NCBI GenBank assembly: GCA_017521605.1
Contig: JAFXCD010000033.1
Coordinates: forward strand, 1-64,000
DNA from: Lachnospiraceae bacterium
GTDB lineage: Bacteria; Bacillota; Clostridia; Lachnospirales; Lachnospiraceae
Direction of reading: 5' to 3'
Length of the DNA stretch: 64,000 bases
Below, in pieces: positions 1 through 64,000 of the stretch. The notes under the pieces were generated by a model. It worked only from the letters and a program-made list of their open reading frames with translations, ran no database searches and was not told where the DNA came from. Each line of letters opens with the position of its first letter. Position 1 is the stretch's first letter. The position numbers and the translations under genes were made by a program.

Positions 1-1
1 A

Positions 2-91
2 GTAGCCATAACTGCACATTTTAAGCCTATGGTTTTTGACAGAGTAGAATATATTGAAAAAAACATTGTTGAAGCATTAACAGAGAGATAA
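2..91 (+). CDS. C-terminal end of an unidentified protein (partial)
   Basis: An open frame enters from the left edge and ends at the TAA at 89-91. The 29 visible residues include AHFKPMVFDRVEYIEKNIVEA, cut here to its recognisable core HFKPMVFDRVEYIEKN. They look like a real protein tail, with normal codon use and no rare-codon bias. I do not recognise the family. The stop lies 9 bp before the 5' splice site of the group II intron, so the intron landed just outside the coding sequence and did not break this gene. Confidence 0.55.
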   Translation, partial: VAITAHFKPMVFDRVEYIEKNIVEALTER

Positions 92-100
92 ATTTCAGTC

Positions 101-821
101 GTGCGCCCAGCTAAGGGCAATTAACCAAATGGGTGAAAATCCCCATCTAATTAAGGTCTAGCCAACCGATTAGTAGCGAGTCTTGGGTGGCTACTGGTAA
201 TAGCAGTTGCTAAGCGTAGACAGCGAGCAAGTAGGGTTGCAATGCGATTGAGCCTCGAAAGGTTACTTACAGAGGACTGACGTTGTGACTGATACGGAAG
301 GCAACATCGGATGGTACGTTAAGGGCGAGAACCATTCGGCACTGCGAGGGCAAAGAGCCAATCATGCTTGACATTGTTGATAATTAGTCAACTGGGGAGA
401 GCCTATCGCTTCTTGGAAACAAGTACGTTACATCAACTAGAAGATGGAGATGGACGGATGAGTGGTAGGCAGTCGGAGAGATTCATAGTACCGAGGATGC
501 TGGGTAATGCCAGTGGAGGGAAGAGGGCTACATAATAACAGTCTTTCTGAGGACACATTATCCGTACTCAGGGACGGAGTAAATAGTAGGAACGAAATTA
601 GAAAGAATAATGCAAATCTCGGCAACAACATCAAAACCAGAGTTTACATCCCTGTATCATTTGATAAATATTGATATGCTGAAAGTATATCCTCTGGCTA
701 AACCAAAGATATATGTTAAGTTGTTCTAGGAAATGAATGTTATTATGAAAAGCCGTATGCGGGAAAGTCGCACGTACGGTTTTGTGAAGGGCTAGTGTCG
801 TGAGGCATTAGTCTACTCGAC
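101..821 (+). mobile_element. Group II intron lacking its reverse transcriptase (ORF-less)
   Basis: The 5' end GTGCGCCC at 101 matches the GUGYG consensus of group II introns. Domain V is clear at about 748-782: AGC triad at 751-753, a GAAA-type loop, and the paired arms GCCGTATGCG and CGCACGTACGG. Domain VI follows at about 787-817 with a bulged A, and the intron probably ends at GAC (821), or possibly at 825. The 5' exon hexamer TCAGTC (95-100) pairs perfectly with GACTGA at 275-280, a credible IBS1/EBS1 contact that supports the 5' boundary. At about 720 nt it is too short for an intact intron-encoded protein. Domain IV keeps only a short relic. Sequence style suggests bacterial class B. 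Movement, if any, would need a maturase in trans. Confidence 0.88.
610..729 (+). pseudogene. Relic of the group II intron reverse transcriptase/maturase N-terminus
   Basis: A 39-codon frame inside intron domain IV begins at the ATG at 610 and contains TSLYHLINIDMLK, which resembles the N-terminal region of group II intron reverse transcriptases just before the RT fingers. After about 25 residues the similarity stops and the frame ends at the TAG at 727-729. That leaves no RT catalytic motif (YADD), no X domain and no endonuclease domain. It is best read as the scar of an internal deletion that removed almost all of the protein and kept the ribozyme core. The match is from memory of the family and is short, so confidence is moderate. 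Confidence 0.55.
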
Positions 822-909
822 TTACGGAACTTTCGGTTGCTCAATGAGAGGTAATTGACGAGTATAATCAAAAAGAGTAAACTGGAATTTAGATGGAGGA
901 ATAAGGACT

Positions 910-1350
910 ATGGAAAACCAAAGAAATAAGCAGGAATTCATATCATTAACAGACTATATTCCTAATTTACAAAGTGTTGATACCGGGAAATGGTACCCAG
1001 AGAATCAATCTGGAGATGGAGGTGTTGAGAAACCATTTCAGATGCCATTTGTAGTATATTCGGATGTTATCCGTGAGTTAGAAAAAGAGATGTATCGATT
1101 TGATAAAGAACATCCGCAATATAATTTGAAAGAGTATCAATCAATTTTAGAGGAATGTGGTGTTAGTGCTTTAGAAGAGTTTGATGTTACTAATGTGGAA
1201 GCCAAAGTAGTATTGGCACTTATTTTATGTGTATTTCGGACGGAAAGATTTTGCGATGGTGCTATTAAAAAGTTTTTGGAAAATGGCCGCATTTTAAAGT
1301 GGCTTGAAAGATTAAAAGAAATCGATGAAGCGAAAACAGACCAGGGTTGA
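910..1350 (+). CDS. DUF6508-like hypothetical protein, 146 aa
   Basis: This is a small soluble protein of unknown function. The pattern of an N-terminal LTDYIPNL, a central PFQMPFVVYSDVIRELEKEMY and a C-terminal RTERFCDGAIKKFLENGRILKWLERL is what I associate with DUF6508. Members share the GGG/MPxVxYS stretch and the RFCDG helix. Start ATG 910 has a GGAGG motif about 9 nt upstream. It sits between the intron and a pseudogene in a patch of accessory DNA, with no clear operon partner. DUF6508 proteins often occur among small-gene arrays near toxin-immunity loci, but nothing here demonstrates that role. The coding call is firm and the family name is from recall. Confidence 0.75.
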   Translation: MENQRNKQEFISLTDYIPNLQSVDTGKWYPENQSGDGGVEKPFQMPFVVYSDVIRELEKEMYRFDKEHPQYNLKEYQSILEECGVSALEEFDVTNVEAKVVLALILCVFRTERFCDGAIKKFLENGRILKWLERLKEIDEAKTDQG

Positions 1351-1383
1351 CACCTCAGGTCTGTTATGTCTATATATTTTAAA

Positions 1384-1657
1384 TTACTGGATATACGACA
1401 TATCACTAATTTTCTTGACAAAGCGCTTACCTTCATCATTGATAAACATACGACTTACGCCACAGGCAAGAACAAAATTTCAGCACGGTTTAAAGTCTCC
1501 ACATCTAATCCAAGAAACATGGTGTTAAACACACTGAGTAAGTCCCCATGGGAGACCAGAATGATATTTTCCGCAGGACTTTCAAGGATGGTTTGGAAGA
1601 AGGGGAAGAGTCGGTTCCATACATTCCGGCGGCTTTGTGCATCAGAAAATATTTACA
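1384..1657 (-). pseudogene. Decayed histidine phosphatase (phosphoglycerate mutase-like) gene fragment
   Basis: The minus strand reads a C-terminal piece of a histidine phosphatase. The stretch NVWNRLFPFFQTILESPAEN, then IILVSHGDLLSVF and FLGLDVETLNRAEI, carries the second catalytic His motif (VSHGD) and the usual following helix. The frame hits a stop at 1457-1455. The rest of the domain (GVSRMFINDEGKRFVKKIS.DMSYIQ) continues in the next frame to a stop at 1386-1384, so there is a frameshift near 1462. The N-terminal half with the RHG motif is missing. An in-frame stop lies at about 1658-1660, and the start of the SUFU gene overlaps the lost part. It is a truncated, frameshifted relic and explains this otherwise empty 300-bp gap. 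Confidence 0.75.
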
Positions 1658-1675
1658 GGGGGGAGAGGAATTAAT

Positions 1676-2338
1676 ATGACCAAAGAAGAATTTTTACAGC
1701 GCTTAGAGAACGATGAGGAATATTCGCCCGGTTGGCAGGCTATAGAGGATGCCTTTGAGAAATTGTATCCGGGGCAGGAGCCTAAGCATTTTGGAACACT
1801 TTTGCATTCCAGGGCAATATTCGGAGGAGATAATTATTTAGATGGATACTCTGTATATGAGTCAGATAAGGGGTATAAACATATTGTTACCTATGGTATG
1901 ACTGTGTTATATGGAGATGAGGAAGCATTCGGCGGTGAATGGAACGGCTGGGGCTATGAGATGACCATCAAATTGAAGGAAGAAACGGTAGAAGATTGTA
2001 TGTGGGCAATTGACATGCTGTCTAATCTGGCCGGATACACCTATCGCAGCCGGAACTTCTTTGAACCCAAGCAATATGTAAAAGGAAATGGTTCCTCCTT
2101 ACATTTGGGTGTGGAATCTCTGATTACAGCCCTTTTAGTCGTAGAGGATACGGAGGCAGAGCCTCAATATTCTGTTTACGGAAAGACCGAATTCATGCAA
2201 ATGGTAGGGATTACAGAGTCAGAATTGCAGGCTATACTAGAAGACAGTTCCAATGTGGAAAAATTGATTGAATTAATGAAGGCAGATGGTAATTTAGACT
2301 TAGTGACAGATATGAAACGTAATAAGTCATATTTATGA
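1676..2338 (+). CDS. Suppressor-of-fused (SUFU) domain protein, 220 aa
   Basis: Residues about 15-190 show the SUFU fold pattern: an N-terminal helix with W, HFGTLLHSRAIFGGDNYLDGYSVYES, KHIVTYGMTVLYGDEEAFGGEWNGWGYEMTIKLK, then LSNLAGYTYRSRNFFEP. The start was set at ATG 1676 because a GGGGGAGAGG ribosome site lies directly upstream. An ATG at 1637 in the same frame lacks one. The bacterial SUFU family is known mainly as immunity proteins of polymorphic toxin systems (comparative genomics of that superfamily). That would fit the accessory setting, but no toxin gene is adjacent. The protein has no signal peptide or membrane segment and should be cytoplasmic. Confidence 0.85.
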   Translation: MTKEEFLQRLENDEEYSPGWQAIEDAFEKLYPGQEPKHFGTLLHSRAIFGGDNYLDGYSVYESDKGYKHIVTYGMTVLYGDEEAFGGEWNGWGYEMTIKLKEETVEDCMWAIDMLSNLAGYTYRSRNFFEPKQYVKGNGSSLHLGVESLITALLVVEDTEAEPQYSVYGKTEFMQMVGITESELQAILEDSSNVEKLIELMKADGNLDLVTDMKRNKSYL

Positions 2339-2356
2339 TTTCTCCCCATCCTCCTA

Positions 2357-2385
2357 TTGTACAAAATCCACAATTATGATACAAT
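2357..2385 (+). promoter_or_regulatory. Sigma-A promoter for the esterase gene
   Basis: TTGTAC at 2357-2362 and TACAAT at 2380-2385 are separated by 17 bp. The -10 box is 47 bp before the ATG at 2433. It is the only good hexamer pair in this gap and separates the esterase/SHOCT pair from the SUFU gene. Confidence 0.7.
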
Positions 2386-2432
2386 AAGAAGTGGTTTAGT
2401 AAAACGATTTATATATTAGGAGGGTACTTTTT

Positions 2433-4028
2433 ATGGCAATGATGGAAAGACCCATCGTCAGCACTTTTGATGATGGTGGCAAGTATTGGGAACATGAGTA
2501 TGAGAAGTTTTATTTAAAGACTTACATACCTGCAACAGAAATCGACGGACAGGTAAATAACTATACCTTTAGAGCCCCGTTGCTTCTGGTATTTGAAGAG
2601 AACAGAAAGAGTATGGAGGAAGCAATTGCTTTTGCAAAGGAAAGCGGTTTAGCAGATATTGCATCTGCAGTGGATTCCAGCGTGCTCTTTGTATATCCTA
2701 CCAATGAAGGTGGATGGAAGAATGCAACAGAGGATTTGTATGCATCTGTGATTGCAGAGGTAAAGATGAATCCTTATTATAAGGATGGTATCGTAGAGAT
2801 TACCGATTTCTTTACCCGTGAGTTTAAGGGTTACTTCGTAAGAGGTGCTATTTTCAGAGCAGACATTTATAGCTATGGTGAGTCAGCAGATTATGTGGCA
2901 AAGAATTTATTAAAGACCCTGCAGGGCGAGTATCTTTGGGGGCCTGGTGAAATTACCCCTGCTATGTGTTCTATGGAGAACTTAAGCGTAGTTCCGGATG
3001 TACAGCGCAAAGATATCGGTATCTTAAGCGTTGGCAACTCCGAGGAAGTAAATGCAGCATTTGTAGGCTGCGAGAATCTGTTGGTTAAGGCCGAAGCAGA
3101 TTATAAGGCGGATTTTAAGAGCTTTGTACGCAAGTTTAAAATGTGGTGCGGCAATATGGAAATCGAGCCGGATTTTGATGCTATGAATATGACCGAAGAG
3201 GCAGGCAGTGTTATGGTAAAAACTTCACCTGATCAAAGAGGGGAGTTTAAGGGGACTGAGGAGCATCCGGTAGGTTATTTTGCATATTATAACAACGATT
3301 TGTTTGATAATGGTCCTGTGCCGCTTCTTATGGGCTTCCATGGTGGCGGAGATTCTACCATGTATCTGACTTTTGTGTCCGGCTGGTATGAGATTGCCCA
3401 TAGATATGGTTTTTTATATGTGCCTATCGAAAATCATCAGAATGTACCAGCAGCTGAGGCGATTCAGGTATTAGAGCATTTGAAGCAGAAGTACAATATT
3501 GATGAGAAGCGTATTTACGCAACCGGTTTCTCCATGGGTAGTGGAAAGACCTGGGATATGTTCCAGGAGTATCCTGAAGTGTTTGCAGGACTTGCACCTG
3601 CCAGTGCATTATTCCCTGTAAAGAATAATCCTTTCGGTAAGTCCTTAGAGGATGGTTTGAATACAACAGTATCGGTGCCGATTTTCTATTCCGGTGGCGA
3701 GAAATCACATTTAGGGGAGCTTCCTTTCCAGTCTGAAGCCGGACTTGACAGAATCCAGTATGCAGCGGAGGTTAACAAGCTGAAAGCAAAATTCGATGTG
3801 ACTTACGAAGACAAGGAAAACTGGGAGAACAAAATCTGGGGTATAAACGGTGACCGCGTGGAAGTGGTTCATGACGATTCCAGAGGAAGTGATTTGACCA
3901 TTCATTACTTTGACAGTGAAGATGGCGTTTGCCGTACTGCTTTTGCAAGTATAAGTGAGCAGGTACATGAATGCAGACATCATACCAATGAGAATGCATG
4001 GAAGTTTATTTCACAGTTTACCAGATAA
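2433..4028 (+). CDS. Alpha/beta-hydrolase, poly-hydroxybutyrate depolymerase/esterase-like, 531 aa
   Basis: The C-terminal half (about residues 285-470) is an alpha/beta hydrolase. It has an oxyanion-type GFHGGGDS stretch and then the nucleophile elbow GFSMGS with Ser367 in a setting typical of PHB depolymerase and feruloyl-esterase-like enzymes ([16 protein letters not shown]). The first about 280 residues show no family I can name and may be a lid or substrate domain. There is no signal peptide, so it is probably cytoplasmic. The likely reaction is hydrolysis of an ester or a related small molecule; the substrate is unknown. ATG 2433 follows AGGAGG at good spacing. It is followed 26 bp later by the SHOCT membrane protein and probably shares its transcript. 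Confidence 0.75.
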
Positions 4029-4054
4029 AAAGGTAGATGTAAGGGAGAATTCAA

Positions 4055-4651
4055 ATGATAAGCTATAATGATATGCCTCCATCAGCTCAGAGATCCTACC
4101 GAATTACTAATACAACTAGAAAGATAGTAATGTTTATAGGCTGGATTATAGTGCTTTTGGTGCTTATAAGTTTATTTGCTGTGAAGGTACTCAAAACAGC
4201 TGATATAAACATGCTCTCGGTTGCGTTTCTGGCGTTGATTTTCTTTTTTGTAATACATGCCTTATTTATTCACTTGGAATTTGTTTATAAAACCATATAT
4301 AGCAAGCTCTGGTGGATTGGAATTATTATTTTGATACCATTTGTGTGGACTGTCGCAGGATTGTTTTCCTGGGTGTTTTTGTTGGTGGATACGATTTTGT
4401 TTTTACTAAAAAAGCCGTTGATATATCCCTTTGAGAATAAATACTTCATTCGTACAAGAGATGCTGTGGACGAGATGAGAATACAATACCAGGCTGAATT
4501 AGTAAATGCTGTGAATAATTCCGGAAGTGATGTTCCAAATAATGCTGACACAATAAGCAAACTACAGGAATTAAAAGAATTGTTAGATAGGGGACTGATT
4601 ACAGAGGAAGAGTTTAACCGAAAGAAAAATGAAGTGCTAGATAGAATTTGA
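4055..4651 (+). CDS. Membrane protein with C-terminal SHOCT domain, 198 aa
   Basis: Three hydrophobic segments (about residues 25-45, 50-72 and 85-112) are followed by a soluble tail. The tail ends in ISKLQELKELLDRGLITEEEFNRKK, the short SHOCT motif of about 30 residues found at the ends of many bacterial membrane and stress-related proteins. SHOCT is thought to mediate oligomerisation, so the molecular role here is unknown. A GGGAG motif precedes the ATG at 4055. The gene closes the short esterase operon and is followed by a terminator. Confidence 0.75.
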   Translation: MISYNDMPPSAQRSYRITNTTRKIVMFIGWIIVLLVLISLFAVKVLKTADINMLSVAFLALIFFFVIHALFIHLEFVYKTIYSKLWWIGIIILIPFVWTVAGLFSWVFLLVDTILFLLKKPLIYPFENKYFIRTRDAVDEMRIQYQAELVNAVNNSGSDVPNNADTISKLQELKELLDRGLITEEEFNRKKNEVLDRI

Positions 4652-4662
4652 TAAGTGTTTAA

Positions 4663-4708
4663 AGAGTGTTACCAAATGACTGAAAGTCGGGTGGTAATGC
4701 TCTTTTTA
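4663..4708 (+). terminator. Intrinsic terminator after the SHOCT gene
   Basis: An 11-bp stem (AGAGTGTTACC with GGTAATGCTCT, two G-T wobbles) closes a 19-nt loop and is followed by a run of five T residues. It ends the esterase/SHOCT unit. Confidence 0.8.
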
Positions 4709-4847
4709 CTTACAAGAAATTGAACAAGTATAATGGGGGACCAATAAAATTTCAAAACATGGACATTATAATAGATATATGTTATTATGAATTTAGGAAT
4801 ATGAAGAACAATAAAGGGGTATATATAGGTGAGGAAACGAATTAGAA

Positions 4848-4982
4848 ACTCGGTGCAGTTTTGAGAACTGACAGCAGGTTGTACCGAGGTAAATGTAAGT
4901 ATGTTGTCAGGACTGCACCATTTTAAGATATAGTAAACCAATATATTTTGAAAGGAAGCAGTAGCACAAGGAACTTTTGTGC
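4848..4982 (+). promoter_or_regulatory. Structured 5' leader of the radical SAM gene
   Basis: This 325-bp gap holds a well-formed RNA-like fold. GGTGCAGT (4852-4859) pairs perfectly with ACTGCACC (4912-4919). Inside it CTGACA (4868-4873) pairs with TGTCAG (4905-4910), leaving an asymmetric internal loop (TTTGAGAA against a single G). An alternative helix CTCGGT (4849-4854) with ACCGAG (4883-4888) would compete with the outer stem. A small hairpin GCACAA/TTGTGC (4964-4982) lies just before the AAAGGTG ribosome site. Two nested perfect helices plus a competing one are what a cis-regulatory RNA would show. I could not match it to a known riboswitch class. Confidence 0.45.
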
Positions 4983-4996
4983 AAAAGGTGATAATT

Positions 4997-5752
4997 ATGA
5001 ACAAATATTTAAAGAATTTAAATAGAATAGAGTTTGTAGTAACATGGGCATGCACCGGAAGATGTAAACATTGTTCAGAAGGTGAGCATATTGACTGTGG
5101 TGAACATATTAAGGCAGAAATGGCAGCGCAGGCTGTATATGATATCTGTGAACATTATGATATACAGTCTCTGATGACGTTTGGTGGGGAACCCTTACTT
5201 TATCCGGAGACAGTTTGTAGGATTCATAGGGTAGCAAAGGAGATGGGGATACCCCAGAGAGACTTGATTACAAATGGGTATTTCAGCAAGGATGAGAAAC
5301 GAATCCGTGAAGTGGTACATATGTTGGCAGAAAGCGGCGTGAAGGATATATTGTTGTCCGTGGATGCTTTTCATCAGGAGACCATACCTTTAGATCCGGT
5401 GAAGTGTTTCGCAGAGAGCGTAAAAGCAGAAGGAATAGCTTTACGTTTAAGCCCCGCCTGGTTGGTAAGCAAGGAGGATGACAATCCCTATAATATTCGT
5501 ACCAGAGAAGTGCTTGCGGAATTTGCATATCTGGACATACCATGGGGAAGCGGCAATGTGATATTCCCCAGCGGTAATGCACTGAAGTATTTGGGAGAAT
5601 ATTTCAAAGAGGGAGAAATTCCAGTGAATCCTTACGAAGACGACCCCAAGGATGTACGTGCTATTGGTTTTGAACCCAATGGGAATGTGCTTGGTGGAAA
5701 TGTGTATCGTCAGAGTATTGAGGAGATCATGGAGGCATATACCGGAGAATGA
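4997..5752 (+). CDS. Radical SAM protein, 251 aa
   Basis: The CxxxCxxC cluster motif is Cys19, Cys23 and Cys26 in WACTGRCKHC, binding the 4Fe-4S cluster that cleaves S-adenosylmethionine. GGEPLL (SAM contact) and a TNG motif (ITNGYFSKD) follow at the usual distances, so the core TIM-barrel is present. No SPASM cysteine cluster is seen in the C-terminus, which argues against a peptide-maturing SPASM enzyme, although FEPNGNVLGGN resembles the region where such a domain would start. The substrate is unknown and no precursor peptide gene is nearby. Start ATG 4997 was chosen for its AAAGGTG site, over an upstream in-frame codon. It is monocistronic, behind a structured leader. Confidence 0.85.
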   Translation: MNKYLKNLNRIEFVVTWACTGRCKHCSEGEHIDCGEHIKAEMAAQAVYDICEHYDIQSLMTFGGEPLLYPETVCRIHRVAKEMGIPQRDLITNGYFSKDEKRIREVVHMLAESGVKDILLSVDAFHQETIPLDPVKCFAESVKAEGIALRLSPAWLVSKEDDNPYNIRTREVLAEFAYLDIPWGSGNVIFPSGNALKYLGEYFKEGEIPVNPYEDDPKDVRAIGFEPNGNVLGGNVYRQSIEEIMEAYTGE

Positions 5753-5776
5753 TGAAACAATAAGTTGTTAATAGTG

Positions 5777-5810
5777 GGCCTGAGAATTTAATGTTCTCAG
5801 GCCTGTTAAG
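5777..5810 (+). terminator. Hairpin terminator after the radical SAM gene
   Basis: GGCCTGAGAA (5777-5786) pairs perfectly with TTCTCAGGCC (5794-5803). The stem is strong but the following T-run is poor (TGTTAAGTT), so termination may be partial. Confidence 0.6.
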
Positions 5811-5867
5811 TTACTTGTTGTGGGAAGATTGGTGTACAATGAAACAAAAGATAGGAGTGATAGGGGT

Positions 5868-7577
5868 ATGAAAATAGCAGTTTTATCAGATATTCATGGA
5901 AATTATAAGGCTTTTCAAAGTTGTGTAGAGTATGCTTTTTCAAAGGATATACATACTTTTTTCTTTTTGGGAGATTATGTGGCGGAATTCCCCTATCCCC
6001 AGAAAACCATGGAAATGCTCTATGATATGGAAAAGAAGCATGACTGCTATTTTATCCGGGGGAATAAGGAAGATTATTGGCTGAATCGTAGATTTGACTC
6101 GGATTGTATTTGGAAGGATGGCAATCGTACAGTGGGTGCCATGAAATATACCTATGAAAATCAAACAGACAGGGATTTCGAGTTTTATAAGAATTTACCT
6201 ATCTGTCAGGAAGTGGTTTTTGAAGGAGCTTCACCAATTATGCTCTGTCATGGTTCTACAGAGCGCAATAACCAAAGGATGCTTCCGGATGATGCAGAGA
6301 CTAAAAGGATTATAGAAGACTGTAATTGTAGGTATATTCTTTGTGGGCATACTCATAGGCAGATGGCTATAGAGCATGCGGGTAAACTGGTATGGAATCC
6401 GGGGGCAGTAGGTGTGGCAAAGGAAAGTGGTGGTAAGACCCAGTTTATGATTTTACACCAAAAGGGTACTGAGTGGGAGCCGGAGTTTATCAGTCTGGAT
6501 TATGAGAAGGAACAGATTTTGAGAGAAATGCAGGAATCCGGGCTGGAACAAATGGCACCATACTGGACACAGATAACAAGACATTTGTTACAGACGGGAG
6601 AGGTCCCACATGTAGAGGCTTTGTCACATGCTATGGGTATGGATATGGCTGAAAATGGTAGTAGTAATTGGCATAATGTGCCGGATAAGTACTGGATAAA
6701 AACTATTGTAGAGCGAGTTGCAGGGACGGAGATTACACTGGGACAAAGTGGTGCCCATGTGTACGAACTGGATGAACAAAGGGTGCTTAAGGTGGCTTTG
6801 CGGGAAGAGATACAACAGGAACATATTTGGATGTCCTATGAAAAGGAAGCTTTATTTTATGAGAGTTGCAATGCAGAGTTCCTTCCTAAGGTTTATGTAA
6901 ATATTCACACAGAGAAAGAAATATTCCTGATTTTAGAGAAGTGTTATCCGCTGGAAAGAGAATGCCTTGATGATGAACTGTTACGTAAAATAATGGGCAT
7001 ATTGGAGCAAATTCATAGTATGGAAGTTCCCACATTTATCAAGGCGGAAGAAAGACGGGCGATAATTTTTACTGAAAAGGAAATAGAGGAAAGTTTGGAA
7101 GGCTGGAAAAGTGTTCTAAACGAGCATCCGAGAGTTTTTGTGGAAGAACCCCTGAAAGAGATAGGCCTTTATATTAACGATTGGAATCAAAAGTTTTTTA
7201 ATAAGCAGAGCAGTTTTAACCATGGTGATTTCCACTTCGAAAACATTATGCAGGATAAGGAAGGTAATATAAAGGTAGTGGATTGGCAGAACTGTGGAGC
7301 CGGGCATGTAAGCGGAGATATTTCTTTTTTTCTTAGTCGATTATCTGCAGATGGATATGGAATAGAGGCGAAAGAAGTGATAGACTTGTATTGCCAAGAC
7401 AAAGAAAAAAGAGGATGCAGAGTACAGCATGGAGAAATAGAAGTACAAATGTACCTTTCAAATCTTAACACCTCTTTTCGATATTGGCATGAATATTTGC
7501 ATAATAGCACAAAAGAGCGAGTACAAGATATATACGAGAAGATGGTTAGAGATGCAAGAAATTTAGCGAATGCCTAA
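5868..7577 (+). CDS. Fusion of a metallophosphoesterase and an aminoglycoside-phosphotransferase-fold kinase, 569 aa
   Basis: Residues 1-210 are a calcineurin-like phosphoesterase: SDIHGN (Asp8, His10), LGDY (Asp36), RGNKED and CGHTHRQ supply most of the two-metal site. It most resembles the YfcE/MJ0936-type subfamily. Residues about 290-560 are an APH-type kinase. NHGDFHFENI gives the catalytic loop (Asp454, Asn459) and VVDWQN gives the metal-binding Asp472. There is also a glycine-poor N-lobe with KVALREEI, where the lysine may contact ATP. A single chain thus carries a kinase and a phosphatase fold. The kinase target could be an antibiotic, a sugar or choline-like small molecule. Start ATG 5868 was chosen for AGGAGTGATAGGGG upstream. 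There are no neighbours in the operon. Confidence 0.85.
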   Translation: MKIAVLSDIHGNYKAFQSCVEYAFSKDIHTFFFLGDYVAEFPYPQKTMEMLYDMEKKHDCYFIRGNKEDYWLNRRFDSDCIWKDGNRTVGAMKYTYENQTDRDFEFYKNLPICQEVVFEGASPIMLCHGSTERNNQRMLPDDAETKRIIEDCNCRYILCGHTHRQMAIEHAGKLVWNPGAVGVAKESGGKTQFMILHQKGTEWEPEFISLDYEKEQILREMQESGLEQMAPYWTQITRHLLQTGEVPHVEALSHAMGMDMAENGSSNWHNVPDKYWIKTIVERVAGTEITLGQSGAHVYELDEQRVLKVALREEIQQEHIWMSYEKEALFYESCNAEFLPKVYVNIHTEKEIFLILEKCYPLERECLDDELLRKIMGILEQIHSMEVPTFIKAEERRAIIFTEKEIEESLEGWKSVLNEHPRVFVEEPLKEIGLYINDWNQKFFNKQSSFNHGDFHFENIMQDKEGNIKVVDWQNCGAGHVSGDISFFLSRLSADGYGIEAKEVIDLYCQDKEKRGCRVQHGEIEVQMYLSNLNTSFRYWHEYLHNSTKERVQDIYEKMVRDARNLANA

Positions 7578-7594
7578 AATTCTACGAAAACCTA

Positions 7595-7623
7595 TTGAAA
7601 GACTATGAATAATACGATATAAT
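7595..7623 (+). promoter_or_regulatory. Sigma-A promoter for the FliD-like gene
   Basis: TTGAAA at 7595-7600 and TATAAT at 7618-7623 are separated by 17 bp, 47 bp before the start codon. It is a sigma-A consensus and not the sigma-28 type used by most late flagellar genes. Confidence 0.8.
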
Positions 7624-7670
7624 GAAAGTGGTAAAGTTTATGTTTGTAAACGGACAAGGAGGTGCGTTTC

Positions 7671-8390
7671 ATGAGTATCAGCATTCAAGCAAAGAATGAC
7701 TATTCTTATTTGTTTTCCGGCCTAAATACATCAAAGACCGGTTCTGTAGGGAATTTAAACTTTTTATCAGACTATGCAGCCATCAAAAATGGAAGCTATG
7801 GAAAACTGATGAAGGCTTATTATGCGGAAACGGGTTCCAGTGATGCGGTAAAGAAGCTGGTAAAATCAAGCAATTCTGTGAGCAAGGATGACACAGAAAC
7901 GCTGACAAAGGTAAAAGCTGCAACAGACGATTTGAAGGAATCAGCAGACAAATTGTTAACAAAGGGTTCTAAGTCTGTTTGGGCTGGGGATGACATGGAA
8001 AAGGTTTATTCCGCAGTAAATGAACTGGTAAAGGATTATAATTCTGTACTGGATACTATGGATAAGACCAATAGTACATCCATACTCAGCCGTGCGAAGA
8101 GTATGGTAAACAATACGGCAGTGAATGAAAAGCTGCTTGCCAAGGTGGGAATAACCATTAATGAGGATAATTCTGTATCCATTGACAAGAAAGCATTTTT
8201 AGAAGCAGATAAAACATCTGTGAAGAACTTATTTAGCGGCAATGGTTCTTTTGCATATAGATTATCAGCTTCTGCATCAATGATGAATTATGCAGCGGAG
8301 AAGGAAGCAGACAAGGCGGCTACCTATACCGGCACAGGTGCGTATGGCAATACATTCAGCTCCGGTAGTGTATTTGATTCGTTGTTTTAA
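7671..8390 (+). CDS. FliD-like/flagellar hook-associated protein 2-like protein, 239 aa
   Basis: The middle and C-terminal regions (VYSAVNELVKDYNSVLDTMD, then NEKLLAKVGITINEDNSVSIDKKAFLEADKTSVKNLFSG) match the C-terminal part of the flagellar cap protein FliD, which ends in the same NLFSGNGSFA..L style. At 239 residues it is much shorter than FliD (usually above 450), has no obvious N-terminal D0 coiled coil and no flagellar neighbours. It may be a stand-alone surface or regulatory homologue common in Lachnospiraceae. ATG 7671 is preferred over the in-frame GTG at 7662 because AAGGAGG is 8 nt upstream of the ATG and overlaps the GTG. Confidence 0.65.
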   Translation: MSISIQAKNDYSYLFSGLNTSKTGSVGNLNFLSDYAAIKNGSYGKLMKAYYAETGSSDAVKKLVKSSNSVSKDDTETLTKVKAATDDLKESADKLLTKGSKSVWAGDDMEKVYSAVNELVKDYNSVLDTMDKTNSTSILSRAKSMVNNTAVNEKLLAKVGITINEDNSVSIDKKAFLEADKTSVKNLFSGNGSFAYRLSASASMMNYAAEKEADKAATYTGTGAYGNTFSSGSVFDSLF

Positions 8391-8416
8391 TTGTTGCGAA
8401 AATTTATAAAATAGTA

Positions 8417-8445
8417 TTGACTTTCTTTTCTAAAGAAGGTACAAT
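8417..8445 (+). promoter_or_regulatory. Sigma-A promoter for tRNA-Leu
   Basis: TTGACT at 8417-8422 and TACAAT at 8440-8445 with a 17-bp spacer lie 12 bp before the mature tRNA 5' end, so the leader is very short. Confidence 0.85.
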
Positions 8446-8456
8446 ACTATTTGTTC

Positions 8457-8539
8457 GCAGGAGTGGTGGAATGGCAGACGCGCTGGCTTCAGGTGCCAGT
8501 GGTAGCAATACCGTGTGGGTTCAAGTCCCATCTCCTGCA
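8457..8539 (+). tRNA. tRNA-Leu (anticodon CAG)
   Basis: The acceptor stem GCAGGAG (8457-8463) pairs with CTCCTGC (8532-8538) and A at 8539 is the discriminator. The anticodon arm CTGGC-TTCAGGT-GCCAG has a 7-nt loop with anticodon CAG, reading CUG codons. A long variable arm and the TTCAAGTCC T-loop are present, as expected for a class II leucine tRNA of 83 nt. The CCA end is not encoded (ATG follows), so it must be added post-transcriptionally. Confidence 0.95.
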
Positions 8540-8542
8540 TGT

Positions 8543-8573
8543 AAAGCCTTGATTTATCAAGGCTTTTTCTTTT
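8543..8573 (+). terminator. Intrinsic terminator of tRNA-Leu
   Basis: AAAGCCTTGA (8543-8552) pairs with TCAAGGCTTT (8557-8566) around a 4-nt loop and is followed by TTTTTCTTTT. It makes the tRNA a single-gene transcription unit. Confidence 0.9.
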
Positions 8574-8598
8574 ATATGTAAGTATTGGGGAGAGGAAT

Positions 8599-9561
8599 AT
8601 GCGAGAAGAATTACGAAAGAAGTGTGATGAGTATTTGAAGAAACGGGAGATGGTGGCAGAGGTGTTTGCATGGTATAATACACGTTTGCATCCGGTTTGT
8701 GCAGGGATTGTACTGGATAAAGCGGATATTACCAAGGAAGAAGTGATTCGTTGTAAAAAGATGATTGAGAAAAAAACGAATATCTTTTCTGAGATTAGAG
8801 GAAACGCATTTCCGCCAATTGCCTGTCATCTGGCCTGTGCAGAATATCCGGAAGAATTACTGGAGCAAATACTCAAGATTTACAAAATGTTTCGAAAAGC
8901 GGATGTACCAAGCGGTTATTTGCCATTGGTTGCGGTGATTATTGCTACTTTTGGTGATGAATGTGATTATGACAGATTAATTGAAAAAACAAGAGATATT
9001 TATTATAGAATGAAAGAGGCGCATCCAATCCTGACATCCGGTGAGGATAGTCCATTTGCAGCTATGCTGGCATTGGATATTAAGGAACCGCAAGGTATCA
9101 TTCAGGAAGTGGAAAAATGTTATGAATTCTTAAAGGGCAGCTTTTTCGCCAAGAATGCTGTGCAATCTCTTAGTCATGTATTGGCCATGGGAGAAGGAGA
9201 GGCTTTGGATAAGTGCCGCCGATTTATGGATATATATATGACCTTTAAGATGAAAGGGTACAAATTTGATTCAGATTATTATTTATCTGTATTGGGAGCA
9301 GTCAGTCTGCTACCATTTGATGTGAATGATTTAGTGGAGGATGTGATTGCTGTGACGCAATTTTTGGACAAGCAGCCTGGATTTGGTATGTTAGATTCCT
9401 CTTTAAAAGAGAGAATGGCTCATGCTACAGTAATTGTGAGCAAAGAGTATTTGTCCAAATGTTTAGGACAGGTTTTGGATGTGCCATTATTCAGTGCCAC
9501 CATTGCCGGGGTTACTGCGGCTATTGTAATGCAGAGTTCAGCCATGTGTGCTGTATTTTAG
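8599..9561 (+). CDS. DUF4003 family protein, 320 aa
   Basis: This all-helical cytoplasmic protein of unknown function has the features I associate with DUF4003: an N-terminal stretch ending in the KKTNIFSEIRGN motif, then LLEQILKIYKMFRKADVPSGYLPLVAVIIATF. The C-terminus is LAMGEGEALDKCRRF, and a final hydrophobic segment rich in Ala and small residues (about residues 300-318) could be a membrane anchor or buried helix. ATG 8599 has GGGGAGAGG upstream. It stands alone between the tRNA and the two-component genes. No catalytic motif is visible and the role is not known for the family. Confidence 0.75.
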   Translation: MREELRKKCDEYLKKREMVAEVFAWYNTRLHPVCAGIVLDKADITKEEVIRCKKMIEKKTNIFSEIRGNAFPPIACHLACAEYPEELLEQILKIYKMFRKADVPSGYLPLVAVIIATFGDECDYDRLIEKTRDIYYRMKEAHPILTSGEDSPFAAMLALDIKEPQGIIQEVEKCYEFLKGSFFAKNAVQSLSHVLAMGEGEALDKCRRFMDIYMTFKMKGYKFDSDYYLSVLGAVSLLPFDVNDLVEDVIAVTQFLDKQPGFGMLDSSLKERMAHATVIVSKEYLSKCLGQVLDVPLFSATIAGVTAAIVMQSSAMCAVF

Positions 9562-9585
9562 GGGAGTGATTCACTTCCCTTTTCT
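9561..9585 (+). terminator. Terminator overlapping the DUF4003 stop codon
   Basis: GGGGAGTG (starting at the last base of the TAG stop) pairs with CACTTCCC around a 3-nt loop, followed by TTTTCTTT. The stem has one G-T wobble. Confidence 0.7.
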
Positions 9586-9639
9586 TTACCGCTTCTTTAC
9601 CAATGATTTGGTATACTTTGTTTGGTGGAGGTTGTTTTC

Positions 9640-10695
9640 ATGAAAAAAATAAAAAAAATCACCATTAAATCAGTATTCACCATTATGATGCTTACTATTT
9701 CATTTCTGGTAAGCCTGATGATAGTAGAAACTACCGAGATGTATACTGTAGTACCGGCATTTTTTACATTAGCGGTATTTCTGATAGCGCTGGTAACAAG
9801 GGATTATATTTATGGTATTGTGTCATCACTAATTAGTGTTCTGGCACTTAATTTTGCGTTTACTTTTCCATATTTTAAGTTCAATTTCAGTATTCCGGAG
9901 AATTTGGTTTCCGGAGTAATCATGCTGATTATTACAGTTTTGTCCAGTACTTTGACCATTAAGATTAAACAACAGGAAAGATTGCGTGCAGAAACGGAAA
10001 AGGAAAAAATGAGAGCAAATCTGTTACGCGCAGTATCGCATGATTTGCGAACTCCACTAACTACCATATATGGTTCAAGTTCGGCGATTGCAGAAAATAA
10101 AGATTTGAGTAAGGAACAGATATGGAAATTAGCAGAAGGTATCAAAGAGGATTCACAATGGCTTATGGGTATGGTGGAGAATCTGTTATCTGTTACCCGT
10201 ATTGATAATGGTAATGTAAAGCTGATTAAGAATTTAGTGGTTTTAGAGGAGTTGATTGATTCTGTATTGCTTCGTTTTCGAAAAAGGTATCCTAAACAGA
10301 AGGTACTGGTTGAGTTGCCGGAGGAGTTTTTGATGATACCTATGGATGCAGTTTTGATTGAACAGGTTACTGTTAATATTCTGGAAAATGCCGTACAGCA
10401 TGCACATGGTATGACTGAATTGAAATTGAGAGTCTATGTAAAGGAGAATAATGCAGTATTTGAAATACATGATAATGGTTGCGGTATTCCCAAAGACAGA
10501 TTACCGGATATTTTTACCGGATACTTAGAAAGCCGGGAGGCTCCGGCAGATCGTCAAAAAAGAAATATGGGTATAGGTTTATCTGTATGTGCTTCCATAA
10601 TAAAAGCACATGAGGGAGAGATAATGGCTGAAAACAAGAAAGATGGTGGATGTGTATTCCGCTTTATATTGGAATTGGAGAAAGAAGATGAGTAA
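9640..10695 (+). CDS. KdpD-like sensor histidine kinase (membrane plus kinase part only), 351 aa
   Basis: Three or four hydrophobic segments in residues 8-105 resemble the DUF4118 membrane region of KdpD (VTRDYIYGIVSSLISVLALNFAFTFPYF). The dimerisation/phosphoacceptor box AVSHDLRTPLTTIYG gives the phosphorylated His at about residue 136. An HATPase domain follows with NILENAVQHA (N box), DNGCGIP (G1) and NMGIGLSV (G2). The N-terminal KdpD universal-stress and kdpD domains are absent, as in short KdpD homologues. It is translationally coupled to the response regulator (8-bp overlap). No kdpFABC potassium ATPase genes are in the window, so the signal and target are open. ATG 9640 follows GGTGGAGG; an in-frame TTG at 9622 is less likely. 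Confidence 0.85.
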   Translation: MKKIKKITIKSVFTIMMLTISFLVSLMIVETTEMYTVVPAFFTLAVFLIALVTRDYIYGIVSSLISVLALNFAFTFPYFKFNFSIPENLVSGVIMLIITVLSSTLTIKIKQQERLRAETEKEKMRANLLRAVSHDLRTPLTTIYGSSSAIAENKDLSKEQIWKLAEGIKEDSQWLMGMVENLLSVTRIDNGNVKLIKNLVVLEELIDSVLLRFRKRYPKQKVLVELPEEFLMIPMDAVLIEQVTVNILENAVQHAHGMTELKLRVYVKENNAVFEIHDNGCGIPKDRLPDIFTGYLESREAPADRQKRNMGIGLSVCASIIKAHEGEIMAENKKDGGCVFRFILELEKEDE

Positions 10696-11395
10696 TAAGT
10701 TCAAGGTATTGATTATTGAAGATGAATTAAATATCTGCCATTTTGTAAAAACTATATTGGAAAGCAATGGCTATCAGGTATTAGATGCAAATAGCGGAAG
10801 CGTCGGTAAAATGCAGTTTTTGTCTCATTGTCCGGATTTGGTAATTTTGGACTTGGGTTTGCCGGATATGGATGGCAATGAGTTAATACCATTTATGCGA
10901 GAAGCAGCAGCTACTCCTATTATAGTATTATCTGCCAGAAGTCATGAAAGCGACAAGGTAAATGCACTGGATTTGGGAGCTAATGATTATATGACAAAGC
11001 CCTTTGGAACAGAGGAGTTACTGGCACGTGTGAGAGCAGCCTTGCGTAACAGCAGACAAAAAATGGGTGCAGACGGAGTAGTAAGGAGCAGTTATTCGGT
11101 AAATGGCTTGATTATTGAATATGACAGAAGGCGTATTACTGTAAGGGGAGAAGAAGTGAAGTTGACACAAACAGAGTACAATATAGTCGAGCTTTTGGCT
11201 TCTCATTCAGGAAAGGTGTTGACATATACGGAGATTATTAACAAAATCTGGCGCTATGCAGATCCCGGAAGTGTAAAAAAGCTACAGGTTAATATGGCAA
11301 ATATTCGCAAAAAATTAGGTGAAAAGCCCGGAGAGAATCAATACATAGCTAACGAATTGGGCGTGGGATATCGTATGGTACAGGAGGATGATTGA
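10688..11395 (+). CDS. KdpE-like OmpR-family response regulator, 235 aa
   Basis: The receiver domain (residues 1-120) has the acidic pair IIEDE, the phosphoacceptor Asp in LVILDLGLPDMDG, and KPF with the conserved Lys. A winged-helix DNA-binding domain follows (VKLTQTEYNIVELLASHSGKVLTYTEIINKIW, then LQVNMANIRKKLGE). It is the cognate partner of the upstream kinase: its ATG at 10688 lies inside the last codons of that gene. The start gives MSNKFKVLIIEDE, the usual N-terminus. Targets are unknown without kdp genes nearby. Confidence 0.9.
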   Translation: MSNKFKVLIIEDELNICHFVKTILESNGYQVLDANSGSVGKMQFLSHCPDLVILDLGLPDMDGNELIPFMREAAATPIIVLSARSHESDKVNALDLGANDYMTKPFGTEELLARVRAALRNSRQKMGADGVVRSSYSVNGLIIEYDRRRITVRGEEVKLTQTEYNIVELLASHSGKVLTYTEIINKIWRYADPGSVKKLQVNMANIRKKLGEKPGENQYIANELGVGYRMVQEDD

Positions 11396-11420
11396 TTTTG
11401 ACTGAAAAAATCGATATAAT
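11392..11420 (+). promoter_or_regulatory. Sigma-A promoter for the serpin gene
   Basis: TTGATT at 11392-11397 and TATAAT at 11415-11420 are exactly 17 bp apart. The -35 box overlaps the stop codon of the response regulator, so the serpin has its own promoter. Confidence 0.8.
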
Positions 11421-11443
11421 ATGGTAGAAGGTGTAACCTTTAG

Positions 11444-11483
11444 AAAATAATCCTTACATATATTGATGAAAGGATTATTTTTA
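11444..11483 (+). terminator. Leader hairpin with T-run between serpin promoter and serpin start
   Basis: AAAATAATCCTT (11444-11455) pairs with AAGGATTATTTT (11470-11481), followed by T residues, 17 bp before the serpin ATG. It lies downstream of the promoter, so it could act as an attenuator of serpin transcription or as a 5' stabilising hairpin. It has the form of an intrinsic terminator, although the stem is AT-rich. Confidence 0.5.
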
Positions 11484-11499
11484 GTTGAGGAGGATTTTA

Positions 11500-12810
11500 A
11501 TGAAAAGAAGATTATTGGCAGTTTTATTAATAGGAATTTGTCTGTTTACAGGTTGTACCAGAGTAGAAGTGATCGGGGAGGATGGAAATCCTAAGAAGAC
11601 ACAACAGGAAGAGGTTGTTCGTAAAGAGAAGGAGACCAAAGAAGTGAAGGTTGTCAATTTAACAGAAAAGAATGAAACAGAGATTTGTATTGATTATGAC
11701 ATTAACAGTTATGAACCTCTGCAGAGCTTTGGGTATGAATTGTTTGACCTTAATAGGGAGGAGGAAAATCCTGTAGTATCTCCGGTTTCGGCATATTTAG
11801 CTCTGGCTTTGGCCGGTAAAGGAGCAGAAGGAGAAACGAAAGAAGCTTTTCAGATGGTTTTGCAGGATTTGGAAGGTATTCCTCATGATTTGATGATAGG
11901 ATTGCCCAGAGATGAGGAAGGAATGTTGATTACGATTAACAATTCTGCATGGATGGATTATCGTCTAAATCCCAAGGAAGATTGGCTGGCATGGGCAGAT
12001 TCTATTTATGGGGCAGAAGTATTTCATGCCAGCTTGGGAGCGGCAGATACTTATCAGCTCATGAATAAGTGGATTGAAGAAAAGACAAAAGGGATGATAG
12101 ATAAATTGTATGAAGAACCCTTGAATAAAGATGCCAGACTGGTTTTATTAAATACATTATATTTTAAAGGGAAATGGGCCAGCCCATTTGAGGGTTTGTA
12201 TACCCACGAGGATATTTTCACTTTGGATGATGGAACCACAAAAACAGTTGAGATGATGAATAAAGGAAATACTCACCTTCTCTATGTAAAAGATGATGTG
12301 GCAGAGGGAGTAATCTTACCTTATCAGGATCAAGATATGGTGTTTTTGGCACTGAAACCTGTAGGAGAACAGAATGTAAGAGAGATGTATGAAGAGCTTG
12401 CTGTTGAAACGATTAATACCATGTTAGATCAGAAAGAAATTACCTTGTGCAATTTAAAATTACCTAAGTTTGAGGTGGAGTTTCATAAGGAGTTAAATGA
12501 TAGTCTGAAGCAGATGGGTCTGGAAGTGGCATTTATAGATGGTGTGGCTGATTTTAGCGGCATTGGTATTCCGGATGATGCAGATAATATGTATATTGAA
12601 ACAGTACAACAGAAGTCTAAAATTATAGTAGATGAAGAGGGAACAGAGGCGGCTGCAGTAACTTCTGTCGAAATGGATAGATGTACAGGTATGTTTAATC
12701 CGGAAATACCGGTTAATATTTATTTTGATGAACCATTTCTGTACATGATTGTGGACAGAGAACGTAAAGTGCCTTTGTTTATTGGCATTATGGACAATCC
12801 AGGCAAATAA
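11500..12810 (+). CDS. Serpin-family protease inhibitor, lipoprotein, 436 aa
   Basis: An N-terminal lipoprotein signal (MKRRLLAVLLIGICLFTGC) predicts anchoring at Cys19 on the outer face of the membrane. The serpin core begins at about residue 75: NPVVSPVSAYLALALAGKGAEGET, then NTLYFKGKWASPF, the shutter region, and FDEPFLYMIVDRERKVPLFIGI near the end. The hinge reads EEGTEAAAVTS, the small-residue pattern of inhibitory serpins, so an active suicide inhibitor is predicted. The reactive centre falls in VEMDRCTG. A P1 at Arg, Cys or Met cannot be decided by eye. Likely targets are host or microbial proteases outside the cell. Start ATG 11500 follows GAGGAGG. Confidence 0.93.
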   Translation: MKRRLLAVLLIGICLFTGCTRVEVIGEDGNPKKTQQEEVVRKEKETKEVKVVNLTEKNETEICIDYDINSYEPLQSFGYELFDLNREEENPVVSPVSAYLALALAGKGAEGETKEAFQMVLQDLEGIPHDLMIGLPRDEEGMLITINNSAWMDYRLNPKEDWLAWADSIYGAEVFHASLGAADTYQLMNKWIEEKTKGMIDKLYEEPLNKDARLVLLNTLYFKGKWASPFEGLYTHEDIFTLDDGTTKTVEMMNKGNTHLLYVKDDVAEGVILPYQDQDMVFLALKPVGEQNVREMYEELAVETINTMLDQKEITLCNLKLPKFEVEFHKELNDSLKQMGLEVAFIDGVADFSGIGIPDDADNMYIETVQQKSKIIVDEEGTEAAAVTSVEMDRCTGMFNPEIPVNIYFDEPFLYMIVDRERKVPLFIGIMDNPGK

Positions 12811-12827
12811 ATTCATAAGGATAAAAG

Positions 12828-12855
12828 TTCTATAAATAGTTTATAGAATTTTTAT
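12828..12855 (+). terminator. Terminator after the serpin gene
   Basis: A 9-bp stem, TTCTATAAA with TTTATAGAA around loop TAG, is followed by TTTTTAT. Confidence 0.75.
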
Positions 12856-12886
12856 CCCTTTTTAGTTTGAAAATAAAAGTAATAGC

Positions 12887-12914
12887 TTGTAAAATATTTT
12901 GATTATGATAAAAT
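12887..12914 (+). promoter_or_regulatory. Probable promoter of the degV gene
   Basis: TTGTAA (12887-12892) and TAAAAT (12909-12914) have a 16-bp spacer, 55 bp before the start codon. The match is moderate. Confidence 0.5.
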
Positions 12915-12969
12915 AAAAAAGAGGGGTTGCTGGTATAGCGAAATCTGTTAATAGTGGGGAGGATGTTGT

Positions 12970-13818
12970 ATGATAAAAATCATATCAGACAGTACTTGTG
13001 ATTTATCAGAAGAATTAATCGAAAAGTATAACATTACGATTGTACCGTTACATATTGTATTGGGAGAGAATGAGTTTCTGGATGGTGTGAATATTACACC
13101 GGATGATATTTATGCATGGTCTGATGCAAATAATGCTACACCCAAAACATCTGCTGTTTCTGTTGAAGAAGCAAAAGATACTATAAAGCAGATTATAGAC
13201 CGGGGAGACCAGGCAGTAATATTTACTATTGCATCCGGTATGTCTACCACCAATAATGTGTTTCGCCTGGCAGTGGGGGAATTGGAAGTGGAGGAGCAGG
13301 TGCGTATTATTGACTCGGCCAATCTTTCCACCGGTGTGGGATTACAGGTGATAGAGGCTGCAATTCTTGCTAAGGAAGGGAAAAACTTAGATGAAATTGT
13401 GTCTGCAATTGAGGCGATTACACCCAAGGTCAGAGCGAGTTTTGTGGTAGATACCCTGACTTATTTACACAGAGGAGGTCGTTGCGGTGGACTGGCAGCA
13501 TTGGCAGGTGGTATGTTAAAGCTTCATCCTAAAATTGTGGTGAAGAATGGTGTCATGGAACTGGATAAAAAATACCGGGGCAAGATGAATAGTGTTATTT
13601 TGAATTATGTCAAAGAAATGGAAGAGGATTTATGTAATGCTCGTAAAGAACGTGTATTTATTACTCATTCCGGTTGTTCACAAGAAAGTATTGAAAGTGT
13701 CAAAGCGTATTTGGAGAATCTTGATTATTTTGAAGAAATATTGGTTACCCGCGCAGGTGGCGTGATTTCCAGTCATTGTGGTCCCGGGACATTGGGAGTT
13801 TTGTTTATAGAGAAATAA
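12970..13818 (+). CDS. DegV family fatty-acid-binding protein, 282 aa
   Basis: The protein begins MIKIISDSTCDLSEELIEKYNI, the DegV signature. It continues with VSVEEAKDTI, ITIASGMSTTNN, IIDSANLSTGVG and YLHRGGRCGG, all standard for this two-domain family. The length matches the usual about 280 residues. In Gram-positives, DegV/FakB proteins bind a fatty acid and present it to the kinase FakA for incorporation into phospholipid. FakA is not in the window. GGGGAGG precedes the ATG at 12970. It is a single-gene unit between terminators. Confidence 0.92.
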   Translation: MIKIISDSTCDLSEELIEKYNITIVPLHIVLGENEFLDGVNITPDDIYAWSDANNATPKTSAVSVEEAKDTIKQIIDRGDQAVIFTIASGMSTTNNVFRLAVGELEVEEQVRIIDSANLSTGVGLQVIEAAILAKEGKNLDEIVSAIEAITPKVRASFVVDTLTYLHRGGRCGGLAALAGGMLKLHPKIVVKNGVMELDKKYRGKMNSVILNYVKEMEEDLCNARKERVFITHSGCSQESIESVKAYLENLDYFEEILVTRAGGVISSHCGPGTLGVLFIEK

Positions 13819-13823
13819 AACTA

Positions 13824-13848
13824 AAAAGCCTCTGAGAAGAGGCTTTTT
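13824..13848 (+). terminator. Terminator after degV
   Basis: AAAAAGCCTCT pairs with AGAGGCTTTTT around loop GAG-type bases. It is a strong symmetric hairpin with flanking A and T runs. Confidence 0.9.
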
Positions 13849-13875
13849 GTGCGTCTTAAAATATAGGTGCAAAAG

Positions 13876-13904
13876 TTGAATTGAATATAATTTTGTGATA
13901 TACT
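13876..13904 (+). promoter_or_regulatory. Sigma-A promoter for the GH2 glycosidase operon
   Basis: TTGAAT (13876-13881) and TATACT (13899-13904) are 17 bp apart and 33 bp before the start codon. Confidence 0.75.
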
Positions 13905-13937
13905 GTACATGATTATGTATTATGGGGTAAGTGTTGC

Positions 13938-15692
13938 ATGAAAAATGAAAAGGGTACAAATTACAAATTGTTTACAGAGGCTGGAGAGCGACTAAAGGGT
14001 TGTGAGAAGGTATGGCAAAAATATCCACGTCCTCAGCTAAGGCGAGCAAATTGGCAAACTTTAAACGGTATCTGGGAACTGGATGGGCACAGTATACGTG
14101 TACCTTTTCCACCGGAGTCTATATTGGCAGAGTACGAGGGCTTGTGTAAGGAGCATATGACATATACAAAGGTTTTTGAACCTAAATATTTTGATGTGAC
14201 CAAAAGAACCCTGTTGCATTTTCAGGCAGTGGACCAGGTTGCAGACGTGTATCTAAATGATATTTTTTTGGGACGGCATGAAGGAGGCTATTTACCATTT
14301 AGCTTTGATATATCAAAAGAAATAACGGAAAAGGATAATCTGTTAGTTGTAAAGGTCATAGACGAACTGAACAAGGATTACCCTTATGGAAAACAGTGTA
14401 AGAACAGGGGTGGCATGTGGTATACCCCTATCAGCGGTATCTGGCAAAGTGTATGGCTGGAGCAGGTTCCAAAGCATTATATCACAGGTTTAAAAATCAC
14501 TCCCGATTTACAAGGGATCCACTTAGAGATTAAAGAGGATGTGGGACCATGTAAGATTGCTAAGGTAACCATTCATTTACACAATGGAGAAGTTTTGAAA
14601 GCTAATGTAACAGGAGGACAGGCTTATATTGACTTAAGTAAGCACAGAACAGAGGATGATGGTGTTTATGAACCCAAAATCTGGAGCCAGTCAGAACCCT
14701 ATTTATATCGGATGGTTGTAGAAACAAAAGAGGATAGGGTGGAAAGCTATTTTGCGTTACGTACCATAGATATAGAGAAGGTTTTGTGTGATGGACGAGA
14801 GACAGAGTGTGTTTGTCTGAATGGTGAGCCGGTATTTATGCATGGGGTGTTGGATCAGGGCTATTTTAGTGATGGAATATATACTCCCGCAGAAGAAGAG
14901 GAGTATGAACGTGATGTGTTACGTATGAAGGAGTTAGGTTTCAATATGTTACGCAAGCATATTAAGATTGAGCCCGAATGCTTCTACTATTACTGTGATA
15001 AACATGGCATGCTGGTAATGCAGGATATGGTAAACAATGGAGATTATAATTTTGTCATGGATACGGCATTGCCGACAATCGGTATCAAAAAATATTTAAA
15101 TAGAAGAAAGCGGATAACCCAGATACAAAAGGAATTTTTTGAAAGGCATATGCTGGATACACTGGAACACTTGCATAATCATCCATGTATTATTGCATAT
15201 ACAATTTTCAATGAAGGCTGGGGACAATTTGAAGCAGACAAAATGTATGCAATTGCAAAAAAAGCAGATCCCGGCAGACTTTATGACGCCACATCAGGAT
15301 GGTTTGCTGAAAGGGATAGTGATTTTGACAGTGTTCATATTTATTTTGGGACGAAGAAACCTGTAAAAAAGGATCGACCTGTCTTGTTGTCAGAATTTGG
15401 AGGATATTCCTATTTGGTGGATGACCATGTTTTTTCTGCAAATAATTATGGATATGGTACTTGCCGAAGTGAAGATGAGCTTTGGGAACGGATTTATAGG
15501 CGTTACACGGAGCTGGTAGTACCTTATGTGTATGTAGAGACCGGTTTGTGCGGAAGTATCTATACACAGCTTAGTGATGTAGAGGATGAAATAAACGGAT
15601 TGTATACTTATGACAGAAAAGTGTGCAAGGTAAATAAAGAAAAAATGCAGCATCTGGCAGAAGCTTTATACCGTTGGCAGTTGAAGAGATAA
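13938..15692 (+). CDS. Glycoside hydrolase family 2 enzyme (beta-galactosidase/glucuronidase-like), 584 aa
   Basis: The three N-terminal GH2 domains are present: a sugar-binding jelly roll (RPQLRRANWQTLNGIWEL, VADVYLNDIFLGRHEGGYLPFSFDIS), an Ig-like domain, and then the TIM barrel from about residue 300. The acid/base is Glu426 in the FNEGWG motif and the nucleophile is Glu486 in LLSEFGG. No signal peptide is seen, so it is cytoplasmic and acts on imported oligosaccharides. It is shorter than LacZ and close to the compact GH2 enzymes common in gut Firmicutes. The exact substrate cannot be read from motifs. It is followed at 22 bp by a Nudix gene. The ATG at 13938 has a weak ribosome site (TAAGTG). 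Confidence 0.88.
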   Translation: MKNEKGTNYKLFTEAGERLKGCEKVWQKYPRPQLRRANWQTLNGIWELDGHSIRVPFPPESILAEYEGLCKEHMTYTKVFEPKYFDVTKRTLLHFQAVDQVADVYLNDIFLGRHEGGYLPFSFDISKEITEKDNLLVVKVIDELNKDYPYGKQCKNRGGMWYTPISGIWQSVWLEQVPKHYITGLKITPDLQGIHLEIKEDVGPCKIAKVTIHLHNGEVLKANVTGGQAYIDLSKHRTEDDGVYEPKIWSQSEPYLYRMVVETKEDRVESYFALRTIDIEKVLCDGRETECVCLNGEPVFMHGVLDQGYFSDGIYTPAEEEEYERDVLRMKELGFNMLRKHIKIEPECFYYYCDKHGMLVMQDMVNNGDYNFVMDTALPTIGIKKYLNRRKRITQIQKEFFERHMLDTLEHLHNHPCIIAYTIFNEGWGQFEADKMYAIAKKADPGRLYDATSGWFAERDSDFDSVHIYFGTKKPVKKDRPVLLSEFGGYSYLVDDHVFSANNYGYGTCRSEDELWERIYRRYTELVVPYVYVETGLCGSIYTQLSDVEDEINGLYTYDRKVCKVNKEKMQHLAEALYRWQLKR

Positions 15693-15713
15693 AAGTTCTG
15701 CAGGGAGGAATAT

Positions 15714-16340
15714 ATGGAATTTGGAAATAGAGTTATTAATATAATCAAGCAGACAGAGAATAAGTTTTTAAATCTATATGAGTTTCAGGCTAAGCGAAGA
15801 AATGGTAAAGTGGCACCATATTTTGTGGCTTCCAGAGCATCCGGAATGGAACAGTTAAAAGCGGTTACAGATAGGGTAGAACCGGATGGAGTTATTATTT
15901 ATGGAGTGTATGGGGAAAAGAAGGATAAACTGGTGTTGATAAAGCAATTCCGTTATCCGGTTAATGATTATGTATATGAGTTTCCGGCAGGTCTGGTAGA
16001 GAGTGGAGAAGATATGTTGGAAGCAGCAGTGCGGGAGATGTACGAAGAAACCGGACTGAGTTTTGAACCTGTGAAAAATCATGATGCATATAGCAGACCC
16101 TATTTTACCAGTACCGGTATGACAGATGAGTGCTGTGGTACGGTTTATGGGTATTGTACCGGAATGCCCTGTAACCTACATCAGGAGGAATCAGAGGATA
16201 TTGAAGTGATTTTGGCAGATCGGGAGGAGTGTAAACGAATTCTGAAGGAAGGAAAGGTAGCCATTAAATGTGCGTATATGCTGATGCATTTCATACACTG
16301 TAAGGAAGAAGACCCATTAGCCTTTTTGAGAGATATATAA
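15714..16340 (+). CDS. Nudix hydrolase, ADP-ribose pyrophosphatase-like, 208 aa
   Basis: The Nudix box is complete: GLVESGEDMLEAAVREMYEE, then TGL, in the GX5EX7REUXEEXGU pattern, giving the metal-binding glutamates. The preceding LVLIKQFRYPVNDYVYEFPAG is the typical ADP-ribose pyrophosphatase (NudF) context. The likely reaction is cleavage of ADP-ribose or related nucleoside diphosphate sugars to AMP and sugar phosphate. It is in the cytoplasm. GGGAGG lies 7 nt before the ATG. It is close behind the GH2 gene and probably co-transcribed, although the metabolic link is not obvious. Confidence 0.88.
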   Translation: MEFGNRVINIIKQTENKFLNLYEFQAKRRNGKVAPYFVASRASGMEQLKAVTDRVEPDGVIIYGVYGEKKDKLVLIKQFRYPVNDYVYEFPAGLVESGEDMLEAAVREMYEETGLSFEPVKNHDAYSRPYFTSTGMTDECCGTVYGYCTGMPCNLHQEESEDIEVILADREECKRILKEGKVAIKCAYMLMHFIHCKEEDPLAFLRDI

Positions 16341-16372
16341 GTATGATTAGAAGCTTTGAAAGGAAATAGAGG

Positions 16373-17692
16373 ATGAAAAAGAGGGGAATTGCCTCTGCTA
16401 CAGTGGAAGCAGTAACAAAAAAAGATTGGTATAAGCTGGATTTATCTGCTATTGTATATCCTACTCTGCAACGTCGGGATTTTTCTTCGGTGTATAGATT
16501 GTCCGTTTTACTGAAAGATGATATCGTTCCGGAAGTGTTACAGAGGGCAGTGGATATGACTATGCCCAGATTTCCAACCTATAAAGCAGCCATGCGTAAA
16601 GGTGTTTTTTGGCGCTATTTAGAGCCTAATCACAGGCCGGGACCTTTCGTGAAACCGGATGTGAAAAATCCCTGTCAGCCCATGCATTTTAAGGATAATA
16701 ATCGTTATTTGGTACGATTTTATTATTATTACAATCGTATATCCTTTGAGGCACATCATAGTTTGGGAGATGGTACCGGTGGCATGTGCGTGTTATTAAC
16801 AGTAACAGCAACATATCTGCGGCTTATGGGTAAGGATATTGAAAATGGTGGTATGGTTTTGGATATTAATGAACAGCCGGATCCCGGTGAGTTGGAAGAT
16901 GCATATATGAAATATGCCAATGCCAAGGTAAAGCCACCTCGTCCGGGAGAAAAGACCTATCGTGTGCGGGGAACCAAAGAACCCTTCTATACTCTGAATA
17001 TTATTGATGGTATTATGTCTACTTCGGAAGTGATGAAGGTGGCTAAAAGTTATAATGCTACCATTACGGAATACTTAAATGCTGTGTTGATATATGCATT
17101 GGTAAAGCGACAGGAGGAAGGATTTCATATGAGACTCAAACCGGTAAAAATTGCTATGCCGGTGAATCTGAGACGTTTTTTCCCGGCCAATACATTGCGT
17201 AATTTTATTACCATGATTTATCCTGGCATTGATCCCCGTCTGGGAGAATATACCTTTGAAGAAATCGTAAATCATGTACACAATTATATGCAATATTATA
17301 TTAATGAGAAGTTTTTGCGTGGAGACATTACTACAAATGCGGCTACCACCAGAAACACATTTATCCGGGTAGTCCCGTTGTTTATAAAGGATTTTGTGGT
17401 AAGGCAATTCTATACTAAGGTGCAGGATAGAAATTCTTCGGCAGGATTAACCAATATGGGCTCTTTGCCGGTACCGGAAAGTATGCGACCTTATATTGAA
17501 CGTTTTGATATTTGTATGGGGCAGCCATTTTCTACACGTACCAATTGTGCAATTATCAGTTTTGGAGATATACTAACCATTAATTTTGCCAGCAGTATAA
17601 TTGAAGCTGATGTAGAAAGACACTTTTTTCGGAAACTGGTAAAGGATGGTATTCATGTAAAGATTGAAAGTAATCGCGAAATAGAAGGTTAG
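16373..17692 (+). CDS. Condensation-domain/alcohol acetyltransferase-like protein, 439 aa
   Basis: His128-His129 to Asp133-Gly134 (HHSLGDG) is the HHxxxDG catalytic motif of the CoA-dependent acyltransferase/condensation superfamily (PapA, alcohol acetyltransferase, NRPS C domains). The rest of the fold is recognisable: an N-terminal half with NRYLVRFYYYYNRISFEA and a C-terminal half with MPVNLRRFFPANTLRNF. The protein stands alone with no carrier protein or adenylation domain, so it is not a conventional NRPS module. It begins a three-gene set with a DUF6320 membrane protein and an alpha/beta-hydrolase, spaced 12-16 bp apart. Such a set could add and remove acyl groups on a lipid or a secondary metabolite; that is inference. 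Confidence 0.8.
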   Translation: MKKRGIASATVEAVTKKDWYKLDLSAIVYPTLQRRDFSSVYRLSVLLKDDIVPEVLQRAVDMTMPRFPTYKAAMRKGVFWRYLEPNHRPGPFVKPDVKNPCQPMHFKDNNRYLVRFYYYYNRISFEAHHSLGDGTGGMCVLLTVTATYLRLMGKDIENGGMVLDINEQPDPGELEDAYMKYANAKVKPPRPGEKTYRVRGTKEPFYTLNIIDGIMSTSEVMKVAKSYNATITEYLNAVLIYALVKRQEEGFHMRLKPVKIAMPVNLRRFFPANTLRNFITMIYPGIDPRLGEYTFEEIVNHVHNYMQYYINEKFLRGDITTNAATTRNTFIRVVPLFIKDFVVRQFYTKVQDRNSSAGLTNMGSLPVPESMRPYIERFDICMGQPFSTRTNCAIISFGDILTINFASSIIEADVERHFFRKLVKDGIHVKIESNREIEG

Positions 17693-17704
17693 AAGGGAGT
17701 AGTT

Positions 17705-18409
17705 ATGTCATATTGTGTGAATTGTGGTGTAGAGTTGGATGCCACATTAAAAGATTGCCCATTATGTAATACACCGGTAATTAATCCCAAGGAATTGGTG
17801 AAAGCCCAGAAAAGAACCCCTTTTCCTATGGAAAAAGTACCGGTAGAGATGGTAAAACGTAAAGATATGGGACTTTTGGTAACTATAGTACTAGTAGCAA
17901 TCGCACTTACTTGTACAGGGTTGAACCTATGGTTTTTTAATAAAACAAATTGGTCTGTAACAGTTGTGGGAGCCTGCCTCTTATTATGGGTTGTTTTGTT
18001 ACCGGAGATTATTTATCATAAGTTGAATGTGTATCTGGCTGTTCTGTTGGATGGACTGGCGGTAATTATATATTTATACCTATTAACCTGGCTTACAGAA
18101 TCTAATGAATGGTTTTACGGTGTGGCAGTAGAAATAGTCTTTTTCATAACCATTGTACTGGAATTGTATATTTTTTGCTTAAAGGTGCTACCTAAGTCCA
18201 TTCTTACGTATGCACTATATACAGTGACAATCATTGGCGTTTTATGTGTGGGAGTGGAACTTTTGATAGATAAACTTGTACATGCAGAGATTTCTGTGGA
18301 TTGGTCAGCGATTATTGCTACGATTTGTATCGTAATCGACGTGGCACTCATATGTGTATTGTCTATGCGAAGATTGCGAAACGCTGTACGAAGAAGATTG
18401 CATTTCTAA
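17705..18409 (+). CDS. DUF6320 protein: zinc ribbon plus multiple membrane segments, 234 aa
   Basis: An N-terminal zinc ribbon (CVNCG at residues 4-8, then CPLCN at about 19-23) is followed from about residue 55 by six or so hydrophobic helices. This layout matches DUF6320. A membrane-bound helper with a cytosolic ribbon would suit a protein that tethers the flanking acyltransferase and hydrolase, but no function is known. The ATG at 17705 follows AGAAGGGAG. It is inside the three-gene operon. Confidence 0.75.
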   Translation: MSYCVNCGVELDATLKDCPLCNTPVINPKELVKAQKRTPFPMEKVPVEMVKRKDMGLLVTIVLVAIALTCTGLNLWFFNKTNWSVTVVGACLLLWVVLLPEIIYHKLNVYLAVLLDGLAVIIYLYLLTWLTESNEWFYGVAVEIVFFITIVLELYIFCLKVLPKSILTYALYTVTIIGVLCVGVELLIDKLVHAEISVDWSAIIATICIVIDVALICVLSMRRLRNAVRRRLHF

Positions 18410-18425
18410 GGAGGCTTTGAATACT

Positions 18426-19313
18426 ATGACAAAGCGAGAACAGAAATTGATTGAGTTAATTCGCAGAGTTCATGGATTGGTGGATAGTCCTGATATTGAA
18501 AAGAAAAGACAGTCACAGGAGCAATGGGGAGCTTTTTTGGGTAACAGTAAGGAGATTACCTATCAGGAATTTGATATTAAAGATATGGTGGCAGAATGGG
18601 TGGTTGTAAACAGACCCCATGTGAGAAGAAATGTAATTTTGTATTGTCATGGTGGCGGATATTCTACCGGAAGTACCAAGTACGCCCGTACCATTACCTC
18701 TAAACTGGCACTGAGTACTTCCATGGATGTGTTGGCTTTTGACTATCGTTTAGCACCGGAAAATCCTTATCCGGCTGCATTAGAGGATGCCGTGAGGGCA
18801 TGGGACTATTTGATGCTATGTGGATATGGTTCCAGGGATATAGTGATTGCCGGAGACTCAGCAGGGGGTAATATGGTTTTGGCACTGGTTCACAAATTGA
18901 AAGAAGAAAAACGCATGCTGCCTAAGGCATTAGTCCTTTTTTCTCCATGGACGGATATGACCTGTAACGGTGAGTCTTTTATGGGGCGAAGGCAGTATGA
19001 CCCTGTACTTACGCCGGAGTATCTATATCAGATTAGAGCAGATTATGTGAAAGATGAAGATTACGTAAATCCGTATGTTTCTCCTTTGTATGGAGATTTT
19101 AAGGATTTTCCGCCAACACTTATTCAGGTTGGGGAGAATGAGATTTTATATAGTGATGCCAGTCGTCTTTATGAGGAGATGACGAAACAAAGGGTGCTTG
19201 TACAATTTGAAGAATATGAAAAGATGTGGCATGTGTTTCAAATGTCTCCCATAAAAAAGGCACAGGAGGCTATTGATAAGTGTGCAGAATTTATTTGCGA
19301 AATATGTAGATAA
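18426..19313 (+). CDS. Alpha/beta-hydrolase of the hormone-sensitive lipase family, 295 aa
   Basis: HGGGYSTGS (about residues 72-80) is the HGGG oxyanion motif of the HSL/Est family. GDSAGGN supplies the nucleophilic Ser, and the late WHVFQM holds the catalytic His with Asp in the preceding acidic stretch. It is cytoplasmic and predicted to hydrolyse short-chain acyl esters. ATG 18426 was taken as start: AAGGAGG is about 11 nt upstream, whereas the in-frame TTG at 18417 is too close to that site. It is the last gene of the acyltransferase/DUF6320/hydrolase module. Confidence 0.88.
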   Translation: MTKREQKLIELIRRVHGLVDSPDIEKKRQSQEQWGAFLGNSKEITYQEFDIKDMVAEWVVVNRPHVRRNVILYCHGGGYSTGSTKYARTITSKLALSTSMDVLAFDYRLAPENPYPAALEDAVRAWDYLMLCGYGSRDIVIAGDSAGGNMVLALVHKLKEEKRMLPKALVLFSPWTDMTCNGESFMGRRQYDPVLTPEYLYQIRADYVKDEDYVNPYVSPLYGDFKDFPPTLIQVGENEILYSDASRLYEEMTKQRVLVQFEEYEKMWHVFQMSPIKKAQEAIDKCAEFICEICR

Positions 19314-19401
19314 TAAAAAGGAATTTAAAAAGTTACGCAGAATATTAGTGTTAGGGAGAATGTTGGCAGAGGCTTAGGCGTAAGCAGAAAGGCTGGTCAT
19401 A

Positions 19402-20406
19402 ATGACAATAAGAGAAACCTTGGAGCAATGGGAAATTGAGTATTTGAGTCCATATGCATCTCATAGCAAGGATTCAAAGGGCAGATTAAAGGAAGAAGAG
19501 CAATGTGATATTCGTACGGTTTTTCAAAGAGACAGAGATCGTATTATTCATTGTAAGGCTTTCCGTAGGTTAAAGGATAAAACTCAGGTGTTTTTGACAC
19601 CCGAGGGTGACCATTATCGCACCCGTCTGACTCACACTCTGGAGGTATCCCAGAATGCCAGAACTATAGCAAGAGCCCTGCGTATGAATGAAGAACTGGT
19701 GGAGGCTATTGCATTAGGACATGATTTGGGGCATACACCTTTTGGACATGCAGGCGAAAGAGCACTAAACAGAGTGTGTCCGTTAGGTTTTGAACATAAC
19801 GAGCAAAGTGTTAGAACTGTAGACCGTTTGGAAAAGAGCGGAAAAGGTTTGAATCTTACTATTGAAGTAAGGGATGGTATTTTGAATCATCAGACCATTG
19901 GTAAGCCCCATACATTAGAGGGGAAGATTGTGCAGCTTTCCGACAAGATTGCCTACATACACCATGATATGGATGATGCTATCCGGGGTGGTATATTGAA
20001 GGAAGCGGATGTGCCGAAAGAAATTGGAGATGTGATTGGTTATACCACCAATGAACGTCTGAATCACTTTATTCATGATATTGTCAGCACCAGCTTTGGT
20101 AAGAATGAAATCCGCATGTCAGAGCCGGTTGCGGAAGCTATGAAGAATTTGCGACGCTTTATGTTTGAAAGGGTTTATCAGAATCCGGAGGCTAAAAGCG
20201 AAGAAGGCAAGGCAGAAGTCTTAATGGAAACCTTGTATTTGTATTATATGAAGCATGTGGACGATTTGCCGGAGGAATTTTTGAATTTACTATCAGAGGG
20301 CGAACCTCGGGAAAAAGTAGTTTGTGATTATGTGGGAGCCATGAGTGATCGTTTTGCCATTGCAAAATATGAGGAGATTTATATTCCGAAGTCATGGCAC
20401 GTATAG
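19402..20406 (+). CDS. dgt: Deoxyguanosinetriphosphate triphosphohydrolase-like HD protein
   Basis: The N-terminal RDRDRIIHCKAFRRLKDKTQVF and the HD motif (RLTHTLEVSQNARTIARAL, then GHDLGHTPFGHAGERALN) are the Dgt signature. The metal site is H...HD...D, and YIHHDMDDAIRGG carries the later catalytic residues. The enzyme converts dGTP (or other dNTPs) to the nucleoside and triphosphate. At 334 residues it is the short type 2 or type 3 family. It heads a block with dnaG, rpoD and trmK, the usual clostridial order. The ribosome site before ATG 19402 is weak. Confidence 0.92.
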   Translation: MTIRETLEQWEIEYLSPYASHSKDSKGRLKEEEQCDIRTVFQRDRDRIIHCKAFRRLKDKTQVFLTPEGDHYRTRLTHTLEVSQNARTIARALRMNEELVEAIALGHDLGHTPFGHAGERALNRVCPLGFEHNEQSVRTVDRLEKSGKGLNLTIEVRDGILNHQTIGKPHTLEGKIVQLSDKIAYIHHDMDDAIRGGILKEADVPKEIGDVIGYTTNERLNHFIHDIVSTSFGKNEIRMSEPVAEAMKNLRRFMFERVYQNPEAKSEEGKAEVLMETLYLYYMKHVDDLPEEFLNLLSEGEPREKVVCDYVGAMSDRFAIAKYEEIYIPKSWHV

Positions 20407-20422
20407 AAAAAGGAAGGACGAA

Positions 20423-22195
20423 ATGTATTATCCGGAAGAACTGGTAGAAGAAGTCAGAACAAAAAATGATATTGTGGATGTGGTTTCCGGATATGTACGT
20501 TTGCAGAAAAAAGGAGCCAATCATTGGGGCTGTTGTCCTTTTCACAATGAGAAGACACCCTCTTTTTCGGTAAATGGAGCCAAGCAGATGTACCATTGCT
20601 TTGGGTGTGGTGCAGGTGGCAACGTGTTTACCTTTGTGATGAATTATGAGAATTATAATTTCCCGGAAGCAATAAAGCATCTGGCAGAACGAGCAGGTGT
20701 GAATTTGCCGGAACTGGAATATACAGAGGAAATGAAGGTCAGAGAGAATAAACGGTCCCGTATGCTGGAGGTAAATAAAGAAGCTGCCAAGTATTTCTAT
20801 TACCAGCTTAGAACACCTGCCGGTGAGGTGGGGTATCAGTACCTGAGGAAGAGAGAACTTAGTGAAGAAACCATTAAGAAATTTGGGCTTGGATACTCCG
20901 GAAAAAGTGGTGCCGGTTTAGTACAGTATTTAAAACAAAAAGGATTTGAGGATACTTTGATAAAAGAAGCAGGACTGGCCAATTATTCGGAACGAAGCGG
21001 TTTAGTGAGTCAATTCTGGAATCGTGTTATGTATCCCATATTTGATACGCATGGAAAAGTAATTGGTTTCGGTGGTCGTGTAATGGGAGATGGAGAACCC
21101 AAATATCTGAATTCACCGGAAACACTTGTATTTGATAAACGAAGGAATTTATATGGACTGAATTTTGCCAGAACTTCAAAGAGTGGTAATATTATATTGT
21201 GTGAGGGATACATGGATGTAATTGCCATGCATCAGGCAGGATTTAATCAGGCAGTAGCCTCTCTGGGAACAGCATTTACATCAGAGCAGGCCAATTTGCT
21301 TAGGCGATACACGGATAATGTATTGTTGGCATATGACAGTGACGGTGCAGGAACAAAGGCGGCGTTACGAGCTATCGGAATTTTGAGGGATGCGGGACTT
21401 ACCGGTAAGGTGATTAATATGTATCCCCATAAGGATCCGGATGAATTTATGAAATCAGAAGGAAAAGAGGCTTTTCAAGAAAGAATCAACCAGGCGGAAA
21501 ACAGCTTTTTCTTTGAAATAAGAGTATTGGCCAAGGAGTATGATTTAAAAGATCCGGAAGCAAAAACCAACTTCCATAGGGAAATTGCAAAGAAGCTTTG
21601 TGGTTTCTCAGAAGAATTAGAGCGGGAGAATTATCTGGAGGCTATTGCTGAAAGGTACCATATCGGATTTGATAATTTGCGGAAGCTGGTCAATACCTAT
21701 GCCCAGCAAACAGGACTGGCAAAACCTGTGGAAAGACCGAAATCCGGCGTACAGCTGAAAAATGCTCCGGAAGAGAAGGGAAAAAAAGCACAGCGACTAT
21801 TGATTACTTGGATTACGGATGAGCCACAAGTTTACACCAAAATAAAGTCTTATATTACCCAGGAAGATTTTACGGATGAATTGTATCGTAAGGTAGTGGA
21901 TAGACTGTTTGCTGATTTGGAGCAGGGAACCTACAATCCGGCAGCAATTATCAGTATGTTTACCGACGAAGAAGAACAAAGAGTAGCATCATCACTGTTC
22001 AATACAAATTTGCCTGAATTGACTACCAGGCAGGAAAAAGAAAAAGCTTTTCACGATATTGTGTATGCTGTTAAGAAAAACAGTTATGAATATTTTACTA
22101 CGCAGCTGGGTGCGGATGTAACAGCCTTGAATAAAGTGATTGCCGGTAAAAAAGCATTGGAAGAACTGGCAAAAACGCATATTTCTTTGGATTAG
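20423..22195 (+). CDS. dnaG: DNA primase
   Basis: The CHC2 zinc finger is present (CCPFHNEKTPSFSVN, MYHCFGCGAGGN, residues about 40-65). A TOPRIM domain follows (CEGYMDVIAMHQAG, LAYDSDGAG), with a helicase-binding C-terminal region after about residue 430. It makes RNA primers for replication with DnaB. At 590 residues it has the normal length. The ATG at 20423 has AAGGAAGG upstream and sits 16 bp after dgt. It is co-transcribed with rpoD in the macromolecular synthesis operon layout. Confidence 0.97.
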   Translation: MYYPEELVEEVRTKNDIVDVVSGYVRLQKKGANHWGCCPFHNEKTPSFSVNGAKQMYHCFGCGAGGNVFTFVMNYENYNFPEAIKHLAERAGVNLPELEYTEEMKVRENKRSRMLEVNKEAAKYFYYQLRTPAGEVGYQYLRKRELSEETIKKFGLGYSGKSGAGLVQYLKQKGFEDTLIKEAGLANYSERSGLVSQFWNRVMYPIFDTHGKVIGFGGRVMGDGEPKYLNSPETLVFDKRRNLYGLNFARTSKSGNIILCEGYMDVIAMHQAGFNQAVASLGTAFTSEQANLLRRYTDNVLLAYDSDGAGTKAALRAIGILRDAGLTGKVINMYPHKDPDEFMKSEGKEAFQERINQAENSFFFEIRVLAKEYDLKDPEAKTNFHREIAKKLCGFSEELERENYLEAIAERYHIGFDNLRKLVNTYAQQTGLAKPVERPKSGVQLKNAPEEKGKKAQRLLITWITDEPQVYTKIKSYITQEDFTDELYRKVVDRLFADLEQGTYNPAAIISMFTDEEEQRVASSLFNTNLPELTTRQEKEKAFHDIVYAVKKNSYEYFTTQLGADVTALNKVIAGKKALEELAKTHISLD

Positions 22196-22256
22196 AGTGA
22201 ATACTGACAAAAGAAATATACACAAGGTAATACAATAGGAAGGATGGAACCATAAA

Positions 22257-23369
22257 ATGGACGAAAACACACAGGTAAAATTTGAGGAGAAAATGAAAGA
22301 ACTCCTTAATATGGCAAAGAAGAAAAAAAATGTATTGGAGTATCAGGAGGTAACAGAATTATTTACTGATATGCCGTTGGAGGAAGAGCAGTTCGAAAGA
22401 ATTCTGGAATATTTGGAAAAGAATAATGTAGATGTACTCCGCATAACAGATTCTGATGAAATTGATGATGATAATATTATTCTTTCCGAAGAGGATGAGG
22501 TGGATATGGAAAATATCGACCTTTCCGTTCCTGATGGTATTAGTATCGAAGATCCGGTACGTATGTATTTAAAGGAAATTGGTAAGGTTCCGCTGTTAAG
22601 TGCAGAAGAGGAAATTGAGCTGGCTAAAAGAATGGAAGTTGGTGATCAGGATGCCAAGAAACGTCTGGCAGAAGCTAATTTGCGTCTGGTAGTCAGTATT
22701 GCAAAAAGATATGTGGGACGTGGTATGCTGTTTCTTGATTTGATTCAGGAAGGAAATTTGGGTTTGATTAAGGCAGTTGAGAAGTTCGACTATCGTAAGG
22801 GTTATAAGTTTTCCACCTATGCAACATGGTGGATTCGTCAGGCGATTACCAGAGCCATTGCGGACCAGGCAAGAACTATTCGTATTCCCGTGCATATGGT
22901 TGAAACAATCAATAAGTTGATTCGTGTTAGTCGTCAGCTGCTTCAGGAACTGGGAAGAGAACCGTCTCCCGAAGAAATAGCAGAGGAAATGGGGATGCCT
23001 GTAGACAGAGTACGTGAAATCCTGAAAATCAGCCAGGAGCCGGTATCACTGGAAACCCCCATTGGTGAAGAGGAAGATAGTCATTTGGGAGATTTTATTC
23101 AGGATGATAATGTGCCGGTACCCGCAGACGCTGCAGCATATACTTTGCTGAAGGAGCAGCTGGTTGAGGTACTTAGCACTCTGACTGACAGAGAGCAGAA
23201 GGTGCTTCGTTTGCGTTTCGGTCTGGATGATGGACGAGGACGTACCTTGGAGGAAGTTGGTAAAGAGTTTAATGTAACTCGTGAACGAATTCGTCAGATT
23301 GAAGCAAAGGCACTCAGAAAACTGCGTCATCCCAGCCGTAGTAAAAAATTAAAGGACTTCCTGGATTGA
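22257..23369 (+). CDS. rpoD: Primary sigma factor (sigma-70/SigA)
   Basis: Region 1.2 ([28 protein letters not shown]), region 2 ([34 protein letters not shown] and [17 protein letters not shown]), region 3 and region 4 ([35 protein letters not shown]) are intact. The N-terminal region is short, as in Firmicutes, for 370 residues. It directs RNA polymerase to the TTGACA/TATAAT promoters seen across this window. Its TGA overlaps the start of trmK by one base. Confidence 0.97.
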
Positions 23370-24082
23370 TGAAAACGATAGAATTGTCGGCGCGCATGCA
23401 GGCGCTTGTTAATATGGTATCGGAAGGCAGTGTGGTATGTGATGTGGGCTGTGATCATGGCTGGGTGTCCATCTATCTGATACAGAAAGGGATTGCCCAA
23501 AGGGTGTATGCCATGGATGTTCGTACAGGTCCTCTGGAGAGGGCCAAAGAGCATATTGCCAGGTATCAGTTGGAAGAATTCATAGAAACCAGGCTGTCGG
23601 ATGGACTTACAAACTTGCAGGCAGGAGAAGCGGACTGTATGATATGTGCAGGCATGGGCGGTCCTCTGATGATGAAGATTTTGACTGAGAGTAAAGAAAA
23701 GGCCAGAGGGATGAAGGAACTGATTCTGCAACCACAGTCCGAACTGGTACTGTTTCGCAGATTTTTGCGCAAAGAGGGTTACAAAATAGTGGCAGAGGAT
23801 ATGGTACTGGAGGATGGGAAGTTTTATCCTATGATGAAGGTAAAACCAATAGAAAGACTTGAGCGTCTGAAGGAAGATACAGATGAACAGAAGCTATGGG
23901 ATACCTATGGTGAGTATCTGTTAAAGGAAAAGCATCCTGTATTAAAGCAATATCTGTTAAAAGCCAAGGAACAGGCACAGAGCCTGTTGCAGCACCTAAA
24001 TGAAAAAGGTACTGCTTCTGAAAGAAAAGTACAGTTGCAGGAAGAATTGGAACTGCTTGAAAAAGCAATGGGGTATATGTAA
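23369..24082 (+). CDS. trmK: tRNA (adenine-22-N1)-methyltransferase
   Basis: The class I methyltransferase core is read as VVCDVGCDHGWVSIYLIQKG (SAM site), then AMDVRTGPLERAKEHI and ICAGMGGPLMMKIL, diagnostic of TrmK. The C-terminal coiled region (LKQYLLKAKEQAQSLLQHL) is also typical. It methylates A22 N1 in the D-loop of certain tRNAs. Start ATG 23369 overlaps the rpoD stop (TTGATGA), so it is translationally coupled; the TTG at 23366 is a less likely alternative. Confidence 0.92.
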   Translation: MKTIELSARMQALVNMVSEGSVVCDVGCDHGWVSIYLIQKGIAQRVYAMDVRTGPLERAKEHIARYQLEEFIETRLSDGLTNLQAGEADCMICAGMGGPLMMKILTESKEKARGMKELILQPQSELVLFRRFLRKEGYKIVAEDMVLEDGKFYPMMKVKPIERLERLKEDTDEQKLWDTYGEYLLKEKHPVLKQYLLKAKEQAQSLLQHLNEKGTASERKVQLQEELELLEKAMGYM

Positions 24083-24097
24083 GGGAGGTATATTTGT

Positions 24098-25753
24098 ATG
24101 GTTACTGTTACAATTGAGGGGAACAAAAAGCAATATCCTATGGGAACAACTTATGAAGTAATAGCAGCTGAATACCAGGATAAGTACGAAGGGCTGATTG
24201 GTCTGGTAGCTGTGGATGGTAAGATTAAGGAGTTGTTTAAGCAACTGAAAAAGGATTGTGAAATCAGCTTTTTTACTTTAAAGGATGATGTGGGACATAA
24301 AACCTATGTAAGAACTGCTACCATGCTGTTTTTAAAAGCTGTATCCGATGTATTTGGCGATAATGTAGCACAGGCTGCAAGAGTGGAATTTGCTGTAAAG
24401 AATGGTACTTACATAGCAGCAGCGAACAAATTGGTTGCTACAGAGGAAAATGCAGAAAGAATTAAGAATAGAATGAAGGAATTACAGGAAAAGGCTGTTC
24501 CTTTTATGAAGGATTCCTATAATATGGATGATGCCATGACACTATTTAAGGAAAAGGGGATGAAGGATAAAGAAAGGCTTTTTCGCTACAGGCGTAGTTC
24601 CATGGTGAATCTCTATGAGATAGATGGTTACTATGATTACTATTATGGATATATGTTGCCCAATGCCGGATATGTAAAGTGGTTTGAGGTAATTGCTTAT
24701 GATGAGGGTTTTATGCTTTTGCTGCCGGATAAGAAGGAGCCCACCGTAGTAAAAGAATTTATGGAGCAGAAGAAGCTGTTCCGAACCTTGAAGGAATCGG
24801 AAAAATGGGCTAAGGAGATTGGTCTGGAAACCGTCGGCGAGCTGAATGACAGAATTTGTAATGGTTCTTTAAGTGACCTGATTTTGGTGCAGGAAGCACA
24901 GCAGGAGCGTCGTATTGGCGAGATTGCCAAGGATATTGTAAATCGCGGTAATGTAAAGTTTGTAATGATTGCAGGTCCATCTTCTTCCGGTAAGACCAGT
25001 TTCTCTCACAGACTTTCCATCCAGCTTCGTACCATGGGAAAGATGCCGCATCCCATAGCTTTGGATGATTATTTTGTGGATCGGGAATTAACACCGCTGG
25101 ATGAGAATGGAAATTATAATTTTGAATGTCTGGGAGCTATTGATGTTGAGTTGTTTAATCGGGATATGAATAAGCTTTTGGCAGGAGAGCGTGTAGAATT
25201 ACCAACCTTTAATTTCAAGATTGGTAAGAGAGAGTACCATGGTAATTATAAACAGCTGGGACCGGATGATATTCTGGTTATTGAAGGTATCCATGGCTTA
25301 AACCAAAAGATGTCCTACAGTTTGCCGGATGAAAGTAAATATAAGATTTACATCAGTGCATTGACCAGCATGAATGTAGATGGTCATAATCGTATTCCTA
25401 CCACAGACGGACGTTTGCTTCGTCGTATGGTACGTGATGCACGTACCCGTGGTGCGGATGCCAAGAGAACTATTGGAATGTGGCCTTCTGTACGTAGAGG
25501 AGAAGAGGAGAATATTTTCCCCTTCCAGGAAGAAGCAGACGCGATGTTTAACTCAGCATTGATTTATGAATTGGCTGCATTAAAGCCTTTTGCAGAGCCA
25601 TTGCTCTTCAGTATTACCAAGGACCAGCCGGAATACTATGAGGCAAAGAGATTGCTGAAGTTCCTGGATTATTTCCTGAGTATCAGTAGTGAAAGCCTGC
25701 CGAATAACTCTATTTGTAGGGAATTTGTAGGCGGAAGTTGTTTTAAAGTATAA
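24098..25753 (+). CDS. Nucleoside (uridine-type) kinase with N-terminal TGS and ThrRS-like domain, 551 aa
   Basis: Residues 1-60 are a TGS domain (VTVTIEGNKKQYPMGTTYEVIA). The next about 200 residues resemble the editing/SAD region of threonyl-tRNA synthetase. From about residue 280 the chain is a uridine kinase-like P-loop kinase: GPSSSGKTSF at 293-302, then ALDDYFVDR and VIEGIHGLN. This architecture is conserved in clostridia, where it is usually called nucleoside kinase or uridine kinase; the role of the N-terminal part is unclear. GGGAGG precedes ATG 24098. It ends 10 bp before a large structured repeat. Confidence 0.88.
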   Translation: MVTVTIEGNKKQYPMGTTYEVIAAEYQDKYEGLIGLVAVDGKIKELFKQLKKDCEISFFTLKDDVGHKTYVRTATMLFLKAVSDVFGDNVAQAARVEFAVKNGTYIAAANKLVATEENAERIKNRMKELQEKAVPFMKDSYNMDDAMTLFKEKGMKDKERLFRYRRSSMVNLYEIDGYYDYYYGYMLPNAGYVKWFEVIAYDEGFMLLLPDKKEPTVVKEFMEQKKLFRTLKESEKWAKEIGLETVGELNDRICNGSLSDLILVQEAQQERRIGEIAKDIVNRGNVKFVMIAGPSSSGKTSFSHRLSIQLRTMGKMPHPIALDDYFVDRELTPLDENGNYNFECLGAIDVELFNRDMNKLLAGERVELPTFNFKIGKREYHGNYKQLGPDDILVIEGIHGLNQKMSYSLPDESKYKIYISALTSMNVDGHNRIPTTDGRLLRRMVRDARTRGADAKRTIGMWPSVRRGEEENIFPFQEEADAMFNSALIYELAALKPFAEPLLFSITKDQPEYYEAKRLLKFLDYFLSISSESLPNNSICREFVGGSCFKV

Positions 25754-25762
25754 TGTAAAAAT

Positions 25763-25910
25763 AAAAGGGGATGGCCCCCTTATATACCCTATTTGGACGC
25801 GCTCTCGCTTGGACTCAAACGTAGCGGTTCTAGGTTCGAAAAGACCTCACCAAGAACCGACGTTTTCCTACAGTCCTGCATTAGGGTATATAAGGGAGCC
25901 ATCCCCTTTT
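25763..25910. repeat. 148-bp structured inverted repeat between convergent genes
   Basis: The outer arms are 29 bp with one mismatch (25763-25791 and 25882-25910, beginning AAAAGGGGATGG and ending CCATCCCCTTTT). The 90-bp interior is itself ordered. GGACT (25811-25815) pairs with AGTCC (25872-25876), AAACGT (25817-25822) with ACGTTT (25860-25865), CGGTTCT (25825-25831) with AGAACCG (25853-25859), and AGGT with ACCT (25832-25835, 25844-25847). A small GCG/CGC hairpin lies on the left. The tips are flanked by A and T runs, so it can terminate transcription in both directions. It has far more structure than a terminator needs. No target duplication is obvious at its edges. Confidence 0.85.
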
Positions 25911-25919
25911 AGTTGTTAT

Positions 25920-26744
25920 TTACTTTCCCAACTGCCAAAATGCGATAGCACTGGCAGCAGCTACGTTTAAGGAATCCACACCATGAGACATGGGGATGCA
26001 GACTGTATAATCGGAGTCTGCAATGGTGGAAGCTGCAAGTCCGTCACCTTCGGTGCCTAAGATAATGGCAAGCTTTTCTTCCGCCATAAGTGCCGGATTA
26101 TCAATGGAGATAGAATCATCGGTTAAAGCCATGGAAACGGTTTTAAAGCCCAGCTCTTTTAACTGTGAAATAGAAGTTTCCGGACAAGCAGAAAAGTCTT
26201 CACCCAAAAAGGTCCAAGGTATCTGGAAGATAGTACCCATGCTGACACGTATAGAACGACGATATAGGGGATTGCTACAGCCGGGAGTTAAAAGCACCGC
26301 ATCCATATTTAGTGCTGCGGCAGAACGGAAAATAGCACCTATATTGGTAGGATTCATCACATTTTCCAGTATGGCAATACGCCGTGCATGTTTACAGACC
26401 TCAGCAATGGTTGGAAGCTTGGGGCGATACATGGCGCATAATACACCGCGGGTTAGTTGGAAGCCGGTAAGCTGGGTAAGGATGGAGAATTCTGCAGTAT
26501 AAATAGGGATACTGTTACAATGATCTATTAAGTAGGCTGCTTCTCTGGTAATATGTTTTTTTTCCATTAACATGGATATAGGAACGCAGCCGGCAGCCAG
26601 AGCACGTTCTACCACCTTAGGGCTTTCTGCAATAAAAATCCCCTTTTCCGGTTCATGACGGTTTAATAATTGATTCTCGTTAAGTCTGGCATATACATCC
26701 AGTTCAGGAGCATTAAAATCAGTGATTTCTATAATATTAGCCAT
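25920..26744 (-). CDS. TrmH/SpoU-family RNA 2'-O-methyltransferase, 274 aa
   Basis: The SPOUT knot motifs are visible: IAILENVMNPTNIGAIFRSA (motif 1), AIILGTEGDGLA (motif 2) and CIPMSHGVDSLNVAAASAIAFWQL (motif 3). The N-terminal substrate-binding domain with NENQLLNRHEPEKGIFIAESPKVVERAL matches RNA methyltransferases that modify ribose in rRNA or tRNA. ATG 26744 was preferred because AGAGG is about 11 nt upstream; the in-frame TTG at 26771 has no such site. It faces the nucleoside kinase gene across the structured repeat. Confidence 0.9.
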   Translation of the reverse strand: MANIIEITDFNAPELDVYARLNENQLLNRHEPEKGIFIAESPKVVERALAAGCVPISMLMEKKHITREAAYLIDHCNSIPIYTAEFSILTQLTGFQLTRGVLCAMYRPKLPTIAEVCKHARRIAILENVMNPTNIGAIFRSAAALNMDAVLLTPGCSNPLYRRSIRVSMGTIFQIPWTFLGEDFSACPETSISQLKELGFKTVSMALTDDSISIDNPALMAEEKLAIILGTEGDGLAASTIADSDYTVCIPMSHGVDSLNVAAASAIAFWQLGK

Positions 26745-26839
26745 GGGTTGTCTATTACCTCTCTTGTACAAATAGGAACAACACCGATTCCTGAAAATAG
26801 TATAACATGATTGGGGACAGAAAGAAAGGGTATGTACTC

Positions 26840-26868
26840 TTGATAAACAGGGCTTTTTGTGTTAAAAT
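26840..26868 (+). promoter_or_regulatory. Sigma-A promoter for RNase P RNA
   Basis: TTGATA (26840-26845) and TAAAAT (26863-26868) have a 17-bp spacer and sit 7 bp before the predicted RNA start. Confidence 0.8.
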
Positions 26869-26874
26869 AAAAAA

Positions 26875-27276
26875 GTGTAAGTAGAATAAATGATCGCGGC
26901 TGTAGAAATACAGGTGAGGAAAGTCCGGGCTTCATAGGGCAGGATGCCGGATAACGTCCGGTGGAGGCGACTCCAAGGCTAGTGCAACAGAAATATACCG
27001 CCTTGAGATGACTAATAGAAAGTCGCATGTTGAGTTTGCTTGCAAACTCGGAGCGACTGCTTGCAGTCGTAAGGTAAGGGTGGAAAGGCAGCTTAAGAGA
27101 CTACCGTCCTGGTGGTAACAACAGGAGCCATGTAAACCCCATCCGAAGCAAGACCAAATAGAAAGCTATAGATTGGCCCGATTTGCTTTCAGGTAGGTCG
27201 CTTGAGGTGTCTGGCAACAGGCACTCTAGATAGATGATCATTCACGACATAACCCGGCTTATCGTTTTGCTTACAC
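26875..27276 (+). ncRNA. rnpB: RNase P RNA
   Basis: The catalytic RNA of RNase P is recognised by GAGGAAAGTCCGGGCTTC near the 5' end, AGGAAGGTAAGGG-type core sequence (GTAAGGTAAGGGTGGAAAGG), and the 3' conserved ACATAACCCGGCTTATCG. The closing P1 helix pairs GTGTAAG (26875-26881) with CTTACAC (27270-27276), which fixes the ends at about 402 nt. Internal hairpins GAGTTTGCTTGCAAACTC and CGACTGCTTGCAGTCG lie in the variable domain. It processes tRNA 5' ends together with RnpA. Confidence 0.97.
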
Positions 27277-27290
27277 TCAGAAGAGGTTAG

Positions 27291-27318
27291 AGGACGAGTA
27301 CAGTGCTCGTCCTTTATT
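27291..27318 (+). terminator. Terminator after rnpB
   Basis: AGGACGAG pairs with CTCGTCCT around a 7-nt loop and is followed by TTATTAT. Confidence 0.8.
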
Positions 27319-27403
27319 ATGTAATAGGAAGTGTGCGAGTATTGTGTGTACAAACGGATATCACAGGATTTTCGTTTTGTTATTTAAAGGATTAGGTAGA
27401 GAA

Positions 27404-28132
27404 ATGAAAAAAGGTTTCTTATCTTTTGTTTTTCTTTTAAGTTTGTGCCTGGTGGCCTGTAGTACTAAGATACCGCCTATAGAAGAACGATTATCCCTTA
27501 CGGAATCAAGTGTGCAAAGAACTGAAAGCAGTATGGCTCAAGAATCTGTAGAGGTGACAGAAAATTGGGAGGCACAAACAAAGAATATCTTGCAGGTGCA
27601 GACTGATACGAAAATGGGAAGTGGTGTATTGTGGGACAGGCAGGGAGAAGAATGGATTGTGGTAACGGCTGCTCATGTGGTGGAAGGTTTACAGGAAGCT
27701 GAGGTATATTTGGTACAGGAGGATAAAATATTACCGGCCAGAGTAAGGGATGTAAGAGGCTTGGATTTGGCCTTTTTGGTGGTTTCTGTAGCGTCGCTGA
27801 ATGAACAGGTAGAAAGAGCATACAGTCCGGTAAGGCATATGAAGGACAATATAGAGGAAGGTACAATCATTTACACCAAGGGTTACAATCCCTATGGTGA
27901 ATTGTGTGAATTTTCAGGCAAAGTGCTTGATGATTGGATGTATGTGGAGGATTTTGACAATTATATGATTATCTGTGATTGTCAGGCCACACCCGGAATG
28001 TCCGGTGGTGCAGTAGTTACAGAGAATGGAGGGTTAGCCGGGTTGATTTGTGGAGAAAATGATAAGGGAATACTGGCCGTGTTGCCTGTAGGTATCATTC
28101 AAAACGAATATGAATTATTTCAGAAGAATTGA
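27404..28132 (+). CDS. Trypsin-like serine protease lipoprotein, 242 aa
   Basis: A lipoprotein signal (LSLCLVACS, lipidated Cys at about residue 19) precedes a Ser/Thr-rich linker and then a chymotrypsin-fold domain. The triad is His91 in VTAAHVV, Asp121 in LDLAFL and Ser200 in GMSGGAV. It should sit on the outer face of the membrane. There is no PDZ domain, unlike HtrA. The target is unknown; possibilities are quality control or cleavage of a surface protein. ATG 27404 is preferred over upstream in-frame codons because it starts the signal sequence and has AGGTAGAG upstream. It is a single gene after rnpB. Confidence 0.85.
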   Translation: MKKGFLSFVFLLSLCLVACSTKIPPIEERLSLTESSVQRTESSMAQESVEVTENWEAQTKNILQVQTDTKMGSGVLWDRQGEEWIVVTAAHVVEGLQEAEVYLVQEDKILPARVRDVRGLDLAFLVVSVASLNEQVERAYSPVRHMKDNIEEGTIIYTKGYNPYGELCEFSGKVLDDWMYVEDFDNYMIICDCQATPGMSGGAVVTENGGLAGLICGENDKGILAVLPVGIIQNEYELFQKN

Positions 28133-28250
28133 TGGAAATTTAAGATTTGTACCATTGACAAGTAGATTAAATTAGTAGAAAATGTTGGTTAGTAAGGGAA
28201 AGAAAAGCTAACCCTGAATAGGTGGGAGAGCTTTTAGAATGGAGGACATA

Positions 28251-29447
28251 ATGACAAAAATAGATATTTTTTCAGGTTTTTTGGGTGCCGGTAAAACAAC
28301 CCTGATTAAGAAACTGTTGAAGGAAGCCTTACAGGATACTAAGGTGGTATTGATTGAGAATGAATTTGGTGAAATCGGTATTGATGGAGGATTTTTAAAG
28401 GAAGCCGGCATCGAAATCAAGGAAATGAATTCCGGTTGTATCTGCTGCTCTTTGGTGGGTGATTTTGGCGAGTCTTTGAAGGAGGTATTAACTACCTATA
28501 CTCCCGAAAGAGTTTTAATCGAGCCCTCCGGTGTAGGTAAGCTTTCTGATGTGGTAAAGGCTGTGGAAGATGTAGCTGAAGATTTGAAGGTACAGATTAA
28601 CAGTGCTGTGGCAGTAGTGGATGCTACTAAGTGTAAGATGTATATTAAGAATTTCGGTGAGTTCTTTGTAAATCAGATCGAGCATGCAGGTACTATCATT
28701 TTAAGCAGAACCGGCAAGATTTCTGAGGAAAAGCTGAAAACTTGCGTAGAAATGATTCGTGAGTATAACAAGGAAGCAACTATTATTACTACTCCTTGGG
28801 AGCAGTTAGAAGGTAAGGATATTCTGGAAACCATCGAGGGTGAGGACAATTTGGCGGAAATGATGCAGGAGCTTCTGGAGCATGCAAAGGAGCATCATCA
28901 TGAGCATGACGAGCATTGCACTTGTGGTTGTCATGGACATAACCATAAGGAACATGAGCACCATTGCCATCACGACCATGAGGAACATGAGCATCATTGT
29001 CATCATGACCACGAGGAACATGAGCATCACTGCCATCATGATCATGAGGAGCATGAGCATCATTGTCATCATGACCATGAGGAACAGGAGCATCATCATC
29101 ACCATGAACATGATGAGCATTGTACCTGTGGTTGTCACGACCATCACCATGATCACCATGGACATCACCATGCAGATGAGGTGTTTACCAGTTGGGGTGT
29201 AGAGACCGCAAAGGTATACAGTCAGACTCAGATTGAAGAGATTCTGAATGCTTTGGACAGCGGTGAATATGGTATGATTTTACGTTCTAAGGGTATGGTA
29301 GCCGGTGAGGATGGCAACTGGGTATACTTTGATTATGTACCAGAAGAGCACGATATTCGTAACGGCAAGCCGGAAGTAACCGGTAAGCTTTGCGTTATTG
29401 GTGCAGAGTTAAAAGAAGAAAAGATTGCAGAATTATTTGGAGTATAA
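28251..29447 (+). CDS. COG0523-family GTPase (CobW/ZNG1-like metallochaperone) with a long His-rich insert, 398 aa
   Basis: The G1 motif GFLGAGKTTL is at residues 8-17, and the family metal motif CICC follows at about residue 65 (NSGCICCSL). Residues about 210-305 form a His/Cys-rich insert with five tandem 11-residue units (core EEHEHHCHHDH) flanked on both sides by copies of HDEHCTCGCH. The CobW C-terminal domain follows. COG0523 GTPases use GTP hydrolysis to deliver metals, mostly Zn(II), to client enzymes. The insert is a plausible metal store. ATG 28251 with GGAGG 6 nt upstream is chosen over ATG 28239. It leads an operon with a second GTPase and a ZIP transporter. Confidence 0.92.
   Translation: MTKIDIFSGFLGAGKTTLIKKLLKEALQDTKVVLIENEFGEIGIDGGFLKEAGIEIKEMNSGCICCSLVGDFGESLKEVLTTYTPERVLIEPSGVGKLSDVVKAVEDVAEDLKVQINSAVAVVDATKCKMYIKNFGEFFVNQIEHAGTIILSRTGKISEEKLKTCVEMIREYNKEATIITTPWEQLEGKDILETIEGEDNLAEMMQELLEHAKEHHHEHDEHCTCGCHGHNHKEHEHHCHHDHEEHEHHCHHDHEEHEHHCHHDHEEHEHHCHHDHEEQEHHHHHEHDEHCTCGCHDHHHDHHGHHHADEVFTSWGVETAKVYSQTQIEEILNALDSGEYGMILRSKGMVAGEDGNWVYFDYVPEEHDIRNGKPEVTGKLCVIGAELKEEKIAELFGV
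28947..29111 (+). repeat. 33-bp tandem repeats encoding the His-rich insert
   Basis: There are five in-frame 33-bp units starting at 28947, 28980, 29013, 29046 and 29079. The last is degenerate. Third-position differences between units show they are not a very recent expansion. Flanking HDEHCTCGCH segments at about 28908 and 29113 form a longer-range duplication. Confidence 0.9.
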
Positions 29448-29485
29448 AATTCGTTTGATAAAGACGGATTACATGGAGGATTAGC

Positions 29486-30415
29486 ATGAAACCAGTCTAT
29501 ATGATTAATGGTTTTTTGGAAAGTGGAAAAACGGAATTTATCACTTATACATTGGCACAGCCTTATTTCCGTATTAAGGGCAAGACATTGATTATTGCCT
29601 GCGAAGAAGGAGAAGTGGAGTATGAGGATGCCCTTTTAAAAAAGTGTAATGCAGTGCTGGAAATCATTGAAGAGGAAGAGGAGTTCACTACCACAAATCT
29701 GGTGGAACTGGAGAAGAAGCATAAGCCTGAGCGTATTATCATTGAATATAATGGCATGTGGAATTTTAAGAATGCCCGTTTGCCCTGGCACTGGAAGGTG
29801 GAACAGCAGATAACTACCATTGATGGTTCCACATTCCCTATGTATTACAACAATATGCGTTCCCTGTTGGCTGAGATGGTGAGAAAAAGCGAAATGATTA
29901 TTTTCAATCGCTGTGACGGTATTGAGGAATTGAACGTATACAAGAGAAATATTAAGGCAGTAAACCAAAATGCAGACATTATTTTTGAGGACTCTAATGG
30001 AGAAATCGATACTATTTTTGAAGAGGATTTGCCCTATGATTTAAATGCCTCTATTATCGAGCTGGACAATATGGGATATGGCCTTTGGTATCTGGATTCG
30101 CTGGATCATTTGGAACGATATATTGGTAAAACCATCCGCTTCAAGGCTATGGTTTTGATACCGGAAGGCTTTCCTAAGAATTATTTTGTACCCGGACGCA
30201 TGGCTATGACTTGCTGTGCGGATGATATGGCATTCTTAGGATTTGCCTGTGAATATGCTGATGCAAGCACCTTAAAGCAGAAGGAATGGGTGGAAGTAAC
30301 TGCCTCAATTACAAAGGAATATTGGGAAGATTACAAGGGAGAAGGCCCCATCTTGCATGCTACCAGTGTAGTAAAGACCAAAGCTCCCAAGGATGAGATT
30401 ATCAGCTTCACGTAG
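29486..30415 (+). CDS. CobW-type GTPase with YcgQ/DUF1980-like C-terminus, 309 aa
   Basis: G1 motif NGFLESGKTEF lies at residues 8-18, but the CxCC metal motif of COG0523 is absent, and G3/G4 are read as IIEYNG and FNRCD. The C-terminal part (VLIPEGFPKNYFVPGRMAMTCCADDMAFLGFACEY) matches the YcgQ/DUF1980 domain with its vicinal cysteines. YcgQ genes are part of zinc-starvation regulons in Bacillus, so the fusion of both functions here supports a metal role. Start ATG 29486 has GGAGG upstream. It lies 38 bp after the first GTPase and is probably co-transcribed with it. Confidence 0.8.
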   Translation: MKPVYMINGFLESGKTEFITYTLAQPYFRIKGKTLIIACEEGEVEYEDALLKKCNAVLEIIEEEEEFTTTNLVELEKKHKPERIIIEYNGMWNFKNARLPWHWKVEQQITTIDGSTFPMYYNNMRSLLAEMVRKSEMIIFNRCDGIEELNVYKRNIKAVNQNADIIFEDSNGEIDTIFEEDLPYDLNASIIELDNMGYGLWYLDSLDHLERYIGKTIRFKAMVLIPEGFPKNYFVPGRMAMTCCADDMAFLGFACEYADASTLKQKEWVEVTASITKEYWEDYKGEGPILHATSVVKTKAPKDEIISFT

Positions 30416-30522
30416 ATTTTTTATAACGAATTCTCATGCAGAGCTTGTTCTTTCTGCTGGTATATATCAGTAACCCAAGAACTAAGTTTTGCATATAATA
30501 ACCATAAGATTGGAGAGAGAAG

Positions 30523-31302
30523 ATGGAAGTTATTTTAGCAGTAATCATACCATTTTTAGGCACGAGTCTGGGAGCAGCTTGTGTCTTTTTTCTCAAAGGA
30601 GAGATAGGTGAAAAATTGCAGAAGGTTTTGTCGGGCTTTGCAGCAGGTGTAATGGTGGCAGCCTCTGTCTGGTCCCTTCTGATTCCCGCCATGAATATGT
30701 GTGAGAATATGGGGAAACTGTCCTTTGTACCGGCTTTAATCGGCTTTTTACTGGGCATGGGCTTTTTGCTCTTGATGGATAGCGTGGTACCCCATTTGCA
30801 TGTGGGAAGTGATGAGCCGGAAGGTAAGAAAGGCAGTAAGTTGAAGAGAACAACCATGCTTATGTTTGCAGTAACCATTCATAACTTCCCGGAAGGTGCG
30901 GCTTGTGGAGCCATATTGGCAGGTGTATTAACCGGAGAAGCAGATGTGACCATGGCGGGCGCTATTGCTTTGTCACTGGGAATTGCCATTCAGAATATTC
31001 CTGAGGGAGCTATTATCTCACTGCCGCTTCGTAGTGAAGGATATAGTCGTTTTAAGGCCTTCGGACATGGGGCCTTGTCCGGTATTGTGGAGCCTATTGG
31101 GGCTATACTGGCTATTATGCTGGCGTCTTTGGTGACCCCTGTTTTGCCCTATATGCTTGCATTTGCGGCAGGAGCTATGATTTATGTGGTAGTGGAGGAA
31201 TTGATACCGGAAACCAGCCGGGGCGACCATTCTAATTTGGGTACTATTGCTTTTGCTATTGGTTTTGCATTGATGATGGTGCTGGATGTAGCGTTAGGTT
31301 AG
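30523..31302 (+). CDS. ZIP-family divalent metal transporter, 259 aa
   Basis: Eight membrane segments include the two ZIP signature helices IHNFPEGAACG and IQNIPEGAIIS, with the His, Asn, Pro, Glu and Gly residues that bind metal. The cytoplasmic loop after helix 3 is short and has few His residues. It resembles the GufA/ZupT group, importing Zn(II) and possibly Fe(II) or Mn(II). It follows two metal GTPases and completes a coherent metal-supply locus. GGAGAGAG precedes the ATG. Confidence 0.93.
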   Translation: MEVILAVIIPFLGTSLGAACVFFLKGEIGEKLQKVLSGFAAGVMVAASVWSLLIPAMNMCENMGKLSFVPALIGFLLGMGFLLLMDSVVPHLHVGSDEPEGKKGSKLKRTTMLMFAVTIHNFPEGAACGAILAGVLTGEADVTMAGAIALSLGIAIQNIPEGAIISLPLRSEGYSRFKAFGHGALSGIVEPIGAILAIMLASLVTPVLPYMLAFAAGAMIYVVVEELIPETSRGDHSNLGTIAFAIGFALMMVLDVALG

Positions 31303-31314
31303 GAAGGTAAAGAT

Positions 31315-32091
31315 ATGGCACTGGATTCTACCAAGGAAGAACAACAACATAGAAACAGAATCAAGGATTTGGCAGACAAATCCTTCCGACAGAATGTATA
31401 TACCTTTACCGGATTCTTAGGACTGAGTGAACAGGACCTGTTCTGGAAGATGGTGGAAAAGGGCGAGCTTTCCTATGCCGCATACACTCTTTTTGGCGGC
31501 TATGAGGAAGCGGAGCGTGCCATGGTACGCTTTGGTTCAGAAGAAGAGCTGGGCTATGAGGAGGATTTCCCCATAGTCTGCGTACATATTAAGCCATTAA
31601 TGGTGAAATTTGCAGATGCCTTGAGCCATAGGGACTTCCTGGGAGCACTGATGAATCTGGGTATAGAGCGCAGTACCCTGGGAGATATCCGTGTGGTGGA
31701 GAAGGAAGCCTATTTGTACTGTGTGGACAGTATAGCAGAGTATATCTGCACCAGTTTGGACAAGGTAAAGCATACCAATGTGAAGTGTACTCTTGTTACA
31801 GATGTGCAGGAGATCCCCAAGGAAGAGCCGGAGGAGATGATGGTATTGTTACCTTCTTTACGATTGGATGCCTGCTTGGCTAAGGTGTACAAGGAGTCCC
31901 GTAATACTGTGCTGGAGCTGTTTCGTGCGGGCAAGGTGTATGTGAACGGCAAGCTCTGCGAGAATAATTCCAAGCAGTTAAAGGAAGGGGAAGTAGTGAA
32001 TCTGCGAGGCTATGGAAAGTTTATTTTTGAGGGACTGCAACAGGAAACGAAGAAGGGGAAGTTGAATTGTAAGATACGGATTTTCAAGTAA
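31315..32091 (+). CDS. YlmH-like S4 RNA-binding protein, 258 aa
   Basis: The C-terminus (residues about 180-245) is an S4 domain: RLDACLAKVYKESRNTVLELFRAGKVYVNGK, then GEVVNLRGYGKFIFEG. The N-terminal region (FTGFLGLSEQDLFWKM and YEEAERAMVRFGSEEELG) is the YlmH type. YlmH-like proteins act on stalled 50S subunits and are usually in the cell-division cluster next to ylmG or divIVA. Here the gene sits right after a ZIP transporter instead, so its location is unusual. It starts 12 bp after the ZIP stop. Confidence 0.88.
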   Translation: MALDSTKEEQQHRNRIKDLADKSFRQNVYTFTGFLGLSEQDLFWKMVEKGELSYAAYTLFGGYEEAERAMVRFGSEEELGYEEDFPIVCVHIKPLMVKFADALSHRDFLGALMNLGIERSTLGDIRVVEKEAYLYCVDSIAEYICTSLDKVKHTNVKCTLVTDVQEIPKEEPEEMMVLLPSLRLDACLAKVYKESRNTVLELFRAGKVYVNGKLCENNSKQLKEGEVVNLRGYGKFIFEGLQQETKKGKLNCKIRIFK

Positions 32092-32105
32092 GAGGGTGAT
32101 TTGAG

Positions 32106-33113
32106 ATGTATTCCTATACAATTGTTCAATGGTTATTTTTCTTTTATTTTTATTGCTTTTTTGGCTGGTGTTTTGAATCCACCTATGTTTCCCTAAAAGA
32201 AAAGAGATTGGTTAACAGGGGCTTTATGAGAGGCCCCTTTTTGCCATTATATGGTTCCGGGGGCATTATGATGCTGGTGGTTTCTGCACCCTTTCAGGGG
32301 AACACTCTGTTGGTGTATCTGGCAGGATGCGTAGGCACTACAGCACTTGAGTATGTAACAGGTGTAGCCATGGAAGCCCTGTTTAAGGTAAGGTATTGGG
32401 ACTATTCTAAGCAGAAGTTTAACTTTCAGGGACATATTTGTCTGAAATCCACGTTAGCTTGGGGTTTTTTAACTATTTTCATGACCGAGTGGTTACACAA
32501 AACCATTGAAGGATTTGCCCTACAGATACCGATGCAGTGGATGAATGTAATTGTAGTAGCAGTATCCTTTGTAGTGGTGGTGGATTTCACCCTATCCTTC
32601 AATGCAGCTATGGAACTTCGCGATATCCTTATCAAAATGGAACAGGCCAGAGAGGAACTGCAACGTATTCAGAAACGACTGGACGTTATTATTGCGGTGG
32701 CAGATGAAGATATCCGTAATAAACATAAAGAAATCTCCGAAGCTATGGAGAAGCAAAGGGCAGATTTCATGGCCAATCTGGAAGCCTATACAAAACAGAT
32801 TGTAGATGGATTCCAGGAGCAGGCTGAGGATTTACGTCTGGAAATAAAAGAACTGATTACCGGTATAGAGTCAGGATTGGATAAGCTGAAAGAATTATTG
32901 ACCCAGAGTCCTGCAGAGCATTTGGAAGTGTTACGGGCTGAAATGAACGAACTACGATATAAATATCGTTTCAATCTGGAAAAGAGGGAGTATTTCAGTA
33001 AGCTGAAGGGTTTCTATAAGCGAAACCTGATACAGGCTCACCCCAGTATGACTTCTGTGAAGTTTAAGGAAGCGTTGACAGAGCTGGTTGAGAAGGCGAA
33101 GAAGGAAAGGTAA
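32106..33113 (+). CDS. CmpB-like putative ABC transporter permease with a long C-terminal coiled coil, 335 aa
   Basis: The first about 170 residues are the PF06541 (ABC_trans_CmpB) membrane domain: FFYFYCFFGWCFESTYVSLKE, RGPFLPLYGSGGIMMLV, and five hydrophobic segments. From about residue 185 to 300 the chain is a heptad-rich coiled coil (QAREELQRIQKRLDVIIAVADE). No ATPase partner is nearby and the transport claim for this family is unproven. The name is historical. The protein probably forms a membrane-anchored coiled-coil scaffold. A second family member, without the coiled coil, is at 48452-48886. GGGTG precedes ATG 32106. Confidence 0.85.
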   Translation: MYSYTIVQWLFFFYFYCFFGWCFESTYVSLKEKRLVNRGFMRGPFLPLYGSGGIMMLVVSAPFQGNTLLVYLAGCVGTTALEYVTGVAMEALFKVRYWDYSKQKFNFQGHICLKSTLAWGFLTIFMTEWLHKTIEGFALQIPMQWMNVIVVAVSFVVVVDFTLSFNAAMELRDILIKMEQAREELQRIQKRLDVIIAVADEDIRNKHKEISEAMEKQRADFMANLEAYTKQIVDGFQEQAEDLRLEIKELITGIESGLDKLKELLTQSPAEHLEVLRAEMNELRYKYRFNLEKREYFSKLKGFYKRNLIQAHPSMTSVKFKEALTELVEKAKKER

Positions 33114-33114
33114 T

Positions 33115-34020
33115 ATGGATGAACAGGAAAAGGACAAAAAAGAGCAGCAAATATTAAAGAAGCTACATAATGGTTGGATTAGATTTGGAACCATAATGAT
33201 TAATATCCTATGCGTTATTATGATAGCGTTGGGAATTTATGGTGTGGTTACCAATATGTCCAAAGAGTGGCAGGAAACAGCACCTTTTTGGGGAATGATT
33301 AGTTGTTTCGGGCTTTTGTTTCTATTTGCTGATTTCTGGGCTGAGAAGTGGTTGACAAAGGTTATAAAAATAGCCGATGAAAGGTACAATAGTGCTAATG
33401 GACGTAAAAAAACGAAAATACAGGATTTATATACTGCCTTAGTAATGTTGAACCAACAGTCCGGCATTGTAGTATGGGATACCATATGGGGAATAGTCGT
33501 AGTATTTATGTGTATGTGCTTACTGATTGGCTTTGATACCTGTAAGAAGGCGGTTGTGATTGTGGTGCTCCTATTTTCGCTAGCTATGCTCTTTGGCGGT
33601 CACTTTGTAGGGAAAAGGCTAAGTAAGAGATGTAAATATGGGAAAAAGCTTTACAAACACAGCAAGCAATATATGGATTGTTCAGATGAGCTTGGTTTTT
33701 TGCAGGATGTGGATAGAAGCATACAAAGGGGCGTGATTAGTTACAACGGCTTGTGGATGCTGACAGATGAATATATGGTAGGAAGATTGTCAGATATTAC
33801 ATATGAACCGGTAGCCATACCACGGAAAGAGGTAGAAAAGATTGTTTTCTTCTATGAAAGATTTTATAAAAGAGTAGATGGGATATTACTACTAAGCTTG
33901 AAAAATGGTAAGAGTGCGAAGCTTTGTTTGGGAGTAGGAGAAAATGAAAACTGTGAGCCCATTTTGAAGGCATTGAATGAAAACGGAATACCTTGGGAGC
34001 AAGGGGATATGAGGTATTAG
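33115..34020 (+). CDS. Unidentified membrane protein, 301 aa
   Basis: I do not recognise this protein. It has an acidic and lysine-rich N-terminus, four hydrophobic segments (about residues 18-42, 58-78, 120-140 and 146-165), and a soluble C-terminal half. The C-terminal part carries LTDEYMVGRLSDITYEPVAIPRKEVEKIVFFYE, a beta-rich stretch like a PH or ligand-binding domain. It starts one base after the CmpB-like stop and is probably in the same transcript. It opens the small-gene island. ATG 33115 has AAGGAAAGG upstream. Function unknown. Confidence 0.7.
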   Translation: MDEQEKDKKEQQILKKLHNGWIRFGTIMINILCVIMIALGIYGVVTNMSKEWQETAPFWGMISCFGLLFLFADFWAEKWLTKVIKIADERYNSANGRKKTKIQDLYTALVMLNQQSGIVVWDTIWGIVVVFMCMCLLIGFDTCKKAVVIVVLLFSLAMLFGGHFVGKRLSKRCKYGKKLYKHSKQYMDCSDELGFLQDVDRSIQRGVISYNGLWMLTDEYMVGRLSDITYEPVAIPRKEVEKIVFFYERFYKRVDGILLLSLKNGKSAKLCLGVGENENCEPILKALNENGIPWEQGDMRY

Positions 34021-34023
34021 GGG

Positions 34024-34275
34024 ATGGATAATGTTGATATTATTGTGAATGATTATGACGAAAATAATTATTTTGTAGTTATAAAGAAGGGGCGTAAAAA
34101 TCTATATATGGATTTGGGAATATGTCAGTTTGTAGATGAAATGAAACATTGGAGCATGCCAACCATTGGAAGTGTGTATGATGGAGAGGCAGGATATATT
34201 TTCTCAAAGAAGTTGAATGCTGACGATATCAGAATGGAAATAGAACGAATTGTAATTCGCAATATATCTGATTAG
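34024..34275 (+). CDS. Small acidic hypothetical protein, 83 aa
   Basis: Not recognised. It is an acidic single-domain protein (many Asp/Glu, several aromatic residues) beginning three bases after the previous stop, with a GAGG ribosome site at 34010. The tight spacing suggests co-translation with the membrane protein. Its size, charge and neighbourhood fit a small immunity-type protein, but there is no homology evidence. Confidence 0.6.
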   Translation: MDNVDIIVNDYDENNYFVVIKKGRKNLYMDLGICQFVDEMKHWSMPTIGSVYDGEAGYIFSKKLNADDIRMEIERIVIRNISD

Positions 34276-34696
34276 TTAAAACAGGAAAGAAGCGAGTATA
34301 AAAAATTAAAAAGTTAAAGAATAAAATAGCAAAAAGTGAATAGGGGTGCTTTGGGGGTGTGAGGATGATTTGGCATATAGAGAATCTGCTGAAAAACTGA
34401 AAGAAGCAATTTTGAAGTTACAGATAGTGGCTGAAGCCAGAGTGGAAAAAGAGTAGTGAGTATGATGGAGAATGCAATTGATAAGTTTATGTATGTTATC
34501 CTGAACTGAATAAAATAGAATATGAAATGTTTAAGGAAGCAAACGTAGAAATGGCGACGGTGGAAAAAGCTATAAGACAACCCATAAAGATTTATGTTAA
34601 TGTGGAACGGTGGATGCTTATGGAGGAAGAAAAAGGTACACAACAGCCTTTGAATAATTGGAAGATTTGATGGCTGGAGCATATTAGAGGAATTGA
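34276..34696 (+). other. Gap with decayed coding fragments
   Basis: This 420-bp stretch has no intact gene. The plus strand holds two open fragments with coding character: one ending at a stop near 34456, with AYRESAEKLKEAILKLQIVA, and a 47-codon frame at 34527-34670 (MFKEANVEMATVEKAIRQPI). Neither has a good start site. They look like remains of former small genes. Minus-strand frames across it lack ribosome sites and are Phe/Leu/His-rich antisense reading. Confidence 0.5.
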
Positions 34697-35215
34697 ATGA
34701 TAAAGATAAATACATATTTAAAAAAGCAGGTGATTATTAGTTCGCTAGAAAATATTAATGAAGAAATGGAACGGTATTTTGTACCTCTTAAAAGTAAAGT
34801 GGATTTATGCTATATTGATGATTTTGATTATATAGAGGGTGCAATAACAATCTGTTCTGATGAGAAATATATCTTAGACTTTAGGCATTGGGATTTAGTA
34901 GATCAACTATGGGTCTATTTATTACATGCAACCTATGAGATGTTAACCCAGAAGAAAGAAGTGAAATTCTATTTTCCTGACCAGCCCATAGAGTTTAAAA
35001 TGAAATTGGTATCAGATTATGCAATATTGCTGTCAGTCAAAGGGGAAAAGCATGTTGTGAATAGTAAGGAATTTTTGGAAGCCTTATTAGATGGAGGGCA
35101 GCATTTTTTTGCGATACTTTACCAGTGTAAAAATGGGCAGACGATTTCCCGAAGCAGGGAAGAATTGGAACTTATAAAAGAAGTAGGAAATTTAGTGGGA
35201 TTACACTTCATTTGA
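34697..35215 (+). CDS. Hypothetical protein, 172 aa
   Basis: Not recognised. It is mixed alpha/beta and soluble, with FRHWDLVDQLWVYLLHATYEM in the middle and EFLEALLDGGQHFFAILYQC later. GAGG lies 6 nt before ATG 34697. It is more AT-rich than the conserved genes on either side of the island. The pattern is compatible with an immunity protein, but no family was identified. Confidence 0.7.
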   Translation: MIKINTYLKKQVIISSLENINEEMERYFVPLKSKVDLCYIDDFDYIEGAITICSDEKYILDFRHWDLVDQLWVYLLHATYEMLTQKKEVKFYFPDQPIEFKMKLVSDYAILLSVKGEKHVVNSKEFLEALLDGGQHFFAILYQCKNGQTISRSREELELIKEVGNLVGLHFI

Positions 35216-35314
35216 AAATGATATATTGAAGTTTGGTAAAGAAAATAACTTAAGCTATGTAGGGAATACCTTAGAGTCAGGAAAAGAATAGGTTATGCGT
35301 AGAGGAGAGTACGT

Positions 35315-35950
35315 ATGGAAGATAAAATGCAACCAGTTTACATATTAGAAGATAAAATATTACTTGGACTACAGGAATACTGTTTTAAGAAAAAAAGAAA
35401 AGGATTTTTTATTAGGAAGATAAAGGATTGTGTACAAAATGTTACAGTTTTAGAGACTAGAATTAGAAATAAGCAAGAGGTTCATATTAGCATAGGCATA
35501 GGATTTACTTATGAGAAGGTGAATAAGATGGTATTTTATTTGCGAAATAAGAAGTATGATAGCGGATGGAGAACGGGTTCGGATAATCTTGGAACACTTG
35601 TTGCAAACAAGAAACCTTATGGTTTTTACATTAGTAGTGATGCAGATATAGATAAAGCTGTAGATGATATATTATTTAATGTGAAGAAATATGCATTTGA
35701 TTTTTGGGAAGAGTGTGATACATTAGATAAATTTAAAAGAAAGTTAGAGGAAAAAAATAATAGGGTACATTCCAGTACATATTCTTTATTAAGGCCCGAA
35801 TGGAATTTGTTAGCATTGGAAGTATTGTTAAATGGTGCTAGAGTGGAAGAAGTGATTGATGAGTATGTTGATTTTTTCAATAAGGAAGGACATACTAGAG
35901 AACAATTGTTAGATAGAATTAAAGAATACTATCAGGAGGAAAAACAATGA
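35315..35950 (+). CDS. Hypothetical protein, 211 aa
   Basis: Soluble and Lys-rich. The N-terminal half (LQEYCFKKKRKGFFIRKIKDCVQNVTVLETRI, then VHISIGIGFTYEKVN) resembles the beta-hairpin start of DUF4304-like proteins, seen only as a faint similarity. The C-terminal half is helical. AGAGGAGAG precedes ATG 35315. The last bases overlap the start of the next gene (ATGA), so the two are co-translated. Confidence 0.7.
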   Translation: MEDKMQPVYILEDKILLGLQEYCFKKKRKGFFIRKIKDCVQNVTVLETRIRNKQEVHISIGIGFTYEKVNKMVFYLRNKKYDSGWRTGSDNLGTLVANKKPYGFYISSDADIDKAVDDILFNVKKYAFDFWEECDTLDKFKRKLEEKNNRVHSSTYSLLRPEWNLLALEVLLNGARVEEVIDEYVDFFNKEGHTREQLLDRIKEYYQEEKQ

Positions 35951-36294
35951 GTCGTGATTTGAGTTTTTGGAAGAATACAAAAAAGTATGGATGCACTCAT
36001 GAAGAGGTTTATAGGAAGCTATCGGAAGGGGAGTTTGTGGAAGGACTGGATACATTGCCGGTAGAAGATATAATGAATGAATTTATCAACGAATTTGGTG
36101 ACTGGGAAAGATTAACTCCCCTTTGTTTTGAACGAGAGGATAGTTCTTTTGAAATCATGATAAATGAGCAATTTGTACGAGTTGATTGCTACAGTATGTC
36201 AGAGCAGGATATGAATACCATTATTGATATTATGGATAAATTCAAGTGTCCGTTATACGATTCAGTTATCGATGTAAGATTTGATGGGGAGTGA
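35947..36294 (+). CDS. Hypothetical protein, 115 aa
   Basis: Small and acidic. SRDLSFWKNTKKYGCTHEEVYRKLSEGEFVEGLDTLPVE and the closing FKCPLYDSVIDVRFDGE seem familiar from small proteins in toxin-immunity neighbourhoods; I cannot name the family. It overlaps the preceding gene by four bases (ATGA). GGAGG lies about 10 nt before its ATG. It is cytoplasmic, with no membrane segment. Confidence 0.7.
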   Translation: MSRDLSFWKNTKKYGCTHEEVYRKLSEGEFVEGLDTLPVEDIMNEFINEFGDWERLTPLCFEREDSSFEIMINEQFVRVDCYSMSEQDMNTIIDIMDKFKCPLYDSVIDVRFDGE

Positions 36295-36347
36295 GATTCT
36301 TAGAAGTAGAATATCAGCCAATTTATAGAATATTAAAGAGGTAATTT

Positions 36348-37118
36348 ATGAAGTGGATTGTTATTGAAGGGTTTATCCCCGATTTAGAGGAGCATATAAA
36401 GCTACTTGATGGATTAATATCTAAAAAAACAATTGTATTAGTTAGAAAAGAATATTTGGAATTTGAAGAATTGGAAGAAGCAGAAAAATGTGAAATAATA
36501 GAGGAGGATTATGAATTATTTAAGGAAGGATTGTTATGGTTTCCTAGTCATGAATGCAGGGAAATACTGGAAAGAAAAATCTGTGAGATTACTCAACAAA
36601 TTCCAGAGTTATCGGTAGAAAACAATAATATTAGAATAGATTTTATATTAACAAAGTTAGAAGAATATGGATACAATGAACAGCTACAGATATTAAAGGA
36701 AATAATTGTCAGAGGAATAGTAGATTATACAAAAAGTAAAAGTGTATTGAATTCAAAAAATCATGCATTAATTACAGAATTGAATGAGTCATATAAATAT
36801 TTTGAAAGCAATGGGATGCTTGAAGGTGAACAGGATTATTATGAATGGTATCAAGTGGAACATAGTGAAGAATTAAAAAAGTATATTCAAGAAAATCATT
36901 TTTGTTACAATATAATGCTTATTGAGAATGATGTTTGTAAATATTATGTGAATTATTATGAAGGAGAAGATTATGTATTAGCGGTTAGAGATAATACAGG
37001 AGATTTTATTGAGAAATTCTTGAATATTTTTCCGACTTTTTCTGAGAAGCTAACCATGGTACAACAAGTGCAGGAAGAACAAAGATTAGGGTATGAAGAA
37101 GCTATAAGAAAAGACTAA
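36348..37118 (+). CDS. Hypothetical protein, 256 aa
   Basis: Not recognised. It is very Glu-rich and mainly helical (HIKLLDGLISKKTIVLVRKEYLEFEELEEAEKC), with no signal or membrane helix. GAGG precedes ATG 36348. It is one of the larger members of the island. There are no catalytic motifs. Confidence 0.65.
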   Translation: MKWIVIEGFIPDLEEHIKLLDGLISKKTIVLVRKEYLEFEELEEAEKCEIIEEDYELFKEGLLWFPSHECREILERKICEITQQIPELSVENNNIRIDFILTKLEEYGYNEQLQILKEIIVRGIVDYTKSKSVLNSKNHALITELNESYKYFESNGMLEGEQDYYEWYQVEHSEELKKYIQENHFCYNIMLIENDVCKYYVNYYEGEDYVLAVRDNTGDFIEKFLNIFPTFSEKLTMVQQVQEEQRLGYEEAIRKD

Positions 37119-37149
37119 CTGGAGTAATTAAAGAGGTGATGAAAAGCAT

Positions 37150-37632
37150 ATGATTAGCATTGAGAGAACACATGATTTTCCTTTGATTTTAAATATTTCA
37201 ACTTTGAAAAATAAATATTTAAAGGAAATCAGCTTTCATAGATGTATTTTGAATAATCTGGATTTTAGCGGTTCGGTTCTGGAAAATATAGATTGCAGGT
37301 CGGCAGAAATGATTGGGACGAATTTTACAACTACTACATTCAATAAATGTCAGCTTATTATGATAGTTTCCCACAAAGCTTGCTATGATATGTGTAATTT
37401 TCGAGGAACATTGTTATTATATAGTGATTTTGAAGGTTCGACCTTTAAAGGTGCTGATTTATCGCAATGTGTAATCAAGAAAACTAAATTTAAAAATTGC
37501 GATTTACGTGGAGCTAATTTGGATTGTGAGGGTTTAGAAACCTGCGATTTAGAGGGGGCATTGTATGATGATATGACAGTATGGCATAAATCGTATAATG
37601 TGGCAGCGCATGGTGCAATAAAGGTTGGATAA
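37150..37632 (+). CDS. Pentapeptide-repeat protein, 160 aa
   Basis: The repeats A(D/N)LXX and variants run through most of the chain: NNLDFSGSVLENIDC, YSDFEGSTFKGADLSQC, TKFKNCDLRGANLD and LETCDLEGAL. These build a right-handed quadrilateral beta-helix. Pentapeptide proteins include DNA gyrase protectors (Qnr, MfpA) and immunity factors, but most have unknown roles. A GAGGTGATG motif precedes ATG 37150. It lies within the small-gene island. Confidence 0.85.
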   Translation: MISIERTHDFPLILNISTLKNKYLKEISFHRCILNNLDFSGSVLENIDCRSAEMIGTNFTTTTFNKCQLIMIVSHKACYDMCNFRGTLLLYSDFEGSTFKGADLSQCVIKKTKFKNCDLRGANLDCEGLETCDLEGALYDDMTVWHKSYNVAAHGAIKVG

Positions 37633-37645
37633 AAGGAGAGAATAC

Positions 37646-38227
37646 ATGTCAGAATCATCTGTGACAACGTTAATAGAAAGTATTAAGCAAGTGAACAATC
37701 CCATTGTGAAGTCTAAAAGATTGTCTTTTTATATAAGTGATTTATTAAAGAACCATGAAATAACCTTGTACGAAGCATATGTTTTAAATAAAGAAGTGAT
37801 TAAGCTTCAAAGGGAATGGTATATGCTACCTGCATGGAATGGATGGAGTCAGATTTCTACTTGCCTACAGATTATGAATCAAAGGTTACTGGCGGTTGCG
37901 TTTAAAGAATTGGATTATGCAGAGCAATTAAAGCAGTGGGGACAGGACGCATTTCGGTTGTGTAAGGAAAAGAGAAAGCACTATATTATGGATAGATTTG
38001 AAGAATTCATAAATATAGATGAAAATGCTGATATATTACTTCGGGAATTACTGGATGTTCGAAATAATTATAGGAAGATGAGCAGTAACGAAGGACCCTA
38101 TCATGTGGAATCATTCCCTTATCATTATTTTGAACCGGAAAGAATTTTGTTGGGAAAGAGAGATTTATCGACCGAGAAAAAAATAAGTGGGGATATTAAG
38201 ACGATTATTGCTGAGCTGAATAACTAA
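37646..38227 (+). CDS. Hypothetical protein, 193 aa
   Basis: Not recognised. It is helix-rich, with the N-terminal MSESSVTTLIESIKQVNNPI and later WGQDAFRLCKEKRKHYIMDRFEEF. ATG 37646 with AAGGAGAG upstream was chosen over an in-frame upstream start that lies inside the pentapeptide gene. The end of the protein (KKISGDIKTIIAELNN) is close to the next gene's start, 22 bp away. Confidence 0.65.
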   Translation: MSESSVTTLIESIKQVNNPIVKSKRLSFYISDLLKNHEITLYEAYVLNKEVIKLQREWYMLPAWNGWSQISTCLQIMNQRLLAVAFKELDYAEQLKQWGQDAFRLCKEKRKHYIMDRFEEFINIDENADILLRELLDVRNNYRKMSSNEGPYHVESFPYHYFEPERILLGKRDLSTEKKISGDIKTIIAELNN

Positions 38228-38249
38228 AAGGGAATAGAGGACCTCCAAA

Positions 38250-38642
38250 ATGAAGATGCTAATAACAAACATAGAATATGAAAATAACGATATTTTTATT
38301 ACCTGCAAAACTACCATTGGAAATTTGAAAGGGAAGTGGTGTGATAAGTTGCAGTTACCCATACTGCTAGAGAATTATCATTGCGAATTAATCATTAGAG
38401 AAATTGAAAGAACGGAAGTTGCTATATTTACATCAGGGGAACCAAGCGTATGCTATGAAAATGGTATGGTGGCATTTACCGGTGTTTGTGAGGAAATTGA
38501 TGATATATATGTTGTTCGATTTGCCGGTGATTGGCTGGAAATGGTTGATGTGAAGAATGATGATTTTATGATTAAGAGAGGGGATGTTATATCCTTTGCA
38601 ATTGAGTATGAAGGAATAAGTATTTATCCATATGAATTATAG
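38250..38642 (+). CDS. Hypothetical protein, 130 aa
   Basis: Mainly beta, with alternating hydrophobic residues (LITNIEYENNDIFITCKTTIGNLKG). It has a compact all-beta look similar to single-domain immunity proteins. No family was identified. GAGG lies 15 nt before ATG 38250. Confidence 0.6.
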   Translation: MKMLITNIEYENNDIFITCKTTIGNLKGKWCDKLQLPILLENYHCELIIREIERTEVAIFTSGEPSVCYENGMVAFTGVCEEIDDIYVVRFAGDWLEMVDVKNDDFMIKRGDVISFAIEYEGISIYPYEL

Positions 38643-38702
38643 TGTTTTATTCAAAATATGACAAAGTAATAAAGGAAGTTGTAAAGCAATCGGAGGATAA
38701 TT

Positions 38703-39104
38703 ATGAGGATAGAATTAAGTAATATGGAAGTCTATGAATTTTGTATATTAGACACTTTGACCGGTAAAAAATCATTTAGTAAGGATACTGTTGGAAACGA
38801 TTTTGCAGGATTTTATTTCTATGATTCCAAAGAATTTTTTGCAATATATTCCACTAAAGAAGGTCCCATGATTTATTATAAGAATAAGCAATATTCTATA
38901 AATCCCGATTTGCATACCTATGTAAAGAGAATGGGAGAGTGGCGAGAATTTGATATCCGAGAATATGGTATTCATATCAGGTATAAAACATCTCCTTACA
39001 TCGGATTCGATGTGTGGTCAGAGGAAGAAGATGTGGATTTGTTTTGTTATCTGGAAAGCAAATATAAAAAAGAAGAGTTTTATCAAAGGTTTACGAAGGA
39101 ATGA
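38703..39104 (+). CDS. Hypothetical protein, 133 aa
   Basis: Small, aromatic-rich and mixed beta (FAGFYFYDSKEFFAIYSTKEGPMIYYKNKQYSI). Not recognised. GGAGG lies 9 nt before ATG 38703. It is the last gene of the island and is followed by a terminator shared with the symporter gene on the other strand. Confidence 0.6.
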   Translation: MRIELSNMEVYEFCILDTLTGKKSFSKDTVGNDFAGFYFYDSKEFFAIYSTKEGPMIYYKNKQYSINPDLHTYVKRMGEWREFDIREYGIHIRYKTSPYIGFDVWSEEEDVDLFCYLESKYKKEEFYQRFTKE

Positions 39105-39113
39105 TAAAAAATC

Positions 39114-39150
39114 AAACGCAGGACCTACCAGGGTATCCTGCGTTTTACTT
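39114..39150. terminator. Bidirectional terminator closing the small-gene island
   Basis: AAACGCAGGA and TCCTGCGTTT form a 10-bp stem with A-rich and T-rich flanks on both sides, serving the plus-strand island and the minus-strand symporter. Confidence 0.85.
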
Positions 39151-39167
39151 TTTTATAAATATATAGT

Positions 39168-40697
39168 TTACTTTCTATTATCCCAATACTCACATTCCGT
39201 GCCAATCACCTCAGAAGTAAATGCACTTTTGTCCTTTTCCTTAAAGTGCTTGGTAGCCTTGAAGACATAACCGGCGCCCAGATAGAGCAACGGTATATTA
39301 GCAAACACAATTAAGATATTGCCAAGGTCTGAGATAGCCCACAAATTGCCTAAATCCAGCCCGGCCATGGAGCAGAGGATGCCGAAAGCTGTAATAAACA
39401 GGCCTAAGATACGTACACTGTTCAAAAAGCTTCTTTTACGGCTGATACGGTTGGCTGCAATTTCTGAAAAGCTAATCATACCGATTAAGCAGGTATAGGC
39501 AAATAAACAGAAGCAGAAGGTGATTAAAAACATAATTACAGGGTTTAATGTTACACCCGGGGTGAGCTCGGCAGCGGATGCTAAAAACTTAGGTAAGCGG
39601 TCCATTGCAAACCAGTCCGATGCATCAGCACCATTCCAAAGGTTTGCCATTACCACTACGAAACCGGTTAAAGTACAGATAACCATAGTATCTAAGAATA
39701 CACCAATGGACTGGACAATACCTTGTTCGCAAGGGTGCTCACATTCCGCAGCACCGGCTGCCATGGTGATAGTACCCTGACCTGCTTCGTTGCTCATCAG
39801 TCCACGTTTTACGCCCTGAGCCAGTACCATACCGAAAGTACCGCCAAATATTGCTTCTGTAGTAAAGGCACCCCCAAATACAGCGGTAAAGAAGTAGGGT
39901 AGTTTATCAAGATTTAAAATAATGAGTATCAGTACAGTTACCACATAAACCACCGCCATAACAGGTACTATTTTATTGGTAACTTTTGTGATTTTGCGGA
40001 TACCGCTGAAAACTACGACGGCAGTCAGTACAATCAGTAGGATGGCAACTACATAGTAAAACACAGAAGTGGAACCAATGGTTTTGCCGGTTATAATTTC
40101 ACCCATTTGCCCTATGGAACTGACTACATTAAAGCCTTGGGCGGGTAAGCAGCACATTGCATAAACAATATACATAAGCGACAGCACTATTCCGGCCCAT
40201 ACCTTATTACCCAGTAACTTCTTGCCATAAAAGGGAAGACCGCCTACAAATTCATCTCCCTTTTTCTCTTTGAAAATCTGGGACAGTACCGCTTCCACAT
40301 ACGCTGTCGCCATGCCGAAGAAGGCGGATACCCACATCCAGAAGAGGGCGCCGGGACCACCTGTCGCGATAGCACCGGTAACACCCAGTATATTTCCCGG
40401 TCCCACACGCATGGCAGAACTTAGAAAAAAGGCTGCCAGGGAAGAGATTCCGGTTTCTGCTTTTTTGCGACGAGTCAGTAGTTTGATACCCTTGCCAAAA
40501 TGGGTTATCTGGATGAAGCCGGTTTTGAAGGTAAAAAAGATACCCGAGCCTACCAGCAGGATAATAGCCAAAGAAAAATTACCGATAATGGGTATTTTGG
40601 CATACCAATCCAGATTGGTGGGAAAATCCCAGAAGAAATCGGAAATAGGTATGATAAATCGGAAAAAATGGTTTATGGATTCAAAAATTTGTTCCAT
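39168..40697 (-). CDS. Sodium:alanine symporter family protein (AGCS), 509 aa
   Basis: A polytopic membrane protein with the AGCS signatures GPGNILGVTGAIATGGPGALFWMW, MRVGPGNI, GVKRGLMSNEAGQGT and LYLGAGYVF. It should import alanine or glycine with Na+. ATG 40697 is used because AAAGGAG is 8 nt upstream; the in-frame TTG at 40703 is too close to it. It is a single gene with its own promoter and shares a terminator with the island. Confidence 0.95.
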   Translation of the reverse strand: MEQIFESINHFFRFIIPISDFFWDFPTNLDWYAKIPIIGNFSLAIILLVGSGIFFTFKTGFIQITHFGKGIKLLTRRKKAETGISSLAAFFLSSAMRVGPGNILGVTGAIATGGPGALFWMWVSAFFGMATAYVEAVLSQIFKEKKGDEFVGGLPFYGKKLLGNKVWAGIVLSLMYIVYAMCCLPAQGFNVVSSIGQMGEIITGKTIGSTSVFYYVVAILLIVLTAVVVFSGIRKITKVTNKIVPVMAVVYVVTVLILIILNLDKLPYFFTAVFGGAFTTEAIFGGTFGMVLAQGVKRGLMSNEAGQGTITMAAGAAECEHPCEQGIVQSIGVFLDTMVICTLTGFVVVMANLWNGADASDWFAMDRLPKFLASAAELTPGVTLNPVIMFLITFCFCLFAYTCLIGMISFSEIAANRISRKRSFLNSVRILGLFITAFGILCSMAGLDLGNLWAISDLGNILIVFANIPLLYLGAGYVFKATKHFKEKDKSAFTSEVIGTECEYWDNRK

Positions 40698-40732
40698 AAG
40701 CAATGCTCCTTTGTAAGTTTCTTATAGGTTTT

Positions 40733-40761
40733 ATTATAGGAAATCCAGTAGGAAAAAGCAA
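40733..40761 (-). promoter_or_regulatory. Sigma-A promoter for the symporter
   Basis: On the minus strand TTGCTT (40761-40756) and TATAAT (40738-40733) are 17 bp apart. Confidence 0.8.
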
Positions 40762-40781
40762 GAGAATCAAGGTTACGGCAG

Positions 40782-40811
40782 TTTACAATAAATGGCAGAG
40801 GGTGTTATACT
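40782..40811 (+). promoter_or_regulatory. Promoter of the response regulator/ABC module
   Basis: TTTACA (40782-40787) and TATACT (40806-40811) with an 18-bp spacer lie 45 bp before the response regulator start, divergent from the symporter promoter. Confidence 0.6.
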
Positions 40812-40855
40812 GGAAATGATTTTTAGGGAGTTAAGAGATTGTGGAGGAGAAGGAT

Positions 40856-41539
40856 TTGAAAATACAGATTGTGGAAGATGACAGAGTATTAAGTGAAGGC
40901 ATTGCCATGGCTTTGAAGGAGCCGGAATTAGAATTTGTACAGAGCTTTACAGTGAAGCAGGCAAAGGAAGATTTTCAGAAGGAAGTAATAGATTTAGTGG
41001 TATTGGATGTGAATCTGCCGGATGGTACTGGATATGATTTTTTAGAATGGCTTAGAAAAGTGTCGGAGCTTCCGGTATTGATGCTTACAGCCAATGATAT
41101 GGAAATGGATGAGGTTATGAGTCTGAATCGGGGGGCAGATGATTTTATGACCAAGCCTTTTAGTTTGGCAGTACTGAGGGCCAGAATACAGAATCTATTA
41201 CGTAGAAAAACGAAACAGGTCATTTCAGAATACAGAGAGGATGAGTTCGTTTTTGACTTTGCAAAAGTACTGTTTACCAAAGGAACAGAGAAACTGGTAT
41301 TGAGTCCCAATGAGCAAAAGCTGTTACGATTGTTTTTGGACAATAAAGGTCAGCTCTTGACTAGGGAGCAGTTGATTGATCGATTGTGGAGTGATGGCGG
41401 AGAGTTTGTGGATGAAAATGCTCTTTCTGTGACAGTTAACCGCCTAAGGGGTAAATTAGAAAATAAGGGTGATGATTTTTCCTATATTCATACTATTTAT
41501 GGACAGGGATACATGTGGAAGAAGGAAAACAAGAGGTAG
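40856..41539 (+). CDS. OmpR-family response regulator of a Bce-like module, 227 aa
   Basis: The receiver domain starts MKIQIVEDD with the acidic pair, then LVVLDVNLPDGTG with the phosphoacceptor Asp, and MTKPF with Lys. The winged-helix domain has LSPNEQKLLRLFLDNKGQLLTREQLIDRLW. TTG 40856, with GGAGGAG 6 nt upstream, is taken as start; GTG 40841 is an in-frame alternative that adds five residues. It pairs with the kinase 4 bp downstream and an ABC exporter, the usual layout for antimicrobial-peptide sensing. Confidence 0.88.
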   Translation: MKIQIVEDDRVLSEGIAMALKEPELEFVQSFTVKQAKEDFQKEVIDLVVLDVNLPDGTGYDFLEWLRKVSELPVLMLTANDMEMDEVMSLNRGADDFMTKPFSLAVLRARIQNLLRRKTKQVISEYREDEFVFDFAKVLFTKGTEKLVLSPNEQKLLRLFLDNKGQLLTREQLIDRLWSDGGEFVDENALSVTVNRLRGKLENKGDDFSYIHTIYGQGYMWKKENKR

Positions 41540-41543
41540 GAAT

Positions 41544-42392
41544 ATGTTTGGAAACAGGACTTTGGAGAGATTAGATCAGATGTTAGATGATGCCTTGAAC
41601 GGAGAATTTCATGAATCGTCCTATGACGAATCCAGACTATCTCGTTTGGAATCTAAATGGAAACAATATTTGAGCACCTCGTGTTTGTTGAAGGAGAATC
41701 TGGAGAAGGAAAAGGAAAGTATAAAAAGTTTGGTATCCGATATTTCGCATCAGACTAAAACGCCTATGACGAATATTAAGATGTATGCCCAGCTTTTGGA
41801 TGAAAGTCTGGAAAATGGCGGGGGTGAAAGCGAGCGAAGGCTGATTCGGGAGATTATAAGGCAAACAGAACGATTAGACTTTTTGATTCAGTCACTGACC
41901 AAGATGTCTCGTTTAGAAACTAATGTGGTGGAAGTGAAACCTATTGTGCAGGATGTTTCGTCTTTGTTAAGTGAAGTGGTTCGTGGAGTACAGTCAAAAG
42001 CACAGCAGAAAAAGATTAGCATATGCTGTGATACAGAGAACATATCAAAGGCTTCTTATGATTTGAAGTGGACAAAAGAGGCGTTAGGCAATATATTGGA
42101 CAATGCAGTGAAATACTCACCCATAGGAAGCAAAGTAAGTATCGAAGTGACAGAATATGAGTTGTATACGGATATTTGTGTGAAGGATTGTGGCATAGGG
42201 ATCGCGGAGGAAGAAATTCCCAAGATATTTGGCCGATTTTATCGCTCAGAGGAAGTGCAACAGGAGGATGGTGTAGGTATAGGTCTCTTCCTTGCACGAG
42301 AGATTGTAAAGAAGCAGGATGGATATATTAAGGTAGTATCCAAGCCGGGAGAAGGAACTGAATTTCATGTGTTTTTAAGAAGAATTTCCTGA
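41544..42392 (+). CDS. Sensor histidine kinase without membrane segments, 282 aa
   Basis: The phosphoacceptor box LVSDISHQTKTPMTNIKMYAQ and the ATPase domain (ALGNILDNAVKYSP, CVKDCGIGIAEEEIP, GVGIGLFLAREIV) are intact. The N-terminal about 75 residues are charged and helical (LERLDQMLDDALNGEF), with no hydrophobic helix, so the kinase is predicted to be cytoplasmic. In Bce systems the transporter senses the peptide and passes the signal to a kinase with short membrane hairpins. Here such hairpins are lacking. ATG 41544 follows GAGGTAGG. Confidence 0.87.
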   Translation: MFGNRTLERLDQMLDDALNGEFHESSYDESRLSRLESKWKQYLSTSCLLKENLEKEKESIKSLVSDISHQTKTPMTNIKMYAQLLDESLENGGGESERRLIREIIRQTERLDFLIQSLTKMSRLETNVVEVKPIVQDVSSLLSEVVRGVQSKAQQKKISICCDTENISKASYDLKWTKEALGNILDNAVKYSPIGSKVSIEVTEYELYTDICVKDCGIGIAEEEIPKIFGRFYRSEEVQQEDGVGIGLFLAREIVKKQDGYIKVVSKPGEGTEFHVFLRRIS

Positions 42393-42395
42393 ATT

Positions 42396-42449
42396 CTTTC
42401 ATAACTGTTAGAATTGTGAAAGAGGATAGAAAGAATCTATTGTTATAAT
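42396..42449 (+). promoter_or_regulatory. Extended -10 promoter with an upstream inverted repeat before the ABC genes
   Basis: TGTTATAAT at 42441-42449 is an extended -10 (TGn TATAAT) with no good -35. Upstream, CTTTCA (42396-42401) and TGAAAG (42417-42422) form an inverted repeat around the palindrome TAACTGTTA. A promoter without a -35 plus a dyad at about -35 to -50 is what a response-regulator-activated promoter looks like; the neighbouring regulator is the obvious candidate. Confidence 0.6.
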
Positions 42450-42477
42450 GAGGACAGTAAGAATTCAGGAGGAAAAT

Positions 42478-43149
42478 ATGAGTATTTTAAAAACAGAAGA
42501 CTTAAGAAAATATTATGGAACAGGTGAGAATCAGGTACGGGCATTGGATGGTGTCAGTTTGCAGGTGGAAAAGGGAGAATTTGTGTCTGTAGTGGGAACC
42601 AGTGGCAGTGGGAAATCTACTTTACTCCACATGCTGGGAGGCTTGGATCGTCCTACATCAGGAAAGGTTATTATTGACGGACAGGACATCTCAGAATTAA
42701 AGGATGATGCACTATGTATATTCCGAAGAAGAAAAATTGGATTTGTATTCCAGAATTACAATCTGGTACCTTCTTTAAATGTATATGAAAATATAGTACT
42801 TCCGGTTCAGCTGGATGGAAGAAACGTTGATGAAGAATTTGTAAAGGAAATCGTAGATACCTTAGGAATATCCGAGAAGATGGAAAATCTTCCGAATAAT
42901 CTTTCCGGCGGTCAGCAACAGAGAGTTGCTATTGCAAGAGCATTGGTATCAAAGCCTGCGATAATTCTGGCAGACGAGCCAACCGGCAATTTGGATAGTA
43001 GAACTTCCCAGGATGTATTGGGACTTTTAAAGATAACCAGTAATAAGTTTGTTCAGACCATTGTCATGATTACTCATGACGAAGAGATTTCACAGCTTGC
43101 AGATCGTATAGTGAGGATTGAGGATGGCAAAATCCTTTCGAGAGCGTAA
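42478..43149 (+). CDS. ABC transporter ATP-binding protein (MacB/BceA-like), 223 aa
   Basis: Walker A GTSGSGKST, the Q-loop in GFVFQNYNLVPSL, the signature LSGGQQQRVAIARAL and Walker B AIILADEPTGNLD are all present. It is in the LolD/BceA group. It pairs with the FtsX-type permease 13 bp downstream and powers export or resistance to a peptide antibiotic. ATG 42478 has AGGAGG 7 nt upstream. Confidence 0.95.
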   Translation: MSILKTEDLRKYYGTGENQVRALDGVSLQVEKGEFVSVVGTSGSGKSTLLHMLGGLDRPTSGKVIIDGQDISELKDDALCIFRRRKIGFVFQNYNLVPSLNVYENIVLPVQLDGRNVDEEFVKEIVDTLGISEKMENLPNNLSGGQQQRVAIARALVSKPAIILADEPTGNLDSRTSQDVLGLLKITSNKFVQTIVMITHDEEISQLADRIVRIEDGKILSRA

Positions 43150-43162
43150 GGAGGATGGTGTC

Positions 43163-45802
43163 ATGAAGGTTTCCAATCAAAAGTGTATTCGACGCCTTAG
43201 CTTGAAAAATATGATGGCAACTAAGGCCAGAAATATCATTGCAATCATAGCGATTGCTTTGACTACCCTTTTATTTACTGCACTTTTTACTATTGTGATG
43301 TCTATTTCCAAGGGCTATGAGCAATCCAATTTCAGGATGGTGGGAACATATGCCCATGGTGAGTTTAAGCGCTTGAGTGAAGAACAATACCAGCTTCTGA
43401 AAGAAGATGAGGCAATAAAAGAATATGGTTTACGAAGAGTTGTAGGAATTGGCAGTGGGCAGGTGTTTCTAAAGAATTATACAGAAATCAGCTTTATGGA
43501 TGAAAATAATGCAAAATGGGGATTTACAAATCCTACTATAGGTAAAATGCCCAAGGAGGGAACCAGAGAAGCAGCAGCGGATACCAGAGTACTTCATATT
43601 CTCAATGTACCTTTGGAGTTAGGAACCGAATTTTCCATAACCATGGATGTGGATGGCAAAGAAATCACAGAAAGCTTTGTCTTGTGTGGTTGGTGGGAAC
43701 ATGATTTGGTATCTCCGGCCAGCAATGTGTTAATACCTCATAGCAGGCTGGAAGAAATTTTTGAAGAACTGAATACAGAATTTATCGACGAATCTATTGG
43801 TTCTTATATGATGACGGTAATGCTAAAGGATAGTAAGGATATTTATGGGGAATTAACAGATATTCTTAGCAGATATGGGTTTGTAGCACTGGATAAATCC
43901 GCAGAAAATTATGTAAGTGTAGGTGTGAACTGGGGCTATGCGTCAGAAGGTTTGTTTAAGAATCTGGATGCGGGTACTTTACTTTCTATTTCTTTGATAT
44001 TGTTAGTGATTGTATTAACAGGATATTTGATTATTTATAATGTTTTCCGGATTTCCGTTGCTAATGAGATTCGACATTACGGAATGCTGAAAACTATTGG
44101 TACCACCGGGACACAGATACGGAAAATTATATTGATTCAGGCCTTACTTCTTTCCGTAGTAGGTATTCCTGTGGGGATAATATTAGGCTGGGGAACCGGT
44201 GCCGTACTTACTCCTTTTGTTATTCAGGAGTTAAATGGTATTGTGGATGCGGGTATTTCCATTAATCCTGTAATCTTTGTGTTTTCAGCAATATTTGCTG
44301 TGATTACTGTGTTAATTTCCTGCTTTAAACCGTCAAAAATAGCAGGTTATGTATCACCGGTGGAAGCACTACGTTATACGGAAGTTTCTTCAAATAGTAA
44401 ATTTCGTTTAGGAAAAAAGGGAACTTCTCTTTGGGGTATGGCAGCGGCAAATCTGTCAGGAAGAAAGGGAAGAACTAGATTGACTGTGTTATCATTGTCA
44501 CTTTCGGTATTGTTGTTTACATTAACTGTTACTTTTGTGAATAGTTTCAGCATTGATAAGTATTTATTGGGTATGGCAGTGGCAGATTTTCAGGTTTCCT
44601 GTGCAGAATATTTTAATGTGAGCGTCGGTTGGTCGCGGGATAATGCCATGAGCATGGAGGCAATTGAAGAGTTCTATGCATTGGAGGGGATAATAGACAG
44701 TGGTATCACTTATGGAATTGATGCAGTGGACAGTCCAATGGCCTTTCTTGAGGAAGAAATAGTCCGTGCAAGACTGAAATACTTTGGTTATGATGATGCT
44801 ATGACAGAAGAATATATTAATAGTGAGAAAGAGTATTCAAATTACTATAAAGATGGTTTATATCAGGGAAAAGTAGCGGATGTTGTTCAGATTCTGGGAA
44901 TGGATCCTTTTTGTACCACCAAGCTTACCGTAATAGAAGGAGATCTGGCAAAGCTTTTTGAAGATGAGAAAGCAGTAGCTGTGACAGCGGATAGTCTGTT
45001 GAAAGTAGGGGATAAGATTGTTGTAAGTTATTCGGATAAAATAGAGTTTATGAATAAAAGAACTAAGGAAGTATATAGTAAACAGGATGATATTCCCACA
45101 GAAGAATGGTTGGATATAATCGTAAATAGGGAGTGTCATGAAGAGGAATATACAATTGTAGCAAAAGTGGGAGGCACTGATGTCTTAGGTTATAGAAGTT
45201 CTTGGGGAGAAAAGCTGATATTAAGTAGTCGTGAGATGCTTGCTAACGCACCTAAGGCTGCACCCTTATATTATCTTATTGATACAGAGGATGAGATGGA
45301 AGCGGAAGTAGAATCTTTTATGGCACAATATACGGAAAACAGTATATTGGATTATGAAAGCAAAACGAAAGTAGCAGAGGAGTTTGCTTCTTTTAGCAAG
45401 ATGTTTCTGGTGCTGGGCTGTACCTTGAGTTTGGTGGTGGCATTGGTTGGTATATTGAATTTTATCAATATAGTACTAACCGGAATTGTATCCAGAAGAA
45501 AGGAGCTTGCCACATTACAAGCTATAGGGATGACCGGAAGTCAGCTGTGCAAAATGTTGGTGTATGAAGGTTTAATATATACAGCAGGTGCAGCAGTAAT
45601 AGCAGTAGTGTTAAATGTATTGACCATCCCAATGGGAAATGTAGTGGAAAAGATATTTTGGTTTTGTGAGTTCAGATATACGATGTTGCCTATGCTGGTC
45701 TCCGTACCTGTGCTGGCGGGAATTGGTATTTTGGTTCCTGTAATTACTTATAGAATTTTGATTCGCAAATCAGTTGTAGAAAGATTACGGGAAGCAGAAT
45801 AG
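43163..45802 (+). CDS. FtsX-type ABC transporter permease, 879 aa
   Basis: An N-terminal membrane helix (NIIAIIAIALTTLLFTALFTIVMS) is followed by an extracytoplasmic domain. Three helices with the FtsX motif follow (GYLIIYNVFRISVANEIRHYGMLKTIGTTGTQIRKII), then a second extracytoplasmic domain of about 280 residues and a final group of helices with TGIVSRRKELATLQAIGMT. It is a duplicated FtsX architecture with two large external domains, larger than a BceB permease and similar to MacB/YvrN-type exporters in clostridia. It probably protects against an antimicrobial peptide. ATG 43163 follows GGAGG. Confidence 0.92.
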   Translation: MKVSNQKCIRRLSLKNMMATKARNIIAIIAIALTTLLFTALFTIVMSISKGYEQSNFRMVGTYAHGEFKRLSEEQYQLLKEDEAIKEYGLRRVVGIGSGQVFLKNYTEISFMDENNAKWGFTNPTIGKMPKEGTREAAADTRVLHILNVPLELGTEFSITMDVDGKEITESFVLCGWWEHDLVSPASNVLIPHSRLEEIFEELNTEFIDESIGSYMMTVMLKDSKDIYGELTDILSRYGFVALDKSAENYVSVGVNWGYASEGLFKNLDAGTLLSISLILLVIVLTGYLIIYNVFRISVANEIRHYGMLKTIGTTGTQIRKIILIQALLLSVVGIPVGIILGWGTGAVLTPFVIQELNGIVDAGISINPVIFVFSAIFAVITVLISCFKPSKIAGYVSPVEALRYTEVSSNSKFRLGKKGTSLWGMAAANLSGRKGRTRLTVLSLSLSVLLFTLTVTFVNSFSIDKYLLGMAVADFQVSCAEYFNVSVGWSRDNAMSMEAIEEFYALEGIIDSGITYGIDAVDSPMAFLEEEIVRARLKYFGYDDAMTEEYINSEKEYSNYYKDGLYQGKVADVVQILGMDPFCTTKLTVIEGDLAKLFEDEKAVAVTADSLLKVGDKIVVSYSDKIEFMNKRTKEVYSKQDDIPTEEWLDIIVNRECHEEEYTIVAKVGGTDVLGYRSSWGEKLILSSREMLANAPKAAPLYYLIDTEDEMEAEVESFMAQYTENSILDYESKTKVAEEFASFSKMFLVLGCTLSLVVALVGILNFINIVLTGIVSRRKELATLQAIGMTGSQLCKMLVYEGLIYTAGAAVIAVVLNVLTIPMGNVVEKIFWFCEFRYTMLPMLVSVPVLAGIGILVPVITYRILIRKSVVERLREAE

Positions 45803-45820
45803 AAGATTATATTAATAGAG

Positions 45821-45863
45821 GAGTGATGGGACTATCTCAAGGGATATTTCATCACTCCTTTAA
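45821..45863. terminator. Terminator between ABC genes and pyrI
   Basis: GGAGTGATG (45821-45829) pairs perfectly with CATCACTCC (45851-45859) around a 21-nt loop, with a short T-run on the plus strand and A/T-rich flanks for the minus-strand pyr operon. Confidence 0.75.
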
Positions 45864-45876
45864 TATGCAACTGAAT

Positions 45877-46311
45877 TTATTTTTGACGTTCGGAATATTT
45901 TTCTTCACAATACTTACAACGATATACTTCCTTTGTCTCATCTGCCAGGAAGAAAATATGAGGTAACTCCTGCTCGATGGAGGTGATACATCTTGGATTT
46001 TTACATTTAATGACATTTTTGATCTGCTTGGGCAGCACCAGTTCCTTTTTGTCCACGATTTCACCGTCTTTAATCACATTTACGGTAATGTTATGGTCGA
46101 TAAATGCCAAAATATCCAAATCCAGCATATCAATAGGGCATTCCACCTTTAAGATGTCCTTTTTGCCCAACTTTCCACTACGGGCATTTTTAATGATTGC
46201 AACAGTACAATCCAGTTTATCTAAGCCAAGATGCTCATAAATAGCTAAGCTTTTACCTGCTTGAATATGGTCTAATACAAAGCCTTCTTCGATTTTACCG
46301 ATTTTTAACAT
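45877..46311 (-). CDS. pyrI: Aspartate carbamoyltransferase regulatory subunit
   Basis: The N-terminal allosteric domain (KIGKIEEGFVLDHIQAGKSLAIYEHLGLDK) and the C-terminal zinc domain (CKNPRC, then CKYCEEKY, a Cys4 site) are both recognisable. PyrI binds nucleotides and feedback-regulates PyrB in the ATCase holoenzyme. The second ATG (46311, MLKIGKIEEGF) is 8 nt from AGGAGG, whereas the first (46317) is only 2 nt away, so 46311 is taken as start. It lies 12 bp after pyrB. Confidence 0.95.
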   Translation of the reverse strand: MLKIGKIEEGFVLDHIQAGKSLAIYEHLGLDKLDCTVAIIKNARSGKLGKKDILKVECPIDMLDLDILAFIDHNITVNVIKDGEIVDKKELVLPKQIKNVIKCKNPRCITSIEQELPHIFFLADETKEVYRCKYCEEKYSERQK

Positions 46312-46323
46312 ATACATGTCCTC

Positions 46324-47235
46324 CTATACCAGTTCTAACAGAGTGAGAATCAGTGCCATGCGTACATAGACACCGTATTGAGCCTGTTTGAAATAAGCAG
46401 CTCTGGGATCCTTGTCCACTTCCACTGAAATTTCATTCACACGGGGAAGCGGGTGGAGTACCAGCATGTTGGGTTTAGCCAGTTCCATTTTTGTGGTATC
46501 TAAAATATAGAAATCCTTTAAGCGTATATAATCTTCTTCATTAAAGAAACGTTCCCTTTGCACACGGGTCATATATAGGAAGTCCAGCTGTGGCATAACT
46601 GTTTCCAGATTGGTAACCTCCTCGTAAGGGATATTGTGTGCTTTTAGCTCTTCGGTAATATAGTCCGGTACACGAAGCTCCTGGGGGGAGATGAAGATAA
46701 AATTGATACCTTCGTATCGTACCAGCGCGTGAATCAGGGAGTGTACGGTGCGGCCAAATTTCAGGTCGCCACACAAGCCGATGGTGAAGTTGCCGATAGT
46801 ACCGGTGAGACTACGGATGGTTAAAAGGTCAGTTAAAGTCTGGGTAGGGTGCTGATGACCACCATCACCGGCATTGATTACCGGGATATCAGATTTTTCA
46901 GCTGCTACCATGGGAGCACCTTCTTTAGGATGGCGCATGGCGCAGATATCTGCATAGCCGGAAATAACCTTTATGGTATCAGAAACGCTTTCGCCCTTGG
47001 AAGCGGAAGAGGAGCCCGCATCAGAGAAGCCTAATACCTGTCCGCCTAAACGCAACATTGCGGATTCAAAGCTTAAGCGGGTACGGGTACTGGGCTCATA
47101 AAAGCAGGTCGCTAATATTTTACCATCACAGGCGTGAGCGTATTTGGCTTTGTTCTGTTCAATATCGGTGGCCAAATCAAAGAGTTTGTCCAATTCTTCA
47201 ATAGTAAAGTCCATGGGACTTAATAAATGTCGCAT
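46324..47235 (-). CDS. pyrB: Aspartate carbamoyltransferase catalytic subunit
   Basis: The carbamoyl-phosphate motif [16 protein letters not shown] and the C-terminal [21 protein letters not shown] define PyrB. It forms carbamoyl-aspartate in pyrimidine synthesis. The start is ATG 47235 ([15 protein letters not shown]), 7 nt from GGAGG; an in-frame ATG at 47241 is 1 nt away from it. The same tandem ATG-TAT-ATG pattern occurs at the pyrI start. It is transcribed before pyrI, and no PyrR attenuator was recognised in the 86-bp upstream gap. Confidence 0.96.
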
Positions 47236-47285
47236 ATACATGCCTCCTTCATGATTAGTTGTAAACAAGCAGTTTTTTTCCGAAA

Positions 47286-47318
47286 GAAAAGTCGAAGAAA
47301 AAATTCTTCGACTCTTTT
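47286..47318 (-). terminator. Terminator between the nitroreductase and pyrB
   Basis: AGTCGAAGAA (47290-47299) pairs with TTCTTCGACT (47304-47313) around AAAA. Both flanks are A/T runs, so it ends the nitroreductase transcript and could influence pyrB. Confidence 0.8.
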
Positions 47319-47321
47319 ATA

Positions 47322-47858
47322 TTATTGAAATGTTAATAATTCCTCTACAGGTTTTCTGCGAGGAGCGGTGGGTTCTTCTGCGGGATAGCCAATGGGAATT
47401 AAAGCAATTACATCACGTTCAGCAGGAACATTAAGGAGTTCAGCGACCTTTTCGTCATCAAAAATACCCATGATAACGGTACCAAGTCCTTTTTCATATG
47501 CTGCTAAACAAAATGCTTCACTGGCTACACCGGCATCGTACATCTGCCAGCCATCACCGCGATGGGTACTGAAAGAACCATCACGTTCATAGCCACTACG
47601 TCCCTTAATAATGGTAACAGCAACAACCATGGGAGCAGAAGCAATGATTTCTCCATTGTGTGGATATGCAGAAGTACATTTGGCAACCTGACCCTTTAAA
47701 TCACCTTCCACGGCAATATAACGAACAATCTGAGTATGCTTCCAGCTGGGAGCATAGGATGCGGTTTCTACGATTTCTGAAATCAATTCATGTGAAACAG
47801 GAGCGTCAGTAAAGCTACGGATACTTCTGCGTCCCATGATGCATTCTTTTGCATTCAT
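47322..47858 (-). CDS. Nitroreductase family protein, 178 aa
   Basis: The flavin-binding pattern GRRSIRSFTDAPVSHELI at the N-terminus and the C-terminal AYEKGLGTVIMGIFDDEKVAELLNVPAERDVIALIPIGYPA are typical of small FMN-dependent nitroreductases. It reduces nitro compounds, quinones or flavins with NAD(P)H. GGAGG lies 9 nt before ATG 47858. Its role here is unspecified. Confidence 0.92.
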   Translation of the reverse strand: MNAKECIMGRRSIRSFTDAPVSHELISEIVETASYAPSWKHTQIVRYIAVEGDLKGQVAKCTSAYPHNGEIIASAPMVVAVTIIKGRSGYERDGSFSTHRGDGWQMYDAGVASEAFCLAAYEKGLGTVIMGIFDDEKVAELLNVPAERDVIALIPIGYPAEEPTAPRRKPVEELLTFQ

Positions 47859-47890
47859 AAGGTTACCTCCATCATTTAATTCTGTTTTTT

Positions 47891-47919
47891 ATGATACCAT
47901 AAGATGCTGGTCTATGCAA
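47891..47919 (-). promoter_or_regulatory. Sigma-A promoter for the nitroreductase gene
   Basis: On the minus strand TTGCAT (47919-47914) and TATCAT (47896-47891) are 17 bp apart, about 32 bp before the start codon. Confidence 0.65.
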
Positions 47920-47961
47920 AGTAAATTTCGAAAAATTTAATAGAAATTATTAGAAAAGTCA

Positions 47962-47990
47962 TTGCAAGTTATAGGATTTTAAAGTATATT
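47962..47990 (+). promoter_or_regulatory. Promoter for the PH-domain gene
   Basis: TTGCAA (47962-47967) and TATATT (47985-47990) have a 17-bp spacer, 41 bp before the start codon. Confidence 0.65.
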
Positions 47991-48031
47991 AAACTAGAGG
48001 GAAAATATAACAAAAGTGGGAGGATATAGAT

Positions 48032-48415
48032 ATGAGTAGTATTGAATTTGTTGAAAGAAAGCGTTGGTTATTTTTTGGATTACCTTTTACATTTACGAAA
48101 TATACCATTAAGGAAGATATGGTGACCATTGATGAGGGCTTGTTTAATGTTGTAGAGAATGACTGTTATATGTATAAGATTCAAGATGTGCAGTTGACAA
48201 CCAGTCTTATGGAAAGAGTATTTAAATTGGGAACTATTAATTGTTTTACCGGTGATACTACAAATCCTAACCTGAAGTTGGTTCATATTAAGAATTCCAG
48301 AGCAATCAAGGATTTTATTTTGAAGAAGTCTGAAGAGGCCAGAATCAAGAGACGTACTGTGAATATGCTGGATATCGGTTCCGGTGCTATCAGTGATATT
48401 GATGAAATGGAATAG
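48032..48415 (+). CDS. Bacterial PH-domain (bPH2-type) protein, 127 aa
   Basis: The beta-rich pattern [57 protein letters not shown] is a YdbS/bPH2-type PH domain. There are no membrane segments, unlike YdbS/YdbT. GGGAGG precedes ATG 48032. It is a single gene. Confidence 0.8.
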
Positions 48416-48439
48416 CAGGTAAGTATAAAGTAAATGGCG

Positions 48440-48472
48440 GGACTTTCATAGCTATGAAAGTCCTGTCTTTTG
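48440..48472. terminator. Bidirectional terminator between the PH-domain gene and the CmpB-like gene
   Basis: GGACTTTCAT (48440-48449) pairs perfectly with ATGAAAGTCC (48454-48463). The right arm overlaps the stop codon of the minus-strand gene. Confidence 0.85.
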
Positions 48473-48886
48473 CGTAGAGGTGGTTTTGTTCTTTGAAGGG
48501 GATTGATGTTCAAAGAAAAGTCCTACCAAAAACCAAAGAGGAGCGTAGTCTAATCGAATAACCCTGCCGATATTCCACTTGGCACGACCATAGTCCCAGG
48601 GACAGAACTCTTTTTTACAGAGAAGTTTGCCACTGATATATTCTGCCGAGAAAATCAGACTCATATAGGTCAGTCCTCTTTTGAGCAGACTTTTATGACG
48701 CAACAAGCGAAACAGTGGTGCCAGAAAAGCAGCACTTCCATAGATGGGAAACATCCAGAGAGAGGTTTTACCTTTCAAAGTAAAGTCACGATTACGTAAA
48801 GAGCCTAAAGCTGTAAAGATGATTTCAAAGCACCAGCCACAGAGGCCGTAATGCAAGAAAGAAGTAAGGATTTTGGGTGATTTCAT
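48452..48886 (-). CDS. CmpB-like membrane protein, 144 aa
   Basis: FLHYGLCGWCFEIIFTALGSL and WMFPIYGSAAFLAPLFR are the CmpB (PF06541) signatures in a short form, with about four hydrophobic segments. Unlike its relative at 32106-33113, it has no coiled coil. The cytoplasmic tail is basic (SPSKNKTTSTQKTG). A GGAAC sequence lies before ATG 48886. It is a single gene with unknown function. Confidence 0.8.
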   Translation of the reverse strand: MKSPKILTSFLHYGLCGWCFEIIFTALGSLRNRDFTLKGKTSLWMFPIYGSAAFLAPLFRLLRHKSLLKRGLTYMSLIFSAEYISGKLLCKKEFCPWDYGRAKWNIGRVIRLDYAPLWFLVGLFFEHQSPSKNKTTSTQKTGLS

Positions 48887-48989
48887 AATAAGTTCCTTTC
48901 TGGATTAAGAAGTTTGAGTATGAACCATATGCATAGTATGAGTATTATAGATTGATAATATACGAAAACCTTTGATAAAGGAGGAAATG

Positions 48990-50279
48990 ATGAAGTATAC
49001 GGAAGCAGTAGAATATATGGAATCTTTAAGTGCATATGGTATTGTGCCCGGATTGTGGAATATCACAAATCTGTGTGAAAAGCTGGGAAATCCTCAAGAG
49101 AGTCTTCAGTTTATACATATTGCGGGAACTAATGGTAAAGGCTCAGTGCTGGCCTATGTGTCCACTATTTTAAAAGAAGCAGGTTATAAGGTTGGGCGTT
49201 ATGTATCACCCACGATTTTTGAATACAGGGAAAGAATACAGATTAATAATCGTTCAATCACAAAAAAAGCACTTTGTGAGTATGTGGCACGGATGAAAAT
49301 AATCTGTGAAGAGCTGGTGAAGGAGGGCAAACCTCATCCCACTCCCTTTGAAGTGGAAACTGCCATGGCATTTGAGTATTTTAAAGAACAAGGCTGTGAT
49401 ATCGTGGTGATGGAAACCGGTATGGGGGGCAGACAGGATGCTACTAATATTATTGAGAATACATTGGTAGCTGTGCTGGTATCTATTAGTATGGACCATA
49501 TGCAGTTTCTTGGGAAGGATTTAACGTCCATTGCTATGGAAAAAGCAGGTATTATTAAAAAAGGATGTTATGTAGTGACGTCTATGCAGGAGCAGGAGGT
49601 CCTACAGGTAATCGAAAAGCAGGCAGAAGAATATCAGGTGCCTGTAATAGTGGCGAAGGAGAACAGTGCTAAGAGAATTCGCCATGGACTGGAGAAACAG
49701 AAGTTTGATTATGGACAATGGAAAAATTTGGAAATAACATTGGCCGGTAAACACCAGATAACAAATGCCATACTGGTACTGGAAGTAGTAGAGGCGCTAA
49801 AACAAAAAGGCTATACGATTAGTGAAAAAGCACTAAGGATTGGATTAAAAGAAACGGTCTGGCCGGGACGATTTACCCTGCTTTCTAAGAAGCCCTATTT
49901 TGTGGTGGATGGAGCTCACAATGAGGATGCTGCAAGAAAATTAGCAGATTCTATCGAATTTTATTTTACAAACAAGAGAATTATCTATATAATGGGAATC
50001 CTAAGGGATAAAGAATATGAGAAGATTATAGATTTGACCCATGGATACGCAGAACAGATTCTGGCAGTGGCTACACCCAATCAGGCACGTACTTTGTCGG
50101 CTTACGAACTGGCTACGGAGGTGGCCAAGGTTCATAAGAATGTAACGGCAGTAGACAGCCTGGAAGAAGCGGTAGAAATGGCTTATCTGCTGGCGGGAAA
50201 AGAGGATGTTATTATAGCATTCGGTTCTTTGTCCTTTACAGGGAAGCTGATGAATATTCTAGAGGAAAGAAAGGCTTAA
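48990..50279 (+). CDS. folC: Folylpolyglutamate synthase/dihydrofolate synthase
   Basis: [23 protein letters not shown] is the P-loop motif, [14 protein letters not shown] and [14 protein letters not shown] follow, and the C-terminal domain has [18 protein letters not shown]. It adds glutamate to dihydropteroate and to tetrahydrofolates. ATG 48990 is 5 nt from GGAGG; ATG 48987 is an alternative one codon upstream. It heads the folate operon. Confidence 0.95.
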
Positions 50280-50283
50280 GTTT

Positions 50284-50841
50284 ATGATAGATCAGGAAAA
50301 GATTAAAGAAGGTGTACGACTCCTATTGGAAGGAATCGGTGAAGATGTAAATAGAGAAGGGCTGAAGGATACGCCGGATCGTATTGCCAGAATGTATCAG
50401 GAGATTTTTGGGGGTATGTATGAGGATCCTCATGAACATCTGACCAAGGTGTTTGCTGCTGATGATGACGAGATGGTGTTGGAGAAGGATATTGTGTTTT
50501 ATTCTACCTGTGAGCATCATTTGTTACCCTTTTATGGAAAAGCACATGTAGCATACATACCGGATGGCAAGGTGGTGGGCTTAAGTAAGCTGGCTCGTAC
50601 AGTGGAGGTTTATGCTCGCAGACCCCAGATTCAGGAGCAGATGACAGCCCAGATTGCAGATGCTATTATGGAACATTTGGCACCTAAGGGAGCCATGGTA
50701 GTGGTGGAAGCGGAGCATATGTGTATGACAATGCGTGGTATTAAGAAGCCGGGGAGCAAGACCGTAACCATGGTAAGTCGTGGTGTATTTGAAGATAATG
50801 ATATGTTGCAGAACCGTTTTTTCCAGATGTTGAACGTGTAA
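50284..50841 (+). CDS. folE: GTP cyclohydrolase I
   Basis: [18 protein letters not shown] and the zinc motif [22 protein letters not shown] define FolE1, and [12 protein letters not shown] and [15 protein letters not shown] supply the later active site. It converts GTP to 7,8-dihydroneopterin triphosphate. It starts 4 bp after folC. Confidence 0.97.
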
Positions 50842-50915
50842 CAATTCAGAGTAATGTAGCTTCCAACAAATAATCTATTCAAGATGAATTGATATAAAAG
50901 AAGTAGGATTAGGAA

Positions 50916-51407
50916 ATGTACGGAATGGATAGAGTGAATTTGATATTAAGAAACAAAAAATATCAGGAATACATTAACAAAATTAAGAAGGCAGAAGAGA
51001 ATCGAATCTTCTGCCTTCATAATATGAGTCATTTTATGGATGTGGCCAGGATTGCCTATAGTATTAACTTGGTGGAAGGGCTAGAGATTCCTAAGGAATT
51101 GATTTATGCTACGGCACTGCTACATGATATAGGCAGATTTAAACAGTACGAAGATGGGACACCTCACGAGTTGGCCAGTGCAGAATTGGCACCGGAGATT
51201 TTAGAGGAAACCGGTTTTGAAGAGCCGGAACAGGAGGAAATTCTAAGAGGCATTCGAGAGCATCGTAATAAGGATGTGGCAAGAGAAGGAAATCTGGCAG
51301 GAATAATTTATCGGGCGGACAAACTGAGTCGTCCTTGTTTTGCTTGTGAGGCAGAAAAGCAATGTGATTGGAAGAAGTCCAGGAAAAATATGAGAATATC
51401 TTATTAG
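50916..51407 (+). CDS. HD-domain phosphohydrolase of the folate operon, 163 aa
   Basis: HNMSHFMDVARIAYSIN and ATALLHDIGRFKQYEDGTPHE give the HD metal ligands. HD proteins in this position between folE and folP are common in clostridia and may dephosphorylate dihydroneopterin triphosphate or a related nucleotide; that is inference. The C-terminus has CFACEAEKQCDW, a possible metal-binding pair of cysteines. Confidence 0.85.
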   Translation: MYGMDRVNLILRNKKYQEYINKIKKAEENRIFCLHNMSHFMDVARIAYSINLVEGLEIPKELIYATALLHDIGRFKQYEDGTPHELASAELAPEILEETGFEEPEQEEILRGIREHRNKDVAREGNLAGIIYRADKLSRPCFACEAEKQCDWKKSRKNMRISY

Positions 51408-51429
51408 TTGCTATACGAGGGGATAAAAT

Positions 51430-51500
51430 GTGAAAAATCATGGATTTTTCACTTATATTTTAGCAGTAACGCAAACGCTGTTTGCGTTATGCAGGGGGTG
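51430..51500 (+). promoter_or_regulatory. Two-hairpin element, copy 1
   Basis: Hairpin 1 pairs GTGAAAAATC (51430-51439) with GATTTTTCAC (51443-51452) around ATG. A 10-nt spacer follows. Hairpin 2 has GCA (51463-51465)/TGC (51490-51492) outside a bulged G, and TAACGCAAAC (51467-51476) with GTTTGCGTTA (51480-51489) around GCT. The sequence then runs into AGGGGG, which serves as ribosome site for the next gene. Copy 2 at 60236-60301 has the same lengths throughout. Confidence 0.8.
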
Positions 51501-51504
51501 TAAT

Positions 51505-53379
51505 ATGAGTAATCAGGGAATGAAAAAAGAATGTAAGTTTTGTGGGGCACGATTTGCACAGAGTGTGAAACTTTGCCCTAATTGTGGTAGTGTCCATATA
51601 AAGCTTGTAGCTCAAGAGGGTATGGAATATTTGGAAACTGTCAGTAGGGAAAGTGAAAATGCTGAGCAGGTAGGTTCTGAAAAACAGAAAACTAAGAAAA
51701 AGTGGAAAAAGGTTATTGTGATTCTGGTGTCAGTACTGGTTGGCGTTTTTGCGCTACTTATTGTGGTGTCTCAATTATTAATAAGATGGGCGGATAAGAT
51801 TCTTGAAAAGGATAAACTTTCTCTAAATGAACAAGTAGAACAGGTTCTTGAAGATAGTGATATGAGTGATGAAGAGTGGAAGGAAACAATGTTACCTTTA
51901 CTGGATGAACTCTATTCATTTCATATGGATGAAGAAATAGCTGAAGTTTTTGATGAGGCGCTGAGTGATGACAGACCCATTTCAGCGTGGGAGCATTTCC
52001 TCTATGCCTCTTGTCTTTCAGATTTTTATGCATTAGAGGAGATATGGGAATATGAGAAATCCGGTAAAAATTTTACTGAGGTTCATTACCAGGAGCTTTT
52101 GTACTATGGTTTAGAGATGAGAAGTTCTGAGGAAAATGAAGGACTCGCTACAGAAGAGAGGGAAAGGCTACAGTGGCGTATAACAAAAGTGTACAATGAT
52201 GTCACAACTCGTTTTGACTTGTCAGAAGAAGAGTGGAATGATTTATATGGAAAAGCTATTGAAGAGCATGGATTCGTAGATTATGAGCTAGTGAAGGAAT
52301 TCTTGAAAAATAGAGATAGTGTTTTCGAGAAGGATATCTCTGAGTATACAAAACCGATTGAGAACATAGAGGAAGCATTAAAGGCCACAGAAAGTCTCTA
52401 TGGTGTCGAGTGGCAGAAAGCAATGTTTCCAATATTAAATCAATTGTTTAAACAGAATGAGTATAAGACAATATATGATATTTATGTGGGTGTTAAATTA
52501 GAGGATACTTATAAGCCAATAGCTCATTGGGAACATTATTTGTATGCTCGAGCACTTTATGATATTTATGATATAGAAAAAGTATTGGAGATTGAAGCAT
52601 CAGGAGAACAGATAAAAGAATGGCAATATATTAATTTATTAATGGATTATTTTACCTTTGAAGACTTTGAAAATCGTACCAACCTTACAGAAGAAGAAAA
52701 AGAAAAATTAATGCCCTTGGTTATTAAGCTACGTGAAGATGCCATAAGTCGTTGGAATTTAAGCCAAGAGGAATGGGAAGAGCTACGTAATCGTGTTGTA
52801 TCAGAATATAATGTAATAAGTTATGAAAAAACGGAACGATTTGTAGAAGCTTGGATGGAGAAAAATGGTTACACCAATGATGTCATTACTATTGAAGAAG
52901 AGATTATTGATTCCATTGATTTGGATGACGAAACATGGAAAAAGAGGTTCATTCCTAAGTTAGATGAAATATATGAGAAGGGAGCAGATGAGGAACTTTA
53001 TAATGCTGTTATGACAGCACATTTGTATGGTCGTTCTAATGGTGTATATCAATGGCAGCATAAGGATTATGTTGATATGCTTTCGGAATATTATGACGCA
53101 GAACGTAAATGGGGCTATGAAAATGCTGGTACAGAATTGGATAAATATGACTATACACATTTGCTCTATGCATATTTACTATATGAACATTGGGAGACAA
53201 ATATGTCTTTGTCACAGGATGAGATGGAAAGACTAAAACCTTATCGAGATAAAATACTTCAAGATGGGGACACACGTTGGAATTTTACAGAGAATGAATG
53301 GAAGGAATTAATTTCCGATAATAGAAAAATCTACTATTATGTGGTTGCAGATTTTGTAGAACAATGGTTGGAAAACTAA
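51505..53379 (+). CDS. Zinc-ribbon membrane protein with three internal repeats, 624 aa
   Basis: The N-terminal zinc ribbon (CKFCG at about residue 10, CPNCG at about 28) precedes a Lys-rich stretch and one membrane helix (VIVILVSVLVGVFALLIVVSQLLI). The remainder is a long acidic helical domain made of three repeats of about 170 residues. Each has a W-x-H-F/Y-L-Y-A-x-x-L-x-D-x-Y core: AWEHFLYASCLSDFYALEEIWEYE, then HWEHYLYARALYDIYDIEKVLEIE, then WQHKDYVDMLSEYYDAERKWGYE. Repeats end in RFDLSEEEW, RWNLSQEEW and RWNFTENEW. The function is unknown. It sits inside the folate operon, between the HD gene and folP, behind the two-hairpin element. Start ATG 51505 uses AGGGGGTG. Confidence 0.8.
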   Translation: MSNQGMKKECKFCGARFAQSVKLCPNCGSVHIKLVAQEGMEYLETVSRESENAEQVGSEKQKTKKKWKKVIVILVSVLVGVFALLIVVSQLLIRWADKILEKDKLSLNEQVEQVLEDSDMSDEEWKETMLPLLDELYSFHMDEEIAEVFDEALSDDRPISAWEHFLYASCLSDFYALEEIWEYEKSGKNFTEVHYQELLYYGLEMRSSEENEGLATEERERLQWRITKVYNDVTTRFDLSEEEWNDLYGKAIEEHGFVDYELVKEFLKNRDSVFEKDISEYTKPIENIEEALKATESLYGVEWQKAMFPILNQLFKQNEYKTIYDIYVGVKLEDTYKPIAHWEHYLYARALYDIYDIEKVLEIEASGEQIKEWQYINLLMDYFTFEDFENRTNLTEEEKEKLMPLVIKLREDAISRWNLSQEEWEELRNRVVSEYNVISYEKTERFVEAWMEKNGYTNDVITIEEEIIDSIDLDDETWKKRFIPKLDEIYEKGADEELYNAVMTAHLYGRSNGVYQWQHKDYVDMLSEYYDAERKWGYENAGTELDKYDYTHLLYAYLLYEHWETNMSLSQDEMERLKPYRDKILQDGDTRWNFTENEWKELISDNRKIYYYVVADFVEQWLEN

Positions 53380-53411
53380 TAGAAGAATTGCGAATGCTTA
53401 GAGAGGAAACG

Positions 53412-54275
53412 ATGTTAAGTAGAGACAAAAGTACAATGAAAATCGGAAACAGAATCTTTGATGTGCAAAAGCATACTTATGTGATGGGTATCCTAAATGT
53501 AACTCCGGACTCTTTTTCAGATGGAGGCCAATGGCTGGAAAAGGATAAAGCCTTGTACCATGTAGAAGAGATGCTGGCTGAAGGTATGGATATCCTGGAT
53601 GTGGGCGGAGAATCTACCCGTCCCGGACATGTGGCCATTTCTGCAGAGGAAGAGATTAGTAGAGTGGTGCCTGTGATTGAAGCTATTAAAAGTCGGTTTG
53701 ATGTGCCAATCTCTCTAGATACTTATAAGGCAGAAGTGGCGAAGGCAGGCATCAAAGCAGGAGTGGATTTGATTAATGATATCTGGGGACTCAAAAAGGA
53801 TCCGGAGATGGCACAGGTGATTGCAGAAAGTGGCGTGGCATGTTGTCTCATGCACAACCGAAAGGAAGCCGACTATGTGGATTTACTGCGGGATATGGTG
53901 GCAGATTTGCAGGAAAGTTTGGAGTTAGCCTGTAAGGCAGGTATTTCTAACGATAAAATTATATTGGACCCTGGTATTGGTTTTGGGAAAACTTATGTGG
54001 ATAATTTACAGTTGCTGGGAGCATTGGATAGATTTCAACAGTTGGGTTATCCCTTGCTTTTAGGAACCAGTCGCAAATCTGTGATTGGTCTGACCTTGGA
54101 CCTGCCGGTTGAAGAAAGACTGGAAGGCACGTTGGTAACAACAGTTATGGCAGTGCTCAACGGATATGCTTTTGTCAGAGTACATGATATAAAAGAAAAT
54201 GTAAGAGCCATTCGCATGGCAGAAGCAATACGACAAGGAGGTATGAGCTTATATGGACGAAATCAGAATCGATAA
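53412..54275 (+). CDS. folP: Dihydropteroate synthase
   Basis: GILNVTPDSFSDGG at about residue 25, DVGGESTRPG and the later LDPGIGFGKT and LLLGTSRKS define FolP. It condenses p-aminobenzoate with hydroxymethyl-dihydropterin diphosphate and is the sulfonamide target. ATG 53412 has GAGAGG upstream. Two earlier in-frame ATGs (53364, 53394) are less well placed. Confidence 0.95.
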   Translation: MLSRDKSTMKIGNRIFDVQKHTYVMGILNVTPDSFSDGGQWLEKDKALYHVEEMLAEGMDILDVGGESTRPGHVAISAEEEISRVVPVIEAIKSRFDVPISLDTYKAEVAKAGIKAGVDLINDIWGLKKDPEMAQVIAESGVACCLMHNRKEADYVDLLRDMVADLQESLELACKAGISNDKIILDPGIGFGKTYVDNLQLLGALDRFQQLGYPLLLGTSRKSVIGLTLDLPVEERLEGTLVTTVMAVLNGYAFVRVHDIKENVRAIRMAEAIRQGGMSLYGRNQNR

Positions 54276-55068
54276 CCTGGAAGTATATGCCTATCATGGA
54301 GTATTTCCGGAGGAAAATGAAAAAGGACAGCCTTTCTTTGTGAATATGGTTCTTTATACAGATATCAGAAGGGCCGGGCAGGCCGATGAGCTGACCTTGT
54401 CCACCCATTATGGAGAGGTGTGCCATTTTGTGACCAATTGGATGCAAAAACATACCTGTAAACTGATTGAAACCGTGGCAGAGAATATTGCCAGAGAAGT
54501 ATTGTTAGAGTTTCCTTTGGTAGAAGCTTTGGATGTGGAAATTCGTAAGCCTCAGGCACCTATTGGACTTCCCTTTGAAAGTGTGTCTGTGAAGATACAT
54601 AGAGGTTGGCATAAAGTCTATGTGGCTATCGGTTCTAATATGGGAGAGAAGGAAAAGTATTTGCAGGAGGCCATACAAGGGTTGGCAGACCATGAACAGA
54701 TATTGATAATGCAAACCTCCGATTTGATTAGCACAGAGCCTTATGGTGGCGTGGAACAGGATAGTTTTTTAAATGGTATGGTAGAAATTAAGACATTACT
54801 TACTCCTCATGAACTTCTGGACTATCTTCATGAGCTGGAACAGAAGGCAGGACGTGAAAGAATAGTGCGCTGGGGTCCCCGAACCTTAGATTTGGATATT
54901 GTTTTTTACGACAAACTGATTTTTGAGGATGATGTGTTAATCCTTCCCCATGTGGATATGGAGAATAGGGACTTTGTGCTAAAACCTATGGTAGAGCTGA
55001 ATGCAAACTTCAGACACCCGGTTTTGCAAAAGACCATGAAACAGTTATTGGAAGCTTTGGGTGTGTAA
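54253..55068 (+). CDS. folBK: Bifunctional FolB-FolK: dihydroneopterin aldolase / HPPK
   Basis: Residues 1-118 are FolB (DNLEVYAYHGVFPEENEKGQPFFVN). Residues 119-271 are FolK (VYVAIGSNMGEKEKYLQEAI, then RWGPRTLDLDIVFYD). The fusion gives the two steps before FolP. It overlaps the end of folP by 23 bp and, at its 3' end, overlaps the minus-strand Gx-transporter gene by 24 bp. Confidence 0.94.
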   Translation: MDEIRIDNLEVYAYHGVFPEENEKGQPFFVNMVLYTDIRRAGQADELTLSTHYGEVCHFVTNWMQKHTCKLIETVAENIAREVLLEFPLVEALDVEIRKPQAPIGLPFESVSVKIHRGWHKVYVAIGSNMGEKEKYLQEAIQGLADHEQILIMQTSDLISTEPYGGVEQDSFLNGMVEIKTLLTPHELLDYLHELEQKAGRERIVRWGPRTLDLDIVFYDKLIFEDDVLILPHVDMENRDFVLKPMVELNANFRHPVLQKTMKQLLEALGV

Positions 55069-55563
55069 AAATATACCTAAGTATTTCTGGACAAAGTGAG
55101 CACACAAACCGATAAACAGACCGGTAACAACCGCGCTCAGGATAAAGAAGGGCAGATAGGTAAGCACGGCTAAAGATTTGGTTAAAATAAGAGCTACAAC
55201 TAATTGTCCCAGATTATGGAAAAGGGCTCCGAAAATACTGATTAAAAAGAGAAAATGTCCTTGTAAAATCCATAGAATCAAAGCCATGGCAAGTAGGCAG
55301 AATATACCGCCTGCCAGGCTGTAGAACAGACTGACAAACTGCCCAAATAAAAAGGTGGCAATTATAATACGTATAAGGAGTACTGGAAAAGCTTCTCTTA
55401 GAGAGAAGTTTTTCAATATTATCAGGGTTATGATATTGGCTAGTCCCAGCTTTATACCCGGAATGGGTACCAGAGTTGGCAATAAGCTTTCCACCCAGTA
55501 GAGGATTAGTGCCAGAGTGGTAAAGAAGGCAAGTATGGTTAGCTTTTTTGTAGAATATTTCAT
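55045..55563 (-). CDS. Gx transporter family protein (HepS/PF07456-like), 172 aa
   Basis: The N-terminal MKYSTKKLTILAFFTTLALIL, followed by the ECF-S-like PIPGIKLGLANIITLIIL stretch and five to six hydrophobic helices, matches PF07456. It was once named heptaprenyl diphosphate synthase component I but is now grouped with small transporter-like membrane proteins. ATG 55563 has AAGGAG upstream. It is next to a NusG_II protein and apbE and may be part of flavin-linked electron transfer. Confidence 0.82.
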   Translation of the reverse strand: MKYSTKKLTILAFFTTLALILYWVESLLPTLVPIPGIKLGLANIITLIILKNFSLREAFPVLLIRIIIATFLFGQFVSLFYSLAGGIFCLLAMALILWILQGHFLFLISIFGALFHNLGQLVVALILTKSLAVLTYLPFFILSAVVTGLFIGLCAHFVQKYLGIFLHTQSFQ

Positions 55564-55573
55564 AACAGTCTCC

Positions 55574-55969
55574 TTAATGACTAATTGCATCCGGTAGGTT
55601 TGGTGGAGAATTAATAGGTGTTAATTCAATCACCAGATGGTGGGGAAGGCAGGTAATGGGAAGCAGATTGTTGGTAATGGGACCTTGCTTCACACAAAGA
55701 AGGTCTGGACAATCTGCAGAGGAAATGCGGATAGTACCCTGTTCCACCCGGATTTCATTGTAATGGCCATTCGGTGTGGTAATGGTGAAGTTATATGAGG
55801 AAGTAACTTCAGAAAGTGAGAGGCTTTCATAAAGCTTTCCATCCACATAGATAAGAGCTGTATAAGAGCGGTTTTGTTTGGGATAGAATAAAAGGGTGAG
55901 AATGCTGAAAACACATAAAAGCGTGAGAATAGTAGATAAAAGTATAGCTTTTTTCGTTGTTTTTTTCAT
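55574..55969 (-). CDS. NusG domain II (DUF1312) membrane-anchored protein, 131 aa
   Basis: An N-terminal hydrophobic helix (AILLSTILTLLCVFSILTLLF) is followed by a beta-rich extracytoplasmic domain (YTALIYVDGKLYESLSLSEV, IRVEQGTIRISSADCPDLLCVKQGPIT) that matches the NusG_II family. The CPDLLC pair of cysteines may form a disulfide or a ligand site. It lies 10 bp before the Gx-transporter gene in one transcript, divergent from apbE. Confidence 0.82.
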   Translation of the reverse strand: MKKTTKKAILLSTILTLLCVFSILTLLFYPKQNRSYTALIYVDGKLYESLSLSEVTSSYNFTITTPNGHYNEIRVEQGTIRISSADCPDLLCVKQGPITNNLLPITCLPHHLVIELTPINSPPNLPDAISH

Positions 55970-56020
55970 ACTGCACCTCCTTTTTCATTTAAAGATAGTA
56001 TAGCAGAAAGGAGCAGGAAA

Positions 56021-57067
56021 ATGAAGAGTTGTATCAGAAAAAGCATAATGTTTATATGTTGCATAGTAGGTATTTCCTGTGTTCTTTCGGGTTGTGGCAG
56101 AAAAAGTATAAAAGTGACTGCGACCAATACAGCTATGGGTACGGTGGTACAGTATTCACTTTATGTGTCCGATGAAAAGAATGGAGAGGTCATCATTACA
56201 GAACTACAGGATGAACTGGAGCGATTGGAAAAGGAGTACTTGTCCTGGCGTATGGTAGAGTCTCAAGTGGCAAAGATAAACCAGCAGGCAGGTCAGTCGG
56301 AAGGAACAGCTGTAGATGAGGCACTATATGAATATTTGGAGCAGATTTGGCGTGTTTCCAAAGAAAGTGACGGGGCACTGGATGTGACAGTCGGCAATGT
56401 AACAGCTTTGTGGAATCTGGATGAGTGGTCCGGTCGTGAAAAGAACCAGTGGCAGAAATTTCAGGTTCCCGGCAAGGTGCAGATAGAGGCGTTACTAAAA
56501 AATACCGGCTTTGAAAAAGTAAAAATAGGGGAAGGAAAGATACAAATGCCACAAGACATGAGCCTGGATTTAGGTGCCGTAGGAAAAGGAATAGCCTGCG
56601 ACAGAATCGGAGATTATCTGAAGTCACAGAAAGGAATACAAGGTGCTGTGATTTCCGTGGGAGGCAGTGTGGTTACTTATGGTAGTAAGCCGGATGGAAG
56701 TGCCTGGAATGTGGCAATTATGCATCCAAGGGAAGAAGGTACATATTTGGGGACACTTTCCTTACAGGGGGAGTGGTATATAGCTACTTCCGGTGACTAT
56801 GAACGTTATGTGGAAAAGGAAGGAAAAAGATATCATCATATTATGAATCCCAAGACAGGCTATCCTGCAGATAGCGGTTTGTGTAGTGTAACTATATTAA
56901 GTGATAGTGGATTATTAAGTGATACTTTGTCTACTGCCTGCTTTGTGTTGGGGAAAGAGGATGGGCTGGAACTAGCCCAAAAAATGGAGGTAGAAGCATT
57001 ATTCGTGACTACGGAGCTGAAAATCCTTATGACGGATGGAATGAAAAAATATTTTGAGGAGAGTTAA
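56021..57067 (+). CDS. apbE: FAD:protein FMN transferase (ApbE), lipoprotein
   Basis: The signal VGISCVLSGC gives a lipobox. ApbE motifs follow: NTAMGTVVQYSLY, LDLGAVGKGIACDRI, and HHIMNPKTGYPADSGLCSVTI, then SDTLSTACFVLG. The enzyme attaches FMN covalently to Ser/Thr of extracytoplasmic redox proteins. No FMN-accepting target protein is in the window. It is divergent from the NusG_II/Gx-transporter pair and followed 2 bp later by a phosphoesterase gene. Confidence 0.94.
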   Translation: MKSCIRKSIMFICCIVGISCVLSGCGRKSIKVTATNTAMGTVVQYSLYVSDEKNGEVIITELQDELERLEKEYLSWRMVESQVAKINQQAGQSEGTAVDEALYEYLEQIWRVSKESDGALDVTVGNVTALWNLDEWSGREKNQWQKFQVPGKVQIEALLKNTGFEKVKIGEGKIQMPQDMSLDLGAVGKGIACDRIGDYLKSQKGIQGAVISVGGSVVTYGSKPDGSAWNVAIMHPREEGTYLGTLSLQGEWYIATSGDYERYVEKEGKRYHHIMNPKTGYPADSGLCSVTILSDSGLLSDTLSTACFVLGKEDGLELAQKMEVEALFVTTELKILMTDGMKKYFEES

Positions 57068-57069
57068 GA

Positions 57070-57564
57070 ATGGCTATATTTTTTATTGCAGATACACATT
57101 TTTCAGAAGAGAATATTATGAAGTACGAAAATAGACCATTTATGTCAATGGAGGTAATGAATGAAGAGTTGATTGCCAATTGGAACAGAATAGTTGGGGA
57201 TGAGGATATAGTCTATGTATTAGGGGATTTTGGTGCTTATGGACAGGAGAAGCAGATTTTAGACCGACTTAAGGGAACCAAATATTTAGTGAAAGGAAAT
57301 CATGATATTCAAAACAATGAATACTATAGACAGGCGGGATTTCAAGGGGTATATGACTACCCAATTATTTTAGAACAGTTTTGGATATTGTCCCATGAGC
57401 CTTTGTATGTAAATGAAAATATGCCCTATGCAAATTTATTCGGGCATGTTCATAATTCTCCCCTTTTTAAAGACTATAGCAGCCATCATTTTTGTGTGTC
57501 TGTAGAGAGAATTAACTATACACCTATTGAATTTGAAGAGATAAAAAGACAAATTATAGGATAA
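57070..57564 (+). CDS. Calcineurin-like metallophosphoesterase, 164 aa
   Basis: FIADTHFSEENIMKYENRPF, YVLGDFGAYG, VKGNHDIQN and FGHVHNSP give the metal ligands of a small calcineurin-type phosphoesterase. It is short for the superfamily and resembles YkuE-like or single-domain bacterial members. It is cytoplasmic. It sits 2 bp after apbE and is probably co-transcribed. The substrate is unknown. Confidence 0.88.
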   Translation: MAIFFIADTHFSEENIMKYENRPFMSMEVMNEELIANWNRIVGDEDIVYVLGDFGAYGQEKQILDRLKGTKYLVKGNHDIQNNEYYRQAGFQGVYDYPIILEQFWILSHEPLYVNENMPYANLFGHVHNSPLFKDYSSHHFCVSVERINYTPIEFEEIKRQIIG

Positions 57565-57656
57565 TATGAGTGTTGTTGTTGATTAATAAGATGATTTTTA
57601 GTAAGATAGTAGTTGAATAGTTAGTGGTTGATTTATGTTGTGAATGGGAGGAAAAC

Positions 57657-58001
57657 ATGGGAGAAAATACATTTTTGCATATAAATGAGGAAATTGTGGC
57701 TAAGGTGAGTGAAACTATGCCACCGGAAGAAGAAATGCAGGATCTGGCAGAGTTTTTTAAGGTGTTTGGTGATGCTACCAGATTGAAGATATTATATGTT
57801 TTAAAATGCTCAGAAATGTGCGTATATGATATTGCAAATATGGTGGGTATGAGCCAGTCAGCCATATCCCACCAATTACGGATTTTGAAACAAATGGATT
57901 TGGTAAAGAATCGTAGAGATGGAAAAACCATCTATTATTCCTTGGCAGATACGCATATTGTGACTATTCTAAGTCAGGGCTTGGACCACATTGAAGAATA
58001 G
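57657..58001 (+). CDS. ArsR/SmtB-family metal sensor (CzrA-like), 114 aa
   Basis: The winged-helix core FKVFGDATRLKILYVLKCSEMCVYDIANMVGMSQSAISHQLRILK is ArsR-type. The C-terminal helix has D-T-H, then H at +13 and E at +16 relative to that Asp, which matches the alpha-5 Zn(II) site of CzrA/SmtB (D, H, H, H/E). MCVYD also recalls the alpha-3 Cys site, although one Cys is absent. It is predicted to repress in the absence of zinc or cobalt. No efflux gene follows; the 3' end overlaps a minus-strand gene. ATG 57657 uses GGGAGG. Confidence 0.9.
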   Translation: MGENTFLHINEEIVAKVSETMPPEEEMQDLAEFFKVFGDATRLKILYVLKCSEMCVYDIANMVGMSQSAISHQLRILKQMDLVKNRRDGKTIYYSLADTHIVTILSQGLDHIEE

Positions 58002-58969
58002 GTGTCGGAGCCGATAGGGCTATGATACCAATTATCTTCACCAAATTCTTTAAAATACACATAATTTGAAGTCATATGTATGGCAGTGTAGTTGCCTTTT
58101 GCAATTACGGTAAGATCACTTCCGTTCAGCCTCATTCTTTTCAGAGCCGGTTCAGTTTGGGAGTTACTTTGGTAGTAAAGGTAGCCACTGCCTATATTAA
58201 AGCATTCTACACGGTCATGAGTCAGTACCTCGATGACCTCTTGGGTATAATCATATCTGCATAGTCGATAATCATTTTCCACGTCCAAATAATAGAAATA
58301 ATTTCCATCAAGTACCGGGTACCAGATATTACCTTCCCAGAAAACTGTAGAGACATTGTTTTCTGTGTTTAGAGAGTTTAAATAGTGGTTGGTCTGGGTG
58401 CCATTATAGTAAATTACACCATCCTTAGCACAAGATGGATTTACTGCATAGTCAGCTAAAATGGTCTTGTCAGACTGATCAGTATTCATGCGATAAAAGC
58501 ATAGGTTGTTACCGGCAGTGGTCAATAAATAGAGTGAATCATTCACCAATTGTGCATGAACAACCACATCACGGGTCATGTTTTTTACTTTTTCACCATT
58601 CAAATTACTTCTAAAGAAAGCATGTGATACACGGAGTTTATCCAGAGAGGTGTTTACGGGTTCCCTCATGAAATAATACAAGTAATCTCCACCGGCTAAA
58701 ATGTTGCAGATATTGCCATCATATACCTTTTTTACATCTGTTTCATCTATATTCATAGAGTATAAGCAGTTGTTATCAGCCGGATTGGAAAAATAAACCC
58801 GTCCTTCATGTTCACAGAATAATCCTCCATTGTTTAGATTACCGGCGGTGTTGCCGATGGTTCCATCAGGATTGGCAGGAATTGACTCTTCCTGATAGGA
58901 AAGAAGCGTTAAGGCTCCGGCTATGATTAATATTATGACAAATACAATAATAGGTTTCAGATTTTTCAT
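57974..58969 (-). CDS. DUF5050 protein, membrane-anchored, 331 aa
   Basis: A signal anchor (IIVFVIILIIAGALTLLSY) precedes a beta-propeller-like set of repeats with GDYLYYFM, NDSLYLLTTAGNNLCFYRMNTD, GVIYYNGT, GNYFYYLDVENDYRLCRY and GYLYYQSN. This is the DUF5050 pattern, and the domain would face outside. The 3' end overlaps the ArsR gene by 28 bp. Its promoter overlaps that of pheA. Confidence 0.85.
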   Translation of the reverse strand: MKNLKPIIVFVIILIIAGALTLLSYQEESIPANPDGTIGNTAGNLNNGGLFCEHEGRVYFSNPADNNCLYSMNIDETDVKKVYDGNICNILAGGDYLYYFMREPVNTSLDKLRVSHAFFRSNLNGEKVKNMTRDVVVHAQLVNDSLYLLTTAGNNLCFYRMNTDQSDKTILADYAVNPSCAKDGVIYYNGTQTNHYLNSLNTENNVSTVFWEGNIWYPVLDGNYFYYLDVENDYRLCRYDYTQEVIEVLTHDRVECFNIGSGYLYYQSNSQTEPALKRMRLNGSDLTVIAKGNYTAIHMTSNYVYFKEFGEDNWYHSPIGSDTYSSMWSKP

Positions 58970-59022
58970 GAATGTACCTCTTTTGTGAGTGTAGTTGATA
59001 GAAAAATGTTTATGCTATTCTT

Positions 59023-59051
59023 AGTATATCCTTTATTGGACTTGCTATCAA
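59023..59051 (-). promoter_or_regulatory. Sigma-A promoter of the DUF5050 gene
   Basis: On the minus strand TTGATA (59051-59046) and TATACT (59028-59023) are 17 bp apart. The -35 overlaps the pheA -35 by 2 bp. Confidence 0.75.
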
Positions 59052-59070
59052 GTGGGTTTTGGTATAAAAT
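59042..59070 (+). promoter_or_regulatory. Sigma-A promoter of pheA
   Basis: TTGCTA (59042-59047) and TAAAAT (59065-59070) are 17 bp apart, 33 bp before ATG 59104. It faces away from the DUF5050 promoter. Confidence 0.7.
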
Positions 59071-59103
59071 AATGGATTGAGAGTATATAGGGAGGATAGA
59101 CCT

Positions 59104-60228
59104 ATGGATTTATTGAATTTGAGAAATCAATTGGATGTGATAGATGCTGAAATTGTAGAGTTATATGAGAAACGTATGGACATCTGTAAGCAGGTGGCAG
59201 AGTATAAAATCAGTACCGGCAAAAAGGTTTTTGATAAGCAGAGAGAGATGGAAAAGCTGGCTACGGTAAAATCCATGACACATAATGATTTTAATGCTCA
59301 TGGTATACAGGAACTGTTTGAACAGATTATGTCCATGAGCCGTAAATTACAGTATCAGTTACTGACGGAAAATGGTAGTCTGGGGAAATTACCCTTTATC
59401 AGCGTGGAAGATTTGGAAACCGGCAAGGCCAGAGTAGTTTTTCAAGGGCTGGAGGGAGCTTATTCCCAAGCGGCTATGTTTCAATATTTTGGGGAGCATG
59501 TAAACAGCTTCCATGTAGATACCTTTCGGGATGCCATGGTGGCAATTGAGGAAGGTAGTGCTGATTTTGCAGTGCTTCCCATTGAGAATTCCACAGCAGG
59601 AATTGTAAATGAAATTTATGATTTGCTGGTGGAGTTTGAGAATTATATCGTAGGTGAACAAATAATTAAAATAGAGCATTGTGTGTTAGGGGTACCCGGC
59701 AGCAGGCTGGAGGATATTAAGACGGTGTATTCCCACCCCCAATCCTTGATGCAGAGTGCTAAATATTTGGAAACCAAAGATTGGCAGCAGATTAGTATGC
59801 AGAACAATGCATTCGCGGCCAAAAAGGTGGCAGAGGAGCAGAATAAGACCCAGGCAGCCATTGCAGGAGCACATGCAGCACCGCTTTATGGTTTGGAAGT
59901 ATTGGAGCAGGGGGTAAATCAGTCTGATACTAATTCTACCCGTTTTATAATTGTTACAAACCAAAAGATTTTTAAGAAGGACGCGGATAAAATAAGCATA
60001 TGCTTTGAAATACCACATAGGAGTGGTTCTCTGTATCATATGCTGTCCCATTTTATTTATAACAATTTAAGTATGACTAAAATTGAAAGCCGCCCTATAG
60101 AAGATCAGAACTGGGAGTATCGGTTCTTTATTGATTTTGAAGGAAATCTGGCAGATGGTGCGGTAAAGAATGCTCTTAGAGGACTTCGTGAGGAAGCTAA
60201 GAATTTAAGAATATTAGGAAATTATTAG
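59104..60228 (+). CDS. pheA: Chorismate mutase/prephenate dehydratase (P-protein)
   Basis: Residues 1-90 form the chorismate mutase domain (LNLRNQLDVIDAEIVELYEKRMDICKQVAEYK). Residues about 105-285 are the prephenate dehydratase (RVVFQGLEGAYSQAAMFQYFG, LPIENSTAGIVNEIYDLL, STRFIIVTNQ), and the C-terminus is an ACT domain that binds phenylalanine (SICFEIPHRSGSLYHML). ATG 59104 is 7 nt from GGGAGG; a TTG at 59077 is in-frame but lacks a site. It is the bifunctional form and leads to phenylalanine. Confidence 0.95.
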   Translation: MDLLNLRNQLDVIDAEIVELYEKRMDICKQVAEYKISTGKKVFDKQREMEKLATVKSMTHNDFNAHGIQELFEQIMSMSRKLQYQLLTENGSLGKLPFISVEDLETGKARVVFQGLEGAYSQAAMFQYFGEHVNSFHVDTFRDAMVAIEEGSADFAVLPIENSTAGIVNEIYDLLVEFENYIVGEQIIKIEHCVLGVPGSRLEDIKTVYSHPQSLMQSAKYLETKDWQQISMQNNAFAAKKVAEEQNKTQAAIAGAHAAPLYGLEVLEQGVNQSDTNSTRFIIVTNQKIFKKDADKISICFEIPHRSGSLYHMLSHFIYNNLSMTKIESRPIEDQNWEYRFFIDFEGNLADGAVKNALRGLREEAKNLRILGNY

Positions 60229-60235
60229 AAATACA

Positions 60236-60301
60236 GGTGAAAATCCGGGATTTTCACCTTCTATTTGAGCAGTATTGTAAGCATTGCTTGCGTTATGCAG
60301 G
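60236..60301 (+). promoter_or_regulatory. Two-hairpin element, copy 2
   Basis: Hairpin 1 pairs GGTGAAAATC (60236-60245) with GATTTTCACC (60249-60258) around CGG. A 10-nt spacer follows. Hairpin 2 is GCA (60269-60271), bulged G, then TATTGTAAGC (60273-60282) with GCTTGCGTTA (60286-60295) around ATT, then TGC. AGGGAG follows as ribosome site. Lengths match copy 1 exactly, the sequence from GCGTTATGCAGGG is identical, and stem changes are mostly compensated or G-T wobbles. Confidence 0.8.
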
Positions 60302-60310
60302 GAGATTAGT

Positions 60311-61606
60311 ATGAGAGAACAGGAATTAATCGTATACAGAGAATTTGAAGATGGTGATTTGCTCTATGATATGGTATGGCTGATGGAGCATTATCAGGAT
60401 GAGTACTACAATGAAGAAGATAAAGCTGCCCTTATGTATGATTGTATCCATAAACTGATTGAGTTGGCGGGAAGCTATGGATTTCATGGAAATCTTTGGC
60501 ATTGCTATCTGGCCAATCTACTGGTTAATAACGAGAACAGTTACAGCTGTGGTTGTGAAATACGTGGTACCATTGAAGGAAGTATTAATCTGGCAGCGTT
60601 ACATGATATTGGAATTTTTAAGGAGTTTTATGATTTTGATTTTGCGCCTATGATGGAAGCTCTTAATGTGGCTGAATGGGCAATTGTAGAGACTTATCAA
60701 AGCAGCAAGCAGGAGAGTAAGGTATACAATACCAGAATCTGTGCCCGTATCTGTGAACTGGCTGAGCAGTTTAAGGAAAATAAGACAGCAGAGGAAATGA
60801 AGGATACACTGACTATATTTTATAAAGAATACGGTGTAGGGAAGTATGGTTTACATAAATCTTTCCGTATCGTACATGATGAATCGGGAGTACGCATAGA
60901 GCCGATTTTAAATATTGCCCATGTATATATGGATGATTTGGTGGGCTATGATATCCCCAAAAAGAAATTGATAGATAATACAGAGGCATTTGTAGCAGGC
61001 AGAAAGGCTAATAACTGTTTACTGTTTGGCGATGCAGGTACAGGTAAATCCTCCAGTATCAAGGCCATAGCCAATGAATATTATGATAAAGGACTTCGAA
61101 TTATTGAAGTATATAAGCACCAGTTCCAGGATTTAAACGCTTGTATCAGCATGATTAAGAATCGGAACTACAAATTTATCATTTACATGGATGATTTAAG
61201 CTTTGAAGAATTTGAGATTGAATATAAGTATTTAAAAGCAGTAATTGAGGGTGGTCTGGAAAAGAAGCCGGCCAATGTGCTGATTTATGCTACTTCTAAC
61301 AGAAGACATCTGATACGTGAGAATTTCAGTGATAAAGAGGAAATTCGTCAGGATATGCATACCAGTGACACAGTGCAGGAGAAGTTATCTCTGGTGGCAC
61401 GTTTTGGTGTGACCATTTATTTCGGATCCCCCAATAAAAAAGAATTTCAGCATATTGTTACTGCTCTGGCAGAACGTCATGGGGTAACAATGGAACGGGA
61501 GAAGTTGTTGGCAGAAGCCAATAAATGGGAGCTGGCACATGGAGGCTTGTCAGGTAGAACGGCGCAGCAGTTTATTGACTATATTTTGGGTACAGAACTT
61601 GGATAA
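60311..61606 (+). CDS. DUF815 AAA-type ATPase, 431 aa
   Basis: The P-loop GDAGTGKSS, Walker B FIIYMDDLSFEEF and VLIYATSNRRHLI define the DUF815 group of AAA proteins. The N-terminal about 170 residues are helical and unlike most AAA proteins. The role is unknown; DUF815 is widespread in bacteria with no clear substrate. ATG 60311 is taken because AGGGAG is 8 nt upstream. It is preceded by a copy of the two-hairpin element and followed 38 bp later by ppx. Confidence 0.88.
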   Translation: MREQELIVYREFEDGDLLYDMVWLMEHYQDEYYNEEDKAALMYDCIHKLIELAGSYGFHGNLWHCYLANLLVNNENSYSCGCEIRGTIEGSINLAALHDIGIFKEFYDFDFAPMMEALNVAEWAIVETYQSSKQESKVYNTRICARICELAEQFKENKTAEEMKDTLTIFYKEYGVGKYGLHKSFRIVHDESGVRIEPILNIAHVYMDDLVGYDIPKKKLIDNTEAFVAGRKANNCLLFGDAGTGKSSSIKAIANEYYDKGLRIIEVYKHQFQDLNACISMIKNRNYKFIIYMDDLSFEEFEIEYKYLKAVIEGGLEKKPANVLIYATSNRRHLIRENFSDKEEIRQDMHTSDTVQEKLSLVARFGVTIYFGSPNKKEFQHIVTALAERHGVTMEREKLLAEANKWELAHGGLSGRTAQQFIDYILGTELG

Positions 61607-61644
61607 AATCGAATCTAATAGAAGTATTGGGAAAGGGAGAAAAC

Positions 61645-63186
61645 ATGAGCGTAAAAACCTTTGCTGCCATTGATGTGGGAAGCTTTGAGATTTCCTTAAA
61701 GATATTTGCTTTTTCAGGAAAAAACAATAGTAAAGTGGTAGAACATGTGTGTCAGAGAATAGCATTGGGTGCAGATACCTATACAGACGGCAAAATCAGT
61801 ATGGAAAAGCTGGATGACCTTTGTCGGACCTTAAAGGAGTTTGGAGATATTATGAAGACCTATAGGGTGTCAGGTTATAAGGCATATGGCACCAGTTCCT
61901 TGAGGGAAACTGCCAATACCCATATTGTGTTAGACCAGATAGAACAACGTACAGGTATTCATATTGAAACACTGAGTAATTCCGAGCAACGTTTTTTAGA
62001 TTATAAAGCTATTGCTTTTACGGGAGAGAGTTTTAAAGAAGCTATTACAGAAGGGACAGCCATTGTGGATATTGGTGGTGGTAGTATTCAGATTTCTCTG
62101 TTTGATAAGGATGTACTGGTAGCTACCCAGAATCTGAAAATCGGTGTATTGCGTATACAGGAGTGGTTGAATCAGATTAATGCCAAAAGTAACCAGATAG
62201 AGGGACTGATTGATGAAATAGCTTCTGCACAGCTAAATACCTTTAAGAAGTTGTATCTTAAGGATAGTAAGATTAAGACCTTGATTCTGGTGGATGATTA
62301 TTTGTCAGCCTGGATTGTGCGCAGAGGAAAAGAAACCGCCAGCAGTACCATGGTAAGTGTGGAGGAATATGAACGTTTCTTTAAGCTACTGCATCTGGTG
62401 TCTAAGGAGGAAATGGCCAAGAAGCTTGGTGTTTCCACAGAAGCATCGCAGTTAACTACGATTAGCGCCTGTCTGGTAAACCGGTTAATAAAGCTGACTG
62501 ATGCCGAAAGGATCTGGGCACCCGGCGTAAGCCTTTGTGACGGTATTGCTTATGAATATGCAGAGAAAAATAAAATCATGCTTTGTGACCATGATTTTGA
62601 GAAGGATATTGTGGCTTGTGCCATGAATATCAGTAAACGTTATCTGGGAAGTAGGAAAAGAGCAGAAACCCTGGAAAGAATTACCATGACCATCTTTGAC
62701 AGTATGAAAAAAATACATGGTTTGGGTAATAGGGAAAGGCTGTATTTGCGGATTGCAGCGTTGTTGCATGATTGTGGCAAGTTTATCAGTATGATGGATA
62801 TTGGTGAAACATCCTATCATATTATTATGGCTACGGAAATGATTGGTTTGTCCCATATGGAGAGAGAGATTGTGGCAAATATTGTACGATATAATCATAG
62901 TCCTTTTGTTTATGAAGATTTGACAGTACAGAGCAGTCTTACCAGAGAAGCTTATTTGACTATGGTAAAGCTTACTGCCATCCTAAAGGTGGCAAATGGA
63001 TTGGATCGCAGTCATAAGCAGAAATTAAAGGGTGTAAAAGCTGTTTTAAAAGATAATGAGTTAGTATTGACCATAGATACACAGGAGGATATTTTGTTAG
63101 AAAAGGGGCTCTTTAAGAAAAGAGCAGATTTCTTTAGAGAAGTATATAATATTCAACCTGTGATTAAGCAAAAGAAGATGATTTAG
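61645..63186 (+). CDS. ppx: Exopolyphosphatase / GppA-type phosphatase with HD-like C-terminus
   Basis: The N-terminal FAAIDVGSFEISLKI, then SSLRETAN and VDIGGGSIQISLFD, are Ppx/GppA ATPase-fold motifs. The C-terminal (LHDCGKFISMMDIGETSYHIIMATEMI) is an HD-type domain. It degrades polyphosphate and/or pppGpp. It is paired with ppk 10 bp downstream, so the two oppose each other in polyphosphate turnover. ATG 61645 has AAAGGGAG upstream. Confidence 0.93.
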   Translation: MSVKTFAAIDVGSFEISLKIFAFSGKNNSKVVEHVCQRIALGADTYTDGKISMEKLDDLCRTLKEFGDIMKTYRVSGYKAYGTSSLRETANTHIVLDQIEQRTGIHIETLSNSEQRFLDYKAIAFTGESFKEAITEGTAIVDIGGGSIQISLFDKDVLVATQNLKIGVLRIQEWLNQINAKSNQIEGLIDEIASAQLNTFKKLYLKDSKIKTLILVDDYLSAWIVRRGKETASSTMVSVEEYERFFKLLHLVSKEEMAKKLGVSTEASQLTTISACLVNRLIKLTDAERIWAPGVSLCDGIAYEYAEKNKIMLCDHDFEKDIVACAMNISKRYLGSRKRAETLERITMTIFDSMKKIHGLGNRERLYLRIAALLHDCGKFISMMDIGETSYHIIMATEMIGLSHMEREIVANIVRYNHSPFVYEDLTVQSSLTREAYLTMVKLTAILKVANGLDRSHKQKLKGVKAVLKDNELVLTIDTQEDILLEKGLFKKRADFFREVYNIQPVIKQKKMI

Positions 63187-63196
63187 GAGGTGGGTT

Positions 63197-64000
63197 ATGG
63201 CAGTGATTGATTTTAAGAATCCTAAATTGTATACCAATAGAGAATTGAGTTGGCTGCTCTTTAACCGGCGTATTTTGAGTGAAGCTCGTGATAAGAGCAT
63301 TCCTTTGTTTGAACGCTTGAAGTTTTTGAGTATTACAGCTTCCAATCTTGATGAGTTTTTTATGGTGCGGGTAGCATCCTTGAAGGATATGGTAAATGCC
63401 GGATATGAAAAACCGGATATTGCAGGGATGACACCTACAAAACAACTGGATGCATTGGATGAGGAAATACATAAGCTGGTTAGCATGCAGTATTCTACGT
63501 ATAATCGCTCTTTATTGCCATTACTTTCACAGAATGGTTTGCAGATGATTAAACACCATGAGCAGCTGAATAAGCAGGATGGACAGTTTATAGATAAATA
63601 TTTTGAAGAGAATATTTATCCGGTACTGACGCCTATGGCAGTGGATTCTTCCAGACCTTTTCCGTTGATACGCAATAAGTCCTTGAATATTGCTGCTTTA
63701 GTGCAGAAAAAGGGAGAAGAGGAACTGGAATTTGCCACTGTACAGGTACCCAGTGTATTACCTCGTATTATTTTGCTTCCTAAGGAAGAGGGTAATCAGA
63801 AAGCGATATTACTGGAGGAAGTGATAGAACGTAATATCAGGAAGCTGTTTTTAAACTATGATATTGTGTGTGCCCATCCCTTCCGCATTATGCGAAATGC
63901 AGATCTCACTATTGATGAAGATGAAGCAGAGGATTTGTTAAAAGAAATCGAGAAGCAGTTAAAGAAACGTCAGTGGGGGGAGGTTATCCGTCTGGAGGTT
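63197..64000 (+). CDS. ppk: Polyphosphate kinase (5' part; runs off the window)
   Basis: The open frame from ATG 63197 with AGGAGGTG upstream runs to the window edge. The N-terminal domain LYTNRELSWLLFNRRILSEA, then LKFLSITASNLDEFFMVRVA and PVLTPMAVDSSRPFP, is PPK1. The catalytic histidines lie further downstream, outside the window. It makes polyphosphate from ATP, opposite in effect to the adjacent ppx. Confidence 0.95.
   Translation, partial: MAVIDFKNPKLYTNRELSWLLFNRRILSEARDKSIPLFERLKFLSITASNLDEFFMVRVASLKDMVNAGYEKPDIAGMTPTKQLDALDEEIHKLVSMQYSTYNRSLLPLLSQNGLQMIKHHEQLNKQDGQFIDKYFEENIYPVLTPMAVDSSRPFPLIRNKSLNIAALVQKKGEEELEFATVQVPSVLPRIILLPKEEGNQKAILLEEVIERNIRKLFLNYDIVCAHPFRIMRNADLTIDEDEAEDLLKEIEKQLKKRQWGEVIRLEV

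Follow-up and report, generated by a model that had tools for sequence, protein, structure and literature searches.

Two unrelated genes in a 64,000-nt stretch of DNA from a Lachnospiraceae bacterium (the window; contig JAFXCD010000033.1) are each preceded by a pair of hairpins of matching layout, raising the question of whether these hairpins act upon the genes that follow or are simply carried in front of them. Translational control or control of RNA stability was the reading preferred in the preliminary description, with a dispersed selfish repeat as its main alternative. The evidence given here makes it probable that each stretch is instead a copy of a non-autonomous mobile DNA element, which would insert at an NNTA target and bring its own Shine-Dalgarno (SD) sequence. 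The parts of the two copies, with the basis of each assignment, are as follows.

51417 to 51422, + strand: SD-like GAGGGG upstream of copy 1 (sequence)
51424 to 51427, + strand: NNTA position upstream of copy 1, TAAA (register from flank statistics, by eye)
51430 to 51452, + strand: hairpin 1 of copy 1, GTGAAAAATC-ATG-GATTTTTCAC (sequence, folding, alignment)
51453 to 51462, + strand: linker of copy 1, 10 nt (sequence, alignment)
51463 to 51492, + strand: hairpin 2 of copy 1, GCA-G-TAACGCAAAC-GCT-GTTTGCGTTA-TGC (sequence, folding, pattern, alignment)
51493 to 51498, + strand: 3'-terminal SD of copy 1, AGGGGG (sequence, alignment)
51499 to 51502, + strand: NNTA downstream of copy 1, TGTA (sequence, flank statistics)
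51505 to 53379, + strand: gene after copy 1, with zinc-ribbon-like CxxC motifs near the N-terminus (by eye)
60236 to 60258, + strand: hairpin 1 of copy 2, GGTGAAAATC-CGG-GATTTTCACC, with an 11th pair at 60235/60259 (sequence, folding)
60259 to 60268, + strand: linker of copy 2 (sequence)
60269 to 60298, + strand: hairpin 2 of copy 2, GCA-G-TATTGTAAGC-ATT-GCTTGCGTTA-TGC (sequence, folding, pattern)
60299 to 60304, + strand: 3'-terminal SD of copy 2, AGGGAG (sequence)
60305 to 60308, + strand: NNTA position downstream of copy 2, ATTA (sequence, flank statistics)
60311 to 61606, + strand: gene after copy 2, DUF815 (PF05673; E 4.1e-91)

Sequence and folding bear out the layout first described, in which a 10-bp stem with a 3-nt loop, a 10-nt spacer, GCA-G, a second 10-bp stem, a 3-nt loop, TGC and a purine-rich ribosome site lie directly upstream of the start codons at 51505 and 60311. 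Copy 1 has a predicted folding energy of -29.2 kcal/mol (z -5.03 against shuffles) and copy 2 of -24.5 kcal/mol (z -2.83), the latter with the reported T opposite T as the single mismatch of its hairpin 2, along with two wobble pairs. The match in length holds for both spacers, but it was arrived at differently, through a 1-nt deletion in copy 1 (51453-51462) and through a one-pair shift of hairpin 1 in copy 2 (60236-60258), the T-rich linker being 11 nt in 24 of 28 aligned copies. That same shift, in which an A-T pair is lost and an outer G-C pair gained, is what had been taken in hairpin 1 for a compensatory replacement of T-A by G-C, so the change is not independent. The flanks of the two copies agree at two of four NNTA positions each (TAAA and TGTA for copy 1, no clean repeat; ATAC upstream and ATTA downstream for copy 2, by eye). 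The GAGGGG at 51417 to 51422 was probably the ribosome site of copy 1's gene prior to insertion, and SD-like sequence is likewise found upstream of the element in other copies of this genome. A search of the window for hairpin 2 followed by AGGG, with up to three mismatches, returned only copies 1 and 2 (mean 0.00 in 100 shuffles), and the pair is far from chance because the genome holds about 40 copies.

In the genome of origin 42 sites were identified, comprising 40 covariance-model matches (E<=0.01), 28 of which had been used to build the model, and two shortened copies found by blastn; the scripted analysis of the contig scan covered 80 of 119 stretches. From the aligned copies the element is approximately 75 nt long, with an AT-rich hairpin at its 5' end, and hairpin 2 is closed by GCA...TGC with a bulged G and followed by ANGGGG or a similar SD. 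Its ends, GTGTGAAAAA... and ...TATGCATGGGG, are by eye not inverted copies of each other. A hairpin-1 pattern that tolerates up to one mismatch finds 25 palindromes in the genome, all of them within element copies, and no copy consisting of hairpin 1 alone was found there. Five copies (L029, L076, L080, L082, and L083) retain the 3' end and lack the 5' hairpin.

The position of these copies relative to genes is far from random. An open reading frame of at least 40 codons begins 8-14 nt past hairpin 2 in 29 of the 42 by script (24 at an offset of 12 and five at 11), and inspection by eye added L029, L077, L080, and L083 for a total of 33, as compared with 5.7% of random non-ORF positions; the other nine are not directly upstream of a gene start. 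Twenty proteins encoded downstream of copies in this genome could not be linked to any one gene family, in agreement with the original impression that the two window genes are unrelated, and the protein encoded at 51505 to 53379 has no Pfam family at 1e-6. At L019 and L052 the filled site has a GGGG-type SD and the corresponding empty site in a close relative, G350, lacks one at that place, suggesting that the 3' end of the element brings its own SD; the empty L019 site retains a GGGACAG farther upstream.

Such a position, directly 5' of start codons and on the coding strand, is what would be expected if the hairpins were a cis-acting regulatory RNA, with mRNA-leader hairpins that control initiation or mRNA stability of the downstream genes. 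Folding of both window copies beyond that of shuffles is in keeping with this, as is the covariation of hairpin 2, where 36 cells changed on both sides as compared with 13.3 in shuffles (0/500). Within the 28-copy alignment six pairs of hairpin 2 and none of hairpin 1 changed on both sides, hairpin 1 of L009, L018, L022, and L025 being partly out of register; beyond that set hairpin 1 shows GTG..CAC replaced by TTG..CAA (L052) and by ATG..CAT (G363). The outcome named at the outset as support for an RNA element, numerous matches ahead of start codons together with compensatory changes, was thus obtained, yet it does not separate the readings, as a palindrome required at the DNA level should show base-pair covariation as well. 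Selection on RNA should favor G.T, whereas 26 G.T and 23 A.C were counted among 108 distinct sequences with at least seven Watson-Crick pairs, and because these mismatches are strand-symmetric RNA-level selection is unsupported. Shielding or sequestration of the SD by the hairpins was rejected, since the predicted unpaired fraction of the SD (0.40 in 19 copies of this genome) does not differ from the 0.43 predicted for 107 other ribosome sites of the window (p 0.74). With these two results the initial preference for translational or stability control is not upheld. The unrelated downstream genes, the lack of the element at the majority of compared orthologs and the lack of an Rfam family likewise count against a regulatory RNA, which is considered improbable in spite of the two copies (L076 and L078) shared with G350.

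A coding role for the leader is harder still to credit. In several copies an SD-like sequence precedes a GTG, and the stop codon overlaps the ATG of the gene (TAATATG), as if translation of a short leader peptide from the GTG or TTG of hairpin 1 were coupled to that of the gene. The paired substitutions in hairpin 2 change codons in both arms, however, insertions and deletions in the linker and stem throw the frame out (L009, L024, and L027 differ in length in the 28-copy alignment), and the frame of L001 continues into the gene. Neither frame nor codons are preserved in these copies, and the leader peptide was set aside as scarcely plausible. In each window copy hairpin 1, which has 3-4 G-C pairs, also scores like a terminator on either strand (two sites as compared with 0.1 in shuffles); as an intrinsic terminator it would be costly, because most copies sit behind an ORF on the same strand.

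Comparison with G350 argues for mobility. Fifteen sites had blast matches on both sides, 13 of which could be aligned (L009 and L079 being left out), in a comparison that covered 1.13 Mb of the roughly 2.9 Mb of G350. Seven of these 13 are clean empty sites in the relative (L007, L017, L019, L020, L021, L052, and L081), two carry the element in both genomes (L076 and L078) and four are ambiguous (L013, L023, L056, and L077); at L007, L019, L020, and L021 the empty-site sequence is too diverged to show the pre-insertion NNTA. The start of the DUF815 gene lacks the element in G350, and the copy is missing from 29 other DUF815 loci (from the 30 best-scoring among 114 genomes that gave a match), two of which have a hairpin-2-like sequence by eye. 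Conservation at orthologous genes, as would mark an RNA family, was therefore found neither at the DUF815 loci nor at the G350 sites.

The flanks of the element add statistical support for a target repeat. In a first test over a longer stretch the two flanks resembled each other in the copies of this genome (p 0.011) and in those of other genomes (p 0.006); the NNTA register was narrowed after these first data had been seen, and the later flank p values come after that choice. Upstream and downstream 6-mers then shared 3.50 bases on average in copies of this genome as compared with 2.72 when permuted (0/3000 permutations; n=22), the test having 50 rows that include one antisense reading of L012. 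The excess is confined, with no signal in neighboring registers or in the SD part, and is strongest at positions U-6 and U-5 (p 0.006 and 0.010; n=21; 49 rows, the L012 reading removed). The NNTA is identical at all four bases in eight of 25 copies, with four distinct tetranucleotides among them (p 0.005; within subfamilies of hairpin 2, p 0.001), and the remaining 17, window copy 1 included, have one to three of four bases in common. These 25 were drawn from the 42 copies; in the rest (L009, L018, L022, L025, L029, L056, L058, and L074-L083) hairpin 1 is lost or the register uncertain, and window copy 2 lies outside this table. In other genomes the NNTA excess is weak (2.86 as compared with 2.67; p 0.09, n=28).

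Taken with a patchy copy number and no tie to a gene family, the empty sites and NNTA repeats favor the dispersed selfish repeat that had been held as the alternative. An enzyme supplied in trans would recognize the hairpins, and insertion would occur at NNTA after purine-rich DNA, typically in the spacer between SD and ATG. The old SD would be left upstream and that of the element would take over at the right distance; with it in place the downstream gene would therefore still be translated and the insertion tolerated, even in housekeeping operons. Copies would subsequently decay, such that hairpin 1 can be lost and the 3' part kept as a ribosome site.

Searches for Y1 transposases, reverse transcriptases and a hairpin-bounded element found no mobilizing enzyme or autonomous partner. 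Among 174 hairpin-2 matches in the loci examined, some copies being counted more than once, 132 had no adjacent hairpin 1 according to a strict finder, which overlooked many genuine cases; a search upstream of these 132 (up to 4.5 kb where sequence permitted, with the strict finder) for an autonomous version gave one chance-like match. A single-strand DNA element of the REPIN or IS200/IS605 kind, whose Y1 (HUH) transposase many hosts would later have lost, would account for the asymmetric subterminal hairpins, the 4-nt GCAG at the base of hairpin 2, the head-to-tail tandem arrays and the strand symmetry of the palindromes. It is nonetheless unlikely. Y1_Tnp (PF01797) is absent from the genome of origin and from G313 and G363, the richest in matches (the genomes are incomplete and such absence is soft), and it occurs in 4/12 element-rich and 5/12 element-poor genomes, which is no association; in a first set of ten genomes, also incomplete, nine lack it. 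IS200/IS605 elements are not known to make a target duplication, so matching flanks are not expected of them. Movement through RNA, as a SINE-like retroelement dependent on a reverse transcriptase, would fit the lack of terminal inverted repeats, the short flanking repeats, the five copies that keep the 3' end without the 5' hairpin and the lack of the converse. However, hairpin 1 may be lost after insertion, and the G350 ortholog of L078 retains it, which weakens the case for retrotransposition from shortened 5' ends; RVT_1 is found in 6/12 element-rich and 9/12 element-poor genomes, and there is no RNA-strand bias, making this very unlikely. Neither enzyme is associated with element richness, and both were rejected as movers on that basis.

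Within the genus the number of matches ranges from 0 to 57 per genome: matches occur in nine of 26 further members, with 57, 50, and 46 in the three richest, and are absent from the other 17. The strict hairpin-2 pattern is present in five of 250 family members, the genome of origin included, and the reversed pattern in none. A phage or plasmid origin was rejected, with no match in IMG/VR (one exact pattern), PLSDB or INPHARED. As first suggested for named RNA families, Rfam has no match for the element at the gathering threshold; at E<=5 five matches to eukaryotic snoRNA or microRNA families appear, none of which reaches its gathering score or lies at the element. No account of it was found among the papers listed from the open-license part of PubMed Central, and it may be published elsewhere.

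The element would belong with the small mobile palindromic repeats, a known kind, although it fits the known classes badly, as it matches nothing in Rfam, lacks terminal inverted repeats and has no Y1 transposase in its own genome. REPINs, pairs of REP hairpins that are mobilized by Y1 transposases called RAYTs, are like the element small, non-autonomous and two-hairpinned, with many extragenic copies per genome; in the element hairpins 1 and 2 are unrelated in sequence rather than inverted REP copies, sites with an SD before start codons are favored, and its own genome, though incomplete, lacks the REPIN-RAYT partnership's Y1 enzyme. Rickettsia palindromic elements are small mobile palindromes whose placement also keeps gene expression, but they insert inside reading frames and the element before them. 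REPs with a GTAG-type foot motif are described in one study (PMC2817692); compared by eye with these and GGAG-like REPs, the element has GCAG at hairpin 2 and none at hairpin 1. Bacterial MITEs (RUP, YPAL/RU-2, and others), as portrayed in the excerpted text of a review, are non-coding, multicopy and under 200 bp, with a target-site duplication and TA in the target (PMC2229807). The mobile element described here shares all of these features, its NNTA duplication being statistical in its own genome and weak in others, but it lacks terminal inverted repeats, has an SD at its 3' end and inserts mostly in the spacer between SD and start; that excerpted text does not contain the terms Shine-Dalgarno, ribosome binding or start codon (PMC2229807). 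Mitochondrial double-hairpin or repetitive hairpin-forming elements are similarly dispersed hairpin pairs scattered among relatives (excerpts of PMC2800124), but are organellar, with neither a tie to start codons nor an SD. The TAACTGA repeats of Beggiatoaceae are likewise intergenic, oriented to start codons and only a few nucleotides away; these are heptanucleotide direct repeats for which regulation was proposed, with no double hairpin and with an SD in about 10% of those regions (excerpts of PMC4679880).

Mobile elements usually harm the adjacent gene or avoid genes. Carrying its own SD may be a way for the element to spread among important genes without silencing them, and a replacement ribosome site set between SD and start would be a neat solution for gene-dense operons. 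A bolder proposal, which we hold tentatively and at somewhat less than even chances, is that of a mobile family targeting ribosome-binding sites, in which the enzyme reads SD-like DNA plus NNTA, each insertion swaps in a standard SD, and the mover belongs to a type of enzyme so far unconnected with repeats of this sort. If so, the element would spread in housekeeping operons almost free of cost, reshape the signals for translation initiation across the genome and supply translation signals ready for use. It could also account for hairpins that precede start codons in Lachnospiraceae and might be mistaken for regulatory RNAs, and its patchy expansions within one genus make the question of the mover testable through genome comparison. 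Tandem head-to-tail arrays of the element are also present, and the genes downstream of these appear ordinary by eye.

The double hairpin is a mobile element that carries a Shine-Dalgarno (SD) sequence and belongs with the small palindromic mobile repeats. Two copies lie in the window:

51430-51498, copy 1, upstream of a zinc-ribbon-like protein gene; the start codon comes next, at 51505
60236-60304, copy 2, upstream of the DUF815 gene; the start codon comes next, at 60311

Sequence, folding and pattern search agree with the preliminary description that both stretches carry the two-hairpin layout before a start codon. The equal lengths that it reported hold for the spacers, both 10 nt long, but are partly coincidence, as each copy reaches 10 nt by a different change; the spacer is 11 nt in 24 of 28 aligned copies from the same (own) genome. 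Elsewhere in the window, an Rfam search placed group II intron signatures at 136-821 (RF02005 at 136-359, RF00029 at 748-821).

A blastn search of the own genome (G000) with a cutoff of E ≤ 10 returned 43 rows, among them several short or antisense ones; covariance model R2, built from the 28 copies, found 40 matches with E ≤ 0.01. Having trained the model, those 28 are bound to match; the other 12 (loci L052, L056, L058 and L074-L082) come from outside the alignment. With two shortened copies (L029, L083), 42 sites were examined. By script, 29 of the 42 are followed by an ORF of 40 codons or more, which begins 11 nt past hairpin 2 at 5 sites and 12 nt past it at 24; reading by eye adds L029, L077, L080 and L083, for which the script had taken a wrong anchor or given a distance of 15 nt, and brings the total to 33 of 42. 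Random non-ORF positions in the same loci gave 5.7%, and random positions of any kind 10.4%. The nine remaining sites are L006 (start present, ORF short), L014, L017, L023, L026, L027, L052, L078 and L079. A same-strand ORF ends within 80 nt upstream in 33 of 42 sites (raw script count), as expected for a location inside operons.

A family scan of twenty downstream proteins shows no relation among the genes that follow the copies. Families comprise DXP reductoisomerase, SRP54-type GTPase, aminotransferase class V, histidine kinase, FlgK, UDP-galactopyranose mutase, RuvX, DUF815, RlmN and DnaB (first scan), and HD domain, alanyl-tRNA-synthetase-like protein, QueH, IreB, MBOAT, alanine-racemase-N protein, HhH-GPD protein and GlgB (second scan); two of the twenty, encoded at window 51505-53379 and at L019, matched no family. 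IreB and RuvX, neighbours on G000 contig 79, are each preceded by a copy (L024, L027), roughly 400 nt apart. Own copies, L018 among them, often have ATGGGGTGTAATATG at the 3' end, which puts a second ATG in frame 12 nt ahead of the gene's start, and automatic annotation may place starts too early at genes with such ends. In the window, the mechanical GTG ORF 51430-53379 is a gene called too early.

Mobility is well supported by comparison with G350, the closest relative among 121 genomes (95% identity in DUF815), over 1.13 Mb of roughly 2.9 Mb. Both flanks had blast matches for 15 of the 42 sites, and 13 of these were aligned: seven are clean empty sites, two are occupied in both genomes and four are unclear, among them L056, which by eye seems empty. 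Hairpin 1 of L078 is present in G350 and lost in the own copy. The DUF815 start was read in the best 30 loci, own locus counted, out of 114 matching genomes, and the other 29 lack the own copy; hairpin-2-like sequences seen by eye there in G313 (L139) and G379 (L142), both element-bearing genomes, are perhaps independent insertions.

Similarity between upstream and downstream flanks exceeds that of permuted pairs in a single register, just outside the element and not in the SD. The two flanks carry an identical tetranucleotide NNTA in 8 of 25 own copies (TGTA and ATTA in three each, AGTA and TATA in one each; p 0.005); tolerating a shift of one base brings in GTTA and raises the count to 9 (p 0.002); within hairpin-2 subfamilies the values are p 0.001 and, with the shift, p 0.002. 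The other 17 share one to three of the four bases, as if by decay. The signal is weaker in other genomes (p 0.09, n = 28; p 0.006 by a broader measure, n = 75). A 4-nt duplication at insertion is fairly well supported. The GGGG at the 3' end appears to be part of the element: in the G350 alignment it is absent from the empty L019 and L052 sites and present in the filled ones. The L017 and L052 copies do not sit immediately ahead of a start codon; the sequence that they entered resembles TGTA or GTATA. What is targeted may therefore be a short motif that ribosome sites provide by chance, and not the start codon as such. The tandem arrays at L106, L268, L285, L288 and L305, where one copy comes after the GGGG-NNTA end of another, fit such a target.

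Across the 28 copies, six pairs of hairpin 2 are changed on both sides, with 36 such cells against 13.3 in shuffles (36 reached in 0 of 500); the count of six is itself matched by 29 of 500 shuffles. Hairpin 1 varies on one side only in this alignment, where four rows are out of register, and two-sided changes are present in L052 and in other genomes. The own and other genomes together yield 108 distinct hairpin-2 sequences with at least seven Watson-Crick pairs, and their mismatches comprise 26 G.T, 23 A.C and 9 others. An RNA under selection should accept G.T and shun A.C; the near-equality suggests that copies decay irrespective of strand and that the source elements need the pairing as DNA. 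Predicted SD accessibility does not differ between sites with the element (0.40), sites from which it was removed in silico (0.40; n = 19 copies) and 107 further ribosome sites in the window (0.43). Judged by the element's anatomy, its insertion would exchange one ribosome site for another in a translation-neutral way. Hairpin 1 has the 3-nt loop AAA in 15 of 28 aligned copies and TTT in two (L005, L016), as though the palindrome had been flipped, and at L075:1546-1578 (minus strand) an unrelated, stronger-looking hairpin (GAAAGGCATAC...GTATGCCTTTC) stands in for hairpin 1.

The own-type model matched 7 of 61 genomes, own genome counted, the single G+C-rich match in G001 being probably due to chance. 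Nine of 26 further genus members had matches: 57 (G313), 50 (G363), 46 (G323), 13, 13, 9, 9, 1 and 1. A strict hairpin-2 pattern occurred in 5 of 250 family members, own genome counted, and its reversed control in none. Twelve element-rich genomes (G000, G350, G377, G379, G313, G323, G363, G317, plus G102, G167, G211 and G239 from the strict-pattern scan) were compared with 12 of the 17 genus members without model matches, several genomes being only 60-90% complete; no mobilising enzyme was identified among the candidates, as Y1 transposase occurs in 4 of 12 rich versus 5 of 12 poor genomes and reverse transcriptase in 6 of 12 versus 9 of 12. Y1 transposase was not found in the own genome or in five genomes with few matches (G032, G017, G021, G027, G025).

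The element was not found in IMG/VR (one exact pattern), PLSDB or INPHARED. A pattern scan of genome contigs gave at least 119 stretches, 80 of them listed; taxa among the matches listed include Parablautia, Acetatifactor, Anaerocolumna, Robinsoniella and Lachnoclostridium, which are genera of Lachnospiraceae, together with 'Clostridium sp. KNHs205' and further members of the family. Many listed copies have a different hairpin 1 (GTTTGAAA...TTTCAAAC and others); hairpin 2 is kept, as the pattern demands, and the SD and spacing mostly so. An ORF of at least 60 codons begins 5-21 nt downstream in 37 of 78 usable listed copies, against 18.8% at random positions of any kind, and by eye a number of the remaining copies lead into another hairpin. 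In arrays at L279:1000-1400, L174 and L180, a second two-hairpin type alternates with the element by eye, consisting of a different hairpin 1, then TTGATT(T/G)GTATG, a G+C-rich hairpin and an SD-like end. A wider superfamily of hairpin pairs ending in an SD is possible.
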